NCBI GenBank assembly: GCA_020845455.1
Contig: JADLFO010000080.1
Span: 1 to 64,000 of the forward strand
Reading direction: 5' to 3'
From: Caldilineaceae bacterium
Lineage (GTDB): Bacteria; Chloroflexota; Anaerolineae; Caldilineales; Caldilineaceae
Length of the DNA: 64,000 nucleotides
The notes under the pieces are model-generated. The model ran no database searches. It saw only the letters and a list, made by a program, of their open reading frames with translations, and was not told the origin of the DNA. Made by a program: the position numbers and the translations under genes. Below, in pieces: positions 1 through 64,000 of the stretch (within the stretch, counting starts at the first letter, position 1; every line of letters begins with the position of its first letter).

Positions 1-50
1 GGGGGTGACGAGGGGGGCGCAGCGCGTTCGCTCGCCTGCCGGGCGTGTGG

Positions 51-56
51 TATGAT
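51..56 (+). promoter_or_regulatory. -10 box of a probably leaderless gene
   Basis: TATGAT lies 9 bases before the ATG at 66, so transcription should begin within a few bases of the start codon. No Shine-Dalgarno sequence is visible, which fits a leaderless or nearly leaderless mRNA. The -35 region is weak. The same arrangement recurs before the FemAB gene at 41246. Confidence 0.45.
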
Positions 57-65
57 GGCACGACT

Positions 66-854
66 ATGCGAGTCTTAATCCTCTCCGACATCCACGCCAA
101 CCTAGTCGCCCTCGAGACTGTCTTGACCAACGCCGCCGGGCAGTATGACACGGTGTGGTGTCTGGGGGATGTGGTTGGCTATGGCCCGTGCCCCAATGAG
201 TGCATTGACCTGGTGCGCGCCCGCGCCGAGCTGTGCGTCATGGGCAACCACGATTGGGCGGTGCTAGACCGACCCGGCATCAATGTGGAGGATTTCAATC
301 CCCAAGCGCGTCAGGCTGTACTTTGGACACGCGAGCAGTTGACGCCGCAGAACCGTGCTTATCTCGACAGCTTGCCCCATGTCCCGCTGCATCCGCCGCA
401 GACCGACCAGATTTTGATCACCCATGCCAGCCCGCGTGAGCCGGTTTGGGAATATATCCTCACGCCGCTGATAGCGCTGGAGAACTTCGCAGTCTTCGAT
501 GAGCCGATCTGTCTGGTGGGCCACACGCACAAACCGGCCATCTACCGCTGGCGGCTGCACAGCGACGAACCGCTGAACGGCGACTATCGGCCCGCCACGG
601 TCGACTATCTGCTGCCGCAGGCCGGGCAGGCTGTGTATCTGGCCACTTCGGCCACGCAGCGGTTGATCGTCAACCCCGGCAGCGTGGGCCAACCGCGCGA
701 CAACGACGCGCGCGCCGCCTATGCCATCCTCGACTTGGAGAACATGACCTGGCTGTATGAACGCGTGGCTTATCCGGTCGAACTGACTCAGAGCCAGATG
801 CGCACCGCCGGGCTGCCCAAACGGCTGATCGACCGCCTCAGCTTTGGGTCATAG
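66..854 (+). CDS. metallophosphoesterase, YfcE/MJ0936-type
   Basis: This 262-residue cytosolic protein has the calcineurin-like phosphoesterase motifs in order: SDIHAN near the N terminus, GDVVGYGP, GNHD, a histidine in THASPRE, and GHTHKP, with GSVGQPR near the C terminus. These are the residues that hold the two metal ions in this family, which hydrolyses phosphodiesters or phosphomonoesters; the substrate cannot be told from sequence. An in-frame ATG exists at 45, but it overlaps the likely -10 box, and homology begins at MRVLILSDIHAN, so 66 was chosen. It converges tail to tail, almost without a gap, with the next gene on the minus strand. Confidence 0.85.
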   Translation: MRVLILSDIHANLVALETVLTNAAGQYDTVWCLGDVVGYGPCPNECIDLVRARAELCVMGNHDWAVLDRPGINVEDFNPQARQAVLWTREQLTPQNRAYLDSLPHVPLHPPQTDQILITHASPREPVWEYILTPLIALENFAVFDEPICLVGHTHKPAIYRWRLHSDEPLNGDYRPATVDYLLPQAGQAVYLATSATQRLIVNPGSVGQPRDNDARAAYAILDLENMTWLYERVAYPVELTQSQMRTAGLPKRLIDRLSFGS

Positions 855-855
855 G

Positions 856-3321
856 CTACTGCCCGTCGCCCAGCCGGTTGTACATCTCAAACCAGTCGGG
901 CAATTCTTGGGCGCGCTGGCGGGCACGCGTCGCTTCTTGCTGATGGCGATAAATCTCGATGCGCCGCCGGATCTCCTCGCTAACCCCGCGCGGGTCGGGC
1001 ACCCAGTCAAAGCTGAACTCCCCTTGGCTGGCCGCGGTCTGCAGCCTGACGTTGCCAAAGTTGAACAGATAATGAAGCGGGCTGGGGATACGCACCTCGA
1101 TGTTCTCGATCTCTCCGAGCAGCGCCGTGCGCCGCTGTTCAGAGAAGAAGAGCGGCTTTTTTTCCACGTCCGCGATCTGTTTGTCGTCGATCTCATAGGT
1201 ATCGTTGCGCCAGTCCGCCGTGTACCAGGCGATGGTCGCCAGCATTACCAAGCCGGCAAACGCCATCAGGATGTCAAAGGGCACGACGATGGCTTGCAGA
1301 TCGGCGGGCAGCAGCCGTTGTCCTGCAATCAAGAGGACGATGACCAGGAGGATCGTCAGCGGCCCGCCGATCTTGGCCAGCAGGATGATCCAGTGTTTGC
1401 GCCAGATGATCTTGTTTTGCTCGCGCAGTTGCATGTGCGCCCCAATGTCTAGAGAATAGCGGATCCGCTGCCAGAGGCCGCTGGGCGCATGTCCTGGCGG
1501 CGGCGATTCGGGCAAGACCCGGCTGGGCAGCCGCAGCCGCAGCCCAAAGCGCTCTTCCAACAGATTTTGGATTACCATCTTGCTCGACGCTTGATAATGC
1601 TGCTGGCGCAGGTTTTGCTGTTCCAAGATTGTGCGGCGCAAGTCATTGGGGTTGGGCACAAAGTCAAAGGCGATCGCGCCGCTGGTGGCCGCGGTTTGGA
1701 CCTTTAGCTCGCCATAGCCGAGCAGATTGCCAAAAAAGGTGCCGCTGACGTCGATGTTGCGGATCTGCTCTAGAAAGGCCGCCTGGCGCACCTCGGTGAT
1801 AAAGATTACCTTCTCTTGGCGCACCAGCCGCTGATTGGTCACCAGCAGATAGTCGTTGAGATAGTCGAGCAGCCCCCAGGCGAATTGGATCGTGCCCAGC
1901 AGAGCGGCCCCGCTCAACAGCCAAAACAGCCAGACCGGGTGCGGCCCCGGCGTGCCCAGCAGCATCAGCCCCGCCGACCCCACCAGCACAAAGAGGATCA
2001 GGGCAAAGAGCACCTTGCGCAGCAGCGCCAGCCAGTGGCGGCGCTGAAACAGCACCAGGTTTTCGCCCTTTTGCAGCCAGGCGTAGCGGCGGCGTGTTTC
2101 GCGCTGCCCTAGGACTCTCTCGGCTGTAGGGCTGAGCATCAGCTTGTCAACCAGCTCCGGCCCGTGTTGGCGCAGAAAGGCATGGAAATCGTCGGTCTGC
2201 AGCCGCAGCCACTGGCTGTTGGGTTCTGCCTGCACGGTGGAGTTGAGCGGCTGTTCGGCACGCAGCGCCAGTTCACCGAAATAATTGGGGCCGCTGATCA
2301 CCGTGGGCTGCAACGCCTGCCCGCCCTCTAGCGCGCGCAGCGTGGCGCGGCCGCCGGGCATCAGCACCCACAGGCTGTCGCTGATCTCGCCCTGCTGCAT
2401 CAAGAGATGGGCGATGGGGATATGATAGTGGCTCATATAGCCCAAGAGGGCGGCGCGCTGTTGCGGCGTAAAGCGTGCAAAGACCGTCACCTTGTCGAGC
2501 GTGTCCTCAGCGGCGCGGCGCAGGCTCAGCCCAAGGCGCTCTGGGTTCAGCCCGGTCAGGTCGATGAAATCCTGGCGCTCCAGCACAAAAAGGGTGGTCG
2601 GCGTACCCGTCACCGCCGCATGACCGCGCGGCGTGAGCGCGACATTCATGCCGCGCCTTGGAGCGTCGAGGAAACCAAAGGCCATGCCGTTGCCCAGCCA
2701 GGTCTGGCCGCGGGGCTGCCCCTGCAGGGTCACCTGCCCCTGGTCGATGATATAGAGCCGGTCGGCGGGCGCGTCGGCGCTGTAGACCTCGGTGTGCGCC
2801 GCCAGCGCCGCCAGCGTGCAGACATCGGCCAGGTAGCTGAGCGCGGTCAGGTCCAACAGGCCAAAGAGCGGGATGGTGCGCAGCCGCCCGATCTTTTCCA
2901 GCGGCGCGATGCGCTGGCGCAGCCGGGGGTAGCGGTAGAGCAGCCGGTTGACTGCGGCGGCGTCGATTGCGATCACGGTCGAGGGTTCGGGGGCGCGGGC
3001 GCGGGTCGTGTGCTGCTGGTTATAAAGCAGGTCATAGTGGCCGACCCACTCGTCGGGCCGCGCCTGGCGGCGCAGCCGGATGTGGCGCCGGCCCTGCTTG
3101 TCGAGCGTGACCCGTTCTTGCTGGATGGCGCCGGATTTGAGCAGATAGACGGCGGTGACCGGCGTGTCTTGGGCAAAGAGTTGGGCGCCGGAGGGGAGGT
3201 CTATTACCTGCACCGCGCCCTGCAGCGCATATTCGACCTCATCCTGCGGCAGACCCCACGCGACCAGGCGCTGCACAACCGCGCGGAAGGCGTTCTGCTG
3301 CTCCACAACGGCGTTATCCAT
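856..3321 (-). CDS. cyclic-nucleotide-binding domain protein with two membrane/PH-like modules
   Basis: The 821-residue protein starts with about 400 residues of cNMP-binding-like beta-barrel repeats. I count three, around residues 20-125, 150-255 and 290-390; the third is the most regular. Two modules follow, each a pair of transmembrane segments (about 430-485 and 645-705) followed by a bacterial-PH-like domain of the YdbT/bPH_2 type. Those carry the recurring pattern 'LLGEIENIEV ... GNVRLQTAASQGEFSFDWVPDP', first seen as 'FLEQIRNIDV ... GELKVQTAATSGAIAFDFVPNP'. It is probably a membrane-anchored sensor or scaffold whose cytosolic N terminus binds a ligand. No output enzyme domain is visible. 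It is monocistronic, between convergent and co-directional neighbours. Confidence 0.7.
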   Translation of the reverse strand: MDNAVVEQQNAFRAVVQRLVAWGLPQDEVEYALQGAVQVIDLPSGAQLFAQDTPVTAVYLLKSGAIQQERVTLDKQGRRHIRLRRQARPDEWVGHYDLLYNQQHTTRARAPEPSTVIAIDAAAVNRLLYRYPRLRQRIAPLEKIGRLRTIPLFGLLDLTALSYLADVCTLAALAAHTEVYSADAPADRLYIIDQGQVTLQGQPRGQTWLGNGMAFGFLDAPRRGMNVALTPRGHAAVTGTPTTLFVLERQDFIDLTGLNPERLGLSLRRAAEDTLDKVTVFARFTPQQRAALLGYMSHYHIPIAHLLMQQGEISDSLWVLMPGGRATLRALEGGQALQPTVISGPNYFGELALRAEQPLNSTVQAEPNSQWLRLQTDDFHAFLRQHGPELVDKLMLSPTAERVLGQRETRRRYAWLQKGENLVLFQRRHWLALLRKVLFALILFVLVGSAGLMLLGTPGPHPVWLFWLLSGAALLGTIQFAWGLLDYLNDYLLVTNQRLVRQEKVIFITEVRQAAFLEQIRNIDVSGTFFGNLLGYGELKVQTAATSGAIAFDFVPNPNDLRRTILEQQNLRQQHYQASSKMVIQNLLEERFGLRLRLPSRVLPESPPPGHAPSGLWQRIRYSLDIGAHMQLREQNKIIWRKHWIILLAKIGGPLTILLVIVLLIAGQRLLPADLQAIVVPFDILMAFAGLVMLATIAWYTADWRNDTYEIDDKQIADVEKKPLFFSEQRRTALLGEIENIEVRIPSPLHYLFNFGNVRLQTAASQGEFSFDWVPDPRGVSEEIRRRIEIYRHQQEATRARQRAQELPDWFEMYNRLGDGQ

Positions 3322-3390
3322 ACTCGGCCTTGTCTGTCCGGTCTATGCGGTCGATGCCGTCTGGGGACTGTCCGCGCGACTTGATCTAGG

Positions 3391-5292
3391 CTAGAGCTGG
3401 GCCTTGAGCAGCTCGGCGGCGCGCCGGTTCATACCCGGCACCGCGGTCAATTCCTCCACGGTCGCCTGGCGGATCCGATCGAGGTCGCCGCTGAAATAGG
3501 TGAGCAGCGCCTTGCGCCGCGCCGGGCCGATGCCGCGGATCGAGTCGAGCTGCGAGCGCACTTGCCCTTTGCTGCGCAGGTCGCGGTGATAGGTGATGGC
3601 GAAGCGGTGCGCCTCGTCGCGCACGCGCTGCACCAGGTATAGCGCCTGGCTGCCTCGTTTGAGCCAGAGGGGGTCGCTCTCGCCGGGCCGAAAGATCTCT
3701 TCCTCGCGTTTCGCCAGCCCCACCAGAGGGATACGCCCCATCAGCCCCAGTTCTTCAAAGACCTCCATGGCCACGCCTAGCTGCCCCTTGCCGCCGTCGA
3801 TGATCACCAGGTCGGGCTGGATGCGCCAGTTTTCGTCGTTTTGCCGCGCCTTGTTGCCGGGGTCCGCGGTGTCGTCGTTTTCGACCAAGCGCCGGAAGCG
3901 GCGGCGCAGCATCTCGCGCATGCTGGCGAAGTCATCCGGCTCGCCTTGGCTGCCCTTGCCGCGGATTTTGAAGCGTTTGTAAGCCGCCTTGAGCGGGGTG
4001 CCGCGCGCAAAGACGACCATCGACCCGACGGTGTTCGTCCCTTGCAGGGTGCTGATATCGAAACATTCGATGCGCAGCGGCGGCTGGTCAAGCCGAAGCG
4101 CGGCCTGCAGTTCTGAGACGGCCTGGGTCTGCCGGTGGCTGTCGGCCATCCATTCGGCCTGTTGCAGCCGCAGATATTCGGCGGCATTTTGATGCGCCAG
4201 CGCCATCAGCTCGCGTTTGGCCCCGCGTTGCGGCAGCCGCAATTCGACCTTGCCGCCGCGGCGCTCACTCAACCAGCTTTCCAGCACTGTCTGGTCGGCG
4301 GGCATGGCCTGCACCAAGATCATGCGTGGGATAAAGGCGGCGCTGTCATAAAACTGCTGGATGAAAGTGCCCACCAGCAGCCCTTGTTGGTTGACTTCGG
4401 CCTGGGGCGCATCGGCCCCTTCCAGCATAAAGGTCTCGCGGCCGATCAGCCGGCCATAGCGCACCATAAAGACCTGTACGGCGGTGTCGCCGGTGCGCGG
4501 GTCTTGTTCCAGCGCCACATAGTCGGCATCCTCAAGATGGTTGCCGATGATCGTCTGCTGCTCGGCGATCTGCTGCGCGCTTTTGAGCCGGTCTCGATAG
4601 AGCGCGGCCAGTTCAAACTGCATGTTCTCGGCGGCGCGCGCCATCTGCGCCTCCAACTGTTTCAGCACGCGTTCGGTGTCGCCGTGCAGAAAATCCATCA
4701 ACTGCTGGATCGTGGCGCGATATTCCTGTTTGGTCTGCGCGCCGATGCACGGCCCGCCGCACATCTTGATATGGAAATAGAGACAGGGACGCTCATCGTG
4801 CCCCGTGATCACGCGGTCGCAATCCAGATAGGGAAAGACGCGGCGCAGCGCATCCAGCGTTTGATAGCAGGCGCGGCTGCTTGTATAGGGGCCAAAATAG
4901 CGCGCGCCGTCCTTCTGCATTTTGCGCACGACTTCGATCTTGGGGAAGTCGTCCTGCCAGTTGACCTTGATGTAGGGAAAGGACTTGTCGTCCTTGAGCC
5001 GGATGTTGTAGTGCGGCTGGTAGCGTTTGATCAGCTCGTTCTCAAGCACCAGCGCTTCCAACTCGGTTTGCGTGACCCACCAGGTGATATCGCGGATCTC
5101 TTCGACCAACGCCTGGGTTTTAGGCGTGTGCTGGGCTGAGGCATGGAAGTAGCTGCGCACGCGATTGCGCAGCACAATCGCCTTGCCGACATAGATTACC
5201 TTGCCCTCGCCGTCGAGCATCTGGTAGACGCCGGGGCTGTCGGGCAGGTTGATCAGCTTTTGCTGGACTCGTTCAGGTAGCTGGCGCGACAT
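3391..5292 (-). CDS. uvrC: excinuclease ABC subunit C
   Basis: UvrC makes both incisions in nucleotide excision repair, working with UvrA and UvrB. The 633-residue length is normal. An N-terminal GIY-YIG nuclease domain (DSPGVYQM ... KVIYVGKA, about residues 17-95) makes the 3' cut. A UVR motif for UvrB contact follows near 205-240. The RNase H-like nuclease domain for the 5' cut contains IECFDIS and DLVIIDGGKGQL. Two helix-hairpin-helix motifs (IRGIGPARRKALL, VPGMNRRAAELL) end the protein. The ATG at 5292 leaves a short leader containing TAAAAT on the minus strand. An inverted repeat lies further upstream (see 5314-5343). Confidence 0.96.
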   Translation of the reverse strand: MSRQLPERVQQKLINLPDSPGVYQMLDGEGKVIYVGKAIVLRNRVRSYFHASAQHTPKTQALVEEIRDITWWVTQTELEALVLENELIKRYQPHYNIRLKDDKSFPYIKVNWQDDFPKIEVVRKMQKDGARYFGPYTSSRACYQTLDALRRVFPYLDCDRVITGHDERPCLYFHIKMCGGPCIGAQTKQEYRATIQQLMDFLHGDTERVLKQLEAQMARAAENMQFELAALYRDRLKSAQQIAEQQTIIGNHLEDADYVALEQDPRTGDTAVQVFMVRYGRLIGRETFMLEGADAPQAEVNQQGLLVGTFIQQFYDSAAFIPRMILVQAMPADQTVLESWLSERRGGKVELRLPQRGAKRELMALAHQNAAEYLRLQQAEWMADSHRQTQAVSELQAALRLDQPPLRIECFDISTLQGTNTVGSMVVFARGTPLKAAYKRFKIRGKGSQGEPDDFASMREMLRRRFRRLVENDDTADPGNKARQNDENWRIQPDLVIIDGGKGQLGVAMEVFEELGLMGRIPLVGLAKREEEIFRPGESDPLWLKRGSQALYLVQRVRDEAHRFAITYHRDLRSKGQVRSQLDSIRGIGPARRKALLTYFSGDLDRIRQATVEELTAVPGMNRRAAELLKAQL

Positions 5293-5704
5293 GGGTTTGA
5301 TTTTACCATAACCTGTTCGAATGGCGCAGGTTGCGATCGAACATTTGGCCTGTTTGCATCGCGCCCTTTGGGAGCCTGGCGTCTTAACGTAGTCTATGCG
5401 TCTTCTTAACGAAGGTTTAAAGACCGGGTGAACGGTTTGTTAATCTCTAGACTGTATACCACTAGATAGCGGATCATCAACAGCACGGGTAGTAGAACGT
5501 CCAGCCAGAAATGTGGGCGCGGTCGAGTATCCTATTGCACATAGGGCGTGCGTATATCTAGCTTGCCGAGTTGTACCTACGTCATTTGTCCTTTTTTGTC
5601 CTTGCCGGGTAGGGACGTTTGACCGATGACTGTGCCATTCGCCCTGTATATAATGCGGGCTAACGAGGGATGTCGGCTCGGTTGAAATGGAGGTCTGGGT
5701 CATC
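5293..5704. other. 412-base intergenic region
   Basis: It separates divergent uvrC and a small membrane protein gene. It is less GC-rich than its surroundings and holds the inverted repeat near uvrC, and a TATAAT at 5649-5654 that probably serves the plus-strand gene. No convincing ORF or RNA gene is seen. Confidence 0.5.
5314..5343. promoter_or_regulatory. inverted repeat upstream of uvrC
   Basis: TGTTCGA and its complement TCGAACA are separated by 16 bases, 22-51 bases upstream of the uvrC start. The CGAAC half-site resembles Gram-positive/actinobacterial LexA half-sites, but the spacing is far from the usual 4 bases, so an SOS operator is only a possibility. Confidence 0.25.
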
Positions 5705-5917
5705 ATGTTGGTAACCGTACTCGTCGTAGGCTTTCTAACGCTCAGCTTTCTGTGTACGCTTGTCTTTATCAGCGCCTGTATCGCCAGCGGGCGGACGCAG
5801 CGTGCCGTGACCGGCCGTATAGTGGCCGGCGCGAGCCGGCCTGCGCCGGCGATAAAGAGTGTCCAACAAGCCCCCAGCGGGCGTATGCCTCGATTGGCAA
5901 GCTCGACACCCAAATAA
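5705..5917 (+). CDS. small single-pass membrane protein, unknown
   Basis: A 70-residue protein is predicted, with one hydrophobic segment (about residues 2-26, MLVTVLVVGFLTLSFLC...) followed by a basic, Ser/Pro/Ala-rich tail. The start at 5705 is preferred over the ATG at 5687 because GGAGGT at 5689-5694 sits 10 bases before it. A TATAAT lies at 5649-5654 and a strong terminator follows at 5997. I recognise no family. The promoter, ribosome-binding site and terminator support expression, but the coding evidence is otherwise thin. Confidence 0.4.
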   Translation: MLVTVLVVGFLTLSFLCTLVFISACIASGRTQRAVTGRIVAGASRPAPAIKSVQQAPSGRMPRLASSTPK

Positions 5918-5996
5918 GGCTCCGGCTCAAGCGCACCCCCTTGCTTGTCTCGTTCAATATTGGCCGGTTACACTAATTATACGCGATTATCAAGAG

Positions 5997-6030
5997 GCCC
6001 AGGCGCTCAGCCTGGGCTTTGTGTTTTGTG
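5997..6030 (+). terminator. Rho-independent terminator
   Basis: The 8-base stem GCCCAGGC/GCCTGGGC (5997-6004 and 6010-6017) with a GCTCA loop is followed by a T-rich run (TTTGTGTTTTGT). It ends the small membrane protein transcript. Confidence 0.7.
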
Positions 6031-6098
6031 CGCCTGCGCCCGCCGCAGGCCGCGGGGCAATCAGCCGCCGCACGTCGGCCCCGCCACTGCACGTCAAG

Positions 6099-6127
6099 TA
6101 GTCACCGCACACAAAGTCTGATAGAAT
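6099..6127 (+). promoter_or_regulatory. promoter of the nucleoside-hydrolase/ECF operon
   Basis: TAGTCA (6099-6104) and TAGAAT (6122-6127) are 17 bases apart. The start codon is at 6163, preceded by AGAGGA. Confidence 0.45.
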
Positions 6128-6162
6128 GCAGCCAGTTATCCCCCCCAAGAGGATGCGACTGC

Positions 6163-7134
6163 ATGGACACACATACGCCACGCCGGATTATTCTAGACAC
6201 CGACCCAGGCATCGTCGATGCGCTGGCGATCTTATTGGCGTTGGCTTCTCCTGAGCTTTCGCTAGAGGCTATCACCGTCACCGGCGGCAACTGTGGCTTG
6301 GCGCAAGGGGTGGACAACGCGCTGCGCGTCTTGGCGCTGGCGCACGCCACCCATGTGCCCGTCCTCGCCGGCGTGGAGACGCCGCTGATCCGCTCGCCCC
6401 TGACCGCACCCGAAACTCACGGCGACACCGGTCTGGGCTATGCGCGGCTGGAGCCGTCGCCGCAGGTCGCCGGCGGCCAACACGCCGTGGACCTGCTGAT
6501 CGAGCAGATCATGGCCGCGCCGGGCGAGATGACCCTGGTGGCCGTTGCGCCCCTAACCAATGTGGCGCTGGCGATCCGCCGTGAGCCGCGCATCGTCGAA
6601 GCCGTGCGTGAGGTGATCATCATGGGCGGCGCGCTGCTGCACCAGGGCAACACCACACCCACCGCCGAGTTCAACACCTATGTAGACCCCCACGCCGCGC
6701 ATATCGTCTATCATTCGGGTATGCCCATCACCCTGACGCCGTTGGATGTGACCTACCAATGCGTTTTGACGCAGCGCGATGTCGCCCGGCTGCTGGCGCT
6801 CAACTCGCCCGTCGCCCAATTTATCGCCGACGCCACGCGCTTTTATATGGAGTTTCACGACGACTATCAGGGCATTCAGGGCTGCGTGATCAACGACCCG
6901 CTGGCGCTGGCGCTGGCCTTCGCCCCCGAGTTGGTGACGACCCGACCGCTCTATGTCACGGTCGATCTCAGCAGTGAGTTGGGTATGGGCCAGACCATCG
7001 GCGACTTTTATAACGCCTGGCAGCGCTCGCCCAACCTGCAGGTGGCGCTGCAAGTGCGCGCCCGCGCCTTTATCGACCTTTTTGTGACGCGCATGGAAGC
7101 GTTGATCCGCAGTATGAACGCCGCTATTTCGTAA
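6163..7134 (+). CDS. nucleoside hydrolase (IUNH) family protein with altered active site
   Basis: The 323-residue protein has the inosine-uridine nucleoside hydrolase fold markers: DTDPGIVDA at residues 12-20, VIIMGGAL, an N-T-Y-V-D-P region and INDPLALA near 243-250. Family enzymes hydrolyse the N-glycosidic bond of nucleosides using a calcium ion held by aspartates. Two usual active-site residues differ. The first Asp of the DD pair, which contacts the ribose, is Val18, and the His of the 'HDP' motif is Asn244. Asp14, Asp19 and Asp245 remain. The start at 6163 has AGAGGA 9 bases upstream. It is the first gene of a run with a full ECF transporter, suggesting that it processes the imported compound. 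Confidence 0.75.
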   Translation: MDTHTPRRIILDTDPGIVDALAILLALASPELSLEAITVTGGNCGLAQGVDNALRVLALAHATHVPVLAGVETPLIRSPLTAPETHGDTGLGYARLEPSPQVAGGQHAVDLLIEQIMAAPGEMTLVAVAPLTNVALAIRREPRIVEAVREVIIMGGALLHQGNTTPTAEFNTYVDPHAAHIVYHSGMPITLTPLDVTYQCVLTQRDVARLLALNSPVAQFIADATRFYMEFHDDYQGIQGCVINDPLALALAFAPELVTTRPLYVTVDLSSELGMGQTIGDFYNAWQRSPNLQVALQVRARAFIDLFVTRMEALIRSMNAAIS

Positions 7135-7197
7135 CGCGCTTTGGAGAACGTGCTTCCGGATGATCCGCTGTATATCCACATCTCAGGAGAGGACACC

Positions 7198-7827
7198 ATG
7201 AGCTTTGGCGAACGTTTGCGACGTGACTTCAGTACGGTGACCCTGGTCTTGATCCCAGTCGCCATCGCCATCAATGTGGTGATCGGCCAGATCGTGTCGC
7301 TGCTCAAACTGCCGATCTACCTCGACTCGATCGGCACGGTGCTGGTGGCGATCTTGGCCGGGCCATGGGCGGGGGCTTTGACCGGTACACTGTCCAATAT
7401 GATCTGGGGCATTACAATGGATCCAAATGCCTTTCCGTGGTTTCCGGTGGCGCTGTTGATCGGCCTGACCGCGGGCATCTGCGCCAACTATGGCTGGTTC
7501 AAAAGCTGGTGGGGCGTGCTGCTCAGCGGCGTGATCATCGCCTTTGTGGCGGCGATCGCCTCGGCCTTTATCAACGTGGCGCTCTACGGCGGCATCACCG
7601 CCAGCGGCTCTTCTTTCCTGACCGCCTATCTGCTGGCGTCGGGCCGCGGGCTGATCGAGTCGGTGTTGGCGACCAACTTTATCTTTGAGCCGATCGACAA
7701 GATCGCTACCTGTTTCTTGGCGTGGGCTGTGGTCAAAGGCCTGTCCAGCCGCTATGTGGCGCGCTTTCCGCGTGCCGAGAATGTGCTGGTCGAGTCCGCC
7801 ACGCCGACCACCTATGCCCGGCGCTAG
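7198..7827 (+). CDS. ECF transporter substrate-binding S component
   Basis: This 209-residue integral membrane protein, with about five or six hydrophobic segments, has the typical S-component layout (LIPVAIAINVVIGQIVS, then PIYLDSIGTVLVAILAGP). It confers substrate specificity on an energy-coupling-factor importer. The start at 7198 is chosen over the upstream TTG at 7141 because CAGGAGAGG precedes it by a few bases. T and two A subunits follow directly. The substrate is not readable from sequence. The preceding nucleoside-hydrolase-like gene suggests a nucleoside, nucleobase or related ribosyl compound. Confidence 0.8.
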   Translation: MSFGERLRRDFSTVTLVLIPVAIAINVVIGQIVSLLKLPIYLDSIGTVLVAILAGPWAGALTGTLSNMIWGITMDPNAFPWFPVALLIGLTAGICANYGWFKSWWGVLLSGVIIAFVAAIASAFINVALYGGITASGSSFLTAYLLASGRGLIESVLATNFIFEPIDKIATCFLAWAVVKGLSSRYVARFPRAENVLVESATPTTYARR

Positions 7828-7839
7828 GCAATCCCTGCC

Positions 7840-8616
7840 GTGTCCGAACGCCTGAGCCTGTACATTGAACGGGACAGCCCGCTGCACCGGCTGAACCCGC
7901 TGACCAAATTGACGCTGGCGCTTTGCCTGGTCCTGGTCGATTTCTTGGGGCCTGGCTACTGGCTGCCCACGCTGCTCTATCTCTTGGCGCTGATCCCGTT
8001 GAGCGTGTGGGGTCGGGTGATCGGGCCATTTCTGCGCACGACCGTGCGGCTGCTGCTGCCGCTGGTCGCCTTTCTCTTTGTCATGCAAAGCCTCTTCTAC
8101 CCCGGCGGGCACACCGTGATCTTTTCGTTTTGGATCTTCAGCGTCAAACTGGAAGGGGTGCAGTTTGCCTATCTCACCGCCACGCGCATCATTACGATGG
8201 TGGGGTCGTTTTTGCTGCTGCTCTTCAGCACCCATCCCGGCGCGCTGATGGCCGACCTCAACCGCCGCGGGGTGTCGCCTTCGCTGACCTATGTGATCGT
8301 CAGCACGCTGCAGATCATCCCGGAGATGCGCGCGAAGGCCAATACCATCATCGACGCCCAGCGCGCCCGCGGCCTGGAGACAGGTGGGTCGCCGCTCAAC
8401 CGAACGCGAGCGCTGCTGCCGCTGGTGGCGCCGTTGGTCTTTGGCTCGCTGGTCGACGTCGAAGAGCGGGCGATCGCGCTTGAGGCGCGCGCCTTTAAAG
8501 CCAAGCGCGTCAAAACCAGCCTGATCGAGATCCCCGACAGCGCCGAGCAGCATATGGCACGGCTGGCGCTGGCGGCGCTCACTCTCATCATAATCGGGCT
8601 TGGGCTATGGCTTTGA
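7840..8616 (+). CDS. ecfT: ECF transporter transmembrane T component
   Basis: The 258-residue protein is the EcfT/CbiQ-type coupling subunit. Its N-terminal region has the family pattern RDSPLHRLNPLTKL. Several membrane segments follow, then the ATPase-contacting helices with Ala-Arg-Gly-like signatures: MRAKANTIIDAQRARGLE and ERAIALEARAF. It starts with GTG 12 bases after the S gene and overlaps the first ATPase gene by 10 bases, so translation is probably coupled. Confidence 0.9.
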   Translation: MSERLSLYIERDSPLHRLNPLTKLTLALCLVLVDFLGPGYWLPTLLYLLALIPLSVWGRVIGPFLRTTVRLLLPLVAFLFVMQSLFYPGGHTVIFSFWIFSVKLEGVQFAYLTATRIITMVGSFLLLLFSTHPGALMADLNRRGVSPSLTYVIVSTLQIIPEMRAKANTIIDAQRARGLETGGSPLNRTRALLPLVAPLVFGSLVDVEERAIALEARAFKAKRVKTSLIEIPDSAEQHMARLALAALTLIIIGLGLWL

Positions 8617-9491
8617 TCGAACTGCGCGACGTCACCTATAGTTACCCCCACACGGCCGCGCCTGCGCTGCAAGAGGTAAACCTGCAGATCGAGGAGGGCG
8701 AGTTTGTCGCCATCGTGGGAGCCAACGGTGCAGGCAAATCTACGCTTGGCTACGCTATAACCGGTTTCGTGCCCCATTTTTTCCAGGGTGATCTGCAGGG
8801 CGAGGTGCGCGTCGCCGGGCTGGGCACGCGCAGCCACGGGCTGGATGAGTTGATGCTGGTGGCGGGGCTGGTCTTTCAGAACCCGTCTAACCAGATCTCC
8901 GGGGCCAAGTTCACCGTCTTTGAGGAGATCGCCTTCGGGCTGGAAAACCTGGGCGTGCCGCGCGACGAGATGCGCCGCCGCGTGACCGATGTGATGGAAC
9001 TGACAGGGATCGGCGGCTTGGCCGAGCGCTCGCCCTATGGGCTTTCGGGCGGGCAGCAGCAGCGTGTGGCGCTGGCGTCAATCCTCGTCATGTCGCCAAA
9101 GGTGCTGGTGCTGGACGAGCCGACTTCGCAGTTGGACCCGATCGGCAGCCGTGAGGTCTTTGCCGCCATCCGCAGCCTAAGCCGCCAGGGCATGACGGTG
9201 GTCATGGCCGAGCATAAGCTGGAATGGGTGGCGACCTTTGCCGATCGTGTGCTGCTCTTAGACGCGGGCCGCATTGTGCTTGACGGGCCGCCGGATGAAG
9301 TGCTGGTCAGCCCCGAACTGGCCGCACATGCCGTGGGGCAGACGGCCTACACTGTGGCGGCGCGGCAGAGCGTGGGCCGCGGGCTGTGGCCCAACGGCAA
9401 GCCGCTGCCCGTCACCCTCGATCAGGCGGCCTCCGGTTTTGCTGCCGTGCTCAACGGCGGCCCCGGACAGGCGGAAGCGCAGATAGATTGA
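8607..9491 (+). CDS. ecfA: ECF transporter ATPase, first A subunit
   Basis: A 294-residue ABC ATPase with Walker A GANGAGKST, Q-loop VFQNPSNQ, complete signature LSGGQQQRVALA, Walker B VLVLDEPTSQLD and switch histidine in MAEHKLEW. It powers the ECF importer together with the second A subunit. About 60 C-terminal residues extend beyond the core fold. All canonical catalytic motifs are intact, in contrast to its partner. Confidence 0.92.
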   Translation: MALIELRDVTYSYPHTAAPALQEVNLQIEEGEFVAIVGANGAGKSTLGYAITGFVPHFFQGDLQGEVRVAGLGTRSHGLDELMLVAGLVFQNPSNQISGAKFTVFEEIAFGLENLGVPRDEMRRRVTDVMELTGIGGLAERSPYGLSGGQQQRVALASILVMSPKVLVLDEPTSQLDPIGSREVFAAIRSLSRQGMTVVMAEHKLEWVATFADRVLLLDAGRIVLDGPPDEVLVSPELAAHAVGQTAYTVAARQSVGRGLWPNGKPLPVTLDQAASGFAAVLNGGPGQAEAQID

Positions 9492-9496
9492 GCCGT

Positions 9497-10339
9497 ATGC
9501 AGATTGATATCACAGACCTGCACTTCACCTATCCGACCGGCGTGGAGGCGCTGCGCGGCGTCTCGCTGCACATTGATCCGGGCGAACAGGTGGCGATCAT
9601 CGGCCAGAACGGGTCGGGCAAAACCACGCTGGTCAAACATCTCAATGGGCTGCTCCAGCCCACGCGCGGCACGGTGCGCGTGGGCGATTGGCTGACCGGC
9701 GAGCAATCGGTGGCACAGATGGCCGCGCGCGTCGGCTATGTTTTTCAGAACCCCGACGACCAGCTTTTCAAGACGCGCGTCGAAGACGAAGTGCGCGTTG
9801 GGCCGCTCAATCTCAAGCTCCCGCCCGACCAGGTCGCGGCTCAGACTGAACATGCCCTGCACCTGTTGGGGCTGCTGGAGCGGCGCGACCTGCACCCCTA
9901 TGATCTGACGCCGGCCTGGCGAAAACGCGTGGCGATCGCGGCGGTGCTCGCCATGAACACGCCGATCGTGGTGCTGGACGAGCCGACCACCGGCCAAGAC
10001 TATGCCACGGCGCAGGAACTAGGCCAGGTGCTGGATGCGCTGCGCGGCGAAGCCAAGACCGTGATCGCCATCAGCCATGATATCGACTTTGTGGCGACCC
10101 ATTTCAGCCGCATTGTCGTCATGGGACAGGGCCAAGTGCTGGTCGACGGCGCACCCGAGAGGGTCTTTGCCCAGGCCGACCTGCTCGCCGGCGCCTATGT
10201 AGAGCCGCCGCAGATGACACGGCTGGCCCGCCGCCTGGGGATGGACACAATTGTCTATTCGGTGGAGGGTTTTGTAGACCAACTGGCGGCGCAGTCTGCG
10301 GCGGAGCAGGCCGGCCCCGGCGCGGCGCCCCGGCAGTGA
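9497..10339 (+). CDS. ecfA': ECF transporter ATPase, second A subunit with degenerate signature
   Basis: A 280-residue ABC ATPase with Walker A GQNGSGKTT, Q-loop VFQNPDDQ, Walker B IVVLDEPTTGQD and switch histidine in AISHDIDF. The signature loop, normally LSGGQ, reads LTPAW at residues 137-141, followed by the usual RKRVAIA. The heterodimer therefore probably has one normal and one altered ATP site, as is known for asymmetric ABC pairs. The start at 9497 follows the upstream stop by 5 bases; longer in-frame extensions read into the previous gene and lack homology. Confidence 0.9.
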   Translation: MQIDITDLHFTYPTGVEALRGVSLHIDPGEQVAIIGQNGSGKTTLVKHLNGLLQPTRGTVRVGDWLTGEQSVAQMAARVGYVFQNPDDQLFKTRVEDEVRVGPLNLKLPPDQVAAQTEHALHLLGLLERRDLHPYDLTPAWRKRVAIAAVLAMNTPIVVLDEPTTGQDYATAQELGQVLDALRGEAKTVIAISHDIDFVATHFSRIVVMGQGQVLVDGAPERVFAQADLLAGAYVEPPQMTRLARRLGMDTIVYSVEGFVDQLAAQSAAEQAGPGAAPRQ

Positions 10340-11292
10340 TGAAGATGGCAAGCAAACAGCAGCTTCTCGATACCCTGCGCGACCCGGCGCAGACCGCCGA
10401 GGCCCGCGCCGCCGCTGCCGTTGACCTGCTCGTCCCGCGCTCTGGGCAGGAAGCGGTGCGCGCCGCGCTCCACTTTCTGGTCAACCACCCCACGCCGGCG
10501 GCGCGGCCTGCGCTGCGCGGCCTCTACAGCCATTATGCCGAGAACGGCGTGGGCCGCGACCCCGGAACCTATCTGCGCAGCCAGATCGTCCGCGCCCTGC
10601 GTGCGGTGGCGCTGCCCGACGATGTAGACATCTTCAACCAGGCCGTGGCAACCTATGAATTTCCGCCGCCCGCCTTTAAAGAGGAGGCGGCGCTGTTGCG
10701 CGGTGGCGCGCTGGTGGCGCTGGCCGAATGGGATGAAACGTTGGCGCGCTATCATGCCACCCGTCTGCTCGCCGACCCGCTGACCGACCCGATGTCGGGC
10801 CAACCGGCGCTGGTCGCCGTCGACGTGCTGGCGACCTTTGACGAAGCGCTGCCCCTCTTTTTCTATGCCATGCAGGCGCAGGATCATCTGCTGCCGGAGA
10901 TCGCCGGGGAATGTCTGCGCCGCTTGACCTCGCTGCCCGCGGGGCTGCTGCCCAGTGTGCTGCACCACTACGCCGAATGCAGGCGGCCGGCGCTGCTCGT
11001 CGGCGTGATCGACCTGCTGATCCAGCGCCAGGGTGGCCCAGAGGGGCTGGAGTTTTTGGCCCGCCTGCTGCATCAGCCGCCCGACCTCGACCTCTATCGC
11101 TATCTGGTGGCCGCGCTCTTGGCCGCAGCCAAGCCGGAGCTGTACAGCCTCTTGGCGGAAAGCGCGCGCCTGGAGCAAAACCCGGCGCACGTCGCCGTGC
11201 TGCTGGAGGTGCTGGGCGAGTTGGCGGATCAGCCCGAATGGCGCGAGGTGGTCACGGCGCTGCGCGGGCGGCGCAGGCCCGCCCGCAGGTGA
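10339..11292 (+). CDS. alpha-helical repeat protein, unknown function
   Basis: The 317-residue protein is soluble and rich in Ala, Leu and Arg, with repeated amphipathic helices such as 'DPAQTAEARAAAAVDLL' and 'RPALRGLYSHYAENG', the texture of HEAT/armadillo-like solenoids. No catalytic motif is visible. Its ATG overlaps the TGA of the second ECF ATPase by one base (TGATG), so it is probably translated with the transporter. It could be a scaffold or regulator. I do not recognise a named family. Confidence 0.6.
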   Translation: MKMASKQQLLDTLRDPAQTAEARAAAAVDLLVPRSGQEAVRAALHFLVNHPTPAARPALRGLYSHYAENGVGRDPGTYLRSQIVRALRAVALPDDVDIFNQAVATYEFPPPAFKEEAALLRGGALVALAEWDETLARYHATRLLADPLTDPMSGQPALVAVDVLATFDEALPLFFYAMQAQDHLLPEIAGECLRRLTSLPAGLLPSVLHHYAECRRPALLVGVIDLLIQRQGGPEGLEFLARLLHQPPDLDLYRYLVAALLAAAKPELYSLLAESARLEQNPAHVAVLLEVLGELADQPEWREVVTALRGRRRPARR

Positions 11293-11307
11293 GATGCCGC
11301 AGGTGAG

Positions 11308-11724
11308 ATGATGGATATGCCCGATTCCGCCCCAGATGCCGGCCCGCCGCGGCGTTTGCTGCTGCTCTCCGCCGACTGGCAGACACGCGCCTTGACCCTG
11401 GTCTCGCTGCAAGAACTGGGCTATGCCGTGCTGGCGCTGCCCAGTCTTCACCTGGGAGTCAAGGCGATCCTGGCGGAGCGAGTCGACCCGCCGCTGGTGC
11501 TGCTTGATACCAAGGATGACCCGCGCGCCACGCCTGATCAGGTGCAGGCGCTGCGCAACCTCGTCCCCGATGCCGTAATGATCTTGGTCGCCGAAGCCTG
11601 GTATCGCGAGCGCTACGCGCCGCTGGCCGCACAGATGCAGGCGTTTTTGGTGCGCCCGATCCTGATGCACGACCTGGTGGCGACCGTGCAGCGGCTGCTG
11701 CCGCCCAGCGCAACCAGCGAATAA
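11308..11724 (+). CDS. degenerate receiver-domain protein
   Basis: This 138-residue single domain follows the response-regulator receiver pattern: RLLLLSADWQTRAL, PPLVLLDTKDD with the would-be phosphoacceptor Asp, VMILVAEAW and AFLVRPIL. The first acidic pair is missing (SADW) and the conserved Lys of the KP motif is Arg, so phosphorylation in the normal way is doubtful. No DNA-binding or enzymatic output is attached. It follows the helical repeat gene by 15 bases and is last in this transcription unit. Confidence 0.6.
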   Translation: MMDMPDSAPDAGPPRRLLLLSADWQTRALTLVSLQELGYAVLALPSLHLGVKAILAERVDPPLVLLDTKDDPRATPDQVQALRNLVPDAVMILVAEAWYRERYAPLAAQMQAFLVRPILMHDLVATVQRLLPPSATSE

Positions 11725-11744
11725 ATGGAGCGCATGGGGCGAAC

Positions 11745-11770
11745 CGGCGCGGCCCGCGCCGACCGCTTTT
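11745..11770 (+). terminator. terminator of the ECF operon
   Basis: The stem CGGCGC/GCGCCG (11745-11750 and 11756-11761) with loop GGCCC is followed after five bases by TTTT. It is a modest intrinsic terminator. Confidence 0.5.
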
Positions 11771-11796
11771 CTCTGGCCCGGCCCGGATTCATCGCT

Positions 11797-11825
11797 TTGC
11801 TTCTCTTGACGACCTGTGCTATAGT
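11797..11825 (+). promoter_or_regulatory. promoter of the 6S-like RNA
   Basis: TTGCTT (11797-11802) and TATAGT (11820-11825) are exactly 17 bases apart. A start at G11832 would fall 7 bases after the -10 box and coincides with the first base of the RNA's closing stem. Confidence 0.7.
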
Positions 11826-11831
11826 ATAGAT

Positions 11832-12015
11832 GACTCTGCGGTTTCCGTGATTGGATAGACATACGGGGCGAGCCAACAGTTTCAATTCGGGAGCTCGATC
11901 ACGCGGCGTGGAAGTGGTAGCCTCGGCTTCGGCTGAGATAAGACAGAAGCGCCCAATCGGCACCCACCTGCGTTTGCAGGTTCGCAACCCACTGTCCACA
12001 CGATCTCGCGGAGTC
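11832..12015 (+). ncRNA. ssrS: candidate 6S RNA
   Basis: The RNA is 184 bases, the usual 6S length, and has no ORF. Its 5' end GACTCTGCG pairs with the 3' end CGCGGAGTC (12007-12015) with one G-U. The interior gives GACA/TGTC, GTG/CAC and GGG/CCC pairings separated by loops. An apical hairpin CTCGGC-TTCG-GCTGAG closes the far end, and ACCTGC-GTTT-GCAGGT forms the small stem expected on the 3' side of the central bubble. A good promoter precedes it and an intrinsic terminator follows. 6S RNA mimics an open promoter and sequesters the housekeeping RNA polymerase holoenzyme in stationary phase. The identification rests on architecture, not on a covariance-model score. Confidence 0.65.
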
Positions 12016-12020
12016 GTTTT

Positions 12021-12049
12021 CCGTCCGGTGTCTCCGGGCGGTCTTTTTT
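12021..12049 (+). terminator. terminator of the 6S-like RNA
   Basis: The 8-base stem CCGTCCGG/CCGGGCGG (one G-U) with loop TGTCT is followed by TCTTTTTT. Confidence 0.8.
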
Positions 12050-12085
12050 CGCGCGGGCCGTCCAGGGTGATTTATGTTAACTTTT

Positions 12086-12114
12086 TTGACGGACGGCGGA
12101 GACTATGCTAGACT
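12086..12114 (+). promoter_or_regulatory. promoter of the MBL-fold gene
   Basis: TTGACG (12086-12091) and TAGACT (12109-12114) are 17 bases apart, with a TG one base upstream of the -10 (extended -10). Confidence 0.6.
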
Positions 12115-12192
12115 CGGTACGCTTGTCATAATCGTGGAAATGAACAGAGCGGGCCTAGCCGTAGAGAGCACTGTAGGGATGAGGAGTGACCA

Positions 12193-13062
12193 GTGGCGAT
12201 CATCCGCACGCGCGTAGCCGACGATACCTGGGTCTTTACCAGCGAACTCTATTTGGAGGTCAATGCCGGGCTGGTGGTGACGCCGGGGGGCGGTATTCTG
12301 ATCGACACGCTGCCTTTCCCCTCTGAGACACGCCAGATCATCGACTTTGCCGAGCGCGTCTGCCCGGAGGGGATCCGCTATGTGATCAACACGGTGGCCC
12401 ACGCCGACCATGTCTACGGCTCCTATCTCTTCCCCGATACGGAACTGGTGGCGCATGAACTCTGCCGCGAGATGTTGATCAAATATGCCTTTGCCTCGTT
12501 GGAGGAGGCCAAGGAGCATACGCCGGAGCTGCGCCAGGTGCATATTCGTCTGCCCAAGCTGGTCTTCAACGAGGGCATGGTGATCCGTTTGGGGGGCAAG
12601 ACGGTGCATATCTTCAACACGCCCGGCCCCAGCCCCGAAGTCTGCGCCGTGCATGTGCGCGAAGACAAGGTGCTCTTTGCCAGCGACCTGATGATGCCCG
12701 TGCCGCTGATCGCGTCGCCCTTCAGCGACGTCGAGCAGTACAAGCGCTCGCTTTCCAACCTGCATGACTACAACTTAGAGAGTATTGTCCAGGGGCATGG
12801 CGACATTTTGCTGCGCGGCGAAGTGACGAGCAGCATCAACGCCAGCATCAAATATCTGAGCGATATTGAGGCCACGGTCGATCTGCTGATGGCGCGCGGT
12901 GCAACCAAGCACGATCTGCTGCAGCACGATATCGAACAGTTTGGCCGCAGCCGTATTCCGCTGGGCGGCATCGTCCAGCAGTTCCATTCCTCTAACCTGC
13001 TTCACCTCTGGGAACGGGCACGCATGCGCCGGCGCCAAGAACGCCAGGCCGTGCGCGCCTAG
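12193..13062 (+). CDS. metallo-beta-lactamase-fold protein with incomplete metal site
   Basis: A 289-residue MBL-fold protein. The canonical HxHxDH metal motif reads V-A-H-A-D-H at residues 68-73, so the first histidine is Val68. The usual GHTPG loop reads GPSPE, losing another ligand histidine, whereas FASDLMM keeps an aspartate and VQGHGD keeps the last histidine. It may hold one metal ion or none, so hydrolase activity is uncertain. The GTG start at 12193 is supported by GAGGAG six bases upstream; the initiator is followed directly by [12 protein letters not shown]. It precedes an RNase H-like gene by 29 bases. Confidence 0.75.
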
Positions 13063-13091
13063 GCCACGCGGCACAGACGGACACGCCGGCG

Positions 13092-13937
13092 ATGGCCCGC
13101 AGCGACGAGAACGGTTCTAGACAAGAGGCGCGCCTGCGCGATGGCGTGGACGGGGACACGTCGCTGCCGTCGATCTTCGCCGCCATCGAGCGGTTGGACC
13201 CGGCGCAGCGACGCCTACTGCTGCGCCGGCTGCGCGCCGGCGGCCTAGCCGGTCCGGATGACCTGCTGACCGACCGCAACCGATTGCAGATTGCGCCGGC
13301 CCTGGGGCTGCGCTATCGCCGGCTGCCGCGCCGCGCCGCGGCCAAGCCCGCGCCGGGCAATTTTGTGCCGGCAGAGCGCCCACCTGCCCCGCCTTCTCCC
13401 GTGCCACCCACCCCACAGCCGCCCGCAGAAGAGACCTACCGCTCGCCGGTCAGCGGCAAGGTGATCGTCGGCGCGCCGCAGAACGCTGCGCCGCCGGAGC
13501 CGCACGTCATGGCCCCACTGCCCGGCCAGGCCCCGGAGCAGCCGATCGGAGTCATCTTTGACGGCGGCAGCCGCGGCAATCCGGGCCAGGGCTACGGTAG
13601 CTATGCGCTGCGCTGGCCCGGACAGCCGCAGCAACTGGTGCAGTTGCGCTTTGGCGACCGTGTGACCAATAACGAGGCCGAGTATGACACGCTGATCGCG
13701 GCGCTCGAAGCGATCCTCAAAAAGCTGCACGACGGCGGCGCTTCACCCGCGAGCGCGCGCGTCGAGATCCGCGGCGACTCGCTATTGGTCGTCAACCAAG
13801 TGCTGGGGACCTGGGAAGTGAAAGATCCGCGCATGCAGGTGCGGCGTGACCGGGCGCGCGCCCTGTTAGAGCAGTTCGGCCACTGGCAGATTATCCACCA
13901 CGGGCGCGAGCACAGCGTGCGGACTTTGGGTCACTAG
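13092..13937 (+). CDS. RNase HI-family protein with long N-terminal extension and clipped C terminus
   Basis: Of 281 residues, the last ~130 form an RNase H domain of the Rv2228c/'ribonuclease HI family' kind: FDGGSRGNPG (Asp157), NNEAEY, and RGDSLLVVNQ supply three catalytic acids. The fourth, usually in a REENxxAD motif, is absent. The chain ends HGREHSVRTLGH, just where that Asp should be. The first 150 residues are a disordered-looking, Pro/Ala/Arg-rich region with a short helical segment. The stop codon overlaps the stop of the convergent thioredoxin-like gene in the shared tetramer CTAG. RNA/DNA-hybrid cleavage is possible but weakened by the missing acid. Confidence 0.7.
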   Translation: MARSDENGSRQEARLRDGVDGDTSLPSIFAAIERLDPAQRRLLLRRLRAGGLAGPDDLLTDRNRLQIAPALGLRYRRLPRRAAAKPAPGNFVPAERPPAPPSPVPPTPQPPAEETYRSPVSGKVIVGAPQNAAPPEPHVMAPLPGQAPEQPIGVIFDGGSRGNPGQGYGSYALRWPGQPQQLVQLRFGDRVTNNEAEYDTLIAALEAILKKLHDGGASPASARVEIRGDSLLVVNQVLGTWEVKDPRMQVRRDRARALLEQFGHWQIIHHGREHSVRTLGH

Positions 13938-14896
13938 CCGGGCTGTGACACGCCCAGGCGGCTGCGCACGGCACGGATAATCGTCTCGTTTTCCGGGAAG
14001 CCTCCGTCGCGCAGCATCGAATGAACTAGCTCGCCATCGACCGCCACATCAAATGCGCCTTCGTGCCAGGGGATCAATTCCAGCGACGCGATCTGATCAC
14101 GGAACTCGATCATCAGGGCGGAGGTCAGCGCCAAAGTCTGCGGCTCATAGCCACAATCCGAACAATAGGTGATCTTGACCTCGACAGGCTGTTCGGCAGG
14201 CCGCTCTGCCGGCGGTCTTGCCAACGGTCCGGCAGACGGGATAGCCGCCGGCGCGCCGTTCGACGCGGCCGATACGCCTTTAGCTTTGGTCGCGGCGGGC
14301 GCGCCCGCCAGGATCGCGTGCAGTTCACGGACGACCTCGTTGTCGGAAAACTCACGCATTTCGGCGCGAAAGTCGGCCAGCGCCTGGCGCAGGTGCAGCC
14401 GCGCTTCCTCCGGAAGCTCGCTGGGTGAGATGGCGGGCGAGAAGCCGGCAAGCGCCGGGTCGGTCGCAAAGGCCCGGTTGCGCACCTCTTGGATCATCTC
14501 GGTCAGCTTGGCCGGACGTTCGATCCAATGGCCGATCTCGCGGAAGTCCGCATCAAACAGGACAAAAACCGGAATGGAGCGGAACTGCCCTGCGTTGAGG
14601 TAGCGGTCCATCAAGTCAAGGTTCTGGTCGCGCAAGAAGATACGCAGGTTGAGCTGGCCGCTCTCCTGCGCCAAACGCCCCAGCACGGGCAGATTGGCGA
14701 TCACATCGCCGCACCAGTCCTCCGCCAACACCAGCACGTTGAGCGGCTGCGCCAATCCCTTGAAAAAGGCGACATCTTCGGCCTTTAATTGTACCGTACG
14801 CTCGGTCTCGTCAAAGCGGTCTTGGTTGCGCGTCATCTGCGCCCGATAGGCGGCGTAGGTCATCCCCTGCTCAAAACGCTCTCTGCTAACGGTCAC
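13934..14896 (-). CDS. thioredoxin-fold / Rdx (SelW-like) fusion protein
   Basis: The 320-residue protein joins two redox folds. Residues ~20-165 form a thioredoxin-like domain with LAEDWCGD in place of WCGPC, so it has a single active-site cysteine, plus the cis-Pro region RSIPVFVLF. Residues ~225-320 form an Rdx/SelT-SelW-SelH domain with the CxxC motif YCSDCGYEPQ where selenoprotein relatives have CxxU. An Ala/Pro-rich linker connects them. The GTG start at 14896 is preferred to the longer frame because AAGGACGAAGGA lies just upstream and the extra N terminus has no homology. It is probably a cytosolic thiol-redox protein. Confidence 0.75.
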   Translation of the reverse strand: MTVSRERFEQGMTYAAYRAQMTRNQDRFDETERTVQLKAEDVAFFKGLAQPLNVLVLAEDWCGDVIANLPVLGRLAQESGQLNLRIFLRDQNLDLMDRYLNAGQFRSIPVFVLFDADFREIGHWIERPAKLTEMIQEVRNRAFATDPALAGFSPAISPSELPEEARLHLRQALADFRAEMREFSDNEVVRELHAILAGAPAATKAKGVSAASNGAPAAIPSAGPLARPPAERPAEQPVEVKITYCSDCGYEPQTLALTSALMIEFRDQIASLELIPWHEGAFDVAVDGELVHSMLRDGGFPENETIIRAVRSRLGVSQPG

Positions 14897-14944
14897 AATC
14901 CTTCGTCCTTTACATTGGTTTCTCTGCTGTGGGGCATACAAGAA

Positions 14945-14995
14945 ACTGCACTCACCATACTGCACTCACTATATAGAATATACCACTCTGCACAA
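14945..14995 (-). promoter_or_regulatory. promoter with start-site direct repeat for the redox fusion gene
   Basis: On the minus strand TTGTGC (14990-14995) and TATAGT (14968-14973) are 16 bases apart. An 11-base sequence, GTGAGTGCAGT on the minus strand, occurs twice (14959-14969 and 14945-14955, period 14). It overlaps the -10 and the transcription start region, where a repressor would bind. Confidence 0.45.
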
Positions 14996-15034
14996 TGTAC
15001 TGTAAGAAATTCTGTAAGAGCCGAGAGCCGCTGT

Positions 15035-16267
15035 CTATTCTGCCGGCAGGAGGGTGATCTTGCTGCCGCCGGTCGCCTCGTCTGCCGTGATCAGCAGTTG
15101 AAACGTCACCCCGTTCTTAGCGCAGCGGAGCAGCCCAGGGTTGCCTTCCACGCTCCAGCCCAAGACCATCAGTTGATCATGATAGAAGGCGCTGACCTCG
15201 TCCACGCTCGCGGTGCTGGCCAGTTCGGGCAGCCCCATATAGGTTGAAACGACCTCTGTGTTGGGCGGGATGGGAAACTCGCCCGGCGCAAAGCCCGGCG
15301 CCTCCAGCACGCCGGGCGCGGGCGCATCCTCCGGCCAGGCCAAGGTAATCCCTGCGCCGGTCTCTGTAAGCTCAAAGCTCCAGGTAACCTGCTGGTCGGC
15401 GCTGACGATGTTCAGCTTGGCGTCGAGTACCTGCGCGCCGGTCACCTCCATGGCGAAAGTGTAGCGCACCAGCGCCCCGGTTGTCTCGTCGATCCAGCCA
15501 TCCAACTGTAGGGCAGCCACCCGGCCCGACGGCTGGAAGACAGGCGGGGTGAGCAGGCGGGCCACCGCCGCGGGGTCGCCCAGGCGATAGCGGCGTGCCG
15601 TCACGCCGTCGACCGTTTCGAGACCGAGGTCCTGCGCCTGGCCGCGCACTTGGGGGACACGGCGCGCCAGTTCGACGATCGGCTGCACGGCCTTGACCAG
15701 TTGCGAACCGCCGGCGCGATCCAAGACCATCCAGTCGTCGGCATAGCGCACGGCGACATAGTCGCCGATCTGGAAGACGGCAACAGACTCTGCGGCTGCG
15801 CCGTCGCCGGCAGCCGTCAGTTCATAGGCTTCGTCGAGGCCATAGGCGTTGGCCGCCTGCACCTGGGTGATGGTGAAACTGCCTTCCTGGCGCTGGGTCG
15901 TGCCGTCGGCAAAGCGGGTGGTCGAGGCGAAGGCCCCCGCCGCGCGGAAGTTGGCAGGCAGTGATCCGCCGACTGCCGGTGCGGGCGTGATCGTCGGGAG
16001 CAGGACAAGCGCGGCTGCGCCGGGTGTCTCAGCCGGAGTTGGGGTCGGGGTCAAGACCACGCTGGGCGTGATCGCGGCGGTCGCCGTCATCAGGGCAGAG
16101 GGTGGCGTATCTCGTTCGCGACCTATGGGCGGGGTGGGATGCGCTATGGCGCCCGACAGCGTCACCACCGGTAGCGCGGTAGGCGTTGCAGTAGGTAGAG
16201 CGTTGGAGGCTGTGCAGCCCGCCAGCAGGAGCAGAGTGCAGAGGCCAAGTAAGGCATTCCGGGTCAT
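15035..16267 (-). CDS. secreted lipoprotein, unknown
   Basis: A 410-residue lipoprotein. It begins MTRNALLGLCTLLLLAGC, a type II signal peptide with lipobox LAGC. A Thr/Pro-rich, low-complexity stretch follows to about residue 95, then a globular region with beta-strand texture resembling LolA/LppX-like carrier folds (FADGTTQRQEGSFTITQV, VDGVTARRYRLGD). The C-terminal ~90 residues contain VDEVSAFYHDQLMVLGW. The start at 16267 is chosen because the signal peptide begins there; the longer frame upstream has none. A related YxxQLxxxGW segment is found in the secreted protein at 31401. Confidence 0.7.
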   Translation of the reverse strand: MTRNALLGLCTLLLLAGCTASNALPTATPTALPVVTLSGAIAHPTPPIGRERDTPPSALMTATAAITPSVVLTPTPTPAETPGAAALVLLPTITPAPAVGGSLPANFRAAGAFASTTRFADGTTQRQEGSFTITQVQAANAYGLDEAYELTAAGDGAAAESVAVFQIGDYVAVRYADDWMVLDRAGGSQLVKAVQPIVELARRVPQVRGQAQDLGLETVDGVTARRYRLGDPAAVARLLTPPVFQPSGRVAALQLDGWIDETTGALVRYTFAMEVTGAQVLDAKLNIVSADQQVTWSFELTETGAGITLAWPEDAPAPGVLEAPGFAPGEFPIPPNTEVVSTYMGLPELASTASVDEVSAFYHDQLMVLGWSVEGNPGLLRCAKNGVTFQLLITADEATGGSKITLLPAE

Positions 16268-16301
16268 GCAAAGAATTCTCAGATAGGTGGCGCTTTTGCG
16301 T

Positions 16302-16310
16302 AGTGTAGCA
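16302..16310 (-). promoter_or_regulatory. extended -10 for the lipoprotein gene
   Basis: On the minus strand TGC-TACACT forms an extended -10 about 35 bases upstream of the start codon. It is divergent from the fchA promoter some 40 bases away. Confidence 0.35.
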
Positions 16311-16344
16311 CACGCGCTCCCGTTCGGGCGATTGGCGCGGCCGA

Positions 16345-16353
16345 TGCTATAAT
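16345..16353 (+). promoter_or_regulatory. extended -10 for fchA-folD
   Basis: TGC followed by a perfect TATAAT (16348-16353) makes an extended -10. No good -35 is seen. The start codon at 16409 has GGAAGGAG in front. Confidence 0.5.
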
Positions 16354-16408
16354 CCAGACCAGCAGCCAGGTTGATCTTCTCCGGCTGCTCACCTGGAAGG
16401 AGCTTTGC

Positions 16409-17047
16409 ATGACTATCGGTGAGATGAGCATCGCCGCCTATCTCAATGCCCTGGCCTCCAAACAGTCGACGCCCGGCGGGGGCGGCGCGGCTGCGCTCAC
16501 GGGCAGCCAGGCCGCGGCCCTGCTCAGTATGGTGATCAATTTTACGCTGGGCAACAAGAAGTATGCCGATGTGCATGCCGTCATGACCGGCCACTTGGCG
16601 GCGAGCGAGCAGCTTCGCCGCCAGCTTTTGGCCCTAGCCGACGAGGATGCCGTCGCCTTCGAGGCGGTCTCCGCCGTCTATGCCATGCCCAAGGAGACAG
16701 AGGTCGAAAAGACCGCACGCGGCGACGCGCTGCAGGCCGCGCTGATCGGTGCGGCGCGCGTGCCTATGGCTACCGCCGAGCGCTGTCTGGATGTGCTGCG
16801 CCTGGCCGAGCCGGTGGCGGCCCAGGGCAACAGCAATGTGGTCAGCGACGCGGCTACGGCGATCTATCTGGCCGACGCTGCCCTGCGCGCCGCCGTGGTC
16901 AATGTCAACATCAACCTCAAATTTATCAAAGACGAGGGCTTTGTCACCCGCGCCGCCATCCAGCGCGATGCGCTGCTGATGGATGCCGCTGCCGCCATCG
17001 CCGCGGGCAAAGTCGCCTGTCAGCGGAGCTTGGGGATCGACCTATGA
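16409..17047 (+). CDS. fchA: methenyltetrahydrofolate cyclohydrolase / cyclodeaminase family
   Basis: The 212-residue, all-helical protein belongs to the FTCD_C/FchA family. It has the glycine-rich folate-binding start [26 protein letters not shown] (residues ~17-42), NKKYAD and [20 protein letters not shown]. Members either deaminate formimino-THF or hydrolyse methenyl-THF to 10-formyl-THF. Its stop overlaps the folD start by 4 bases (ATGA), so the two are co-translated. Because the adjacent FolD lacks its cyclohydrolase lysine, the cyclohydrolase role is the more likely one here. A formiminotransferase gene lies separately at 40178-41128. Confidence 0.85.
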
Positions 17048-17901
17048 GCGCGCAACTCCTGGATGGAAGCGGACTCGCCAAGCGCGTCAAGGCGGGTCTG
17101 AAGGCCGAGATCGAGGCCTTTGAGCAGATACACGGCGATTGTCCGGCGCTGGCCGTGGTGCGGATCGGCGACGACGAGGCCGCCGCAGGCTATGGCCGCG
17201 CCATTGAGAAGAACTGCGCCGGCGTCGGCGTCGAGTTTGTGGCGCGCGACCTGCCCGCCGACGTCGGCGAAGCCGAGGTGTTGATGGCGCTGCGCGGCCT
17301 CAACCGGGAGCCGAGCGTGCATGGCATCATGGTGCTGGAGCCGGTGCCGGCGTCGATCAGCCTGGATCATTTGGTGGCGGCGATTGACCCGGCCAAGGAT
17401 GTGGACGGCGTGAACCCGACCAACGCCGGGCGTCTGCTCGCCAATCGCCCGCCGTTTTTTGTCCCGGCCACGCCGGCGGGCGGGCTGCGTCTGCTCCAGG
17501 AAGCGGGCGTCGAGTTCAAGGGCAAACAGGCCGTGGTCGTCGGGCGCAGCGACATCGTGGGCAAACCGATGGCGCTGCTGCTGCTGCACAACCACTGCAC
17601 GGTGACGATCGCGCACAGCCGCACGGTCGATCTGCCCGCGGTCTGCCGCAGCGCCGATATTCTGTGCGTGGCCGTGGGCCGGCCCGAAATGGTGCAGGGC
17701 GACTGGGTGAAGCCGGGCGCGGTGGTGGTCGATTTTGGCACCAACTACACCGACCAAGGGTTGAAGGGCGACTGTCACCAGGCCGGCGTGGCCGAAGTGG
17801 CCGGCATGTTGACGCCCGTCCCAGGCGGCGCCGGCCCCATGACCAACGCCATGCTCATGGCCAATGTGCTGCAGGCGGCGCTGCGGGCCGTGACCGCATA
17901 G
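17044..17901 (+). CDS. folD: FolD-type methylenetetrahydrofolate dehydrogenase, cyclohydrolase site altered
   Basis: A 285-residue FolD homologue, normal in length. The dinucleotide-binding half is intact: [40 protein letters not shown], and [10 protein letters not shown] near the end. DVDGVNP is present. The catalytic lysine of the YxxxK motif (Lys56 in human MTHFD1), needed for methenyl-THF hydrolysis, is Ile53 (Y49-G-R-A-I53). The Gln of the QLPLP motif is Leu98. The protein probably still oxidises methylene-THF to methenyl-THF, leaving hydrolysis to the overlapping fchA product. Confidence 0.85.
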
Positions 17902-17916
17902 GCGGCCGCGCCCTCG

Positions 17917-20109
17917 ATGACGCAGGCTCGCCTTCGACAGCCTCCCCGCCTCCGTACCGGGTGGATTCACCTGGCCGCACTGGGGGGGTACCTGCTGCTG
18001 ACGCTGGTCATGACCTGGCCGTTCGCCGTCCAGTTCACTACAGCCATCCCCGGCGACGGCTTTGACGGCTGGCAGAACTACTGGAACCTGTGGTGGATCA
18101 AGCTGGCCCTGGTCGACCGGCTACAGTCGCCCTATATCACCGACCTGCTCTACTACCCCACCGGCGTCAACCTCTATTTCCACACGCTCAACCCGTTCAA
18201 CGGGCTGACGACGCTGCCCGTGCAGTTGGCTGCCGGGCTGCTCCCCGCCTATAACACAGCCGTGCTGCTCAGTTGGGTGTTGGGCGGCTATGGCATGTTC
18301 TTGCTGGTGCGGTGGCTGCTGGGCCGGGTCGACCCGCGGCCTGATCCAGCGCATCCAGTCGCGGCTTTTGTGGCGGGGGCCATCTACACCTTTGCGCCCT
18401 TTCACATGGCGCATCTGCTCGGCCATATGCAGGTGATGAGCCTGCAATGGCTGCCCTTCTATCTGCTGGACTTGCTCGCCGCCATGGAGCGCAGCCGGGG
18501 GGGGCTGCCCTGGATCGGGCGCGCCGGACGGGCCGGTTTCTTTCTGGCGCTGGCCGGGCTGTGCGATTGGTATTTTGTGCTCTATCTGTTCCTGTTCACC
18601 GCTCTAGCCGTGATCTGGCAGGGGGTGGGCGCGCTGCGACAAGCGCAAACGAGCCGCGGTCGTCTGCGGCGTCTCGCCGCTGTGGCCCTGCCTGCAGCGC
18701 TGGCGGGCGGGGTCTTTGCCCTGCTGCTCAGCCCGATCCTGATCCCGATGGTGGACGAGGCGCGGCGCTTCAGCTTTATGGTGCGTCCATCAAGCGACCT
18801 CTATATCCTTAGCGCCAGCCTGCTTGATTTTTTGGTCCCCAACCGCATGCATACGCTGCTGCGCCCGGAGAGCTTCACCTGGCCCGGCAACCAGATCGCG
18901 CCAGTCAGCGAGCGCACGATCAGCATCGGCTATGCGGCGCTGCTGCTGGCGGGCGCGGCGCTGTGGCGCCGGCGGGGACGCGCCGTCTTCTGGGCCGCGG
19001 CCGCGCTGCTCTTTGTGCTGCTGGCGATGGGGCCGCGGCTGCATGTGGGCAGCATCACCTGGGCCGATATCCCCGGCGGCATCCCCGGCGCTGCGCCTAC
19101 CCCGACCGAGCCGGCTACGACCGAATGGACGCCCTACGCGCTGCTCAACCGCTATCTGCCCTTTATGCGCATCAGCCGCAGTGTCAGCCGCTGGGCGCTG
19201 CTGGTGCAGATCAGCGTGGCGGCGCTGGCCGGTCTGGGGTTGGCAGCCTGGCTGCGCGGGCGATCTGCCCGACAGGTGTTGGCGATCGGCGCGCTGGCCT
19301 TGGGGGGAGTGCTGGCCGAGGATTGGGTCGCTCCCTATCCACACAGCCCGCCCGACACGCCGGGCTATTATACGCAACTGGCGGCGACTCCGGGGCCGGG
19401 CGCGCTGCTCAACCTGCCCATGAACTATGACCGGCCCGGCTATCTGCTCTATCAGACCGTACACCAGCGCCCGTTGACCGTCGCCTACATCAGCCGCGAC
19501 GACCCGCGCACGCTCGCCGAGCGCGCCCCGGTCTTGCAGCATTTTCGCCATTTGGGACCGGATATTATCGACATAGACCCCGCGCAGGTGGGATCGACCG
19601 TACTGGCCGACCTGGGGGTGGAGAAGGTTGTGCTCGACCGCTACAAGATGCCGGGCGGGCTGGAGCGTGAGTACACAAGCGCGCTCGCCGCGTCGATCTT
19701 CGCCGGCCAAGCGCCCGACTATGAGGATGAGCGGCTGACCGCCTACAGCGTGCAGTCGCCGGCGGCTGCGCGGCCCTATCTGGTGTTAGGGCCGCTGGGG
19801 TGGGGGCCGCTGCAGGAGGAGGGGGAGGCGCGCCGCCGCGCCATTGGCCCCGGCCCGGCGGCGCTGACGCTGCATCATCTTCCGGCGGATGCGGCGCTGC
19901 GCATCACCTACCAGACTGCGCCCGGCGTCTCGATCGATCTGCTGGCGCCGGACGGGGCGCGCTTGGCGACACTGCCGCCCGCGCCGCAAGGCGACAGCGT
20001 AACCGTACCCCTGGTAAGTCAAGACGGCGGGGCCGGCGCGCCGGTGAACCTGACCCTGATGCCCTCCGGCGACGCTTCGATCACAGGCTTAGGCTTGGCC
20101 CTGCCCTGA
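17917..20109 (+). CDS. multi-pass membrane protein, GT-C glycosyltransferase-like
   Basis: The 730-residue protein has an N-terminal membrane half of roughly 10-12 segments up to about residue 470 and a soluble C-terminal half. After the first membrane helix comes [20 protein letters not shown], an acidic/aromatic loop of the kind found in lipid-linked-sugar-dependent GT-C transferases. No donor or acceptor can be assigned. It begins 16 bases after folD and may share its transcript, although the function looks unrelated. Its 3' end overlaps the convergent MBL gene by 21 bases. Confidence 0.6.
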
Positions 20110-21009
20110 GCCACGCAGCCAGGTCAGCATCATTTGCAGTTGCTGGGCGTGTCCCTCTGTACGGTAGTAGGGATGCACCCTATCCCAAGCCCCACCGCGC
20201 GGGGTAACGTCGGCATAGGCGCACCCGACCGCCGCCGCTAGATCGTCCACCTGGTCTGGGTCGAGGCCGGGGTCTTGCGCCAGCGCCGCGCGGCACGCTG
20301 CCTCCAATGCGTCAAAATAGGCCAGGTTATCGTGCAGCAGTTGCGGTCCCGCTTCGACCGGCGCATGGCAGTAGAGCACGGTTTCGGCGTGCAGGTTCGC
20401 CAGCGCGGCCAGGCCGGCGCGCATCGCCGGAAGGCCGTCCGCTGTACGCGCCAAGGGGAAGGGCAGTTCGGCGGCGTCGCCGGGGAGCAGCGTGCGGATT
20501 TCGGGAAGATAAATGGCGATGTGGTCGGGCGTATGGCCCGGCGTGGGGAAGAGGCGCAGGGTCAGGTCGCCGCCGTCAATGGTCAGCGCCGCGTCAAATG
20601 TGATCGTCGGCTTGGTCAATTCGACGGGGCCAAAGATCGCCGGTTCCTCGGCCTGCATCTGCGCCAGATTGGCCGCGACCTCGGGTGCGTCGAACTGCGC
20701 CGCGGCCAGGCGATGCGCCAGGATAGGGGCCGGATAGGGCGCGCGCGGCCCGGCGAAAAGCTGGTTGCCCCAGGCATGGTCATAGTCGGCGTGCGTGTTG
20801 ACGACGAGCAGTTGGCGGCCCGGCAGATAGGGCTGCGCGCAGTCAACAAGCTGTTGGGCTGTGGCGGGGTTGATCAGCGTGTCCACGACCACGACATAGC
20901 GCGCCGTCACGACGATAAACACATTCACCAGCGTCCCGTTGCGGCAGACCAGGATGCGCTCATCCCAGCCGGCGTTGGGGATCAGTTCGACCGTTTCGGC
21001 GTGGGGCAT
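20089..21009 (-). CDS. MBL-fold metallo-hydrolase
   Basis: A 306-residue MBL-fold enzyme. The metal motif is [10 protein letters not shown], with Asp replacing the second His of HxHxDH, a variant seen in several MBL subfamilies. [27 protein letters not shown] and LYCHAP supply the remaining ligands. Unlike the MBL protein at 12193, the site looks functional. The start at 21009 has AGGAG seven bases upstream. The substrate is unknown. Confidence 0.82.
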
Positions 21010-21083
21010 AAAACGCTCCTAGAATGGAATCGCACCGTTAGGGTAGAATAGCGTTTCGACGAGCTTGCCGACAAGGATTGAGC

Positions 21084-21581
21084 ATGAGTGAATCTGCTGT
21101 TACCTGGTCTACCACGCTTCACGCCATCTTGCTCCATCGCGCTGAACCGCGCGCCCTGATGCTGCGGGGTGATAGCGGCTGGTCTTTGCCCTCTGCTTCG
21201 TTCGACCAGGAGCTGTGGAGCGCCGATGTGCGCAAGGTCAATGCCGCGCTGGGGGAGGCGCTGGCCGCGCCGGTCACCGCGCTGCGCTATGTGCGCTTCC
21301 AGCCGGACGACGTAGCGCGGCGCACGCAGGCCGTTTATGTGGTGGAGAATCACAGCCCGGCCTGGCATCCTCCCGGCAATGCAGCTTGGATCGGGCGCGC
21401 GGCGTTGGCCGATCTCGCGCCGGTGCGGCCCGACCATCGGGCGTTGATCGATGCAGTCTTGGCCGAGTCTGAGAGCGGGCAGATCCCCGATCTGCGCGAA
21501 CCGTGGGCGCGCCCCGGCTGGTTTGTCACGGCCGCGGCGTGGCTACTCATAGCGCAGCGCCTCGGCTGGGTAGATGCGTGA
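21084..21581 (+). CDS. small protein resembling a detached N-terminal domain
   Basis: A 165-residue ORF beginning at an ATG with AAGGA upstream and TAGAAT at 21044-21049. It has a NUDIX-like strand pattern (HAILLHRAEPRALMLRG, GWSLPSASF, VYVVENHSP) but no NUDIX box. It ends with [16 protein letters not shown], a motif I associate, from memory, with the junction to an aminoglycoside-phosphotransferase domain in larger Chloroflexota proteins. No such domain follows, so this may be the surviving 5' part of a truncated gene. It overlaps the convergent permease gene by 39 bases. Confidence 0.5.
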   Translation: MSESAVTWSTTLHAILLHRAEPRALMLRGDSGWSLPSASFDQELWSADVRKVNAALGEALAAPVTALRYVRFQPDDVARRTQAVYVVENHSPAWHPPGNAAWIGRAALADLAPVRPDHRALIDAVLAESESGQIPDLREPWARPGWFVTAAAWLLIAQRLGWVDA

Positions 21582-24500
21582 GGCTTGCAGCGCGGGCAGG
21601 ATGGTGGTCAGCAGCGAGAAGCCGTAGGCTGCCAGCACGATCCAGGCGATCTCGCGCCAGGGGATCGAGAAGACCTGGGACTCGCGCAGCCCTTCCAGGC
21701 TGCCCGCGATCAGGCTTTGACCCAGCAGCACGCCCGCCGCCGTGCCCACGGCGATGCCGGTCAGCGCGATAAAGCTGGATTCAAGCAGGAAGGAAAGCGC
21801 CACCATCCCCGGCTGAAAGCCGATGGCGCGCAGCATCCCGACCTGCTGCCGCCGCTCCACCACCGTGCGCGTGCTGATCACCCCCAGGGCCGCGATCCCC
21901 ACCAGCAGCCCCAAGGCCAGGAACCCCTGGAAGACCTGCAAAATGCCGCGCATCAGCGCCTGCGCCTGGGCAAAGCTTTCAGCCATCACCGTGACATTGA
22001 TGGCGTTGTTGAGAAAGGCGCGCTCGGTTGCCTGCGCCACGGCGTGGACATCGGCGCCGGGCTGCACTTTGAGATAGAAGGCATCGGGCGCGACCGTCTC
22101 CCCCGCGATCTGGTCCAGGGCCGTTTTGTTCACCCACAGCCCCGACCCGGCCAAGGTGGTGTTCTGCTCGACAATGGCGATCACCTGTACGGAATAGCGC
22201 GCGCCTTGGTCGCCGTTCTGCAGCGTCAGGCGCACATCGGGCAATGGGCCATCGGCGGGGATCCCTGCCAGCACAAAGCCGGGCCGGAACATCTCTTGTT
22301 GGACGGGCATGCCTTGCATGTCTTCCTCATTCATGTCCGGCTCGCTTCGCGAAGCGGGCGTCCCATCGGCTCGGATGTGCTGGAGTTGGCCTTGGGTGGC
22401 GACGGCCACATCGTTGCGCGTACGCAGCGCCTGCCACACTGCGTCGTCGTCGGCAAACTCAGGGGCGCGGCGGCTGAAACTGTAGACCTGGGCCGCTTGC
22501 GCCAGATAGCCGTCGTTGACCCCCACGGCCGAGGCGCGATACCAGTCGGGGTCTTGCACGGGTGTCTGCTGCACACCGCGCAGGTCCATGCGCGCCACGC
22601 TGCCGATCACCGCCACCGCATCGCGCGGGTAATCCGGTTTTTGCGGCAGTTCGGCCTCCAGATCCTCCAGCGGGTCAAAGAAGCTCAACAGCGTCGAAGA
22701 GGTGGCGATATCAAAGCCGGCGTTGCGCTCGGTGTCGGGCGCGACCAGCGTCTGCGTCGCTTCGATCACGACGGTCATCAGCGTGACCGTGCTGATCACC
22801 ATGGCAAAGAGCAGCATCGCCATGCCCGTGCGGAAGCGCGCGCTCAACGGGTAGGCGATGGCTGTGCGCAGCACGGGCGTCAGCGCGCCGACGCTGAAGA
22901 CACGCGTTGTGAGCGCGGCCAAGGTGTCGGCGCTGAACATCACCAGCAGGATCGCGCCCAGCACGATCAACGGCCCGCCGACCACAAAGCCGAGCAGCGC
23001 CCACGGCCCGCCTGTCGCCAGGTTCGCGTCCGTCCGGCCCAGCCAGCGACCCAGCGGCATCGCCCAGATCGCCAAGAAGCCCAGCCCAATCGTGCTGTAG
23101 ACAATGCGCTGCACCTGTTCGCCGTTGAGCGGGGTATAGTGTTCCAGCAGCCAACCCACCAAGAGCAGTGCCCCTACCAGCAGCAGCGAAATCCCGGTCT
23201 GGATCACGGCCCAGCCCTGGGCCGCGCCATAGTAGAGGACAAGCCCGCCCAGCGCCGCTACCAGCGGCCCAAAGATGCCGCGCGCGGCGCGCCCCCAGCG
23301 GGTAGTGCGGCCCACCCCGGGCGGCTCCGGCAGGTCGCGGATGGCGGAGACGATGTTGAGCCGGCTGACGCGCCATGCCGCCACCGTGACCACCACAAAG
23401 GTGAACAACACGCCCAGACAGTAGGCGATCACAATCGAGACCGGCGCGGCGCGGAAATAGACGCGGAACAGCCCCGACTGCCCGACAACTCGTTCGGCGG
23501 CCTGGTTGAAGATCGTCCCCAGAAGACCGACCATGGCGTACGAGATCGCCAGCCCCAGCAACACGCCCAAGGCCGCCGCCGCCAGGTCATAGACCACGCC
23601 CTCGGTGACAAACATCTGCACCAGATGGCTGCGCTGCACGCCGATGGCGCGCGCCATGCCCATCTCGCTGCGCCGTTCGGCGGCCATCATCACAAAGATC
23701 AGGAAGATCAACAGCACCCCGGCCAGGATCGACAGGATGCCAAAGACCGAAAAGATCGAGCTAAAGACCAATCCGCCGATATCGGCGACCTGCACAACAC
23801 TAGATTTGCTCAACGGGTCGAGCACGTCAAAGCGGTTGAGCGCGGCCAGGGCGGGTTGCAGCTCGGCGGCGTCGTCCGCGGGCAGCGGCAACTCCCCGAT
23901 CCAGGAGCGCAGGCTGAGGTCGGCGAGCAGGTCGCGAAAGGCCAGCGTGGGCGCAGGTGCGTCCACCTCGGCAGCCAGCGCGGCGATATGCTCTTTGGTG
24001 GTGTTGACCTGCCCCAGATCGCTGATGATGCCGCGCAGGAACTCCGGGCCTTCATATTCGCGGTCGAACTCCGACTGGTAGCCGGCGGCCTCGGCGTCCA
24101 GCACGGAACGCACCTGGGGCCGCTGCAGGATCGCAAAGACTTGGTCTACGGCGGCGGGGTCCAGCGCCAGCGCCTTGAGCCGGGCGCTGACCGCTTCGGT
24201 ATGCTCGATCCCTTCGATCTCGTCGCCCACGTTGGAGACAAGGATGTTGTTGACTTTGCCGTTCATAAAGAGCAGCTTTTGGGCTTCGTCCAGCCGCAGC
24301 ATCACCACCGGGGCGAGCGCGCCGACCGGGCTGGCTTGGTCGACAATGGCGCGCACGCGGAAGGGCAGGGGGATGGGGCCGATATAGACTTCGAGCACAT
24401 CGCCCACGCGCGCGTCCAGCAGGCCGGCCCCCACGCGATTCAGATAAACATCCCCCTGGCGCAGTTGCAGGCCGAACTGCGCCAAGACGCGGTCCAACTC

Positions 24501-25544
24501 CGCGCCCAAGGTGTTGAGGTTGAGTGCGTTGAGCAGATTGGTGGTGGCGGTCTGCACGGCGCTGCTGTCGATGCCGACCGTTTCCCCCAGCGCGCCGAGG
24601 TTGACCGTGGTGGTCGTGACGCCCAGCGACGAGAGCGTTTCCGGCGTCAGGCCGAGGCTCGCTAAGTCGACGTTTTCGATACCTTGCTCCTCAAAGACCG
24701 TGGTGTCGATGCCCAGTTCGGCCAGCGTCGCCACGGGAATGCTGATCTGGCTGAGGTCAACCCCGCCCTCGCCTGCTCCCGTCGTCAGCGCCGCGCCGAT
24801 GGCCGCGGTCGCCAGCGCCACGTCGGAGATGCGGAAATTGGTCAGTCCCAGCCTGGAGACTGCGCCCTCGGCCAGCGTAAAGAGGTTGGCGGCCTGGGCG
24901 AAGATATTGCTGACGCCTGGCTGCAGGCTTTCGATCTCTACTGGCGTGCCGTCGACGCTGTTCAGCCCGAAGGTCTGGTCATAGTCGTCGTCCACGGCAA
25001 AGATAAAGCCCAACGGCTCGCCCTGACCGGTGTTGGCGTTGCGGATAATGGTGGGGAAGATGATCGACCCGGCCACGGCGTCGATCTGCGGCTCGCTTTC
25101 CGCTTCGATCTTGAGTTGGGCCAGCCGTTCCATGCTGATGCCGGGCAGCCCGCCTTCCAGCACTGTCAGGACGCTGGTCAGCCCGCCTTCCATCAGCCGG
25201 TTTAGCTCTTCGGTCTGGGCGCTCTCCTGCCCTTGGTTGCCCACGCCGGCCAAGGCGGAGAGCAGCGGCGGCGCGATGATCTCGTCGATCATGCCATAGG
25301 CTTGGACGGCATGCCGCCGCACCGAATAGGTGAGCGTGTCGCCGGTCGTCAACGAACTGAGGATGATGATCGTGCTGAGCGTCAGCCCCAGCACGATCAA
25401 GGCCGACTGGGCGGGCCGTCGCGGGATGTTGCGCAGCCCGATCTTGACCAGCACGGGGTTGCGCCAACCCAATAGCAGGATATAGAGCAAGACGCCCGCC
25501 ACGCCGATCAGCAGGCCGATCATGACATTATTGAGCCACTGCAT
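21543..25544 (-). CDS. large FtsX/MacB-type ABC exporter permease
   Basis: The 1333-residue membrane protein has an N-terminal transmembrane helix, a long extracytoplasmic domain (about residues 60-610), an FtsX-like core near 615-750 ([30 protein letters not shown]), extra membrane helices and a second extracytoplasmic domain. A second FtsX core ends the protein ([27 protein letters not shown]). This duplicated arrangement lets one polypeptide act as a full permease dimer. Its start overlaps the end of its ATPase gene by 17 bases and is preceded by AAGGAGGG. It probably exports lipids, peptides or envelope factors by mechanotransmission. Confidence 0.85.
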
Positions 25545-26256
25545 GCAGCCCTCCTTGTACGGCGCTTAAGGGCGCATCCTGGTCGATGATCTGCCCGTCT
25601 TGCATACGCACGATGCGGTCGCACAGCGCGGCGACCGCGGGGTCGTGGGTCACAACCACCAGCGTTTGACCGTGGGTCTGGTTCAGGTGGCGCATCAGTT
25701 CGATAATGTCCTGTGCTGCTTTGCTGTCTAGGTTGCCGGTCGGTTCGTCGGCCCAGACAATCGCCGGGGTGTTGGCAAGGGCGCGCGCGATGGTGACGCG
25801 CTGGCGCTGGCCGCCCGACAGTTCGGCGGGCCGGTGATGGGCGCGGTCGCCCAGCCCCACCTGTTCGAGCGCATCGAGCGCCTGCCGCCGCGCCGCGCCG
25901 GGGGCGATGCCGCTCACCAGAAGCGGCAGCTCAACGTTTTCCACCGCCGTGATCACCGGCAGCAGGTTATAGGTCTGAAAGACAAAACCCATGCGCCGGG
26001 CGCGATAGGCGGTGCGCTTGCGGTCGCCCATGGCGCGCAGGTCGGCCCCTTCGATCCACACCTCGCCGCTGTCGAACTCGTCCAGCCCAGAGAGGCAGTT
26101 AAGCAAGGTGGTTTTGCCGCAGCCCGACGGCCCCATGATGGCGACCATCTCACCGTTTTCCACGCTAAGGTCTACCCCGCGCAGCGCATGGACTTCGATC
26201 TTGCCGGTGCGAAAGGTCTTGTGAATTGCCTTGGCGACGATCATTGGTTCTGGCAT
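25528..26256 (-). CDS. ABC transporter ATPase, LolD/MacB-type
   Basis: A 242-residue ATPase with Walker [10 protein letters not shown], signature [12 protein letters not shown], Walker [13 protein letters not shown] and switch histidine in VVTHDPAV. The DEPTGNLD form is characteristic of the LolD/FtsE/MacB subfamily. It is upstream of, and translationally coupled to, the large permease, with which it forms a complete exporter. AAGGAA lies 8 bases before the ATG. Confidence 0.93.
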
Positions 26257-26722
26257 AACTAGGTTCCTTTTGAACTAGGGGTCGTCAAGCCGTAGAGCAT
26301 CCAGGGTGTATCCAGGGTAAGGTGGGGCAGGCTGTACACCGCACACATGCGCCGGCTGGATCGTATCACAGACTCACTACGCAGAAAATCGCCGCCGGTC
26401 GCAGGTTGATCCAAAACAGGTGCGTGGCTGTGCGGGCAAAGTGATTTGTACAGGCCGCGCAGAAACTGGTAGAATGCGGCGTAGCCCTGTGCCTGCCGGC
26501 AGACCGGTCACGGTTTGCCCTCAGTCTGCCGCCGGCCAGCCGCCGATCTACTGCGGATCTGCCGTCGGTCTGTCATCTTCCAACCGATGGATTGTTCATC
26601 ACCCACGGGTCGACCATACCCGCCGCACTCGCGAGGGTAGCTGCGTTTTTGTCGCCTGCCGCTGTGTGCGGCAGCTTTTACCAAACGCCTCACTGTGGAT
26701 ATCGCTGTGGACAAGGGATTGT
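26257..26722. other. 466-base divergent intergenic region
   Basis: It separates the ABC exporter operon (minus) from the Cpn60-like operon (plus). It holds the plus-strand promoter at 26446-26475 and an unexplained leader of roughly 240 bases before the start codon. No CIRCE inverted repeat and no convincing ORF are seen. Confidence 0.5.
26446..26475 (+). promoter_or_regulatory. promoter of the Cpn60-like operon
   Basis: TTGTAC (26446-26451) and TAGAAT (26470-26475) are 18 bases apart. The first start codon is at 26723, which implies a leader of about 240 bases. Confidence 0.4.
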
Positions 26723-28399
26723 ATGCCGAAACCAAAAGTCATTGGACAACCAACCTCCGCCCAACATTTGACCCTGGGCATCAACGCGCTGGCCGATCTG
26801 CTTGCGCCGACCTTGGGGCCGGTGGGCGGCATCGTCGCCAACCAGCGTGATTTCAAACGCAGCGCCGAGCTGCTCGACGACTCTGCCACGGCTGTGCGCC
26901 GCATCCTCAACCTGGGCGACCCGCGCGCCGACGTGGGCGCGATGTTGATGCGCAGCATGGTCTGGCGCGTGGTGCAGCGCGCCGGCGACGGCGGGGCCAC
27001 CGCCGCCGTGCTGACGCGCGCGCTCTATCAGGACGCGCTGCGCGTGCTGTCGGCGGGGGCCAACGCCATGCAGGTCGCCAAGGGCGTCAACCTGGCGGTC
27101 GCCGCCGCCGTGCAGTCGCTTAAGGCCCAGGCGCGCGCGATCGCGCATGAAAACGACCTGGCGCATGTGGCGTTGACCGTCATCCGCGACTATGACCTGG
27201 CCGCGGTTCTGGGCGAGATGAGCTATCTGCTGGGGCCGGACGCGCATGTGACCGTCGAAAAGTATGTCGCGGCCTATCTCCAGCAGTTCTATCACGCAGG
27301 CGCAAGCTACCGCGCCCAGATCGCCAGCATGTATCTCTACACCGACCAGGCGCAGAAGGGCGCTGTTCTGCCGCCCGGCGTCATTGCTCTGGTGGACGGC
27401 AAGCTGGAAACCGTGGACGATGTGGCGCCGATCTTGCGGGCGGCCATGCAGAGCCACGCGCGCTCGTTGACGATTGTGGCGGGCCATTTCAGCGAAACGG
27501 TGCTCAGCCTGCTCATCACCAACTCGCGCCAGAATGACCGCCCCAAACAGGGTAAAGAGAACGGGAAGGAAAAAGCAAACGGCAAAGAGAAGGCCGAGAG
27601 CAAAAAGCCGGTCATCTTGGCCGTCAAACCCAAGGATGTGGGCGAAGCGCGCCGCGCCGTCTTTGACGACCTGGCCTTGGTCACCGGCGGCGCCGTCTTG
27701 GGCCGTACTTGGTCGATTGGGCCGGATCAGGCCACCGTGCAGGATTTGGGGCAGGTGCAGCGCGTCGAGTTTGCCGCCGAACGGGTGCATATTCTGCCCG
27801 AAAACCAGTTTAACGCAGCCGTGCAGCAGCGCTCCGCCGAGCTGCGTACCCGCTTGGGGGGGATGACGCTTGACGATGAGGATCGCCCTGTTCTGGTGCA
27901 GCGTCTGTCGGCCTTGACGGGCGGGATGGGCGTTTTGAAGATCGGCACCGAGAGCAAGCTGGAGCGCGAGGTGGCCGCCCAAAACGCCGAACGCACGCTC
28001 AAGGTGCTCTCTGCGGCGCAGCATACGGGCGTCGTGCCGGGCGGCGGCGCAGCCTATTTCCATGCCATCCCCGCGCTCGATGCATTGGATGTCGAAGAAG
28101 ACCAGCGCTTCGGCGTGCGGATTGTGCAGCATGCGCTGGCCGCGCCGCTGCGCCAAATCCTCGACAACGCGCATCTGCCTTCCTCCAGCGTGGTGATGGA
28201 CCAGATCCGCCGCGCCGGACCCACCGCGACCTATGATGTCGTGGCGGAAAAGGTCGTAGATGCCTGGGAAGGCGGCGTGCTGGACGTGTGCGGCGTGCTG
28301 ACCACCGTGCTGCAGACCGCGGCCAGCGCCGCCTTGATGGCCCTGACCACCGATACGATTGTCTATCATAAAAAGCCTGAACAGGCGATGAACCCGTAG
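26723..28399 (+). CDS. divergent Cpn60/GroEL-like protein, probably not a normal ATPase
   Basis: The 558-residue protein aligns end to end with group I chaperonins: LAPTLGPVGG (GroEL TLGPKGR), DDSATAVRRIL, RAGDGGATAAVL (AGDGTTTATVL, Asp89 retained), GVVPGGGAAY (GVVAGGG) and GVLDVCGVL (GILDPTKV). The catalytic aspartate of GroEL (Asp398) is replaced by Arg424, in NAERTLKV. An apical-domain segment near residues 275-295 is a Lys/Glu-rich insertion, and the C-terminal GGM tail is absent. It may be a non-hydrolysing paralogue or a structural ring. The start at 26723 is preferred because homology begins there. A propeller protein and two dehydrogenases follow closely. Confidence 0.75.
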   Translation: MPKPKVIGQPTSAQHLTLGINALADLLAPTLGPVGGIVANQRDFKRSAELLDDSATAVRRILNLGDPRADVGAMLMRSMVWRVVQRAGDGGATAAVLTRALYQDALRVLSAGANAMQVAKGVNLAVAAAVQSLKAQARAIAHENDLAHVALTVIRDYDLAAVLGEMSYLLGPDAHVTVEKYVAAYLQQFYHAGASYRAQIASMYLYTDQAQKGAVLPPGVIALVDGKLETVDDVAPILRAAMQSHARSLTIVAGHFSETVLSLLITNSRQNDRPKQGKENGKEKANGKEKAESKKPVILAVKPKDVGEARRAVFDDLALVTGGAVLGRTWSIGPDQATVQDLGQVQRVEFAAERVHILPENQFNAAVQQRSAELRTRLGGMTLDDEDRPVLVQRLSALTGGMGVLKIGTESKLEREVAAQNAERTLKVLSAAQHTGVVPGGGAAYFHAIPALDALDVEEDQRFGVRIVQHALAAPLRQILDNAHLPSSSVVMDQIRRAGPTATYDVVAEKVVDAWEGGVLDVCGVLTTVLQTAASAALMALTTDTIVYHKKPEQAMNP

Positions 28400-28430
28400 T
28401 TCTACCCGTAGTGATACGCTAGGCGCAACG

Positions 28431-29288
28431 ATGACTATTATTCTTTCACTTTCCCAAGCTAACAACGCTCTTTGGGCTGCCGGCCCCGATGGGCTGTATA
28501 TCGTGGCCGGCAGCGGGTTGCAGCAGGTTCCGCAACCGCAGGAGAATCTCTACTGCTGCTGCGCCATTCACGACCGCATTTTGGTCGGCGGGCTGCCGCA
28601 CGGCGTCGCCTTTAGCTTACAGCAGGGCGAGAACTGGCAGGCAGGCTGGATCGACAGCGTCGACGCGCCGGTCGTCACGCTGGCCGCCGACCCCCTGGTC
28701 GAACAGAGCGGCGTGATCCTGGCAGGAACCGACGGCGGGGGCGTGTTGCGCTCCACCAACCGCGGCAACCACTGGTATGCGCGCAACTATGGGCTGCGCA
28801 GCTTTAACGTGCTGGCGCTTGCCTGGGCGCCGCCGGCTCCGGCGGGCGCGTGGCCGCGCTGGCAGACGGTCTTTGCCTGCACCGAGGAGGGCATCTACCA
28901 TTCGCCCAACGGCGGGCGCGGCTGGAAGCGCGTGGAGTGCCCCGAAGCGGTCTATCAGGCGATCGCGGTTGCGCCCGATTTCCACACGTCGGGCGTGGCG
29001 CTGGCGGGCAGCGAGGGCCGCGGCCTTTTCCGCTCCGTCGACGGGGGACACCGCTTCAGCCCCGTGCCGGAGATTACGGGGCAGGTCAATGCGTTGGCCG
29101 CTACCCCTGCCGGCTGGCTGTTGAGCGATGAAAACCAGGTATGGCAGTCGAGCGACGGGCAGCAGTGGCAGCCGCTGGCAGAGAGCCGGTCGGCGCTGAC
29201 GCTCTTGGCCGCGGGCGATGGCGTCTGGGCGGGCCATGAGGACGGCGTGGCGCGCGTCGATGTGGGCGCAGTGCCCGTGGCGGCCTGA
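28431..29288 (+). CDS. beta-propeller protein (BNR/Ycf48-like repeats)
   Basis: A 285-residue protein with five or six repeats of the sialidase/photosystem-assembly-type blade. Examples are GILAGTDGGGVLRSTNRGNHW, FACTEEGIYHSPNGGRGWKRV, LAGSEGRGLFRSVDGGHRFSPV and VWQSSDGQQWQPL. No signal peptide is visible, so it is probably cytosolic and acts as a binding platform. It lies 31 bases after the Cpn60-like gene, and its stop overlaps the following ADH start by one base. Confidence 0.75.
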   Translation: MTIILSLSQANNALWAAGPDGLYIVAGSGLQQVPQPQENLYCCCAIHDRILVGGLPHGVAFSLQQGENWQAGWIDSVDAPVVTLAADPLVEQSGVILAGTDGGGVLRSTNRGNHWYARNYGLRSFNVLALAWAPPAPAGAWPRWQTVFACTEEGIYHSPNGGRGWKRVECPEAVYQAIAVAPDFHTSGVALAGSEGRGLFRSVDGGHRFSPVPEITGQVNALAATPAGWLLSDENQVWQSSDGQQWQPLAESRSALTLLAAGDGVWAGHEDGVARVDVGAVPVAA

Positions 29289-30312
29289 TGCGAACCCTCG
29301 TGCTGGCCGAGCCGGGCCGCTTCATCCTCACCGAAACGGACGCGCCAGGTGCGCCGGGGCCGGGCGAGGCCTTGGTGCGGGTGGCGCGCGTCGGCATCTG
29401 CGGCACCGACCTGCACGCCTTTCGCGGGCGTCAGCCCTTCTTCAGCTATCCGCGCATCTTGGGCCATGAACTCGGCGTCGAGATCCTGGCGCTGGGGCCG
29501 GAGACCGAGGCGTTGGGGCTGCGCGTGGGCGACCTGGCCGCGGTCGAACCCTATCTCAACTGTGAAGAGTGCAGCGCCTGCCGCCGCGGCAAGACCAACT
29601 GCTGCAGCAAGCTGCAGGTCTTGGGCGTACACACCGACGGCGGGATGCGCGAGCAGATCGTCGTCCCTGCGCGCAAACTGCACCTGGCCAACGGCGTGCC
29701 GGTCGAGCATCTGGCGCTGGTGGAAATGTTGGTGATCGGCGCACATGCCGTGCGCCGCGCTGCACCCGCGGCGGATGAGGCGGCGCTGGTGGTGGGCGCG
29801 GGGCCGATCGGCCTGGCGACGGCCCAGTTTGCGCGCCTGGCGGGCGCGCAGGTCAGCGTGCTGGAGATCAGCCCGCAGCGCCGCGCCTTTTGCGCCGCGC
29901 ATCTGCCCGACGTGGCGGTGATCGACCCCGACGAAGATGCGGTGGCCGCGATCCAGGCCGGGCACGGCGGCGAACTGCCGGCCCTGGTCTTTGACGCCAC
30001 CGGCAGCGCCCAGTCGATGCAGGCCGCCTTCCGCTATGTCGAGAACGGCGGCAAGCTGGTCTTTGTGGGGCTGGTGCAGGGCGATTTGAGCTTCAACGAC
30101 CCGGAATTTCACCGCCGCGAGATGGCGCTAATGAGTTCGCGCAACGGCATGGGCGCGGACTTTGCCCATGTGATCGGCGCGCTGCAGCGCGGCGCAGTCA
30201 ATCTGGCCCCTTGGATTACACACCGTGCGACCCCTGAAAGCCTGGCGACCGAGTTCCCGCGCTGGCTGGAACCAGGCCAAGGGGTCGTCAAAGCCATGTT
30301 GGAGTTTAGGCC

Positions 30313-30316
<4 letters not shown>
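29288..30316 (+). CDS. zinc-dependent alcohol/polyol dehydrogenase
   Basis: A 342-residue MDR-family dehydrogenase of the sorbitol/threonine type. Catalytic zinc ligands are in GICGTDLHAF and GHELGVE. The structural zinc cysteines are in NCEECSACRRGKTNCC, and the NAD(P)-binding loop is VVGAGPIGLATAQFA. It oxidises a secondary alcohol of a sugar or polyol, with the exact substrate unknown. Start and stop overlaps with both neighbours show operon membership. The following SDR suggests a role in sugar-acid catabolism. Confidence 0.88.
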
Positions 30317-31188
<872 letters not shown>

Positions 31189-31236
31189 GCGCCGGTACCA
31201 AGAAGATTGCGAAAATAGACGACCTGTCCTGACCCG

Positions 31237-31261
31237 TAGCGGCGGTACCATACCGCCGCTA
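31237..31261 (+). terminator. terminal hairpin after the SDR gene
   Basis: A perfect 11-base inverted repeat TAGCGGCGGTA/TACCGCCGCTA with a CCA loop lies 49 bases after the stop. It lacks a T-run, so it may be a processing or stabilising hairpin rather than a classical terminator. Confidence 0.4.
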
Positions 31262-31400
31262 TGATTGGACGGCTGTGGTTTATTTTGTGAATCTTCTATG
31301 AGGGAACTGCCGGCGCGCCGGCGTCGTTGATGGGAGACACCGCGCTTCTCCGTTGTGCCGGTGTTTCTGCCATTTTCAACGCCAGTTAGGAGGTGAATCG

Positions 31401-32513
31401 ATGCGTTCCCCTAGACGACGGCTGCTTTCACCGGTTTTGGTGAGTTTCCTGCTCTTGGCCGGTCTGCTCTTGCTGATGGGTGTCCACCCCAGCCAGGAGG
31501 CACAGGCGCAGACCGTGCCGCCCACGCCGGCGCCGACGGCCACCCCAAGACATGAACCCCGGCCCACGCCGCGACCTACAGCGCAACCCAGGCCGCGACC
31601 TACGGCAGAGCCGGAAGAAGAAGACGAGCCACCGGCGCGGCCCGGCCGGTCGTCTGTCACGTCGATGCTGGTCCCGGTCATGGCATCGCAGCCGATGACC
31701 GTGAGCGTGGTTGGCGCGGACGACCCGGCAGCGGTCAACCGCTTCTTGCGCCATCTGTTGGCGGGCTACGGCCCGGCAGGCGGCTATCTCACCGCCACGA
31801 TTGGCGCGCTGCCCGCGGATTTCCCGATCTCGCTCGCCTTGCCTGGCGAGGTGGAGGTGGTCGGCGGCTATGTGCAGCGCGGGGAGTTTGAGCAAAACCT
31901 GCTCTTGCTCTCCAGCAGCGGGACGCCGGAGGCGCTGGCCGACACGGTGCGCCAAGACCTCTTGGGGCAAGGGTATACGATGCCGGTGGACAACTCGGCG
32001 TCGGGTCAGGTCTTTCTGCCCAGCGATCCGCTTATGCCCGAATTCCTGTGCAGCCCTGACGGGCGTTATACGATCTTCTTGAGTGTTTCCGGCTTGGCAA
32101 ATGAACCGGCTGTGATGCGTATCAACATCAACCGTTCGTCGCCGGGCGATATCTGCTCGCAAGGCGGTGTGCCGTATGCAAGCATGACCACAGGCATCCT
32201 GCCGCAGCTTGCGCCGCCGCCGAATACACAGTTGCGTTCCAGCGGCGGCGGTGGCGGCGGCAACATGGTGTCTGCCGATGCCGAGCTTCAAACCGCGCTG
32301 ACGGCGCAGGAACTGGCGGCGCACTACAGCGCGCAACTGGCGGCAGCCGGTTGGGAGCAGCTTGACAGCAGCAGCGCCGCCGCCGTCGAGTGGAGCGCCT
32401 GGCGCTTGAGCGATGCGCAGGGCAACTCCTGGACGGCGACGTTCTATATCGTGCAGAAGGGCGACAGCCCCACTACGTTTTTGACGACCTTGCGGGCCGA
32501 TGCTCAAGAGTGA
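31401..32513 (+). CDS. secreted protein with Pro-rich linker, unknown
   Basis: A 370-residue protein with a signal peptide (basic start, then LLSPVLVSFLLLAGLLLLMG, probable cleavage after AQAQ). A Pro/Thr/Arg/Glu-rich linker runs to about residue 75, followed by a globular domain and a C-terminal segment AQELAAHYSAQLAAAGWEQL. A similar YxxQLxxxGW segment ends the lipoprotein at 15035-16267. The start at 31401 has TAGGAGGTGA upstream. I do not recognise a family for the central domain. Confidence 0.65.
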   Translation: MRSPRRRLLSPVLVSFLLLAGLLLLMGVHPSQEAQAQTVPPTPAPTATPRHEPRPTPRPTAQPRPRPTAEPEEEDEPPARPGRSSVTSMLVPVMASQPMTVSVVGADDPAAVNRFLRHLLAGYGPAGGYLTATIGALPADFPISLALPGEVEVVGGYVQRGEFEQNLLLLSSSGTPEALADTVRQDLLGQGYTMPVDNSASGQVFLPSDPLMPEFLCSPDGRYTIFLSVSGLANEPAVMRININRSSPGDICSQGGVPYASMTTGILPQLAPPPNTQLRSSGGGGGGNMVSADAELQTALTAQELAAHYSAQLAAAGWEQLDSSSAAAVEWSAWRLSDAQGNSWTATFYIVQKGDSPTTFLTTLRADAQE

Positions 32514-32592
32514 GCTAGAGCATCGGCATTTCGGAATTTGAGTGGGCAGGTGATGGCCGCATTTGCCCGTCTGGATCTAAAGCAGCCGGCCT

Positions 32593-32628
32593 GCCCGTAC
32601 GGACACGAACTATCGTGTCCGTACGGGC
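32593..32628. repeat. recurrent palindrome, copy 1
   Basis: The arms (32593-32608 and 32613-32628) are perfectly complementary over 16 bases, around an ACTA loop. The core arm GTACGGACACGA is shared with copies at 39404 and 62144. In this copy the outer pairs are GCCC/GGGC. It lies between the secreted-protein gene and the anSME-like gene. Confidence 0.85.
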
Positions 32629-32678
32629 GGGCGGAGATGCCGCCACAGATTAGCGTGTTCATATCCCTATAGATACAT

Positions 32679-34004
32679 ATGATGCAAGAACTCTCGACCC
32701 TGCCCACGGCGCTGCCAGGCGCGGCGCCGCCGCCCGCCTTTCATGTGATGATGAAGCCGCGCGGCGCGATCTGCAACCTGGACTGCACCTACTGTTATTT
32801 TCTTTCCAAGGAGACGCTCTACCCCGGCAGCCGCTTCCGCATGAGCGACGACCTGCTGGAAGAGTACACGCGCCAATACATCGAGGCGCAGGCCGTCCCC
32901 GAAGTCACCTTTGCCTGGCAGGGGGGTGAGCCGACGCTGATGGGGCTGGACTTCTTTAAGCGCGCCGTGGAGTTGCAGCAGCGTTATCGCAAACCGGGGA
33001 TGCAGATCCACAACGCCTTTCAGACCAACGGCACGCTGCTTGACGACGGCTGGTGCCGCTTCTTTCGCGCCCATGACTTTTTGATCGGCATCAGCATCGA
33101 CGGGCCGCAGCCATTGCACGACCGCTACCGCGTCGACAAGGGCGGCAAACCGACCTTTGGCCGTGTGATGGCGGGGCTGGAACTGCTCAAAAAACACCGC
33201 GTCGAGTTCAACATCCTGACCACCGTCCACGCCGGCAACGTCGAGCATGGGCTGGAGGTCTATCGTTTTCTGCGCGACGAGGCGGGCACGCGCTTTATGC
33301 AGTTTATCCCGATCGTCGAGCGCGCCAACGAGACCGGCTTTCAAGAGGGCGACGACGTCACCGACCGGTCGCTGACCGGCGCGCAGTACGGCGAATTTCT
33401 CTGCGCCATCTTTGACGAATGGGTGCGCCGCGATGTGGGGCGCATCTTTGTGCAGATCTTCGACGTGGCGCTGGCAGCCTGGTCGGGGCTGCCGCCGGGG
33501 CTGTGCATCTTTCAGGAGACCTGTGGCGACGCGCTGGCGATGGAGCACAACGGCGACCTCTACGCCTGCGACCATTTTGTCGAGCCGGCCTACCGGCTGG
33601 GCAACATCCAGGAGATCCCGCTGCTGGAGATGGTAGGGTCCGAACGCCAGCGCCAGTTTGGGCTGCATAAACGCGACAGCCTGCCGCGCTATTGCCGCGA
33701 GTGCGAGGTGCGTTTTATCTGCAACGGCGGCTGTCCCAAGGACCGCATCCTGACCACGCCCGACGGCGAACCGGGGTTGAACTATCTCTGTGACGGCTTC
33801 AAGCGTTTCTTCACGCACATCGACCGGCCTATGAAGATCATGGCGGCGGAGTTGGCGGCGCGCCGCCCGCCCGCCAATGTCATGCGCCTCTTGGCCGAAG
33901 AGGAGAGCGCGCGGCAGCGCCGCTTTGCCACGGCGCAGCGCAACGACCCCTGTCCCTGCGGTAGCGGGCGCAAGTTCAAACAGTGCCACGGGCGCAACCG
34001 TTAG
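32679..34004 (+). CDS. radical SAM enzyme, anaerobic sulfatase maturase family, with SEC-C tail
   Basis: A 441-residue radical SAM/SPASM protein. CNLDCTYCYF holds the AdoMet-binding cluster, followed by WQGGEPTLMG, NGTLLDDG and ISIDGP. SPASM cysteines occur in ETCGDALA, YACDHF, CRECEVRFICNGGCPKD and YLCDGF. This is the anSME layout, in which a Cys or Ser of a sulfatase is oxidised to formylglycine. The last 20 residues are a zinc-binding SEC-C motif (DPCPCGSGRKFKQCHG). No sulfatase is in the window. ATG codons at 32679 and 32682 are both possible; no ribosome-binding site is visible. Confidence 0.88.
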   Translation: MMQELSTLPTALPGAAPPPAFHVMMKPRGAICNLDCTYCYFLSKETLYPGSRFRMSDDLLEEYTRQYIEAQAVPEVTFAWQGGEPTLMGLDFFKRAVELQQRYRKPGMQIHNAFQTNGTLLDDGWCRFFRAHDFLIGISIDGPQPLHDRYRVDKGGKPTFGRVMAGLELLKKHRVEFNILTTVHAGNVEHGLEVYRFLRDEAGTRFMQFIPIVERANETGFQEGDDVTDRSLTGAQYGEFLCAIFDEWVRRDVGRIFVQIFDVALAAWSGLPPGLCIFQETCGDALAMEHNGDLYACDHFVEPAYRLGNIQEIPLLEMVGSERQRQFGLHKRDSLPRYCRECEVRFICNGGCPKDRILTTPDGEPGLNYLCDGFKRFFTHIDRPMKIMAAELAARRPPANVMRLLAEEESARQRRFATAQRNDPCPCGSGRKFKQCHGRNR

Positions 34005-34041
34005 ATCGGCTTTGCTGGGTTAGCCGCATACGCCCTTCCGT

Positions 34042-34079
34042 CCTCACATATCGACGGTTGGAAAACCGCCGATGCGAGG
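34042..34079 (+). other. imperfect hairpin after the anSME-like gene
   Basis: CCTC, CA, TCG and CGGTT on the left pair with AACCG, CGA, TG and GAGG on the right, with small bulges and a GGAA-like loop. There is no T-run. It may protect the 3' end of the upstream mRNA. Confidence 0.35.
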
Positions 34080-34157
34080 GCCGCATCTGCCGCCAACCCA
34101 GCCGGATCGCTGTGACACCTGAGCCGGGATACAATACACATCGGCGAGGAGGCTGAT

Positions 34158-35897
34158 GTGTCACAAATTGATCTGGCGCTGATCCATGCGCCGAGCGTCT
34201 ATGACTTTCGCGAGCGGGCGATCATGTATGGGCCGATCAGCGATCTGATCCCCTCGTCGCCCGTCTTCGAGATGTACCCGCTGGGCTTTCTCACCATGGC
34301 CAGCTATCTGGAGGAACGCGGGCTGGAGGTGCGGATCGTCAACCTGGCGCTGAAGATGATGAACGACCGGCGGTTTGACGTGCCGGCCTTTCTGGCGAAG
34401 CTCCGCCCCAAAGCCTTTGGCATCGACCTGCATTGGCTGCCCCACGCCCACGGCGCGCTGGAGGTCGCCAAGATGATCAAGGCGATCCACCCGCAGACGC
34501 CGATTATCTTTGGCGGGCTGTCGGCCACCTATTTCCACCGCGAGCTGATCGACTATCCCCAAGTGGACTATGTCCTGCGCGGCGACGCCGTTGAGCCGCC
34601 GCTCTATGACCTGCTGACCGCGCCGGCAACCGGGCGGCCGCTCGACCAGGTTCCCAACCTGACCTGGAAGAGCGGCGGTCAGGTGCGCGTCAACCCGCAT
34701 AGCTTCCGGCCCGACACCATGGACTATGTCGACCTGCGTCCCGACCGCATCGGCCAGATGGTGCTGCGCTATCGCGACCTGGAAGGCGTGCTGCCCTTTA
34801 ACGGCTGGTGGCAGAACCCGATCACGGCGGTCTTTACGGTCAAGGGCTGCGCGCACGGCTGCATCACCTGCGGCAGTTCGCACAGCGCCTGCGCCCTTTT
34901 GGGCACGCGCACGCAGCCGGCCTTTCGCAGCTCGGCTAACCTGGTCAAGAACATGCGCGATATCAGCCGCTTTTCGCGCGGGCCGATCTTCCTGGTGGGC
35001 GACCTGCGCCAGGCGGGCGACGCCCATGCCTATGAAGTCCTGCGCTTGCTGCGCCAGGCCAAGATCAAAAATCAGATTGTCTTTGAACTGTTTGAGATGC
35101 CGCCGCTGGACTATCTGCGTGCCATCGACGCCGCGGTGCAGAACTGGAGCCTGGAGCTTTCTCCGGAGAGCCACGACCCGGCGCTGCGCCGCATTCAAAA
35201 TGAGGCGGTCGACGACGCCAACGCCGAGATGGAGCGGGTGATCCAAGCGGCGCTGGCGCTGCGCTGTCATCGTATCGACGTCTTTTTTATGATCGGGCTG
35301 TCGGGCCAGACGCGCGAGTCGGTGATGGAGACGGTGCGCTACTGCGAGCATCTCTTCCAGATGTCGGACAAGCGTCTTTCCTGCTTTATCTCGCCCATGG
35401 GGCCGTTTCTTGACCCCGGCAGCCGCGGCTTTGAGGAGCCGGAGCGCTATGGCTATCGGCAGTTTGCGCGCACGCTGGAGGAGCATCGACGGTTGTTGGT
35501 GCAGCCTTCGTGGAAACAGATCCTGAGCTATGAGACAGTCTGGATGGATCGCGAGGAGATCGTGGCCGCGACCTATGACGCGGGTGAGGCGCTGAACGCG
35601 CTCAAGATGCGCTATGGGCGCATCGACGCGGCGCAGGGACGGGCCGTCGCCGAGCGCATCCGCCAGAGCCGGGCGCTCAAACAGGAGCTAGACTGGCTGG
35701 AGCAGGGGGATGCGCCCGACCCGGCGGCGACGGCCGCGCTGCAAGGGGAGATCGACGCCTTTAGCGTTTCCACCGTGTGCGACAAGCGAGAGCTGTTTTG
35801 GCGGCGGCATCTGGTCAACTTCCGGCTGCGCGGTATTCTTTGGATGGTGGGCGGCTATCTGGCCGACCAGGCGCGCCGCCTGCGCCTGACCCCCTGA
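34158..35897 (+). CDS. B12-binding-domain radical SAM protein
   Basis: A 579-residue protein. An N-terminal cobalamin-binding-like Rossmann domain (ALIHAPSVYDFRERA ... PLGFLTMASYLEERGLEV ... HPQTPIIFGGLSATYF) is followed by a radical SAM domain with the cluster motif GCAHGCITCGSS near residue 235. GPISDLIPSSPVFEMYP fits the Ta0216-type family (TIGR04190), which has no defined reaction. It starts with GTG, supported by GAGGAGG, about 150 bases after the anSME-like gene; a TACAAT at 34130-34135 may be its own -10. Confidence 0.8.
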   Translation: MSQIDLALIHAPSVYDFRERAIMYGPISDLIPSSPVFEMYPLGFLTMASYLEERGLEVRIVNLALKMMNDRRFDVPAFLAKLRPKAFGIDLHWLPHAHGALEVAKMIKAIHPQTPIIFGGLSATYFHRELIDYPQVDYVLRGDAVEPPLYDLLTAPATGRPLDQVPNLTWKSGGQVRVNPHSFRPDTMDYVDLRPDRIGQMVLRYRDLEGVLPFNGWWQNPITAVFTVKGCAHGCITCGSSHSACALLGTRTQPAFRSSANLVKNMRDISRFSRGPIFLVGDLRQAGDAHAYEVLRLLRQAKIKNQIVFELFEMPPLDYLRAIDAAVQNWSLELSPESHDPALRRIQNEAVDDANAEMERVIQAALALRCHRIDVFFMIGLSGQTRESVMETVRYCEHLFQMSDKRLSCFISPMGPFLDPGSRGFEEPERYGYRQFARTLEEHRRLLVQPSWKQILSYETVWMDREEIVAATYDAGEALNALKMRYGRIDAAQGRAVAERIRQSRALKQELDWLEQGDAPDPAATAALQGEIDAFSVSTVCDKRELFWRRHLVNFRLRGILWMVGGYLADQARRLRLTP

Positions 35898-35906
35898 GCG
35901 TTGCGG

Positions 35907-35935
35907 TTGGCAGGCCGGGGAGCGTGTTGTATAAT
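35907..35935 (+). promoter_or_regulatory. promoter of the Gfo/Idh-isomerase operon
   Basis: TTGGCA (35907-35912) and TATAAT (35930-35935) are exactly 17 bases apart, followed by a leader of about 75 bases to the start at 36019. Confidence 0.7.
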
Positions 35936-36018
35936 CGAAGCTGCTTGGCCCAACACCTCAATCAACCTCCAACCTCCCTTGCGGAGTCCCGCCCAAGATA
36001 GAAAGGGTGGTCGCGTAG

Positions 36019-37005
36019 ATGAAAGTCATCCAGGTCGGCATTGGCGGCATGGGTAACGCTTGGCTGCGCGCTGTACTTGATTCGCCCAACGTCGAGTATG
36101 CCGGCTTCGTCGAGATCAGCGATGCCGTCGCCGCCGAACAAGTGGCGCGCTATGGGCTGGACGGCAGCAAGATTTTTAAGTCGCTGACCGATGCCCTGGC
36201 CGCAGTGCAGGCCGACGCCGTGATCAACGTGACGCCGCCGCAGTTTCACAAGGATGTCTCGATCACGGCGCTGGACGCAGGGCTGCCTGTGCTTTCGGAA
36301 AAGCCGCTGGCCGACAGCTTTGATGCGGCGCTGGCGATTGTCGAAAAGGCCAACGCCACCGGGCTGCTGCATATGGTGGGCCAGAACCGGCGCTATATGG
36401 TCGGCCCGCAGACGCTGAAACATGCCCTGTCGCTGCCGCAGATGGGCGCGATCGGCTCAGTCGCCGTGGAATTTTTCCGCGGGCCGCACTTCGGCGGCTT
36501 TCGCGACGAGATGGCCTATCCGCTGATCATCGACATGTCGATCCACCATTTTGACCTGATGCGCTTTTTGCTAGAGAGTGACCCGGTCAACGTCTTTGGA
36601 CGTAGTTGGAACCCGCCGTGGAGTTGGTATAAGGGCGACGCCTCAGCCTCGTTGACGCTGGAGTTTGCCGGCGGCCAATTTGTCAGCTACGCCGCCTCGT
36701 GGTGTTCGCAGGGCCGTGAGATGAGCTGGAACGGCGAATGGCGCATTGAATGCGCCAACGGCACTGTGGCCATGCGCGACGACGACCAAGTGTACACGCA
36801 GATGCCCGGCCAGGAGGAAGTCTTGGTCGAGCCGGTGCAGCCCGTGCGCTTGGGCCAGCCCTATTTGCTCCAGGAATTCTATGAGGCGGTGGTGGAGGGT
36901 AAACCTCCAGTCACCACCTGCCAGGATAATTTGAAATCGCTGGCAATTGTCTTTGACGTGATCAAGTCGTTTGAAACCGGCCAGGTCGTCAAAAGTTCGG
37001 CCTAG
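36019..37005 (+). CDS. Gfo/Idh/MocA-family oxidoreductase
   Basis: A 328-residue NAD(P)-dependent sugar oxidoreductase: VGIGGMGNAWLRAVL nucleotide-binding loop, VLSEKPLAD (the EKP catalytic lysine) and IIDMSIHHFDLMRFLL in the substrate-binding half. Substrates in this family are sugars, sugar acids or inositols. It is the first gene of a three-gene operon with a sugar isomerase and a second Gfo/Idh protein, a common set for inositol-like or unusual hexose catabolism. Confidence 0.88.
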   Translation: MKVIQVGIGGMGNAWLRAVLDSPNVEYAGFVEISDAVAAEQVARYGLDGSKIFKSLTDALAAVQADAVINVTPPQFHKDVSITALDAGLPVLSEKPLADSFDAALAIVEKANATGLLHMVGQNRRYMVGPQTLKHALSLPQMGAIGSVAVEFFRGPHFGGFRDEMAYPLIIDMSIHHFDLMRFLLESDPVNVFGRSWNPPWSWYKGDASASLTLEFAGGQFVSYAASWCSQGREMSWNGEWRIECANGTVAMRDDDQVYTQMPGQEEVLVEPVQPVRLGQPYLLQEFYEAVVEGKPPVTTCQDNLKSLAIVFDVIKSFETGQVVKSSA

Positions 37006-37029
37006 ACGGAGCATCAGCATCCTGCCATT

Positions 37030-37072
37030 CTGTCATTCCGCGCCCAAAGGGTACCCGATCGAGGAATGACAG
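37030..37072. repeat. inverted repeat between operon genes
   Basis: CTGTCATTCC (37030-37039) and GGAATGACAG (37063-37072) are perfectly complementary around a 23-base loop. The loop contains CCCAAAGGGTACCC. It lies in the gap between the first Gfo/Idh gene and the isomerase and may be a stabilising or dispersed repeat element. Confidence 0.6.
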
Positions 37073-37114
37073 CCTTCGCAGAATATAACCAGACCAGATA
37101 AGAGGAGTTGCATC

Positions 37115-38113
<999 letters not shown>

Positions 38114-38131
38114 ACCCAAAGGAGCATAGCG

Positions 38132-39331
38132 ATGAGTGAAGGGTCAGGATTTACCTCCATGGCCGACGCCCGTTCCGCGGGGGAAGCCCCGGAAGTCGGC
38201 GTCGGCATGTTGGGCTATGCGTTCATGGGCAAGGCCCACAGCAACGCCTTCCGCACGATCCCCTACATGATGTACCCGCCGCCCGCTATCCCGCGCATGG
38301 TTGCCATCGCCGGGCGCAACGAAGAAGCCGTGCGCGAAGCGGCGCGGCGCTATGGCTATGAACGCTATTACACCGACTGGCGCAAGATGCTGGAGGATGA
38401 AGAGATCCAGCTCTTTGACAACGGCGGGCCAAACGACGCCCACGCCGAGCCGTCGATCGCCGCGGCGCAGGCGGGCAAGCATGTGCTGTGTGAAAAGCCG
38501 CTGGGCCGCACCGCCGAAGAGTCCAAGCGGATGCGCGACGCCGTGATGAAGACCGGCGTCAAGAACATGGTGGCCTTCAACTATCGTTTTGTGCCCGCCA
38601 TCCGTCAGATCCGCAAACTGGTGGAGAGCGGCACGCTGGGGCAGATCTATCACTTCCGCGCCGTCTATCTGCAAGAGTGGATCATGCCGCATTACAACAC
38701 GCCGTTGATCTGGCGCTTGCAGAAATCGGCGGCGGGCAGCGGCGCGCTGGGCGACCTGGGCGCGCATATCATCGACCTGGCGCGCTATCTGGTCGGTGAG
38801 ATCAGCAGCGTCAGCGCCATGACCAAGACCTTTATCCCCGAACGGCCCAAGCTGGACGGCAGCGGCATGGGCAAGGTGGACGTCGACGATGCCTTTGCCG
38901 CCGTGGTGGAGTTCGACAACGGCGCGCTGGGCACGCTGGAGGCCAGCCGCTTTGCCGCCGGGCGCAAGAACGGCCAGGTGCTCGAACTCAACGCCGAGAA
39001 GGCCACGATCCGCTTTAACCTGGAGCGGATCAACGAACTGGAGGTCTTCTGGATCGACGACGAACCCAAGGAGACGCGCGGTTTTCATAACGTGCTGGTC
39101 TCCGAGCCGTATCATCCCTGGTGGGAGAACTGGTGGCCGCAGGGCCATATGATCGGCTGGGAACACACCTTTGTGCATGAGATCACCCACCTGCTCGACT
39201 GCATTGTCAACGACAAGCCGGTGTCGCCCATCGGCGCGGACTTCGAGGACGGCTATCGCGCCGCCGCCGTCTGTGACGCCGTGCTGGAGTCGGCAGGGAG
39301 GAAGCGCCAGGTTGACTGTAAGTACGAATAG
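38132..39331 (+). CDS. Gfo/Idh/MocA-family oxidoreductase
   Basis: A 399-residue enzyme longer than the first Gfo/Idh of this operon. It has GMLGYAFMGKAHSNAF, VLCEKPLGRT and GALGDLGAHIIDLARYL, and the extended substrate domain typical of the larger Gfo/Idh proteins acting on sugars with C-terminal loops (HPWWENWWPQGHMIGWEHT). AAAGGAGC precedes the ATG. It is the last gene of the operon. Confidence 0.88.
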   Translation: MSEGSGFTSMADARSAGEAPEVGVGMLGYAFMGKAHSNAFRTIPYMMYPPPAIPRMVAIAGRNEEAVREAARRYGYERYYTDWRKMLEDEEIQLFDNGGPNDAHAEPSIAAAQAGKHVLCEKPLGRTAEESKRMRDAVMKTGVKNMVAFNYRFVPAIRQIRKLVESGTLGQIYHFRAVYLQEWIMPHYNTPLIWRLQKSAAGSGALGDLGAHIIDLARYLVGEISSVSAMTKTFIPERPKLDGSGMGKVDVDDAFAAVVEFDNGALGTLEASRFAAGRKNGQVLELNAEKATIRFNLERINELEVFWIDDEPKETRGFHNVLVSEPYHPWWENWWPQGHMIGWEHTFVHEITHLLDCIVNDKPVSPIGADFEDGYRAAAVCDAVLESAGRKRQVDCKYE

Positions 39332-39384
39332 ATCGGCCTGCGTCCAATCGCAAGTGCGTCTTTAGAGAATCTGCTAGACAGCCG

Positions 39385-39434
39385 GCCCGTACGGACACGA
39401 TATGTACGGACACGAACTATCGTGTCCGTACGGC
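39385..39434. repeat. recurrent palindrome, copy 2, with a duplicated left arm
   Basis: The palindrome GTACGGACACGA-ACTA-TCGTGTCCGTAC occupies 39404-39431. A second copy of the left arm (39385-39400, GCCCGTACGGACACGA) precedes it after TAT, as if by slippage. Either left arm can pair with the single right arm. Confidence 0.85.
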
Positions 39435-39441
39435 TTGTTCA

Positions 39442-39468
39442 GCCCCCTTGTAGGGGGCGCTGCTTTTT
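39442..39468 (+). terminator. terminator of the Gfo/Idh-isomerase operon
   Basis: The stem GCCCCC/GGGGGC (39442-39447 and 39453-39458) with loop TTGTA is followed after five bases by TTTTT. Confidence 0.5.
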
Positions 39469-39470
39469 AG

Positions 39471-40199
39471 CCCGGCGGCTTTAGCGCTGGGGTCCGGGCG
39501 CGTGGAGCAGCGCAAACCAGGAGCCAGACCATTCGTTATGATCTGCGCGGCTTCGGCCGGTCGTCCTTGCCCACAGGGGAAGCCTATTCGCATGTCGACG
39601 ACCTGAGCGCACTGTTGGGCCGGCTGGATGTCAAACAAGCTGCCTTGGTCGGCCTTTCGATGGGCGGCGCGATTGCCCTCGATTTTGCGCTTATGCACCC
39701 GCAGCGTATCCAGGCGTTAGTCTTGATCGACACAGTGCTGGGCGGCTTCCCCTGGTCACCGGAGAGCGCCGAGCGCGAGGAGTTGATCTGGCAGCGTGCG
39801 CGCGCCGGGGGCATCCCCGCAGCCAAAGAAGCCTGGTTTGATCATCGTTTGTTTGTCCCTGCGCGGCGCAAGCCGGAGGTCGCGGCACGGTTGGCGCGCA
39901 TCATCGACGACTACCCAGGCTGGCACTTTGTCAACGCCAACCCTGAACGCAGCCCGGATCCCCCCGCGGCCCAACGCCTGCACGAGATTCAGGCCCCTGT
40001 GCTGGCGCTAGTTGGAGGGGAGGACACGTCTGACTTTCTGGAGATTACGGCGCGGATTTGGCGACAAGTTCCCCATGCTGCCGGCGCCGTGGTGTCCGGT
40101 GTGGGACACATGGCAAACATGGAAGCTCCGGAGCAGGTCAACGAGGCAATTCAGCAATTTCTCGATCACCAGAAAACTCACTCTGAACCGGCCGCCTGA
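39471..40199 (+). pseudogene. 5'-truncated alpha/beta hydrolase
   Basis: The open frame from 39471 reads without any ATG, GTG or in-frame ribosome-binding site until homology appears at [20 protein letters not shown]. It then continues through the full nucleophile elbow GLSMGG, the acid GGEDTSDF and catalytic histidine GVGHMANME. The ~45 N-terminal residues with the HG oxyanion loop are missing. The nearest possible starts are TTG 39567 or ATT 39531, neither giving an intact fold. The break lies just after the palindrome and terminator, suggesting a deletion or rearrangement. The 3' end overlaps the convergent ftcD by 22 bases. Confidence 0.65.
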
Positions 40200-41128
40200 A
40201 CAGCATTCTCCACCACGCGCAGCCGGTTAAAACCGGGCAGTTTAAGGTAGTGGGCCGCGGCCTGGAGCATAGCATCCTGGGGAATCAGCCCGATCAGTTC
40301 GCTGCGTTCGACTGCGGTCCCGGCCTGCGCCGCCAATTCTGTCACTGCGTCCATCACCACATGCAGCGGCGTGCGTGTAAAGTCGACTAGGTTGATGCTG
40401 ACCTGCGCCCGCCCGTTGACGAGCAGCCCGATGGCCTTGACCGCGGGCAGCCCGCCGCTGCTCTCGCGGATCGCCTTGGCGATGGCCTTGGCGATCCCGA
40501 CATCGGTCGTCCGCAAATAGATATTGTAGGCGATCAGAAACGGCCGCGCGCCCACGACCACCGCGCCCGCGGGGCCGACCTGCGCCGGGCCAAAGTCGGG
40601 CGCGCGGCCGGGCAAATGGATCTCCTGTACCAGCCGCTCAAACTCCCCGCGTCGCACATCGGTCAGGTTGCGCCGTTCGGGCCGCGTGGCCGCGGCTTCA
40701 TATAGATAGACCGGCAGCCCCAACTCCTCGCCGATGCGCCGCCCCAAGGCCGTTGCCAGCGCGGCGCACTCCGCCAGCGTGATCCCCTGGATCGGCGCCA
40801 GCGGCACCACATCTGCTGCGCCCAGGCGCGGGTGCGCGCCGCGATGCTCAAACAGGTTGATGAGCAGCGCCGCCGCGCGCACGGCGCGAAATAACCCCTC
40901 CATCACCGCCTCCGGCGCGCCGGCGACGGTCAACACCGAGCGGTTGTGATCCCAGTCGCTGCTGCGGTCGAGCAAATGCACTCCCGGCGCTTGGATGGCG
41001 TCGGCGATGGCATCCACGACCTCCACCCGCCGCCCTTCGGAGAAATTGGGCACGGCTTCGACGATGACTTGCGGCGATGAGGGCATCGTCGGCGGCACAG
41101 GCTGCGGCATGGGCGGCGGTACGGACAT
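40178..41128 (-). CDS. ftcD: glutamate formiminotransferase
   Basis: A 316-residue formiminotransferase domain protein. [12 protein letters not shown] at the N terminus, [20 protein letters not shown] with the catalytic histidine, [16 protein letters not shown], and [14 protein letters not shown] are all hallmark segments. It transfers the formimino group from formiminoglutamate to THF during histidine degradation. The start at 41128 follows AGAAGGA; upstream frame extension is antisense to FemAB. It lacks the fused cyclodeaminase domain of animal FTCD; the free-standing FchA at 16409 may supply that step. Confidence 0.9.
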
Positions 41129-41232
41129 AGCGAATCCTTCTCGTTGGAAAGCGCGAGCGCAGGGGCGCAAGTCGGGCGCGATCTTTTGCCCGCGCGCCGC
41201 CGGTGGATTAGAGAGCGCATAGGGGCTGATGG

Positions 41233-41238
41233 TATGAT
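41233..41238 (+). promoter_or_regulatory. -10 box of a probably leaderless FemAB gene
   Basis: TATGAT lies 7 bases before the ATG at 41246, mirroring the first gene of the window. No -35 or Shine-Dalgarno sequence is apparent. Confidence 0.4.
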
Positions 41239-41245
41239 ACCAGCC

Positions 41246-43528
41246 ATGCCTGACCCACTTCAATCTCCCGCCCTCCTGGTTGATACAGCGAGGGATGGGA
41301 ATGCCCTGGATGCCGCCTGGGATGCGTTTGTCAAAAGCCATTCCCAGGCGCAGCTTTTGCAGACCAGCGCCTGGGCCGCGCTCAAAGCGCGCTTCGGCTG
41401 GGAGCGCCGTCTTGCGCTGGTGCGCCAGGGCGACACGATCCAGGCGGGGGCCTCGCTGCTGCTGCGCCGCGCCGTGGGGTTGAGCGTCGCCTATGTGCCG
41501 CGCGGCCCGGTGGTGGACTGGGACGACGCTGCCCTGACGGCGCGCGCCCTGGCCGCGCTGGAGCAAGAGGCGCACCGGGCAGGCGCGGCGCTGCTGCGTC
41601 TGGAGCCGGAACTGGCCGACAGCCCCGACCACCGCGTCCTGCTCTGGGATCACGGCTACCGACCCAGCGCCCAGACCGTCCAGCCGCCCAGCACGGTGGT
41701 GCTCTCGCTGGAGGGCAGCGAGGACGCGGTCTTGCAGCGCATGAAAAGCAAATGGCGCTATAACGTGCGGCTGGCCGAACGCAAGGGCGTCACCGTGCGC
41801 CCGCTGGCGCGCCATGAACTGCCGATCTTTACGCAGTTGATGGACGAGACGGGCGACCGCGACGGCTTTGCCCTGCACAGCGCGGACTATTACGCCGCGG
41901 CCTATGACCTGCTCTGCCCCAAGTGGGGAACTTTTTTGCTGGCTGAGTTCGAGGGGCAGCCACTGGCCGCGATTGTCGTGGCGGCCTGCGGCCCCACGGC
42001 CTGGTATCTGTGGGGGGCGAGCAGCAGCCGTGAGCGCAACCGCATGCCCAACCATGCCCTGCAGTGGGCAGGGATGCGCTGGGCCAGGGCGCACGGCGCA
42101 CGCCGCTATGACTTCTGGGGCATCCCCGACGAGATCGGGCAGATCGCGCTGGGAATTGCCGGCGGCGAGGGGTGCGGCGTGCCGGTGGATTCGATCCCGG
42201 TTGACTTGGAACTGCTGCCCAGCCATGACCTGTGGGGCGTCTATCGCTTTAAGCAGGGCTTTGGCGGCGAGGTCGTGCGCCATGTGGGTACATGGGACAA
42301 GGCGATCCGGCCCGTGGGCGCGCGGCTTTTCTATTTCGGCATGGACGCGCAGCGGCTGGGCCGCGCCGCCCTGGGACGTCTATACGCCCGCCGCGATGCC
42401 GACGCTGCGCCGGCGCAGCGCGAGGTGGTCTACCCTGCCGAGTGGCGGGCGACCCTGGCCGATCTGGGCGGCGCGCATGTGCTGCAAAGCTGGGAATGGG
42501 GCAGCGTCAAGGCGCAGACCGGCTGGCAGGCCGCGCGCTGGGCCTGGTATGATCCTGCGGGCGCGCCCGTAGCCGCAGCCCAACTGCTTACGCGGCGGCC
42601 GGCAGACGGGCTGCCGCCGGCTGTGGGCTATATCCCCAAAGGGCCGACCCTGGACTGGAGCGATGTCAAATTGGCCGAGCAGGTGCTGGCGCAGATCGAA
42701 GCGCAGGCGCGGCGTACCGGCTGTCTGTTTGTCAAGATCGACCCCGATGTCGAGGAGTATGCCGACGGGGGGATTCGCCTGCGTAACCTGCTCAAGCGCC
42801 GCGGCTGGCGCTTCAGCGCCGATCAAGTCCAGTTCAAAAACACGGCCTGGAGCGATCTGACATTGGGCGAGGACGCGCTGCTGGAGCAGATGAAAAGCAA
42901 GTGGCGCTATAATATCCGCTTGGCCGAACGCCGCGGCATCGCCGTGCGGCACGGCAGCGAGCCGGATCTGCGCGCCTTCTATGACCTCTATGCCGAGACC
43001 GGAGCGCGCGATGGCTTTTTGACCCGCCCCTATGCCTATTACTGGACCACCTGGATCACCTTTTTGCGCGCCGCGGCGCTGCCCGAAAACCCGGCGGGGG
43101 GTGCGCTGCTCCTGGCCGAACACCCCGACGAGGATCGCCCGGTGGCCGGGCTTTTCCTGCTGCGCTATGGCGATACGGCCTGGTATTTCTATGGGGCCAG
43201 CAGCGAGCGCCGCCGCCGCGACATGCCTAACTATTTGCTGCAGTGGGAGGCGATGCGCTGGGCCAGGGCGCACGGCTGTACGCGCTATGACTGGTGGGGC
43301 GCGCCCACCGACCTGGATGACCTCGGCGACGGCATGCAAGGGGTTTGGCAGTTCAAACAGGGCTTCGGCGCCGAATTCCGCCGCCATATCGGCGCGTGGG
43401 ACTATCCGGTCTGGCCGCAGCTTTACCGGCTCTACACCGAGACCATGCCGCGTGGGCTTGCCGTTTTGCGGCGGATGCGCCGCGGCGCGCAGGCTGTCCA
43501 GAGTGTGGGCGGCGTTGCGCCTGGCTAA
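41246..43528 (+). CDS. tandem double FemAB-family aminoacyltransferase
   Basis: The 760-residue protein contains two complete FemA/FemB/FemX folds. Repeated signatures are QMKSKWRYNIRLAERRGI-type segments (first copy MKSKWRYNVRLAERKGV) and NHALQWAGMRWARAHG / NYLLQWEAMRWARAHG followed by RYDFWG / RYDWWG. Copy 1 spans about residues 15-375, copy 2 about 395-745. A usual single FemAB protein is ~340-420 residues. The family transfers amino acids from tRNA to peptidoglycan precursors. The start at 41246 is chosen because an in-frame ATG at 41234 overlaps the -10 box. It is divergent from ftcD. Confidence 0.85.
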   Translation: MPDPLQSPALLVDTARDGNALDAAWDAFVKSHSQAQLLQTSAWAALKARFGWERRLALVRQGDTIQAGASLLLRRAVGLSVAYVPRGPVVDWDDAALTARALAALEQEAHRAGAALLRLEPELADSPDHRVLLWDHGYRPSAQTVQPPSTVVLSLEGSEDAVLQRMKSKWRYNVRLAERKGVTVRPLARHELPIFTQLMDETGDRDGFALHSADYYAAAYDLLCPKWGTFLLAEFEGQPLAAIVVAACGPTAWYLWGASSSRERNRMPNHALQWAGMRWARAHGARRYDFWGIPDEIGQIALGIAGGEGCGVPVDSIPVDLELLPSHDLWGVYRFKQGFGGEVVRHVGTWDKAIRPVGARLFYFGMDAQRLGRAALGRLYARRDADAAPAQREVVYPAEWRATLADLGGAHVLQSWEWGSVKAQTGWQAARWAWYDPAGAPVAAAQLLTRRPADGLPPAVGYIPKGPTLDWSDVKLAEQVLAQIEAQARRTGCLFVKIDPDVEEYADGGIRLRNLLKRRGWRFSADQVQFKNTAWSDLTLGEDALLEQMKSKWRYNIRLAERRGIAVRHGSEPDLRAFYDLYAETGARDGFLTRPYAYYWTTWITFLRAAALPENPAGGALLLAEHPDEDRPVAGLFLLRYGDTAWYFYGASSERRRRDMPNYLLQWEAMRWARAHGCTRYDWWGAPTDLDDLGDGMQGVWQFKQGFGAEFRRHIGAWDYPVWPQLYRLYTETMPRGLAVLRRMRRGAQAVQSVGGVAPG

Positions 43529-43548
43529 ACCGCATCCAAACCGTATAT

Positions 43549-43577
43549 TTGGATTGTGCTAACTGCACTGCTATCAT
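43549..43577 (+). promoter_or_regulatory. promoter of the MFS transporter gene
   Basis: TTGGAT (43549-43554) and TATCAT (43572-43577) are 17 bases apart. Confidence 0.5.
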
Positions 43578-43640
43578 CCTCCACGCCCGTGCGCCGTGCC
43601 TCCTCGTCGAGGAGTAGGCGGCCGTGCGGGCGCTAGTTTT

Positions 43641-44894
43641 ATGACCGGGTCTGTCATGAACGAGTACAGCGCGCTCCTGCGCCGCAACCCTGCCTATCGC
43701 AATCTGTGGCTGGCGCGGGTCGTCAGCAATCTGGGCGACTGGTTTAACCTGCTCGCCTCCGCCGCGCTGATCACCTCGTTGACGGGCGCGGGCACGGCGG
43801 TGAGCTATCTCTTTCTGGCGCGTTTTCTGCCGGTCTTTCTGATGAGTCCCTTTGCCGGGGTGCTGGCGGATCGCTATGAACGCCGCCTGATCATGGTGCT
43901 GACCGACGTGCTGCGCGCCATCACGGTGTTGTGTTTTCTGCTGGTGCGCCGGCCGGAGGATATCTGGCTGCTCTATGTGCTGACCGTGGTGCAGTTTGTC
44001 CTCAGTTCGCTCTATACCCCGGCCCATTCAGCGTTGCTCTCGAACATCGTGCCTCCCGCCGACCTGGTGGCCGCCAACGCGCTCGACGGTTTCACCTGGA
44101 GCACCATGATGGCCGTCGGCGCGTTGATCGGCGGGGTGGCTGCGGCGGCTTTTGGCGTGACCACGGCCTTTATCCTGGATGCGCTCACCTTTTTGGTGTC
44201 GGCCTGGTTTGTGCTGCGCATCGGCTATGTGCCGCGCGCCGAGCCGGTGGGTGAAGCGCGCGCCGGGCTGTTCCAGTTTGTCGACGGCCTGGGCTATCTG
44301 CGCGGGCGGCCCTTTATCCTGGGCCTGAGCCTGGTCAAGGCGGGCGGCGCGCTGATCTACGGGGTCGTCAACGTGCTCGAGATCCCCATGGCCGAACACC
44401 TCTTCCCCTTGCGCGGCGACGGCACATTGACCTTGGGCATCATCTACGCTACAGTGGGGGTGGGCACCGGGCTTGGCCTGCTGTTTTTGCGCCGCTGGGT
44501 CGGCGATACGCGCAACGGCCTGCTGTGGGGGATCGGGTTTGGGTTTTTGCTGCTCAGTCTGGGCGTCTTGGGGCTGGGAGCCGCGCCCTCGCTGGCCTGG
44601 GTGATCGTCGCTACGCTGCTGCGCTCCTTGGGGAGCGGGTCGTTGTGGGTTTTTTCCAGCGCGCTCATGCAGCGCATTGTGGCCGACAGCTTCCGCGGCC
44701 GCGTCTTTGCCTTTGAGTTTGCACTCTTGACGTTGGTTCAGTCGATCGGCACACTCTGGGCCGGGCTGGCCCTCGATCAGTTGCAGTTTGGCATTCAGCA
44801 GCTTTTCCTGATCTCCGGCACGCTGGGCCTGGTCGTCACATCAGTGTGGGCCTGGTTTCAGATGCGCCATACCCTGCGCGTCGCCACAGCCTAG
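43641..44894 (+). CDS. MFS exporter (MFS_3/EntS-like)
   Basis: A 417-residue, 12-helix major facilitator. It has N-YRNLWLARVVSNLGDWFNLLA, the loop FAGVLADRYERRLIM with the conserved D-R-xx-R pattern, and VPPADLVAANALDG. These fit the enterobactin-exporter-like branch that exports drugs or siderophores. Starts at 43641 and 43656 are both possible; neither has a good ribosome-binding site, and 43641 is reported as the longer one. A hydrophobic profile runs to the end. Confidence 0.85.
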   Translation: MTGSVMNEYSALLRRNPAYRNLWLARVVSNLGDWFNLLASAALITSLTGAGTAVSYLFLARFLPVFLMSPFAGVLADRYERRLIMVLTDVLRAITVLCFLLVRRPEDIWLLYVLTVVQFVLSSLYTPAHSALLSNIVPPADLVAANALDGFTWSTMMAVGALIGGVAAAAFGVTTAFILDALTFLVSAWFVLRIGYVPRAEPVGEARAGLFQFVDGLGYLRGRPFILGLSLVKAGGALIYGVVNVLEIPMAEHLFPLRGDGTLTLGIIYATVGVGTGLGLLFLRRWVGDTRNGLLWGIGFGFLLLSLGVLGLGAAPSLAWVIVATLLRSLGSGSLWVFSSALMQRIVADSFRGRVFAFEFALLTLVQSIGTLWAGLALDQLQFGIQQLFLISGTLGLVVTSVWAWFQMRHTLRVATA

Positions 44895-44933
44895 CACGGT
44901 TCAGGCCAAGCGCACCCCGACAAGGAACCCGCC

Positions 44934-45758
44934 ATGCCGACATCATCCCGCCGAGTATCCGTTTCGACGTGGAGCCTGCACCGCACGCTTGGCCGCCTGC
45001 CTGCCTATGGCCCCGACCGGCCCGCGCCGGCGGCTGTGACCCAGGGTCTGCCCTTGCCGGAACTGCCTGCACGGCTGGCAGACGCCGGCATCCACACGCT
45101 GGAGATCTGCCATTTTCATCTGCCCAACCGGGACCCCGGCTATCTGGACGAACTGCGTCAGGCCATGGCGGGTGCGGGGGTCGAACTGTGGTCGCTGCTG
45201 GTCGACGGCGGCGACATCACCGACTCGATCCATGCGGCGCGCGATGAGGCGTGGATCGCGGGCTGGCTGCCCGTGGCGCAGCGGCTGGGCGCGGCGCGAA
45301 TGCGCGTCAGTGCGGGCAAGTCTGCGCCGTCGCCCGCAACGCTGGCGCAGTCGGTCGCTGCGCTGCGGCGGCTGGCCGAGGCCGCATCTGACCACGGGCT
45401 GCGGCTGATGACCGAGAACTGGCACAGCCTGATGCAGAGCGCCGCCGAGGTCAACCAGGTGTTGGATGCGCTGGAGGGGCAGTTGGGGCTGTGCGTCGAT
45501 TTTGGCAATTGGTCGGGGCCGGACAAATACGATCAGTTGGCCGCCATCCTGCCCCATGCCGAATCGTGCCATGCCAAATGCCACTTTGCCGCCGACGGCA
45601 CGCTTGACAAGGCCGACTACATCCGCTGTCTTGACCTGACCCGCGCCGCAGGTTTCGCCGGCCCCTACACGTTGATCTACGATGGGCCAAGCGCCGACGA
45701 GTGGGCGGGGCTGGGCCGTGAGCAAGTTCTCATCCAACCCTATCTGACAGGAGCATAA
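44934..45758 (+). CDS. sugar phosphate isomerase/epimerase (AP2 TIM barrel)
   Basis: A 274-residue xylose-isomerase-like TIM barrel. Metal-ligand-type residues are seen in EICHFHLPNR, LMTENWHSLM, LCVDFGNWSG and ESCHAKCHF, with LIYDGPSADEW at the end. The family's usual late His-x-Asp pair is less clear, so metal binding may be shifted. It is 15 bases upstream of a glycerophosphodiesterase gene and probably co-transcribed with it and the cupin. Confidence 0.78.
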   Translation: MPTSSRRVSVSTWSLHRTLGRLPAYGPDRPAPAAVTQGLPLPELPARLADAGIHTLEICHFHLPNRDPGYLDELRQAMAGAGVELWSLLVDGGDITDSIHAARDEAWIAGWLPVAQRLGAARMRVSAGKSAPSPATLAQSVAALRRLAEAASDHGLRLMTENWHSLMQSAAEVNQVLDALEGQLGLCVDFGNWSGPDKYDQLAAILPHAESCHAKCHFAADGTLDKADYIRCLDLTRAAGFAGPYTLIYDGPSADEWAGLGREQVLIQPYLTGA

Positions 45759-45773
45759 GCGAGGAGAGTAAAC

Positions 45774-46526
45774 ATGGTCTATGTCGTCGGCCATCGCGGC
45801 GCGGCGGGTGAACAGCCCGAAAACACGCTCAAAGGCTTTCGCTATGCGCTTGACCTGGGCGTGGACTATGTGGAGTGCGATGTCCACCTGACGCGCGACG
45901 GCCATCTGGTTGTGATGCACGACGCTACGGTCGACCGCACGACCAACGGCCAAGGCGCGATCAGCGCCCTGGGCCTGGATCGTATCCGCAGCCTGGACGC
46001 GGGGGAGGGCGAGACAGTGCCCACCTTTGACGAAGTGCTGGCGCTGGTGGCCGGGCGCGTGCCGCTGCTGTGTGAACTCAAAGGCAGCGGCGTTGAGGAG
46101 GCCGCTGTGGCCGCGGTCAACGCCCACGGCATGGCGGAGCAGGTGATCTTTACCTCGTTCAACCTCGATAGGTTGGCTGCGGTGCGTCAATGGGGCGATC
46201 GCTACCGCATCGGCGCGATCCTGCCCAACGCCTCTGAGTTTGAGATCGCGCGCGCCGGCGCGTTGGGCGTCGAGGCGATCGGCGTCCGCTACACCAATCT
46301 CTGTTATCGCATCTTGGCGCAGGCGCACGACGCCGGGCTGCAGGTGCGCGCCTGGAACCCGGACACCCTGGCCGAGCAGCAGGCGATGATCGCGCTGGGG
46401 GTCGACGGCATCAGCACTAACCGGCCCAGTTTATTGCTCGGCTATCTGCGCAGCCTGTCCGCCGCATCTCGTCCGGCCAAGTTACCCAAACAACGCAGCC
46501 GCGCGCCGCAGCGGGCGCGCGCCTAA
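45774..46526 (+). CDS. ugpQ: glycerophosphodiester phosphodiesterase
   Basis: A 250-residue GDPD enzyme: VGHRGAAGEQPENT with the catalytic His and Glu, VECDVHLTRDGHLVVMHD with the metal acid and second histidine, LLCELKGSG and RAWNPDTLAEQQ. It hydrolyses glycerophosphodiesters to glycerol-3-phosphate and an alcohol. The absence of a signal peptide suggests a cytosolic UgpQ-like enzyme. GAGGAG precedes the start. The symbol is by family only. Confidence 0.9.
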   Translation: MVYVVGHRGAAGEQPENTLKGFRYALDLGVDYVECDVHLTRDGHLVVMHDATVDRTTNGQGAISALGLDRIRSLDAGEGETVPTFDEVLALVAGRVPLLCELKGSGVEEAAVAAVNAHGMAEQVIFTSFNLDRLAAVRQWGDRYRIGAILPNASEFEIARAGALGVEAIGVRYTNLCYRILAQAHDAGLQVRAWNPDTLAEQQAMIALGVDGISTNRPSLLLGYLRSLSAASRPAKLPKQRSRAPQRARA

Positions 46527-46538
46527 GGAGAGTAGACC

Positions 46539-46937
46539 ATGCCAGGCGTCTTTGCCACCCTTGCCACGCGCACACGCACTGATTTGGATTGGGGGTCGAT
46601 GGGCTGGATCAGCCGGCCGCCCACCACCGGGGCGCGCCATCTCACCGTCATGGAGGTCACGCTCACGCCGGGCAGCGGCCACGCCTTCCACAAGCACCCG
46701 GAGCAGGAAGAGGTGATCTATGTGGTGGAGGGCACGATTGAGCAGTGGCTGGAGCAGGAGAAGAAACAGTTAGGGCCGGGCGAGGCGGTCTTTATCCCGG
46801 CGGGCCTGGTGCATGCCTCGTTCAACGTGGGCCGCGGCACGGCCAAGCTGTTGGTAACGCTGGGGCCATGCGTGGGCGAGACCGGCTATGACCTGGTGGA
46901 GGTGGCCGACCAGGTTCCCTGGAAGGATTTGCGCTGA
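46539..46937 (+). CDS. cupin-domain protein
   Basis: A 132-residue single cupin: GSGHAFHKHPEQEEVIYVVEG holds the His-x-His-xxxx-Glu metal motif, and ELxxG-like PGEAVFIPAGLVHASFN holds the final histidine. Such proteins are often small metal enzymes (isomerases, dioxygenases) or sugar-binding regulators. It is last in the isomerase-GDPD-cupin operon, 12 bases after ugpQ, with AAGGAGAG upstream. Confidence 0.85.
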   Translation: MPGVFATLATRTRTDLDWGSMGWISRPPTTGARHLTVMEVTLTPGSGHAFHKHPEQEEVIYVVEGTIEQWLEQEKKQLGPGEAVFIPAGLVHASFNVGRGTAKLLVTLGPCVGETGYDLVEVADQVPWKDLR

Positions 46938-46967
46938 AAAAAGGCCGGCGCATTGTCCGCGCCGGCC
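46937..46967 (-). terminator. terminator of the minus-strand muramidase gene
   Basis: On the minus strand the 9-base stem GGCCGGCGC/GCGCCGGCC is followed by TTTTTT (46942-46937). It lies just past the muramidase stop at 46994. The plus-strand cupin stop is also next to it, so it may serve both directions. Confidence 0.75.
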
Positions 46968-46993
46968 CGTTGGGACTCAGACGATAGCCCGTG

Positions 46994-49615
46994 TCAGCGC
47001 AGACCGGGCCGGTTCTGGCGCGTTTGGGCGTGTTTGTCGACCAGCCGCTCGACCTGCTGGACAAAGTCCTCGGTCATGGCGTCGAGGTCTTGCTGGATCG
47101 TCTCCTGGTCCATGGCGTAGACCAGCCGCGTCCAATAGCTGTTGTAGATCACGCCCAGCCAGGTGATAAAGTTGAGATTCTCCTCCAGCGCGGCCAGCGG
47201 GTGGCCCAGGAAGTAGGAGACAAAGGCCGCCACCCCCAGCCCGCCAAAGATCGCGCTCATGCGCGCTTCGCCGGTCCAGATACCGGCAACCGCGGCGACC
47301 ACAAAAGCGCCCAGACCCACGCCAAAGAGAATGCGGTACATCCACACCGTAGTCTGATACGGCCCCATAAAGGCTTCGAGCAGCCGGTCGAACATCTCGC
47401 GGTTGTGCGCAAAGCCTTCCAGCACATGGGTGCGCCAGGCGGCGTAGATCTCTGCGTCGGCCTGAGTCGCCGGGTCTGTGCCGGTGGGCGGTGGGGGCGC
47501 GGGCAGTTGCGATGCGCCGTCCGGCTCGGTAGGCGATGTAGGGGCCGGGGCGGCGGCCGCGGAGCGCAACCGTGTAAAGACCTGCGCCGCGTCTTGAATC
47601 AGCACGGCGTAGAGCGCGGCCTGCCCTTCGCCGTTGTAGGCGGTGGCAAAGGCCAGGTAGTCCGCCTGGCGCAGCGCGTCGAGCCGGGCCGGTTCGGTGT
47701 TGACAAAATCAAAGAAGCCGATCACCTGGGCGTGGGCCGAGGTGGAGAAGGCGTCGAACATCGCCTCGGCGCTGGCAAAGCCGATGCGGTCGTGGTTAAA
47801 GCCCATGATCTGCGGCGCGCCCATGCTGATCGAGCGCAGCGCCGCCGGTGCGTTGATCTGCGTGCGCGCAAATTCAAAGACCTCCCACTCGGCGTTCTGG
47901 TCGCCGTGGAAATCGCGCCACGCGCCGTTGGGGTCGGGCCGCCACTGGTGGCCGCGCCACGGGTGCGCCGCCTCAAAGCGGAAATGCTGGGCGAAACGTT
48001 CTGGGTCTTGTTTGCCCCATTCCTCAAAAAAGATGTGGTTTTCAAAGCGCAGCAGCATGCGCCCGTCCGGCGCAAAAGCCTGCCCGCCTGACTCAATCGC
48101 CAGCACGCCCATCGCTATCGCCGGTTCCAGCTTGAGCGTCTTCGCCAAAAGCAGCGCCAGCGCGCCAAACTGATTCCAGGTGGCGGCGATGGCCTGCTCG
48201 ATCCAAGGGGCAGTCTCGGCCACCTGGATCTGCTGCTGGGCGGAAGGGGCCAGCGGCGCTTTGTGCAGGTCGGCGCGCTCGCGCAGATAGGGGCGCGGCT
48301 GTGCCGGCGAAGAGCCGGCCCGCTGGCGCAGCACATAGCTGCCATGTACATAGCCCACGCGGCCCAGCGCCTCGACATAGAGCCATTCATCCAGTTCGGC
48401 CAAGACCAGCACCGCGGTCTCGTATGGCAGCACCTGCAAGACCGCGTGCTGCGTAGTCGGCCCGCTGCGCTGGTTCAGCCCCAAGGGCGCGGTGACCAGC
48501 CCGCGCCAGCGCTGGTTGACGGGCAGCAGCTTGCCCGGTTTGAGGACGACCGGCGGCTCGCGTTTGACCGGCATACGCAGGAGGAAGTCTGTCGCCTTTT
48601 CGGCGCGCAGCGCCTGGCGAAAATCTTCGATGATCCCAGGCCGGTTGGAGATCGACCATTCGGGTTGGTCGGACACTTGCGGCCAGCGATAGAGGACCAG
48701 CGCCAAGATCGGCTGGTGGGCGGGGTCGCGGTTCCAGTTGGCGATCTCGCGATAGGCCGCCTGTACCCAGCCGACATTGCGCCCTGGATTCCAGCCCTGG
48801 CCGCGCGTGGTGGGGTCGGTCTCGGTGATAAAGACAGGTAGATGGCGGAAGCGGTCGGGGATCACATTCATAAAGTCGCGGTAGGTGCGGAACTCGTTGC
48901 GCAGATGGCGATAGCCGGGTGCGGTATGAAAGAAGTCGCCCGTGATCTGGCGCGGGTCCAGGGCGTGGGTATAGGTGTGCAGCGAGAAGCCGTCGCAGCC
49001 GTCGTCGGGCAGCGCGGTCAGCACATGCACAAAGTAGCGCACCCAATCGCCCTTCTCGTTGCCGGGGTAGGTGGTCGTGGCGTTCCAGGGGCCAGGCCCG
49101 GCCACCAGCACCTGATCCTGCTCATGCCCGCGCACGCCGCGGATGGCGGCGCGGCAGAGGCTGTAGGCGCGCGCATACTCATGCGGCAGGATGCGCTGCC
49201 CGTTGGGGCGCTCGTCTTCGTGGTTGGGTTCGTTGCCGATGATCCAGATGTGGCAGCCGCGTGACCGCTGGACATAGCGCGCGCAGGCGGCGGCAAAGTC
49301 GCCGTAGCGGTCGGGGGTGGGCAGCGTGCCGGTGCTGCCGTAGCCGTGGTTGATGCGCACCATGACGCCCAGCCCGGCTGCGGCCGGCCCGCTGAAATCG
49401 GCGGGGGTGCTGTTGCCGTCCAGTCCGATGGCGGCCAGTTCCAGCACCCAGCCGCGTTTGCCTGCATCGAGCATCAACTGTTCGCCGCCGCGTTCATGCA
49501 GCCCAAAGATGGTTTCGGGATAGTGGGCGGGGCGCTTGGGTACGGCCTGTTCGGTGGGCTGCTCGGCAGTCTGCTCGGGCTGCGGCATGGGCGCGTGGGG
49601 TTGCGTATGGGTCAA
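46994..49615 (-). CDS. glycosidase-like / SH3 / N-acetylmuramidase multidomain protein
   Basis: An 873-residue protein. Residues ~20-340 form a TIM-barrel glycoside-hydrolase-like domain with IGNEPN and ITETDPT in the positions of acid/base and nucleophile. Residues ~370-440 are an SH3b domain (LNQRSGPTTQHAVLQVLPY ... YVHGSYVLRQ). Residues ~465-680 form a DUF3380/N-acetylmuramidase domain (GVLAIESGGQAF, LLRFENHIFFE, SMGAPQIMGFNH, TAYNG). A C-terminal membrane helix lies near 770-820. It has no signal peptide. The TTG start at 49615 is set by AGGAG seven bases upstream; the ATG at 49588 is the alternative. It probably binds and cleaves peptidoglycan. Confidence 0.75.
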   Translation of the reverse strand: MTHTQPHAPMPQPEQTAEQPTEQAVPKRPAHYPETIFGLHERGGEQLMLDAGKRGWVLELAAIGLDGNSTPADFSGPAAAGLGVMVRINHGYGSTGTLPTPDRYGDFAAACARYVQRSRGCHIWIIGNEPNHEDERPNGQRILPHEYARAYSLCRAAIRGVRGHEQDQVLVAGPGPWNATTTYPGNEKGDWVRYFVHVLTALPDDGCDGFSLHTYTHALDPRQITGDFFHTAPGYRHLRNEFRTYRDFMNVIPDRFRHLPVFITETDPTTRGQGWNPGRNVGWVQAAYREIANWNRDPAHQPILALVLYRWPQVSDQPEWSISNRPGIIEDFRQALRAEKATDFLLRMPVKREPPVVLKPGKLLPVNQRWRGLVTAPLGLNQRSGPTTQHAVLQVLPYETAVLVLAELDEWLYVEALGRVGYVHGSYVLRQRAGSSPAQPRPYLRERADLHKAPLAPSAQQQIQVAETAPWIEQAIAATWNQFGALALLLAKTLKLEPAIAMGVLAIESGGQAFAPDGRMLLRFENHIFFEEWGKQDPERFAQHFRFEAAHPWRGHQWRPDPNGAWRDFHGDQNAEWEVFEFARTQINAPAALRSISMGAPQIMGFNHDRIGFASAEAMFDAFSTSAHAQVIGFFDFVNTEPARLDALRQADYLAFATAYNGEGQAALYAVLIQDAAQVFTRLRSAAAAPAPTSPTEPDGASQLPAPPPPTGTDPATQADAEIYAAWRTHVLEGFAHNREMFDRLLEAFMGPYQTTVWMYRILFGVGLGAFVVAAVAGIWTGEARMSAIFGGLGVAAFVSYFLGHPLAALEENLNFITWLGVIYNSYWTRLVYAMDQETIQQDLDAMTEDFVQQVERLVDKHAQTRQNRPGLR

Positions 49616-49636
49616 ACAGTCACTCCTTTCGCTTTA

Positions 49637-49664
49637 GTTGACGCGCAGCGCAGCGCGCATCAAC
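49637..49664 (-). promoter_or_regulatory. 5'-leader hairpin of the muramidase gene
   Basis: GTTGATGCGC and GCGCGTCAAC pair (one G-U) around an 8-base loop in the leader just upstream of the ribosome-binding site on the minus strand. It could modulate translation or mRNA life. Confidence 0.35.
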
Positions 49665-49805
49665 GAATGGTGACAATTCATTGTTCCATAATACGTTGAC
49701 GAGAATATTTAGTTTCCGATATGGTGGATCGGCGCGGCGTAGGGCTGCAATGGGAGTTGCGGAGGGCGTGCCGGGGGAGGTTTGACGGCCGGATAGGGGT
49801 GTAGT

Positions 49806-50528
49806 TTAGGGGAAGCGCCGCCGCGCTTGCTCTAGCTCAATCGCCTTGGCGGTAAAGCGATAGAGCTTGGCGGGCCGGTGGTCGCCTTCACGCAGGTTGC
49901 CCGTCTCTTCCAGCACATCGGCGGCGAGCATCTTGCGCCGGAAGTTGCGCTTGTCGAGCGGCTCATGCAGCACCGTCTCATAGACGCGCTGTAGTTCCGA
50001 CAGGGTAAATTCGGCGGGCAGCAGCAAGAAGCCCAGCGCCGTCCACTCCAGTTTCCAGCGCAGCCGCTGCACGGCATAGTGCAAGATGCGCGCATGGTCA
50101 AAGGCCAGTTCGGGCAGGGCGTAGATATCCCACCACGCCGCCTCGCCGACATCGGAGGCCCCGCGGATCTGGAGCCGGCTGACCTGGTCGTTGCTCAACA
50201 GCGCAAAATAGGCGACGGTGATCACGCGCCCGCGCGGGTCGCGGTCGGGGTCGCCAAAGGTGTAGAGCTGTTCCAGATAGACATCGCTGACGTTGGTCTC
50301 TTCGTTCAGCTCGCGCCGCGCCGCCTCCTCCAGGTCTTCGTCGATATTGACAAAGCCGCCGGGCAAGGCCCAGCGTTCGGCAAAGGGGGCGTGGCTGCGC
50401 CGGATCAACAGCACCTTGAGCCGGTCCTCATGGAAGGTGAAGAGGATGATATCCACCGTCACCGAGGGTCGCGGGTAGTCATAACTATAGGAGGGGCGCG
50501 GGGGGCGCGAAAGCTCGGACTGGTTCAC
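49806..50528 (-). CDS. NUDIX-domain transcriptional regulator (NrtR-like)
   Basis: A 240-residue protein. An N-terminal NUDIX domain (LPGGFVNIDEDLEEAARREL with NEETNV, a near-complete NUDIX box with the final Gly as Asn) is joined to a C-terminal winged-helix region (about residues 165-240, LSELQRVYETVLHEPLDKRNFRRKML). This is the NrtR/NUDIX-regulator plan, which senses ADP-ribose or related nucleotides and represses NAD or sugar genes. It begins with GTG, with GCGAGGTGA upstream. A palindrome GTCAAAATGAC lies in its own promoter region at 50550-50560. Confidence 0.85.
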   Translation of the reverse strand: MNQSELSRPPRPSYSYDYPRPSVTVDIILFTFHEDRLKVLLIRRSHAPFAERWALPGGFVNIDEDLEEAARRELNEETNVSDVYLEQLYTFGDPDRDPRGRVITVAYFALLSNDQVSRLQIRGASDVGEAAWWDIYALPELAFDHARILHYAVQRLRWKLEWTALGFLLLPAEFTLSELQRVYETVLHEPLDKRNFRRKMLAADVLEETGNLREGDHRPAKLYRFTAKAIELEQARRRFP

Positions 50529-50549
50529 GGATCACCTCGCCTGCTTATC

Positions 50550-50560
50550 GTCAAAATGAC
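50550..50560. promoter_or_regulatory. candidate operator upstream of the NUDIX regulator
   Basis: GTCA-AAA-TGAC is an 11-base palindrome, 22 bases before the regulator's start. NrtR-family sites are often GTCA/TGAC-type palindromes, so autoregulation is plausible. Confidence 0.35.
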
Positions 50561-50625
50561 ACCAATAGCATACGCCGCGGCGGGTTTTTTGTCAAGCGGG
50601 CGGGAGGCGGAGCTGAGGCCTTAGG

Positions 50626-53577
50626 TTAGCCGTGATGGCCGAGGCGCAGCGCCTCGAAGAGCCGTTGGTAGAAAGCCGACGAGATGATCAAAATTTCCAA
50701 GACGATCATCCCGCCGGCAAAGGCGGCTGCCAGCGGGATGATCTGATTCTGGGCGATGATCGGGATGAGGGGGGGCAGCGGTGTTTCAGGGCCGGAGGCC
50801 ATGCGGAACAGCGGCACAAAGAGCCGCGCCGCCAGCGTGCCGCAGAGCACCCCCGCGATCGCGCCGTAGGCTGTCAAGACGGCATATTCCAGCCCCACCT
50901 GGCTGACGATCTCACGGCGGTGCAGCCCTACGGCGCGCAGCACGGAGAACTGAAAGAGCCGTTCATGCAGAGAGGCATAGCTGTAGGTGAGCAGCCCCAA
51001 CGCCGCCATCAGCGCCGCAGCCAAAAAGCTGACCGACAGCGTGCCAAAGACGCCGATGCGCTGCATCACCGCCTGTTCGTCGGCCAAGATCGCTTGGGTG
51101 TCCTGCACCTCGACGGCGTCGACCCCGGTGCTGGGGATGGCCGCGACGATCTGGGCGGCGCTTGCGCCCGGCGCGGTGCGGAACCAGAGCCGGTGCGGCA
51201 TGGTCACGCCAAAGAAGCCGTTGATATATTCCAGGTTGCCCACGACCGTCACTTCTTGGGGGTAGACAGTGGGGAAATAGTCGAACACGCCGACTACGGT
51301 GAACTGGCTGCGTATGCTCAACCCCGCATCGACGAGCACCAGCAGGTCGAGCCGGTCGCCGATGCGCAGCGAATTCTGCGTCAGGAATTCTTGACTGACC
51401 AGGATACCTTCGGGCACAAGCGCCAGCCGGTTCATCAGGCTGCCCAACGATTCGCGTGCAAAGTCATTGCGGAAATTGGCGACAAGCGGGAAATCGATCC
51501 GGTCGATCGCCATAAAGCTGCCGTCCACTGCGCCGCTGGGCAGGTAGATCACGCTGACATAGCGGCCCACGCGCGCCGCGTGCGCCACACCGGGCAGTTG
51601 CTTGAACTCGTCGATCGGCGGGATCCAGTCCGCACCGGCGGCTGGGTTGTCGGCGCGCGCTTCGCTTTCCGAAAAGGGGCGCAGGCTGAGGTCTGCGCCG
51701 ACGCGATAGGACACGCGGTCGGCCAGCCACTGGTCCATGCTGGCGGCCAGCGACAGCGTATAGACGCCCAGCGCCAGCGAGACGATCACCAGCAGCAGCG
51801 GGTTGATATAGGCGTGGCTCTGGCGGCCCAACTGGCGCAGCGCCAGATAGGAGGGAAACCAGGGCTGGTGCGCCGCCAGCAGATCCAGCAGGCGCATGAG
51901 CAGCGGAAAGAGGCGCATAGCGATCAAGGCCATGCTGATGATAAACAGCCCCGGCACCAGGATCAGCAGCGGGTCTTGATAGAGGTCTTGGGGCCGGTCT
52001 TTGACCAAGGCCCCCAGCCAGCCGCGGCGCACAAACTGCTGATAGGCGTAGAAGGTCGGGATGATGAGGATCAGGTCGAGATAGGCGCGATACCAGAAAG
52101 GGCCTTGGGTGGGGCGGGCGTGTTCGCGCGCCTGGGTCACCACCGTGGCGCGCGCCGAGGCCGCCACCGTCCACGCTTTAGCGATCAGCGTGACGGCCAG
52201 CGTGCCCACGGTTAGCGGCAGGTTGATGCCGTTGAGCGTGACCGGCAGCGGCGGGCGTGTGACAAAGGTCAGAAAGCTTTCGGTATAGCCCATGGCGCGC
52301 GCCAGCCCAATGCCCAGCAGCAGCCCCAAGGGAACGCCGACCACAAAGAGCAGACAGGCTTCTAATAGGGTAAAGTTAAGGATACTGCCGCGCGTGATGC
52401 CGCGGCTGCGCAGCAGTGAGGTCTCGCGGCGCTGCCAGTAGGCGATGACCGCCGAGGTCAAGGCCAGAAAATAGAGCAGAAAGCCCAGCGCCGGGACGTT
52501 GAAGCCCAGCAGCAGCGTGGTGAGCGCGGTCTGGTGGCCGACGAATTTCTCCAGCGAGAGCGTGGGCGCGGTCAGCCGGGCGTCGGGCAGATAGCGCGGG
52601 ATGATCGCCGCCGCGCTCTCGAAACCGGTCTTGTAGTCGCGGGCGTGCGCCGGGATGGCGCGGCTTTCGTCGAGGATCACCTGCCAGGTGGCCGTGCGGA
52701 CTTTGACCTCCAGCCGGGGTTCGACCCAGGCCAGATAGTCTGGGCGGCGCACCAGCAGCTTTTCGACCATCGTCTGGTTGGGGTCGTTGAGCCAGTAGGC
52801 CGATTTGGGGTCGGTGGGCAGCCAATAGCCTGCGACTTCGATGGGCAGTTGCCCGTCGCCGCCGGAGGTGGGCAGCAGGTAGCGATCGCCGATCTGCGCA
52901 CCGAGCCGCGCCGCCAGGTCGCTGTGCAGCCAGACCGGCAGCCGATCTACAGCCGGTGTCTCGTCCATGGGCCGGCCTTCGGGGATGTCGATCTGCGCCT
53001 CGACGCCCGACATATAGACGAGCGCCACGTCTTCGAGCACGCCGCCGCTGTAGCGTGTGTCGCCGGGCAGGGGCATCAGGCGCAGCACGCCGCTGTCGGC
53101 CAGCAGGATCAGGTCGCGCACCGGCAGCCCGACTTCGTCGGCCAGGATGCCCGCCACATGCTCGCCCAATGCCTCGCTGCTTTCCAGCGTGAGCGGCGCG
53201 TTGGGAGTGGAGGGGGTAAAGACGCGCGCCGCAAAGGGCGGGCGCTGCGTGATCCGGCTGTACTCGGCCAACTCGTTGTCGAGCATCACCTGGTCGACGG
53301 CTTGGGCGAAAAAGGCCGCGCTGGTGACCAATCCCACCGCCAAGACCACGCCGATCAGCGCCAGCAGACTCAGCCCGGCGTAGTAGCGTAGCCGCCAGAG
53401 CGCCAGTTGCGCCAGCCCCAGCAGCGTGCTCACGCTGCGCTGCACAGAGGCCGCGGCGGCTTGCCACAGAGTGCGCTGCCGGCTGTGCGCGGGCGCGTTG
53501 GCGGCGGGAGAAGGACTGTTCGATTTGAGCAAGGAGGTCATGGCGCTATCCGGTTCGAGCCGGCCTGCGCCGGACAT
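50626..53577 (-). CDS. orphan FtsX-type ABC permease-like membrane protein
   Basis: About 983 residues with duplicated FtsX architecture. An N-terminal helix (about residues 45-70) precedes a large extracytoplasmic domain, a helix cluster (FLLYFLALTSAVIAYWQRRETSLLRSRGI, about 340-510), a second extracytoplasmic domain and a final FtsX core (LLTYSYASLHERLFQFSVLRAVGLHRREIV) with terminal helices. No ATPase gene neighbours it, unlike the permease at 21543. The start is uncertain: ATGs at 53577 and 53541 and a TTG at 53607 are in frame, and none has a ribosome-binding site. Confidence 0.8.
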   Translation of the reverse strand: MSGAGRLEPDSAMTSLLKSNSPSPAANAPAHSRQRTLWQAAAASVQRSVSTLLGLAQLALWRLRYYAGLSLLALIGVVLAVGLVTSAAFFAQAVDQVMLDNELAEYSRITQRPPFAARVFTPSTPNAPLTLESSEALGEHVAGILADEVGLPVRDLILLADSGVLRLMPLPGDTRYSGGVLEDVALVYMSGVEAQIDIPEGRPMDETPAVDRLPVWLHSDLAARLGAQIGDRYLLPTSGGDGQLPIEVAGYWLPTDPKSAYWLNDPNQTMVEKLLVRRPDYLAWVEPRLEVKVRTATWQVILDESRAIPAHARDYKTGFESAAAIIPRYLPDARLTAPTLSLEKFVGHQTALTTLLLGFNVPALGFLLYFLALTSAVIAYWQRRETSLLRSRGITRGSILNFTLLEACLLFVVGVPLGLLLGIGLARAMGYTESFLTFVTRPPLPVTLNGINLPLTVGTLAVTLIAKAWTVAASARATVVTQAREHARPTQGPFWYRAYLDLILIIPTFYAYQQFVRRGWLGALVKDRPQDLYQDPLLILVPGLFIISMALIAMRLFPLLMRLLDLLAAHQPWFPSYLALRQLGRQSHAYINPLLLVIVSLALGVYTLSLAASMDQWLADRVSYRVGADLSLRPFSESEARADNPAAGADWIPPIDEFKQLPGVAHAARVGRYVSVIYLPSGAVDGSFMAIDRIDFPLVANFRNDFARESLGSLMNRLALVPEGILVSQEFLTQNSLRIGDRLDLLVLVDAGLSIRSQFTVVGVFDYFPTVYPQEVTVVGNLEYINGFFGVTMPHRLWFRTAPGASAAQIVAAIPSTGVDAVEVQDTQAILADEQAVMQRIGVFGTLSVSFLAAALMAALGLLTYSYASLHERLFQFSVLRAVGLHRREIVSQVGLEYAVLTAYGAIAGVLCGTLAARLFVPLFRMASGPETPLPPLIPIIAQNQIIPLAAAFAGGMIVLEILIISSAFYQRLFEALRLGHHG

Positions 53578-53694
53578 ACGTCGGCGTAGTGCCAATCTGC
53601 TGGACAAAAGGCAAACAGAGAGGGCCGCGCCACGGTTGCGTCTGTATCAACAGGTCTATGTTAAACAGGGGTAGAATTGTAAGCCTGAGCACGT

Positions 53695-53723
53695 TTGACA
53701 CTGGATTTAAGGTAAGCTATAGT
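53695..53723 (+). promoter_or_regulatory. strong promoter of the opp operon
   Basis: A perfect TTGACA (53695-53700) and TATAGT (53718-53723) are 17 bases apart. The nearest downstream gene starts at 54121, giving a leader of about 390 bases. Confidence 0.7.
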
Positions 53724-54077
53724 GATTTTACATTCAAGTCGCTGGTTCGACAACTTACGAACGACTTCCGGCATTCCCCTTTTTCTGTGCTGTCTCCATC
53801 GCACGCATAGGCCAGAGGTAAGCCGGAGCAGAGACACCAAGACCAAACCCTATACGCGTTGATGCCGGCGCAGCAGCGCCCCAAGCCGTTGCTTGTGCTG
53901 TCGCCGAGCGGCCGGCTTTGTCGCGGATTGACCTTGCTCATCATGGCTTGCCGTCCTACTCAACCTACGCATCCGCTTCGGTCTGCCTGTGCAGATCCGT
54001 TTATGCGCGTCCGTTTTGTTTGCCCGCACGGCGGCAAGAATCCATCATTTCTTGCCATCTTCAACTACTCCCCTAGC

Positions 54078-54091
54078 CGGTTGGTCAATCG
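54078..54091. promoter_or_regulatory. near-palindrome shared by both oppA leaders, copy 1
   Basis: CGGTTGGTCAATCG here corresponds to CGGTTGGTCAACCG at 56024-56037, which is a perfect 6-base inverted repeat around GT. The flanking AGC is also shared. It may be an operator or a remnant of duplication. Confidence 0.35.
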
Positions 54092-54120
54092 ATCGTGTTC
54101 ACAAGCTCAGGAGAATCACC

Positions 54121-55947
54121 ATGGAGGAACCACAAGTTAGCCGGCGCGATTTTCTGCGTCTGAGTGGTCTGGCTACAGCCGGTGTGATTGCCACCGCCTG
54201 CGCCGCTCCTCAGCCTGCCGCTGCGCCCGCTTCTACTGCCAGCGGCGAAGCGCAGGCAGCCGCAACCGCCTCTCCGGCTGCGACCAGTGGGCTGCGCGAT
54301 GTGCCGCGTGAAAAAACCTTGATCCTGATGTTCGGGGGCGACGGTTCTCAGTTCACCGACACCGGGCTGGGCAACCCCTATGCGACCGGCGCCACCCACC
54401 AGATCGGCAGCGCCGCCCTGTGGGAGCCGCTCTTCTTCTACTCGGCCTTTGCCGACGAGGAGATTCCTTGGCTGGGCACAGGATATACCTACAATGAGGA
54501 CTTCACCGAGGCGGTGATCAACATCCGCGAGGGTGTGGAGTGGAGCGACGGCACGCCCTTCACGGCCAAGGATGTGGCCTTCACGCTCAACATGCTGCGC
54601 GACAACGCGCCGACGTTGAGCCGGTCAACCGCTGTACAGGCCGCTGTGACGGAAGCGGTGGCGGTGGACGACTTGACCGTGCAGATCCAGTTTGTCGGTC
54701 CGCGCCCGCGCTTCGTCCAGGAGTATCTGCGCTCCAAGTTCGACACCGGCATCTACATCGTGCCTGAACACATCTATAGAGACGTCGAAGACGTAGCGTC
54801 TTACACCGGCTACGACCCCGAGGCAGGCTTGCCCGTCTGCACCGGCCCCTACAAGATCGTCGAGTGGTCGAACACGCAGAAGATCATCGACCGCCGCGAC
54901 GACTGGTGGGCGGTCAAGACCGGGTTTGTCGAGAAGATGCCCGAAGTCGAACGCATGATTTTCGCTCCCTATGCCGGCGAGACCTTGATGGTGCAGCGCA
55001 TCGTCGCCAACGAGATTGACTCGTGTCTTTCTCTGGCTGCTAACGTGATCCCCGAGGCGGTGGCCGGTAACCCCAACGTCATCACCCACACCGGTCGCGA
55101 ACTGCCCATGGGGTACATCGATTGGTGGCCGACCTCAATGTGGTTCAACCATCTGGATGGCCCCTTCACCACCAAGGAGATGCGCTGGGCAGTCAGCTAC
55201 AGCATCGACCGCCAGCAGATGCTCGATGTCGGGCTGGGCGGCTCCGGCTTGCTGACCGAACTGCCCTTCCCGCGCTATCCTGTGCTCGAACCCTATTTTG
55301 AGGCGGCCAAACCCCTTCTTGAAAAATATCCGACCAACGAGTTCAACCTGGAGAAGGCGGCGGCGCTGCTGGAGGGGTTGGGCTATGCCAAGGACGGCGA
55401 GGGCTTCTGGGCCAAGGACGGCGAGCGCATCCCGACCCAGTTGGGTGGCTGGCAGGTCTTCAACGACATCGGCCCGATCATCGCCGAGCAACTGCGCCGC
55501 GCCGGGTTCGAGGCCGAGTTTATCACCCCGGCAGACAACGGCACACGCATCAGCGAAGGCACCGCCAAGATCTGGCTCAACGGGCACGGGGGCACCATCA
55601 CCGATCCCTTTACTACGTTAGACCTCTATACCAGCAAGTACTTCGCACCCATTGGCGAGCCGACCTCACAGGCCTCGCGTTTCAACAACGCCGAGTATGA
55701 TGCCGTCCTCGAACAGATGGCTGCCGTAGCGCCCGATGATCCTGGGTACATGGATCTTTACTTGGCGGCGCTGGAGATCTGGCTGGACAACCTGGTCGAC
55801 GCGCCCATTCAACAATTCCTGCACCGCATTCCGATGAACACCACCTACTGGCAGGGCTGGCCGACCCAGGACGACCCATATGTCAACGGCGCCTTCTGGC
55901 ATCTGACCTTCCCACTGATCCTGCATAGACTGGAGGCAACCAGTTAG
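54121..55947 (+). CDS. oppA: peptide/solute-binding lipoprotein of ABC importer, copy 1
   Basis: A 608-residue SBP_bac_5-family binding protein with a twin-arginine lipoprotein signal (RRDFLRLSG, then a short hydrophobic stretch and ATAC lipobox). A Pro/Ala/Thr linker follows, then the type II periplasmic-binding fold (ALWEPLFFYSAFADEEIPWL, WSDGTPFTAKDVAFTLNML, FTTKEMRWAVSYSIDRQQML). It captures peptides or other solutes at the membrane outer face and delivers them to OppBCDF. It is one of two near-identical tandem copies. The ATG at 54121 is preceded by CAGGAGAA. Confidence 0.88.
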   Translation: MEEPQVSRRDFLRLSGLATAGVIATACAAPQPAAAPASTASGEAQAAATASPAATSGLRDVPREKTLILMFGGDGSQFTDTGLGNPYATGATHQIGSAALWEPLFFYSAFADEEIPWLGTGYTYNEDFTEAVINIREGVEWSDGTPFTAKDVAFTLNMLRDNAPTLSRSTAVQAAVTEAVAVDDLTVQIQFVGPRPRFVQEYLRSKFDTGIYIVPEHIYRDVEDVASYTGYDPEAGLPVCTGPYKIVEWSNTQKIIDRRDDWWAVKTGFVEKMPEVERMIFAPYAGETLMVQRIVANEIDSCLSLAANVIPEAVAGNPNVITHTGRELPMGYIDWWPTSMWFNHLDGPFTTKEMRWAVSYSIDRQQMLDVGLGGSGLLTELPFPRYPVLEPYFEAAKPLLEKYPTNEFNLEKAAALLEGLGYAKDGEGFWAKDGERIPTQLGGWQVFNDIGPIIAEQLRRAGFEAEFITPADNGTRISEGTAKIWLNGHGGTITDPFTTLDLYTSKYFAPIGEPTSQASRFNNAEYDAVLEQMAAVAPDDPGYMDLYLAALEIWLDNLVDAPIQQFLHRIPMNTTYWQGWPTQDDPYVNGAFWHLTFPLILHRLEATS

Positions 55948-56023
55948 TTTCCATACGAGAAAATGGGCCGGAATTAACGCCTGAATGTCCGTATCCTGCT
56001 ATTTCCTGGCTACATTCCATAGC

Positions 56024-56037
56024 CGGTTGGTCAACCG
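56024..56037. promoter_or_regulatory. near-palindrome shared by both oppA leaders, copy 2
   Basis: CGGTTG-GT-CAACCG is a perfect inverted repeat 29 bases before the second oppA start; the related copy lies upstream of the first. Confidence 0.35.
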
Positions 56038-56066
56038 TACCTAACTATTGATTGAGGAGGACTTCC

Positions 56067-57911
56067 ATGAAGGACCCGCAAGTAAATCGGCGCGATTTTC
56101 TGCGTCTGAGCGGTATCGCCACGGCGGGGGTGATCGCCACCGCCTGTGGCACTCAACCCGGCGCGGCCCCTGCCCCCGCCACCGAGGCTCCGGCTGCTGA
56201 AGCCCCGGCCGCCGAAGCCCCGGCCGCCGCTCCGGCTGCCCCCAGCGGGCTGGCCGACATCCCGCGCGAGAAGACCTTTATCTTGATGTTTGGCGGCGAC
56301 GGCACTCAGTTCACCGATACCGGGCTGGGCAACCCCTATGCGACCGGCGCCACCCATCAGATCGGCAGCGCCGCCCTCTGGGAGCCGCTCTTCTTCTACT
56401 CGGCTTTCGCCGACGAGGAGATTCCCTGGCTGGCGACGGGATATGAGTACAATGAGGACTTCACCGAGGCGGTGATCAACATCCGCGAGGGTGTGGAGTG
56501 GAGCGACGGCACGCCCTTTACGGCGGGCGACGTTGCCTTCACGCTCAACATGCTGCGCGACAACGCACCCCTTTTGACCCGGTCCCAGGCGGTCAAGGCT
56601 GCCGTCGAGGAGGCGGTGGCGGTGGACGACCTGACCGTGCAGATCAAGTTCCTGGGGCCGCGCCCGCGCTTTGTCCAGGAGTATCTGCGCTCCAAGTTCG
56701 ACACCGGCATCTATATCGTGCCGGAGCATATCTACAAGGATGTCACGGACATCGCCGCCTATAAGGGCTACGACCCCGAGGCAGGCTTGCCCGTGTGTAC
56801 GGGCCCCTACAAGATCGTCGAGTGGTCGAACACGCAGAAGTTCATCGACCGCCGCGACGACTGGTGGGCGGTCAAGACCGGGTTTGTCGAGAAACTGCCC
56901 GAAGTCGAACGCATCCTGGCGGCTCCCTACGCCGGCGACACGTTGATGGTGCAGCGCATCGTCGCCAACGAGATTGACTCCTGCCTTGACCTGCGCGCCA
57001 ATGTGATCCCGGAAGCGGTGGCGGGGAACCCGAATGTCATCACGCACACGGGCCGCGAGTTGCCGATGGGCTATATGGACTGGTGGCCGACCTCGATGTG
57101 GTTCAACCATCTGGACGGCCCTTTCACCACCAAGGAGATGCGCTGGGCGGTGAGCTACAGCATCGACCGCCAGCAGATGCTCGATGTCGGGCTGGGCGGG
57201 TCGGGTCTCTTGACCGAACTGCCCTTCCCGCGCTACCCGGCGATGGAGCCGTATTTCGAGGCGGCCGCGCCGCTCTTGGAGAAGTATCCGACCAACGAGT
57301 TCAACCTGGAGAAGGCGGCGGCGCTGCTGGAGGGGTTGGGCTATGCCAAGGACGGCGAGGGCTTCTGGGCCAAGGACGGCGAACGTATCCCGACCGTGAT
57401 CTCCGGCTGGCAGGTGTTCACCGACATCGGCCCGATTATCGCCGAGCAACTGCGCAAGGCAGGCTTTGAAGCCGAGTGGACAACCCCGGCGGACAACGGC
57501 ACACGCATCAGCGAAGGCACGCAGAAGATCTGGTTGAACGGGCATGGCGGCACGATCAGCGACCCGTACACGACGATGGATCTGTTCACTAGCAAGTATT
57601 TTGCCGAGATCGGGCAGCCCACGGCGCAAAGCTCACGCTTCAACAACCCCGAGTATGACGCCATTCTCGACCAGATGGCCGCCATCTCGCCCTCGGCGGA
57701 TAACCCAGAATACATGAAGCTCTATCTGGCGGCGCTGGAGATCTGGCTGGACAATCTGGTGGACGCTCCGATCCAGCAGTGGCTGCACCGCATTCCGATG
57801 AATACCACCTACTGGCAGGGCTGGCCGACCCAGGATGACCCATATGTCAACGGCGCCTTCTGGCACCTGACCTTCCCGCTGATCCTCCACCGGTTGACGG
57901 CGACGGCATAG
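56067..57911 (+). CDS. oppA: peptide/solute-binding lipoprotein of ABC importer, copy 2
   Basis: A 614-residue paralogue of the gene just upstream, with long identical stretches through the binding fold and the same Tat lipoprotein signal (RRDFLRLSG ... ATAC). The main differences are the linker, which has an Ala/Pro/Glu repeat (APAAE), and scattered substitutions such as FITPAD versus WTTPAD near the C-terminal lobe. These may shift ligand specificity. The start at 56067 has GAGGAGG upstream. Hairpins at 57939 and 57986 separate it from oppB. Confidence 0.88.
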   Translation: MKDPQVNRRDFLRLSGIATAGVIATACGTQPGAAPAPATEAPAAEAPAAEAPAAAPAAPSGLADIPREKTFILMFGGDGTQFTDTGLGNPYATGATHQIGSAALWEPLFFYSAFADEEIPWLATGYEYNEDFTEAVINIREGVEWSDGTPFTAGDVAFTLNMLRDNAPLLTRSQAVKAAVEEAVAVDDLTVQIKFLGPRPRFVQEYLRSKFDTGIYIVPEHIYKDVTDIAAYKGYDPEAGLPVCTGPYKIVEWSNTQKFIDRRDDWWAVKTGFVEKLPEVERILAAPYAGDTLMVQRIVANEIDSCLDLRANVIPEAVAGNPNVITHTGRELPMGYMDWWPTSMWFNHLDGPFTTKEMRWAVSYSIDRQQMLDVGLGGSGLLTELPFPRYPAMEPYFEAAAPLLEKYPTNEFNLEKAAALLEGLGYAKDGEGFWAKDGERIPTVISGWQVFTDIGPIIAEQLRKAGFEAEWTTPADNGTRISEGTQKIWLNGHGGTISDPYTTMDLFTSKYFAEIGQPTAQSSRFNNPEYDAILDQMAAISPSADNPEYMKLYLAALEIWLDNLVDAPIQQWLHRIPMNTTYWQGWPTQDDPYVNGAFWHLTFPLILHRLTATA

Positions 57912-57938
57912 TTCTTCGTTCAGTACTGCCGGTTTGTG

Positions 57939-58009
57939 CCATCCCGGAAGCTCAAAACTTCCGGGATGGTGATGGGCTGACAGATGGGGGAGGGGCGTTC
58001 TCCTCCCCC
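57939..58009 (+). terminator. two hairpins between oppA and oppB
   Basis: First hairpin: CCATCCCGGAAG/CTTCCGGGATGG (12-base perfect stem, loop CTCAAAA, 57939-57969). Second: GGGGGAGG/CCTCCCCC (57986-58009). Neither has a T-run. They probably slow transcription or protect the upstream mRNA, so that binding protein is made in excess of permease. Confidence 0.45.
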
Positions 58010-58058
58010 GACCAGCCGGCTGGGGATGTTGTTTGAGATACCACGGTAGGAGTGAATC

Positions 58059-59069
58059 ATGTCGTCTTACAACTGGCGCTATGTCCTGCGGCGGTTTGGC
58101 CTGCTCGTCTTGGTGATCTGGACGGCAGTCACGATCAATTTCCTGATCCCCAAGATGACGCCGCGCAACCCCTTGCGCGAAAAACTGCTCGAACAGGCAT
58201 CGCGCAGCGGCTACATCGAAGAAGGCTTCGACGAAATGGTGGCCGCGTATGAGGCCAAGTTCGGCCTCGACCAACCGCTTTGGAGACAGTACGTCAACTA
58301 TATGCGTGATGTGCTGCGTGGGGACCTCGGCTATTCGATCGCAAACTATCCAAAAACAGTCTGGGAATTGGTGAAAAGCGCATTGCCCTGGACGTTGGGG
58401 CTGTTGGCGGTGACGACGGTTGTCGCCTTTGTCCTGGGCACGGTCTTGGGGGCGATGATGGCTTGGCCAAAATCCTCGTCATTCATCAAATATATTTTGC
58501 CCTCGTTTCTGATCCTGGGGGCGATCCCAGCCTATTTGGTTGCGTTGATCCTGATCTACTTTATTTCATACCGATGGCAATGGCTGCCGTTGGCCGGCGG
58601 CTATGGGCTAGGCACGGTCCCAAATATGAGTGCCGCCTTTGCCATGGATGTGCTCAAGCACTCACTGCTGCCGGCCTTGGCGATTGTGTTGACCACCATG
58701 GGGGGCTGGGTCATCGGCATGCGCGGTATGATGGTCACGGTACAGGGCGAAGACTATATGACCTTTGGCGAGGCCAAAGGGCTGAAAGATGGGCGGTTGT
58801 TCAACCGCTATGGCGTGCGCAATGCGATTCTGCCGCAGGTCACCGGTCTGGCGCTGGCCTTCAGCACGTTGGTCTCCGGCTCTGTGCTGGTGGAACTGGT
58901 CTTTCAATATCCGGGCGTGGGGACGCTGCTGGCGCGGGCCATCAGCCAATTGGATTACTGGATGATCTATGGGATCAACCTGATCATCATCGTCTCCATT
59001 GCCATTGCCATGTTTATCATGGATATGATCTACCCGCTGCTCGACCCGCGCATCTCGTATGATAAATGA
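58059..59069 (+). CDS. oppB: oligopeptide/dipeptide ABC permease, OppB-type
   Basis: A 336-residue, six-helix permease: RFGLLVLVIWTAVTINFLIPKMTP at the start, the DLGYS periplasmic region, and the EAA loop GEDYMTFGEAKGLKDGRLFNRYGVRNAILP that contacts the ATPase. It pairs with the OppC-type protein downstream to import peptides or related solutes. Confidence 0.93.
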   Translation: MSSYNWRYVLRRFGLLVLVIWTAVTINFLIPKMTPRNPLREKLLEQASRSGYIEEGFDEMVAAYEAKFGLDQPLWRQYVNYMRDVLRGDLGYSIANYPKTVWELVKSALPWTLGLLAVTTVVAFVLGTVLGAMMAWPKSSSFIKYILPSFLILGAIPAYLVALILIYFISYRWQWLPLAGGYGLGTVPNMSAAFAMDVLKHSLLPALAIVLTTMGGWVIGMRGMMVTVQGEDYMTFGEAKGLKDGRLFNRYGVRNAILPQVTGLALAFSTLVSGSVLVELVFQYPGVGTLLARAISQLDYWMIYGINLIIIVSIAIAMFIMDMIYPLLDPRISYDK

Positions 59070-59115
59070 CGCAAGCTGTTATGTACTTTGTTACGTTTGG
59101 ATGTGAGGAACGAAC

Positions 59116-60066
59116 ATGTCTGGATTCTGGCGATATATCCGCCGCAACGTGACGCTGGGCGTCGGGTTGGTTATCCTGATCGTGCTGCTGGCGTTCACGG
59201 TGATTGGGTATTTGATAATCGACCCTAAGGTGGACCCCTATCCACTGGCTGCACCGCCCAGTGTACCGCCGACGCTGCGTTGGTGTCCGCCGGCCGCCAA
59301 CCCAGCAGCATCGCTGCTGCCGAAGTCGGCCCAGGAAGAAGCCGCCGCCGAAGCGCCGCCCTGTGAACCCAGGGCCTTTCCCTTTGGCACCGACGCCCAG
59401 GGCCGCGACCTCTTTGCTGTGGCCGTCGTCGGCACCTGGATGACGATGTATATCGGCGTCTTCGCCGGGATCATCGGCATTGTCGTGGGCACGATTCTCG
59501 GCTTCACCTCGGCCTTTTATGGCGGCACCTATGACGCCGTCGTCAACTGGATGGTCGACGTGGCGCTGACGATCCCCAGCCTGTTGATCTTGGTGGTGAT
59601 CGCGTCGACGCTAGGCGACAAAGCGGTCACGATCAACGGCATGGCGTTGATCATTGCGTTAACCTCGTGGCGTGGCGCGGCGCGCGTGATCCGCGGCCAA
59701 GTGTTGAGTATGCGCGAACGCTCGTATGTGATGATGGCGCGGCTCAACGGCATGGGCAGCATGGGGATCATCTTCCGCGAACTGATCCCCAACCTCTTGC
59801 CCTATCTGGGCGCGTCGTTGGTGGGCGCGGTGACGGGCGCGATCTTTGCCTCGATGGGCTTGGCGGCGCTCGGCCTGGGGCCGCTGCGTGAACCGACCCT
59901 CGGCGTGACGATCTACTGGGTCATCAACCAGAGCGCCTTTGTGCGCGGGCTGTGGTGGTGGGGCGCAGTCCCCGTGACGATTGTCGCCCTGATTTTTATC
60001 ATGCTGTTTATGATCTCGATTGGGCTGGACGAATTGGCCAATCCGAGAGTGCGGAGGGCCAGATGA
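59116..60066 (+). CDS. oppC: oligopeptide/dipeptide ABC permease, OppC-type
   Basis: A 316-residue permease with an N-terminal helix, an unusually Pro/Ala-rich loop at about residues 40-95 and the conserved FPFGTDAQGRDLFA. The EAA loop reads MRERSYVMMARLNGMGSMGIIFRELIPNLLPYL. The TGA overlaps the oppD ATG by 4 bases. Confidence 0.92.
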   Translation: MSGFWRYIRRNVTLGVGLVILIVLLAFTVIGYLIIDPKVDPYPLAAPPSVPPTLRWCPPAANPAASLLPKSAQEEAAAEAPPCEPRAFPFGTDAQGRDLFAVAVVGTWMTMYIGVFAGIIGIVVGTILGFTSAFYGGTYDAVVNWMVDVALTIPSLLILVVIASTLGDKAVTINGMALIIALTSWRGAARVIRGQVLSMRERSYVMMARLNGMGSMGIIFRELIPNLLPYLGASLVGAVTGAIFASMGLAALGLGPLREPTLGVTIYWVINQSAFVRGLWWWGAVPVTIVALIFIMLFMISIGLDELANPRVRRAR

Positions 60067-61100
60067 GCGTCACAGTCAAGAATCCCCGCCGTGATGCCGC
60101 GACGAGAAATGCCGGCGACCAAGACGGCTACGTCCTGCGGGTTAAAGACTTGGACGTACAGTATTACACCGACGCGGGCATCGTCTATGCCAACAACAAG
60201 GTGAGCTTTGACCTCAAGCCGGGTGAACGCTTGGGGCTGGTGGGTGAATCCGGTTCCGGCAAATCCACCCTGGCGCTGGCGCTGATGCGCATGATCCACG
60301 AGCCGGGCAGGATCGCCGGCGGCCAGATGCTGCTCGACGGCACGGACCTGACGCAGTTGGGCGAAGAACAGATGCGGCTGACGCGCGGCAGTGAGATCGG
60401 CATGGTGCCGCAGGGCGCGATGAACTCGCTCAACCCTGTGATGCGTGTCCGGGATCAGCTGATCGACGCCATGGAGGACCACAACCTGGGCCTCACCCGC
60501 GCCCAAATGGAGGGGCGGGTCGTCGACGCGCTGCGCGCTGTGGAGTTGGACCCACGCGTGGGCGACATGTACCCGCATGAGTTGAGCGGCGGTATGAAGC
60601 AGCGCGCCTGTATCGCCATCGCCATTATCATGACGCCCAAGGTGATCATCGCCGACGAGCCGACCAGCGCGCTTGACGTGGTGACCCAACGCCAGGTGAT
60701 GCAGACCATCGGTCGCATTCAGCAGGAGATGGGCAGCGCCGTGATCTTGATCGGCCACGATATGGGTCTGATGGCGCAGTTCGTGGACCGCTTGGCGGTG
60801 ATGTATGCCGGCAGTTTGGTCGAATTGGGCAGCGTGCAAGACAGCTTCACCGAGCCGCTGCACCCCTATACGCAGATGCTGATCAGCAGCCTGCCCGTGC
60901 TGGGCAAGCGCGGCGTCTTCCGCAGCATCCCCGGCATCACGCCGCTCTTGCGCGATCTGCCGCCGGGCTGCGTCTTCCACGACCGCTGCCCGAAAGTGAT
61001 GGAGGTCTGCAAGGTGAAGAACCCCGCGCTGTTGGAACATCGCCCGCAGCACTGGGCTGCTTGCCATCTGTATGGAAATGGAAATGAGGGCGAGCGATGA
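60063..61100 (+). CDS. oppD: peptide ABC importer ATPase, OppD-type
   Basis: A 345-residue ATPase with Walker A GESGSGKST, signature LSGGMKQRACIA, Walker B VIIADEPTSALD and switch histidine LIGHDMGL. The C-terminal oligopeptide/dipeptide extension has the Cys-rich CVFHDRCPKVMEVCK motif. The start at 60063 is set by the overlap with oppC and the loss of homology upstream. Confidence 0.94.
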   Translation: MSVTVKNPRRDAATRNAGDQDGYVLRVKDLDVQYYTDAGIVYANNKVSFDLKPGERLGLVGESGSGKSTLALALMRMIHEPGRIAGGQMLLDGTDLTQLGEEQMRLTRGSEIGMVPQGAMNSLNPVMRVRDQLIDAMEDHNLGLTRAQMEGRVVDALRAVELDPRVGDMYPHELSGGMKQRACIAIAIIMTPKVIIADEPTSALDVVTQRQVMQTIGRIQQEMGSAVILIGHDMGLMAQFVDRLAVMYAGSLVELGSVQDSFTEPLHPYTQMLISSLPVLGKRGVFRSIPGITPLLRDLPPGCVFHDRCPKVMEVCKVKNPALLEHRPQHWAACHLYGNGNEGER

Positions 61101-62131
61101 GCCAACTTCTCGAACTCCGCAACGTTACAAAGGTGTTTAAGGGTGGCACGGTCGCGCTCGACAATATCTCGTTTACCCTAGACGCCGATACCCCCAACAT
61201 CATCTCGGTCGCGGGCGAGAGCGGCAGCGGCAAGACAACGCTCGGCCTGATGGCGCTTGGCTTTCTCAGCGCGTCGTCGGGGTCGATCCTTTATAAAGGG
61301 AGCGATATCGCGCAGATGCGCAAAGAGGCGCAAACCGCCTTCCGCAAGGAAGTCCAGGCAGTTTTTCAAGACCCCTTTGCCGTCTATAACCCCTTTTACA
61401 AGGTCGACCACATCATGGAAGTGCCGATCAGGAACTTTCGGCTGGCGAGGCCGGGAGCCGAGTCGCGGCGCATCATAGAAGAGGCCTTGGTCAGCGTGGG
61501 GCTGCGCCCGGAGGAAACCTTGGGGCGCTTCCCGCACCAGCTCAGCGGCGGCCAGCGCCAGCGCTTTGCTGTGGCGCGGGCGCTGCTTCTACAGCCGAGA
61601 CTGCTGATCGCCGACGAGCCGGTCTCGATGGTCGATGCCTCGCTGCGCGCCACCATCCTGGAGAGCATCAACAAGCTCAACCGGGAGATGAACGTCACGA
61701 TCCTCTATATCACCCACGACCTGACCACCGCCTATCATGTCAGCGACTACATCATCATCCTCTACCGTGGGTCGGTGATGGAGGCGGGCGACGTGGACAA
61801 GGTGATCAGCGAGCCAAAGCATCCCTATACCCAGCTCTTGATCGATTCGATCCCCTGGCCGGATCTGCAGCGCCAGTGGGGCCAGCAGGAAGTGGTCGGA
61901 ATGGACGAGGATCGCTCGGTCGCGTCCAAGGTGGGCTGCAAGTTCGCCGGTCGTTGCCCGCATGTGATGGAGATCTGTAAACAAGCGCCGCCGCCGCTGT
62001 ACCAGACGGATGAAAAGCGCGTTGCCGCCTGCTATCTCTATCAGAATGAGCCGGCGCTGCCGGGCGAGGAACTCGGCCAAATCTTCCGTTCGCGGAAGCC
62101 CGTCCTCGCCACCAACGGCGCAGTGGCGTAG
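61097..62131 (+). CDS. oppF: peptide ABC importer ATPase, OppF-type
   Basis: A 344-residue ATPase with Walker A GESGSGKTT, signature [12 protein letters not shown], Walker B LLIADEPVSMVD and LYITHDLTT. The C-terminal Cys motif is CKFAGRCPHVMEICKQ. It overlaps oppD by 4 bases and ends the operon, just before the third palindrome copy. Confidence 0.94.
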   Translation: MSQLLELRNVTKVFKGGTVALDNISFTLDADTPNIISVAGESGSGKTTLGLMALGFLSASSGSILYKGSDIAQMRKEAQTAFRKEVQAVFQDPFAVYNPFYKVDHIMEVPIRNFRLARPGAESRRIIEEALVSVGLRPEETLGRFPHQLSGGQRQRFAVARALLLQPRLLIADEPVSMVDASLRATILESINKLNREMNVTILYITHDLTTAYHVSDYIIILYRGSVMEAGDVDKVISEPKHPYTQLLIDSIPWPDLQRQWGQQEVVGMDEDRSVASKVGCKFAGRCPHVMEICKQAPPPLYQTDEKRVAACYLYQNEPALPGEELGQIFRSRKPVLATNGAVA

Positions 62132-62138
62132 GAAGAAG

Positions 62139-62176
62139 GGATAGTACGGACACGAACTATCGTGTCCGTACTATCC
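62139..62176. repeat. recurrent palindrome, copy 3
   Basis: A 17-base perfect inverted repeat (62139-62155 and 62160-62176) around ACTA. The core arm GTACGGACACGA is the same as in copies 1 and 2, but the outer arms are GGATA/TATCC instead of GCCC/GGGC. It sits between convergent oppF and the GNAT gene and overlaps the GNAT stop codon. Confidence 0.85.
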
Positions 62177-62758
62177 ACTTCCTCTGTCGCGGGCGGCGTA
62201 TTCCTGCTCTAGAATGCTCATCCAGACGTCGGACTCCCACCGGCCGTTGATCAGCGCGCCTTCCCGTTCGATCCCTTCCTGCACAAACCCGGCCTTCTCA
62301 TAGGCGCGGATGGCGCGAGCGTTGTAGGCGAGCACGCGCAGGTCCACGCGATGGAGGCGCAGCGTTTCAAAGGCATAGCGCAGGACGAGTGTTGTAGCCG
62401 CTGTGCCCCAGCCTTGGCCCCAGTAGGCGGGGTCGAAGATGCCGACCGCATAGCGCGCCCGGCGGTTGGACAGGTCGAACATATGCAGGCGCGCCGCCCC
62501 AATGCACTGCCCCTCGACGTCGATAACCCAGGCGCAGGGCGCGGCGGCTAGACTCTGATACCAGCCGTCGGCGGCCTCGGCAGACATCGGGCCGCTTGTC
62601 TGGTCGTCGGCCCCCACCATACGCCTGAATTCGGCGTGGATGCCGATCCGTTGGCGGGCGGCGCGGTCGTCGGGGTGGGGAAGGCGCAGGCGCAGCCGTC
62701 CCTGGGCGAGAACCGGCGTGACCGTGGGCAGTTCAACCGGAGCTAGTGGCGGGTGCAT
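62171..62758 (-). CDS. GNAT acetyltransferase, RimJ/RimL-type
   Basis: A 195-residue acetyltransferase: RLHMFDLSNRRARYAVGIFDPAYWGQGWGTAAT contains the acetyl-CoA loop (Q/RxxGxG/A), with a following LHRVDLRVLAYNARAIRAYEKAGFVQEG. These proteins acetylate N-terminal amines of proteins or other amines. The stop lies inside the palindrome arm, so the element is also coding at its edge. Confidence 0.9.
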   Translation of the reverse strand: MHPPLAPVELPTVTPVLAQGRLRLRLPHPDDRAARQRIGIHAEFRRMVGADDQTSGPMSAEAADGWYQSLAAAPCAWVIDVEGQCIGAARLHMFDLSNRRARYAVGIFDPAYWGQGWGTAATTLVLRYAFETLRLHRVDLRVLAYNARAIRAYEKAGFVQEGIEREGALINGRWESDVWMSILEQEYAARDRGSG

Positions 62759-62808
62759 GGGCGCTCGCTTTCGTGGCAGGGTCGTAGGTCTGCAATCAGG
62801 ATAGCCGC

Positions 62809-63324
62809 ATGACCGTCTCGCGCGAAAATTCCAAACTCGTCTATCAGGGCATCAAGGGCGCGGGCGTTCGCTTTGTCACGGCGCTGCCCGAAACCTGGCT
62901 GGTCTATCTGCTGCAGATGGCCGAAAGCGACCCGGAGATGGCGCTGGTCGAGGTTGCCAAGGAGGAAGAGGCGATTGGGATCGCCGCCGGGGCCTATCTT
63001 GCCGGAACGCCCAACCTGCTTTTGATGCAAAACCATGGCTTTCTGGCCTCGATCAACGGCATCGTCTCGCTGGCGATGCTCTACAGCATCCCGCTGTGTA
63101 TGCTGATCGCGCACCGCGGCCATATGGGTGAACCCTACCCTTGGCACACGCGCGGCGGTATCGTCACCGAGCCGGTGCTGCGCGGGCTGGGCATCCCCTT
63201 CGACTATGCGCGTGACCCGCGCCACATCGCCCGCCAGATCCGCGAGGCGCACACCTTCTCGCTTAGTTCGCTTTCCCCGGTCGCGCTGTTGTTGACGCGC
63301 GATCTGATGGAGGGCGAAGCCTAG
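62809..63324 (+). CDS. TPP enzyme, alpha (PYR) subunit, ComD-like
   Basis: A 171-residue protein carrying only the pyrimidine-binding half of a thiamine-diphosphate decarboxylase, with the cofactor-activating glutamate in VAKEEEAIGIAAGAY and the following LLLMQNHGFLASING. This fits the split sulfopyruvate or phosphonopyruvate decarboxylase family (ComD/ComE). An AGGA precedes the ATG. The beta subunit follows after 13 bases. Confidence 0.85.
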   Translation: MTVSRENSKLVYQGIKGAGVRFVTALPETWLVYLLQMAESDPEMALVEVAKEEEAIGIAAGAYLAGTPNLLLMQNHGFLASINGIVSLAMLYSIPLCMLIAHRGHMGEPYPWHTRGGIVTEPVLRGLGIPFDYARDPRHIARQIREAHTFSLSSLSPVALLLTRDLMEGEA

Positions 63325-63337
63325 TGGAGACCTGACT

Positions 63338-63925
63338 ATGCAACGTGCCCAGTGTATCGAAGCGCTCTACCCCGAACTGCACGACAAGTTGGTCGTCACG
63401 ATCATGGGGGCGTGCGCCCAGGAGTTGTATGACCTGGGCCATCGGGAGAACTTTTTCTATCTTGAACATGCCATGGGGCTGGCCTCCTCGATTGGGCTGG
63501 GGCTGGCGTTGACCTTGCCGCAAGAGAAGGTTGTCGTGCTGGACGGCGACGGCTCGGTGTTGATGAATCTGGGCGCCTTGGCGACGCTGGCGCGCTATCG
63601 GCCCGCCAACCTGGTGCATATCATCTTCGATAACGGCAGCCTGCTTTCCACCGGCGGCTTTGCCTCGCATACGACCGAGGGCATTACGGACCTCGCCGCC
63701 ATTGCCCGCGGCGCGGGCATTCAGCAGGTGACGGCGGTCAGCACCTTCTACGATTTTATAGAGGCCGCCGCCGATGCCTTTGAGCGCAACGACCTGAGCG
63801 TGATCGTCGCCAAGGTGGAAGCCATCGGCCCCGACCATTACGGCATGGACCTCAAACTGCCCGAAAACGCCTTCCGCTTTGAGCGCTATATCCGTGAGCG
63901 CCGCGCCCAGACCGCGCCCGCCTGA
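63338..63925 (+). CDS. TPP enzyme, beta (PP) subunit, ComE-like
   Basis: A 195-residue protein with the pyrophosphate-binding half. LDGDGSVLMNLGALATLARY is the GDG motif of the TPP metal-binding site, ending in HIIFDNGS, and LEHAMGLASSIGLGLAL precedes it. Together with the preceding alpha subunit it should form an alpha2beta2-type decarboxylase acting on a 3-sulfo- or 3-phosphonopyruvate-like 2-oxoacid. The exact substrate is not readable. Confidence 0.85.
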   Translation: MQRAQCIEALYPELHDKLVVTIMGACAQELYDLGHRENFFYLEHAMGLASSIGLGLALTLPQEKVVVLDGDGSVLMNLGALATLARYRPANLVHIIFDNGSLLSTGGFASHTTEGITDLAAIARGAGIQQVTAVSTFYDFIEAAADAFERNDLSVIVAKVEAIGPDHYGMDLKLPENAFRFERYIRERRAQTAPA

Positions 63926-63967
63926 TCGCGGCTTATCTCCTATCTATCGCCCTGGAGGAACCGTCCC

Positions 63968-64000
63968 ATGAGCAGCGCCGCAGACCTGCTGGCCCAGCTT
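63968..64000 (+). CDS. start of a further gene, truncated by the window edge
   Basis: An ATG with GGAGGA upstream begins MSSAADLLAQL and runs off the end. It is about 40 bases after the TPP beta-subunit gene and probably belongs to the same operon. Nothing can be said of its function. Confidence 0.5.
   Translation, partial: MSSAADLLAQL

Follow-up and report, generated by a model that had tools for sequence, protein, structure and literature searches.

6S RNA is a well-known small RNA of many bacteria, which imitates an open promoter and restrains RNA polymerase. Its distribution has reportedly been surveyed by Barrick 2005 and Wehner 2014. The pRNA of E. coli 6S RNA begins with A. Known 6S RNAs share pRNA hallmarks, namely GG at positions 4/5 or 5/6 and an A before the start (PMC8414754). 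For 6S-1 RNA of B. subtilis, a GTP-initiated pRNA, 5'-GUUCGGUC, has been described (PMC12005410), and its gene, bsrA, is flanked by aspS and yrvM (PMC11077062). For Chloroflexota, a literature search, mostly without subscription papers, found no experimental work on 6S RNA. Here, a stretch of 64,000 nt from a Caldilineaceae bacterium (Chloroflexota), referred to as the window, was analyzed, and positions 11832-12015 almost certainly constitute a monocistronic 6S RNA (SsrS) gene. This gene is new as a locus and ordinary as a kind, and nothing that was seen suggests a new mechanism. All elements of the gene described below lie on the + strand.

An earlier note on this DNA had proposed a 6S RNA and had named a search with the Rfam covariance model RF00013 as a check. 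Searching the whole window yielded a match at 11830-12018, which covered model positions 1-187 of 187 and scored 52.4 bits (E = 1.4e-7 for the whole window). The curated gathering score is 46.4 bits, and thus the margin was only 6 bits. No other Rfam family exceeded its cut-off in the window, and the window copy was the only 6S match in the whole genome of 5.7 Mb, whereas B. subtilis has a second 6S RNA, 6S-2. With the same model, 6S RNA was matched in 50 of the 61 relatives searched, and a search with shallow filters matched it in 67 of 301 Chloroflexota genomes. The closest named relatives of the source genome are Caldilineaceae, the top one being 97% identical at the protein level in the neighbouring gene. 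The proposed identity was thus borne out by a full-length match above the gathering score, and covariation, synteny and a conserved promoter concurred with it. A protein-coding reading of the locus was also considered and was rejected, because the copies in the family range from 177 to 191 nt with length differences not divisible by three, and because the changes respect base pairing.

The RNA is predicted to start at 11832, and it comprises 184 nt including both arms of the closing stem, which is the length that had been proposed. It folds better than shuffled sequences (z -2.5). A rod with a closing stem, a central bubble and an apical stem was obtained from an alignment of 27 Caldilineaceae copies, for which the Rfam structure was not used. 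The architecture of RF00013, i.e. a closing stem, a large central bubble and an apical stem, was therefore recovered with support from covariation. In this alignment, 15 of the 48 pairs retained pairing through changes on both sides. The fraction of paired cells was 96.2%, compared to 91.2% in shuffles, and 92 cells were changed on both sides, compared to 30.7 in shuffles, none of 500 shuffles being as high. When the partners were slid by one column, the paired cells fell from 96% to about 40%. Because related sequences can beat shuffles without any structure, the shuffle count carries less weight than the result with slid partners and the independent match to Rfam. The 5' arm of the closing stem (11832-11841) is supported by covariation, the 3' arm (12006-12015) by the fold and by covariation. 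As had been noticed earlier, the start base is also the first base of this stem, with GACTCTGCG at 11832-11840 pairing with CGCGGAGTC at 12007-12015. In the closing-stem helix, 5 of 11 pairs were changed on both sides, and 96.6% of the cells were paired. The UUCG-capped apical hairpin of the earlier note was likewise found in the fold (CTCGGC-TTCG-GCTGAG, 11922-11937); in the alignment, the loop was not conserved among the Caldilineaceae relatives.

A 6S RNA gene is expected to form a separate transcription unit of roughly 160-200 nt; in the window, a promoter and a terminator that would delimit such a unit are present by sequence, and both are conserved in relatives. The promoter TTGCTT-17-TATAGT of the earlier note was located at 11797-11802 (-35 box) and 11820-11825 (-10 box), separated by a spacer of 17 nt. 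In addition to these elements, the -10 box is extended by a TGC at 11817-11819, resulting in an extended -10 element at 11817-11825. The arrangement TTG---, 16-18 nt, TGN-TAT--T is found directly upstream of the stem in 28 of 28 Caldilineaceae loci. A generic sigma-70 scan did not list the window promoter, which has 8 of 12 hexamer matches versus a threshold of 9. The combination of a TTG/TA---T promoter with a 9-bp stem that begins 4-9 nt further on and closes after 150-220 nt was found only once more in the 64 kb. The intrinsic terminator that had been placed after the stem was picked up by a terminator scan at 12021-12049, with a stem at 12021-12041 followed by TCTTTTTT to 12049. A loose terminator count was uninformative, as 38% of shuffles pass it, and the stricter scan and inspection of the loci were relied on instead. 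This inspection revealed a GC-rich stem and a T-run after the 6S RNA in most Caldilineaceae members.

The terminator also bears on the question of whether the RNA might be the 5' leader, or another cis-regulatory element, of the downstream gene for a metallo-beta-lactamase-fold protein. This gene begins 175 nt downstream, and clustering of the flanking ORFs placed it downstream of the 6S RNA in 29 loci, as would be expected of a leader. However, the strong terminator and U-run lie between the two, and the downstream gene is provided with a promoter-like site of its own (12086-12114). Moreover, in eight Caldilineaceae loci with a 6S RNA (L030, L067, L071-L076) the gene is absent from the flanks examined, and in G010 and G033, the two of these genomes in which its location was looked up, it is encoded on a different contig. 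A role as a leader is thus hardly conceivable, and the locus is best read as a free-standing 6S RNA gene.

In the 6S RNA, the template for the pRNA is predicted at 11870-11878 (GAGCCAACA), with initiation opposite C11877, which adjoins A11878; this placement is based on homology, using the alignment to the 6S model and the conservation of CCAAC. The template in the window, GAGCCAAC|A, is nearly invariant, and its core CCAAC was seen in every one of the 28 Caldilineaceae members as well as in 46 of 51 copies from other Chloroflexota. The pRNA predicted from the window template, 5'-GUUGGCUCGCCCC, would be initiated with GTP and carry GG at positions 4/5, and an A precedes its start site; the window sequence thus has the features of known 6S templates. 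When the 14 nt of the template at 11864-11877 were blocked in silico, the adjoining helix broke, and the pair probabilities in the core of a CCUGC/GCAGG hairpin increased from 0.2-0.4 to 0.99. This hairpin lies in the 3' part of the central bubble (11964-11982), and it is predicted to form once the pRNA covers the template. Its formation opposite the bubble upon pRNA pairing would resemble the known rearrangement for 6S release. In seven genomes of one genus (G010, G021, G025, G031, G033, G035 and G036; alignment A2), a different hairpin, ACGAACC-UC-GGUUCGU, takes the place of the one on the 3' side of the bubble. It shares bases with the 3' arm of the bubble helix, and the capacity for hairpin formation is preserved there with different bases.

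When growth slows, the RNA would, by analogy to known 6S RNAs, bind the RNA polymerase holoenzyme with the housekeeping sigma factor by mimicking an open promoter. When nutrients return, the polymerase would copy the short pRNA, beginning opposite C11877. The pRNA would then open the helix GGGCGAGCC/GGUUCG-ACCC, the 3' hairpin could form, and the polymerase would be released. On the same basis, we infer polymerase binding, pRNA synthesis and expression for the Caldilineaceae 6S RNA. A rod like that of 6S RNA might also belong to a structured RNA with another role, e.g. a binder of core polymerase. Ms1 is an RNA of this type, as it is related in structure to 6S RNA, yet has the core enzyme as its partner (PMC9130861). 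For the present RNA, such a role is very improbable, because the locus matches the 6S model over its full length and no other Rfam family above the cut-off, the conserved template bears the hallmarks of templating 6S RNAs, and the synteny with aspS is common to Bacillus 6S-1.

Compared to E. coli ssrS, the full-length covariance match, the rod with a central bubble and the GG at pRNA positions 4/5 (for E. coli, PMC8414754) are shared, whereas the Caldilineaceae sequence is divergent and its predicted pRNA begins with G. With B. subtilis 6S-1, the Caldilineaceae 6S RNA shares the start of the pRNA with GTP (5'-GUUGGCUC is predicted), the 3' hairpin opposite the bubble and, in many relatives, the upstream aspS gene. 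The differences are that GG is at positions 4/5 instead of 5/6, and that the downstream neighbour is the metallo-beta-lactamase-fold gene instead of yrvM.

Not all copies in the family are recognized by Rfam. In four genomes of one genus, a divergent 6S RNA was located directly upstream of the metallo-beta-lactamase-fold gene (L165, 1203-1380; L166, 1203-1380; L167, 2473-2650, - strand; L168, 2480-2657, - strand), where the default Rfam search had found none. These RNAs scored 56-58 bits with a family model that was built without them, versus 28-30 bits with the Rfam model. The latter values are below the cut-off of 46.4 bits, and therefore standard annotation would miss these copies. Thus, the earlier remark that pipelines often miss 6S RNA does not apply to the window copy, which passes the standard model, but it does apply to these sister genomes. 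In genome G014, the Rfam search remained blank because a gap in the assembly, a stretch of N (L159, about 1641-1741, - strand), hides the end of aspS together with the 5' part of the 6S gene. Four incomplete genomes of the family (69-89%) yielded no 6S match, and the neighbouring gene is absent from them too. Taking the gap, the divergent copies and the incomplete genomes without the neighbouring gene together, no true loss of 6S RNA is therefore shown in Caldilineaceae. These results document a conserved 6S RNA across the family, with a predicted start, pRNA and terminator, and they underscore that apparent absences of 6S RNA in Chloroflexota need careful reading. L161 and L162, from a different family of the class to which Caldilineaceae belong, are likely 6S RNAs, with Rfam scores of 23-25 bits and, for L161, 56 bits with the family model.

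The clustering of flanking ORFs placed aspS upstream of the 6S RNA, on the same strand, in 38 loci; its identity was checked on one locus by the Pfam domains tRNA-synt_2 and GAD. In many relatives, aspS and the metallo-beta-lactamase-fold gene flank the 6S RNA gene on its two sides. In the window, the downstream metallo-beta-lactamase-fold neighbour is kept, and aspS is found on another contig of the same genome. The neighbourhood with the metallo-beta-lactamase-fold and RNase HI genes was retained in the lineage of the window after the departure of aspS. A functional link in Caldilineaceae between the 6S RNA and these neighbouring hydrolase and RNase HI genes is nevertheless very unlikely. 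Upstream of the 6S RNA gene, the window encodes a protein of 318 residues without a family match (10336-11292), which recurs upstream of the 6S RNA in L018, L061 and L070, and a short receiver-like protein without a Pfam match (11308-11724). Further upstream, at 7840-10339, are genes for an ECF-type transporter, i.e. one for a CbiQ-family protein and, after it, two for ABC ATPases.
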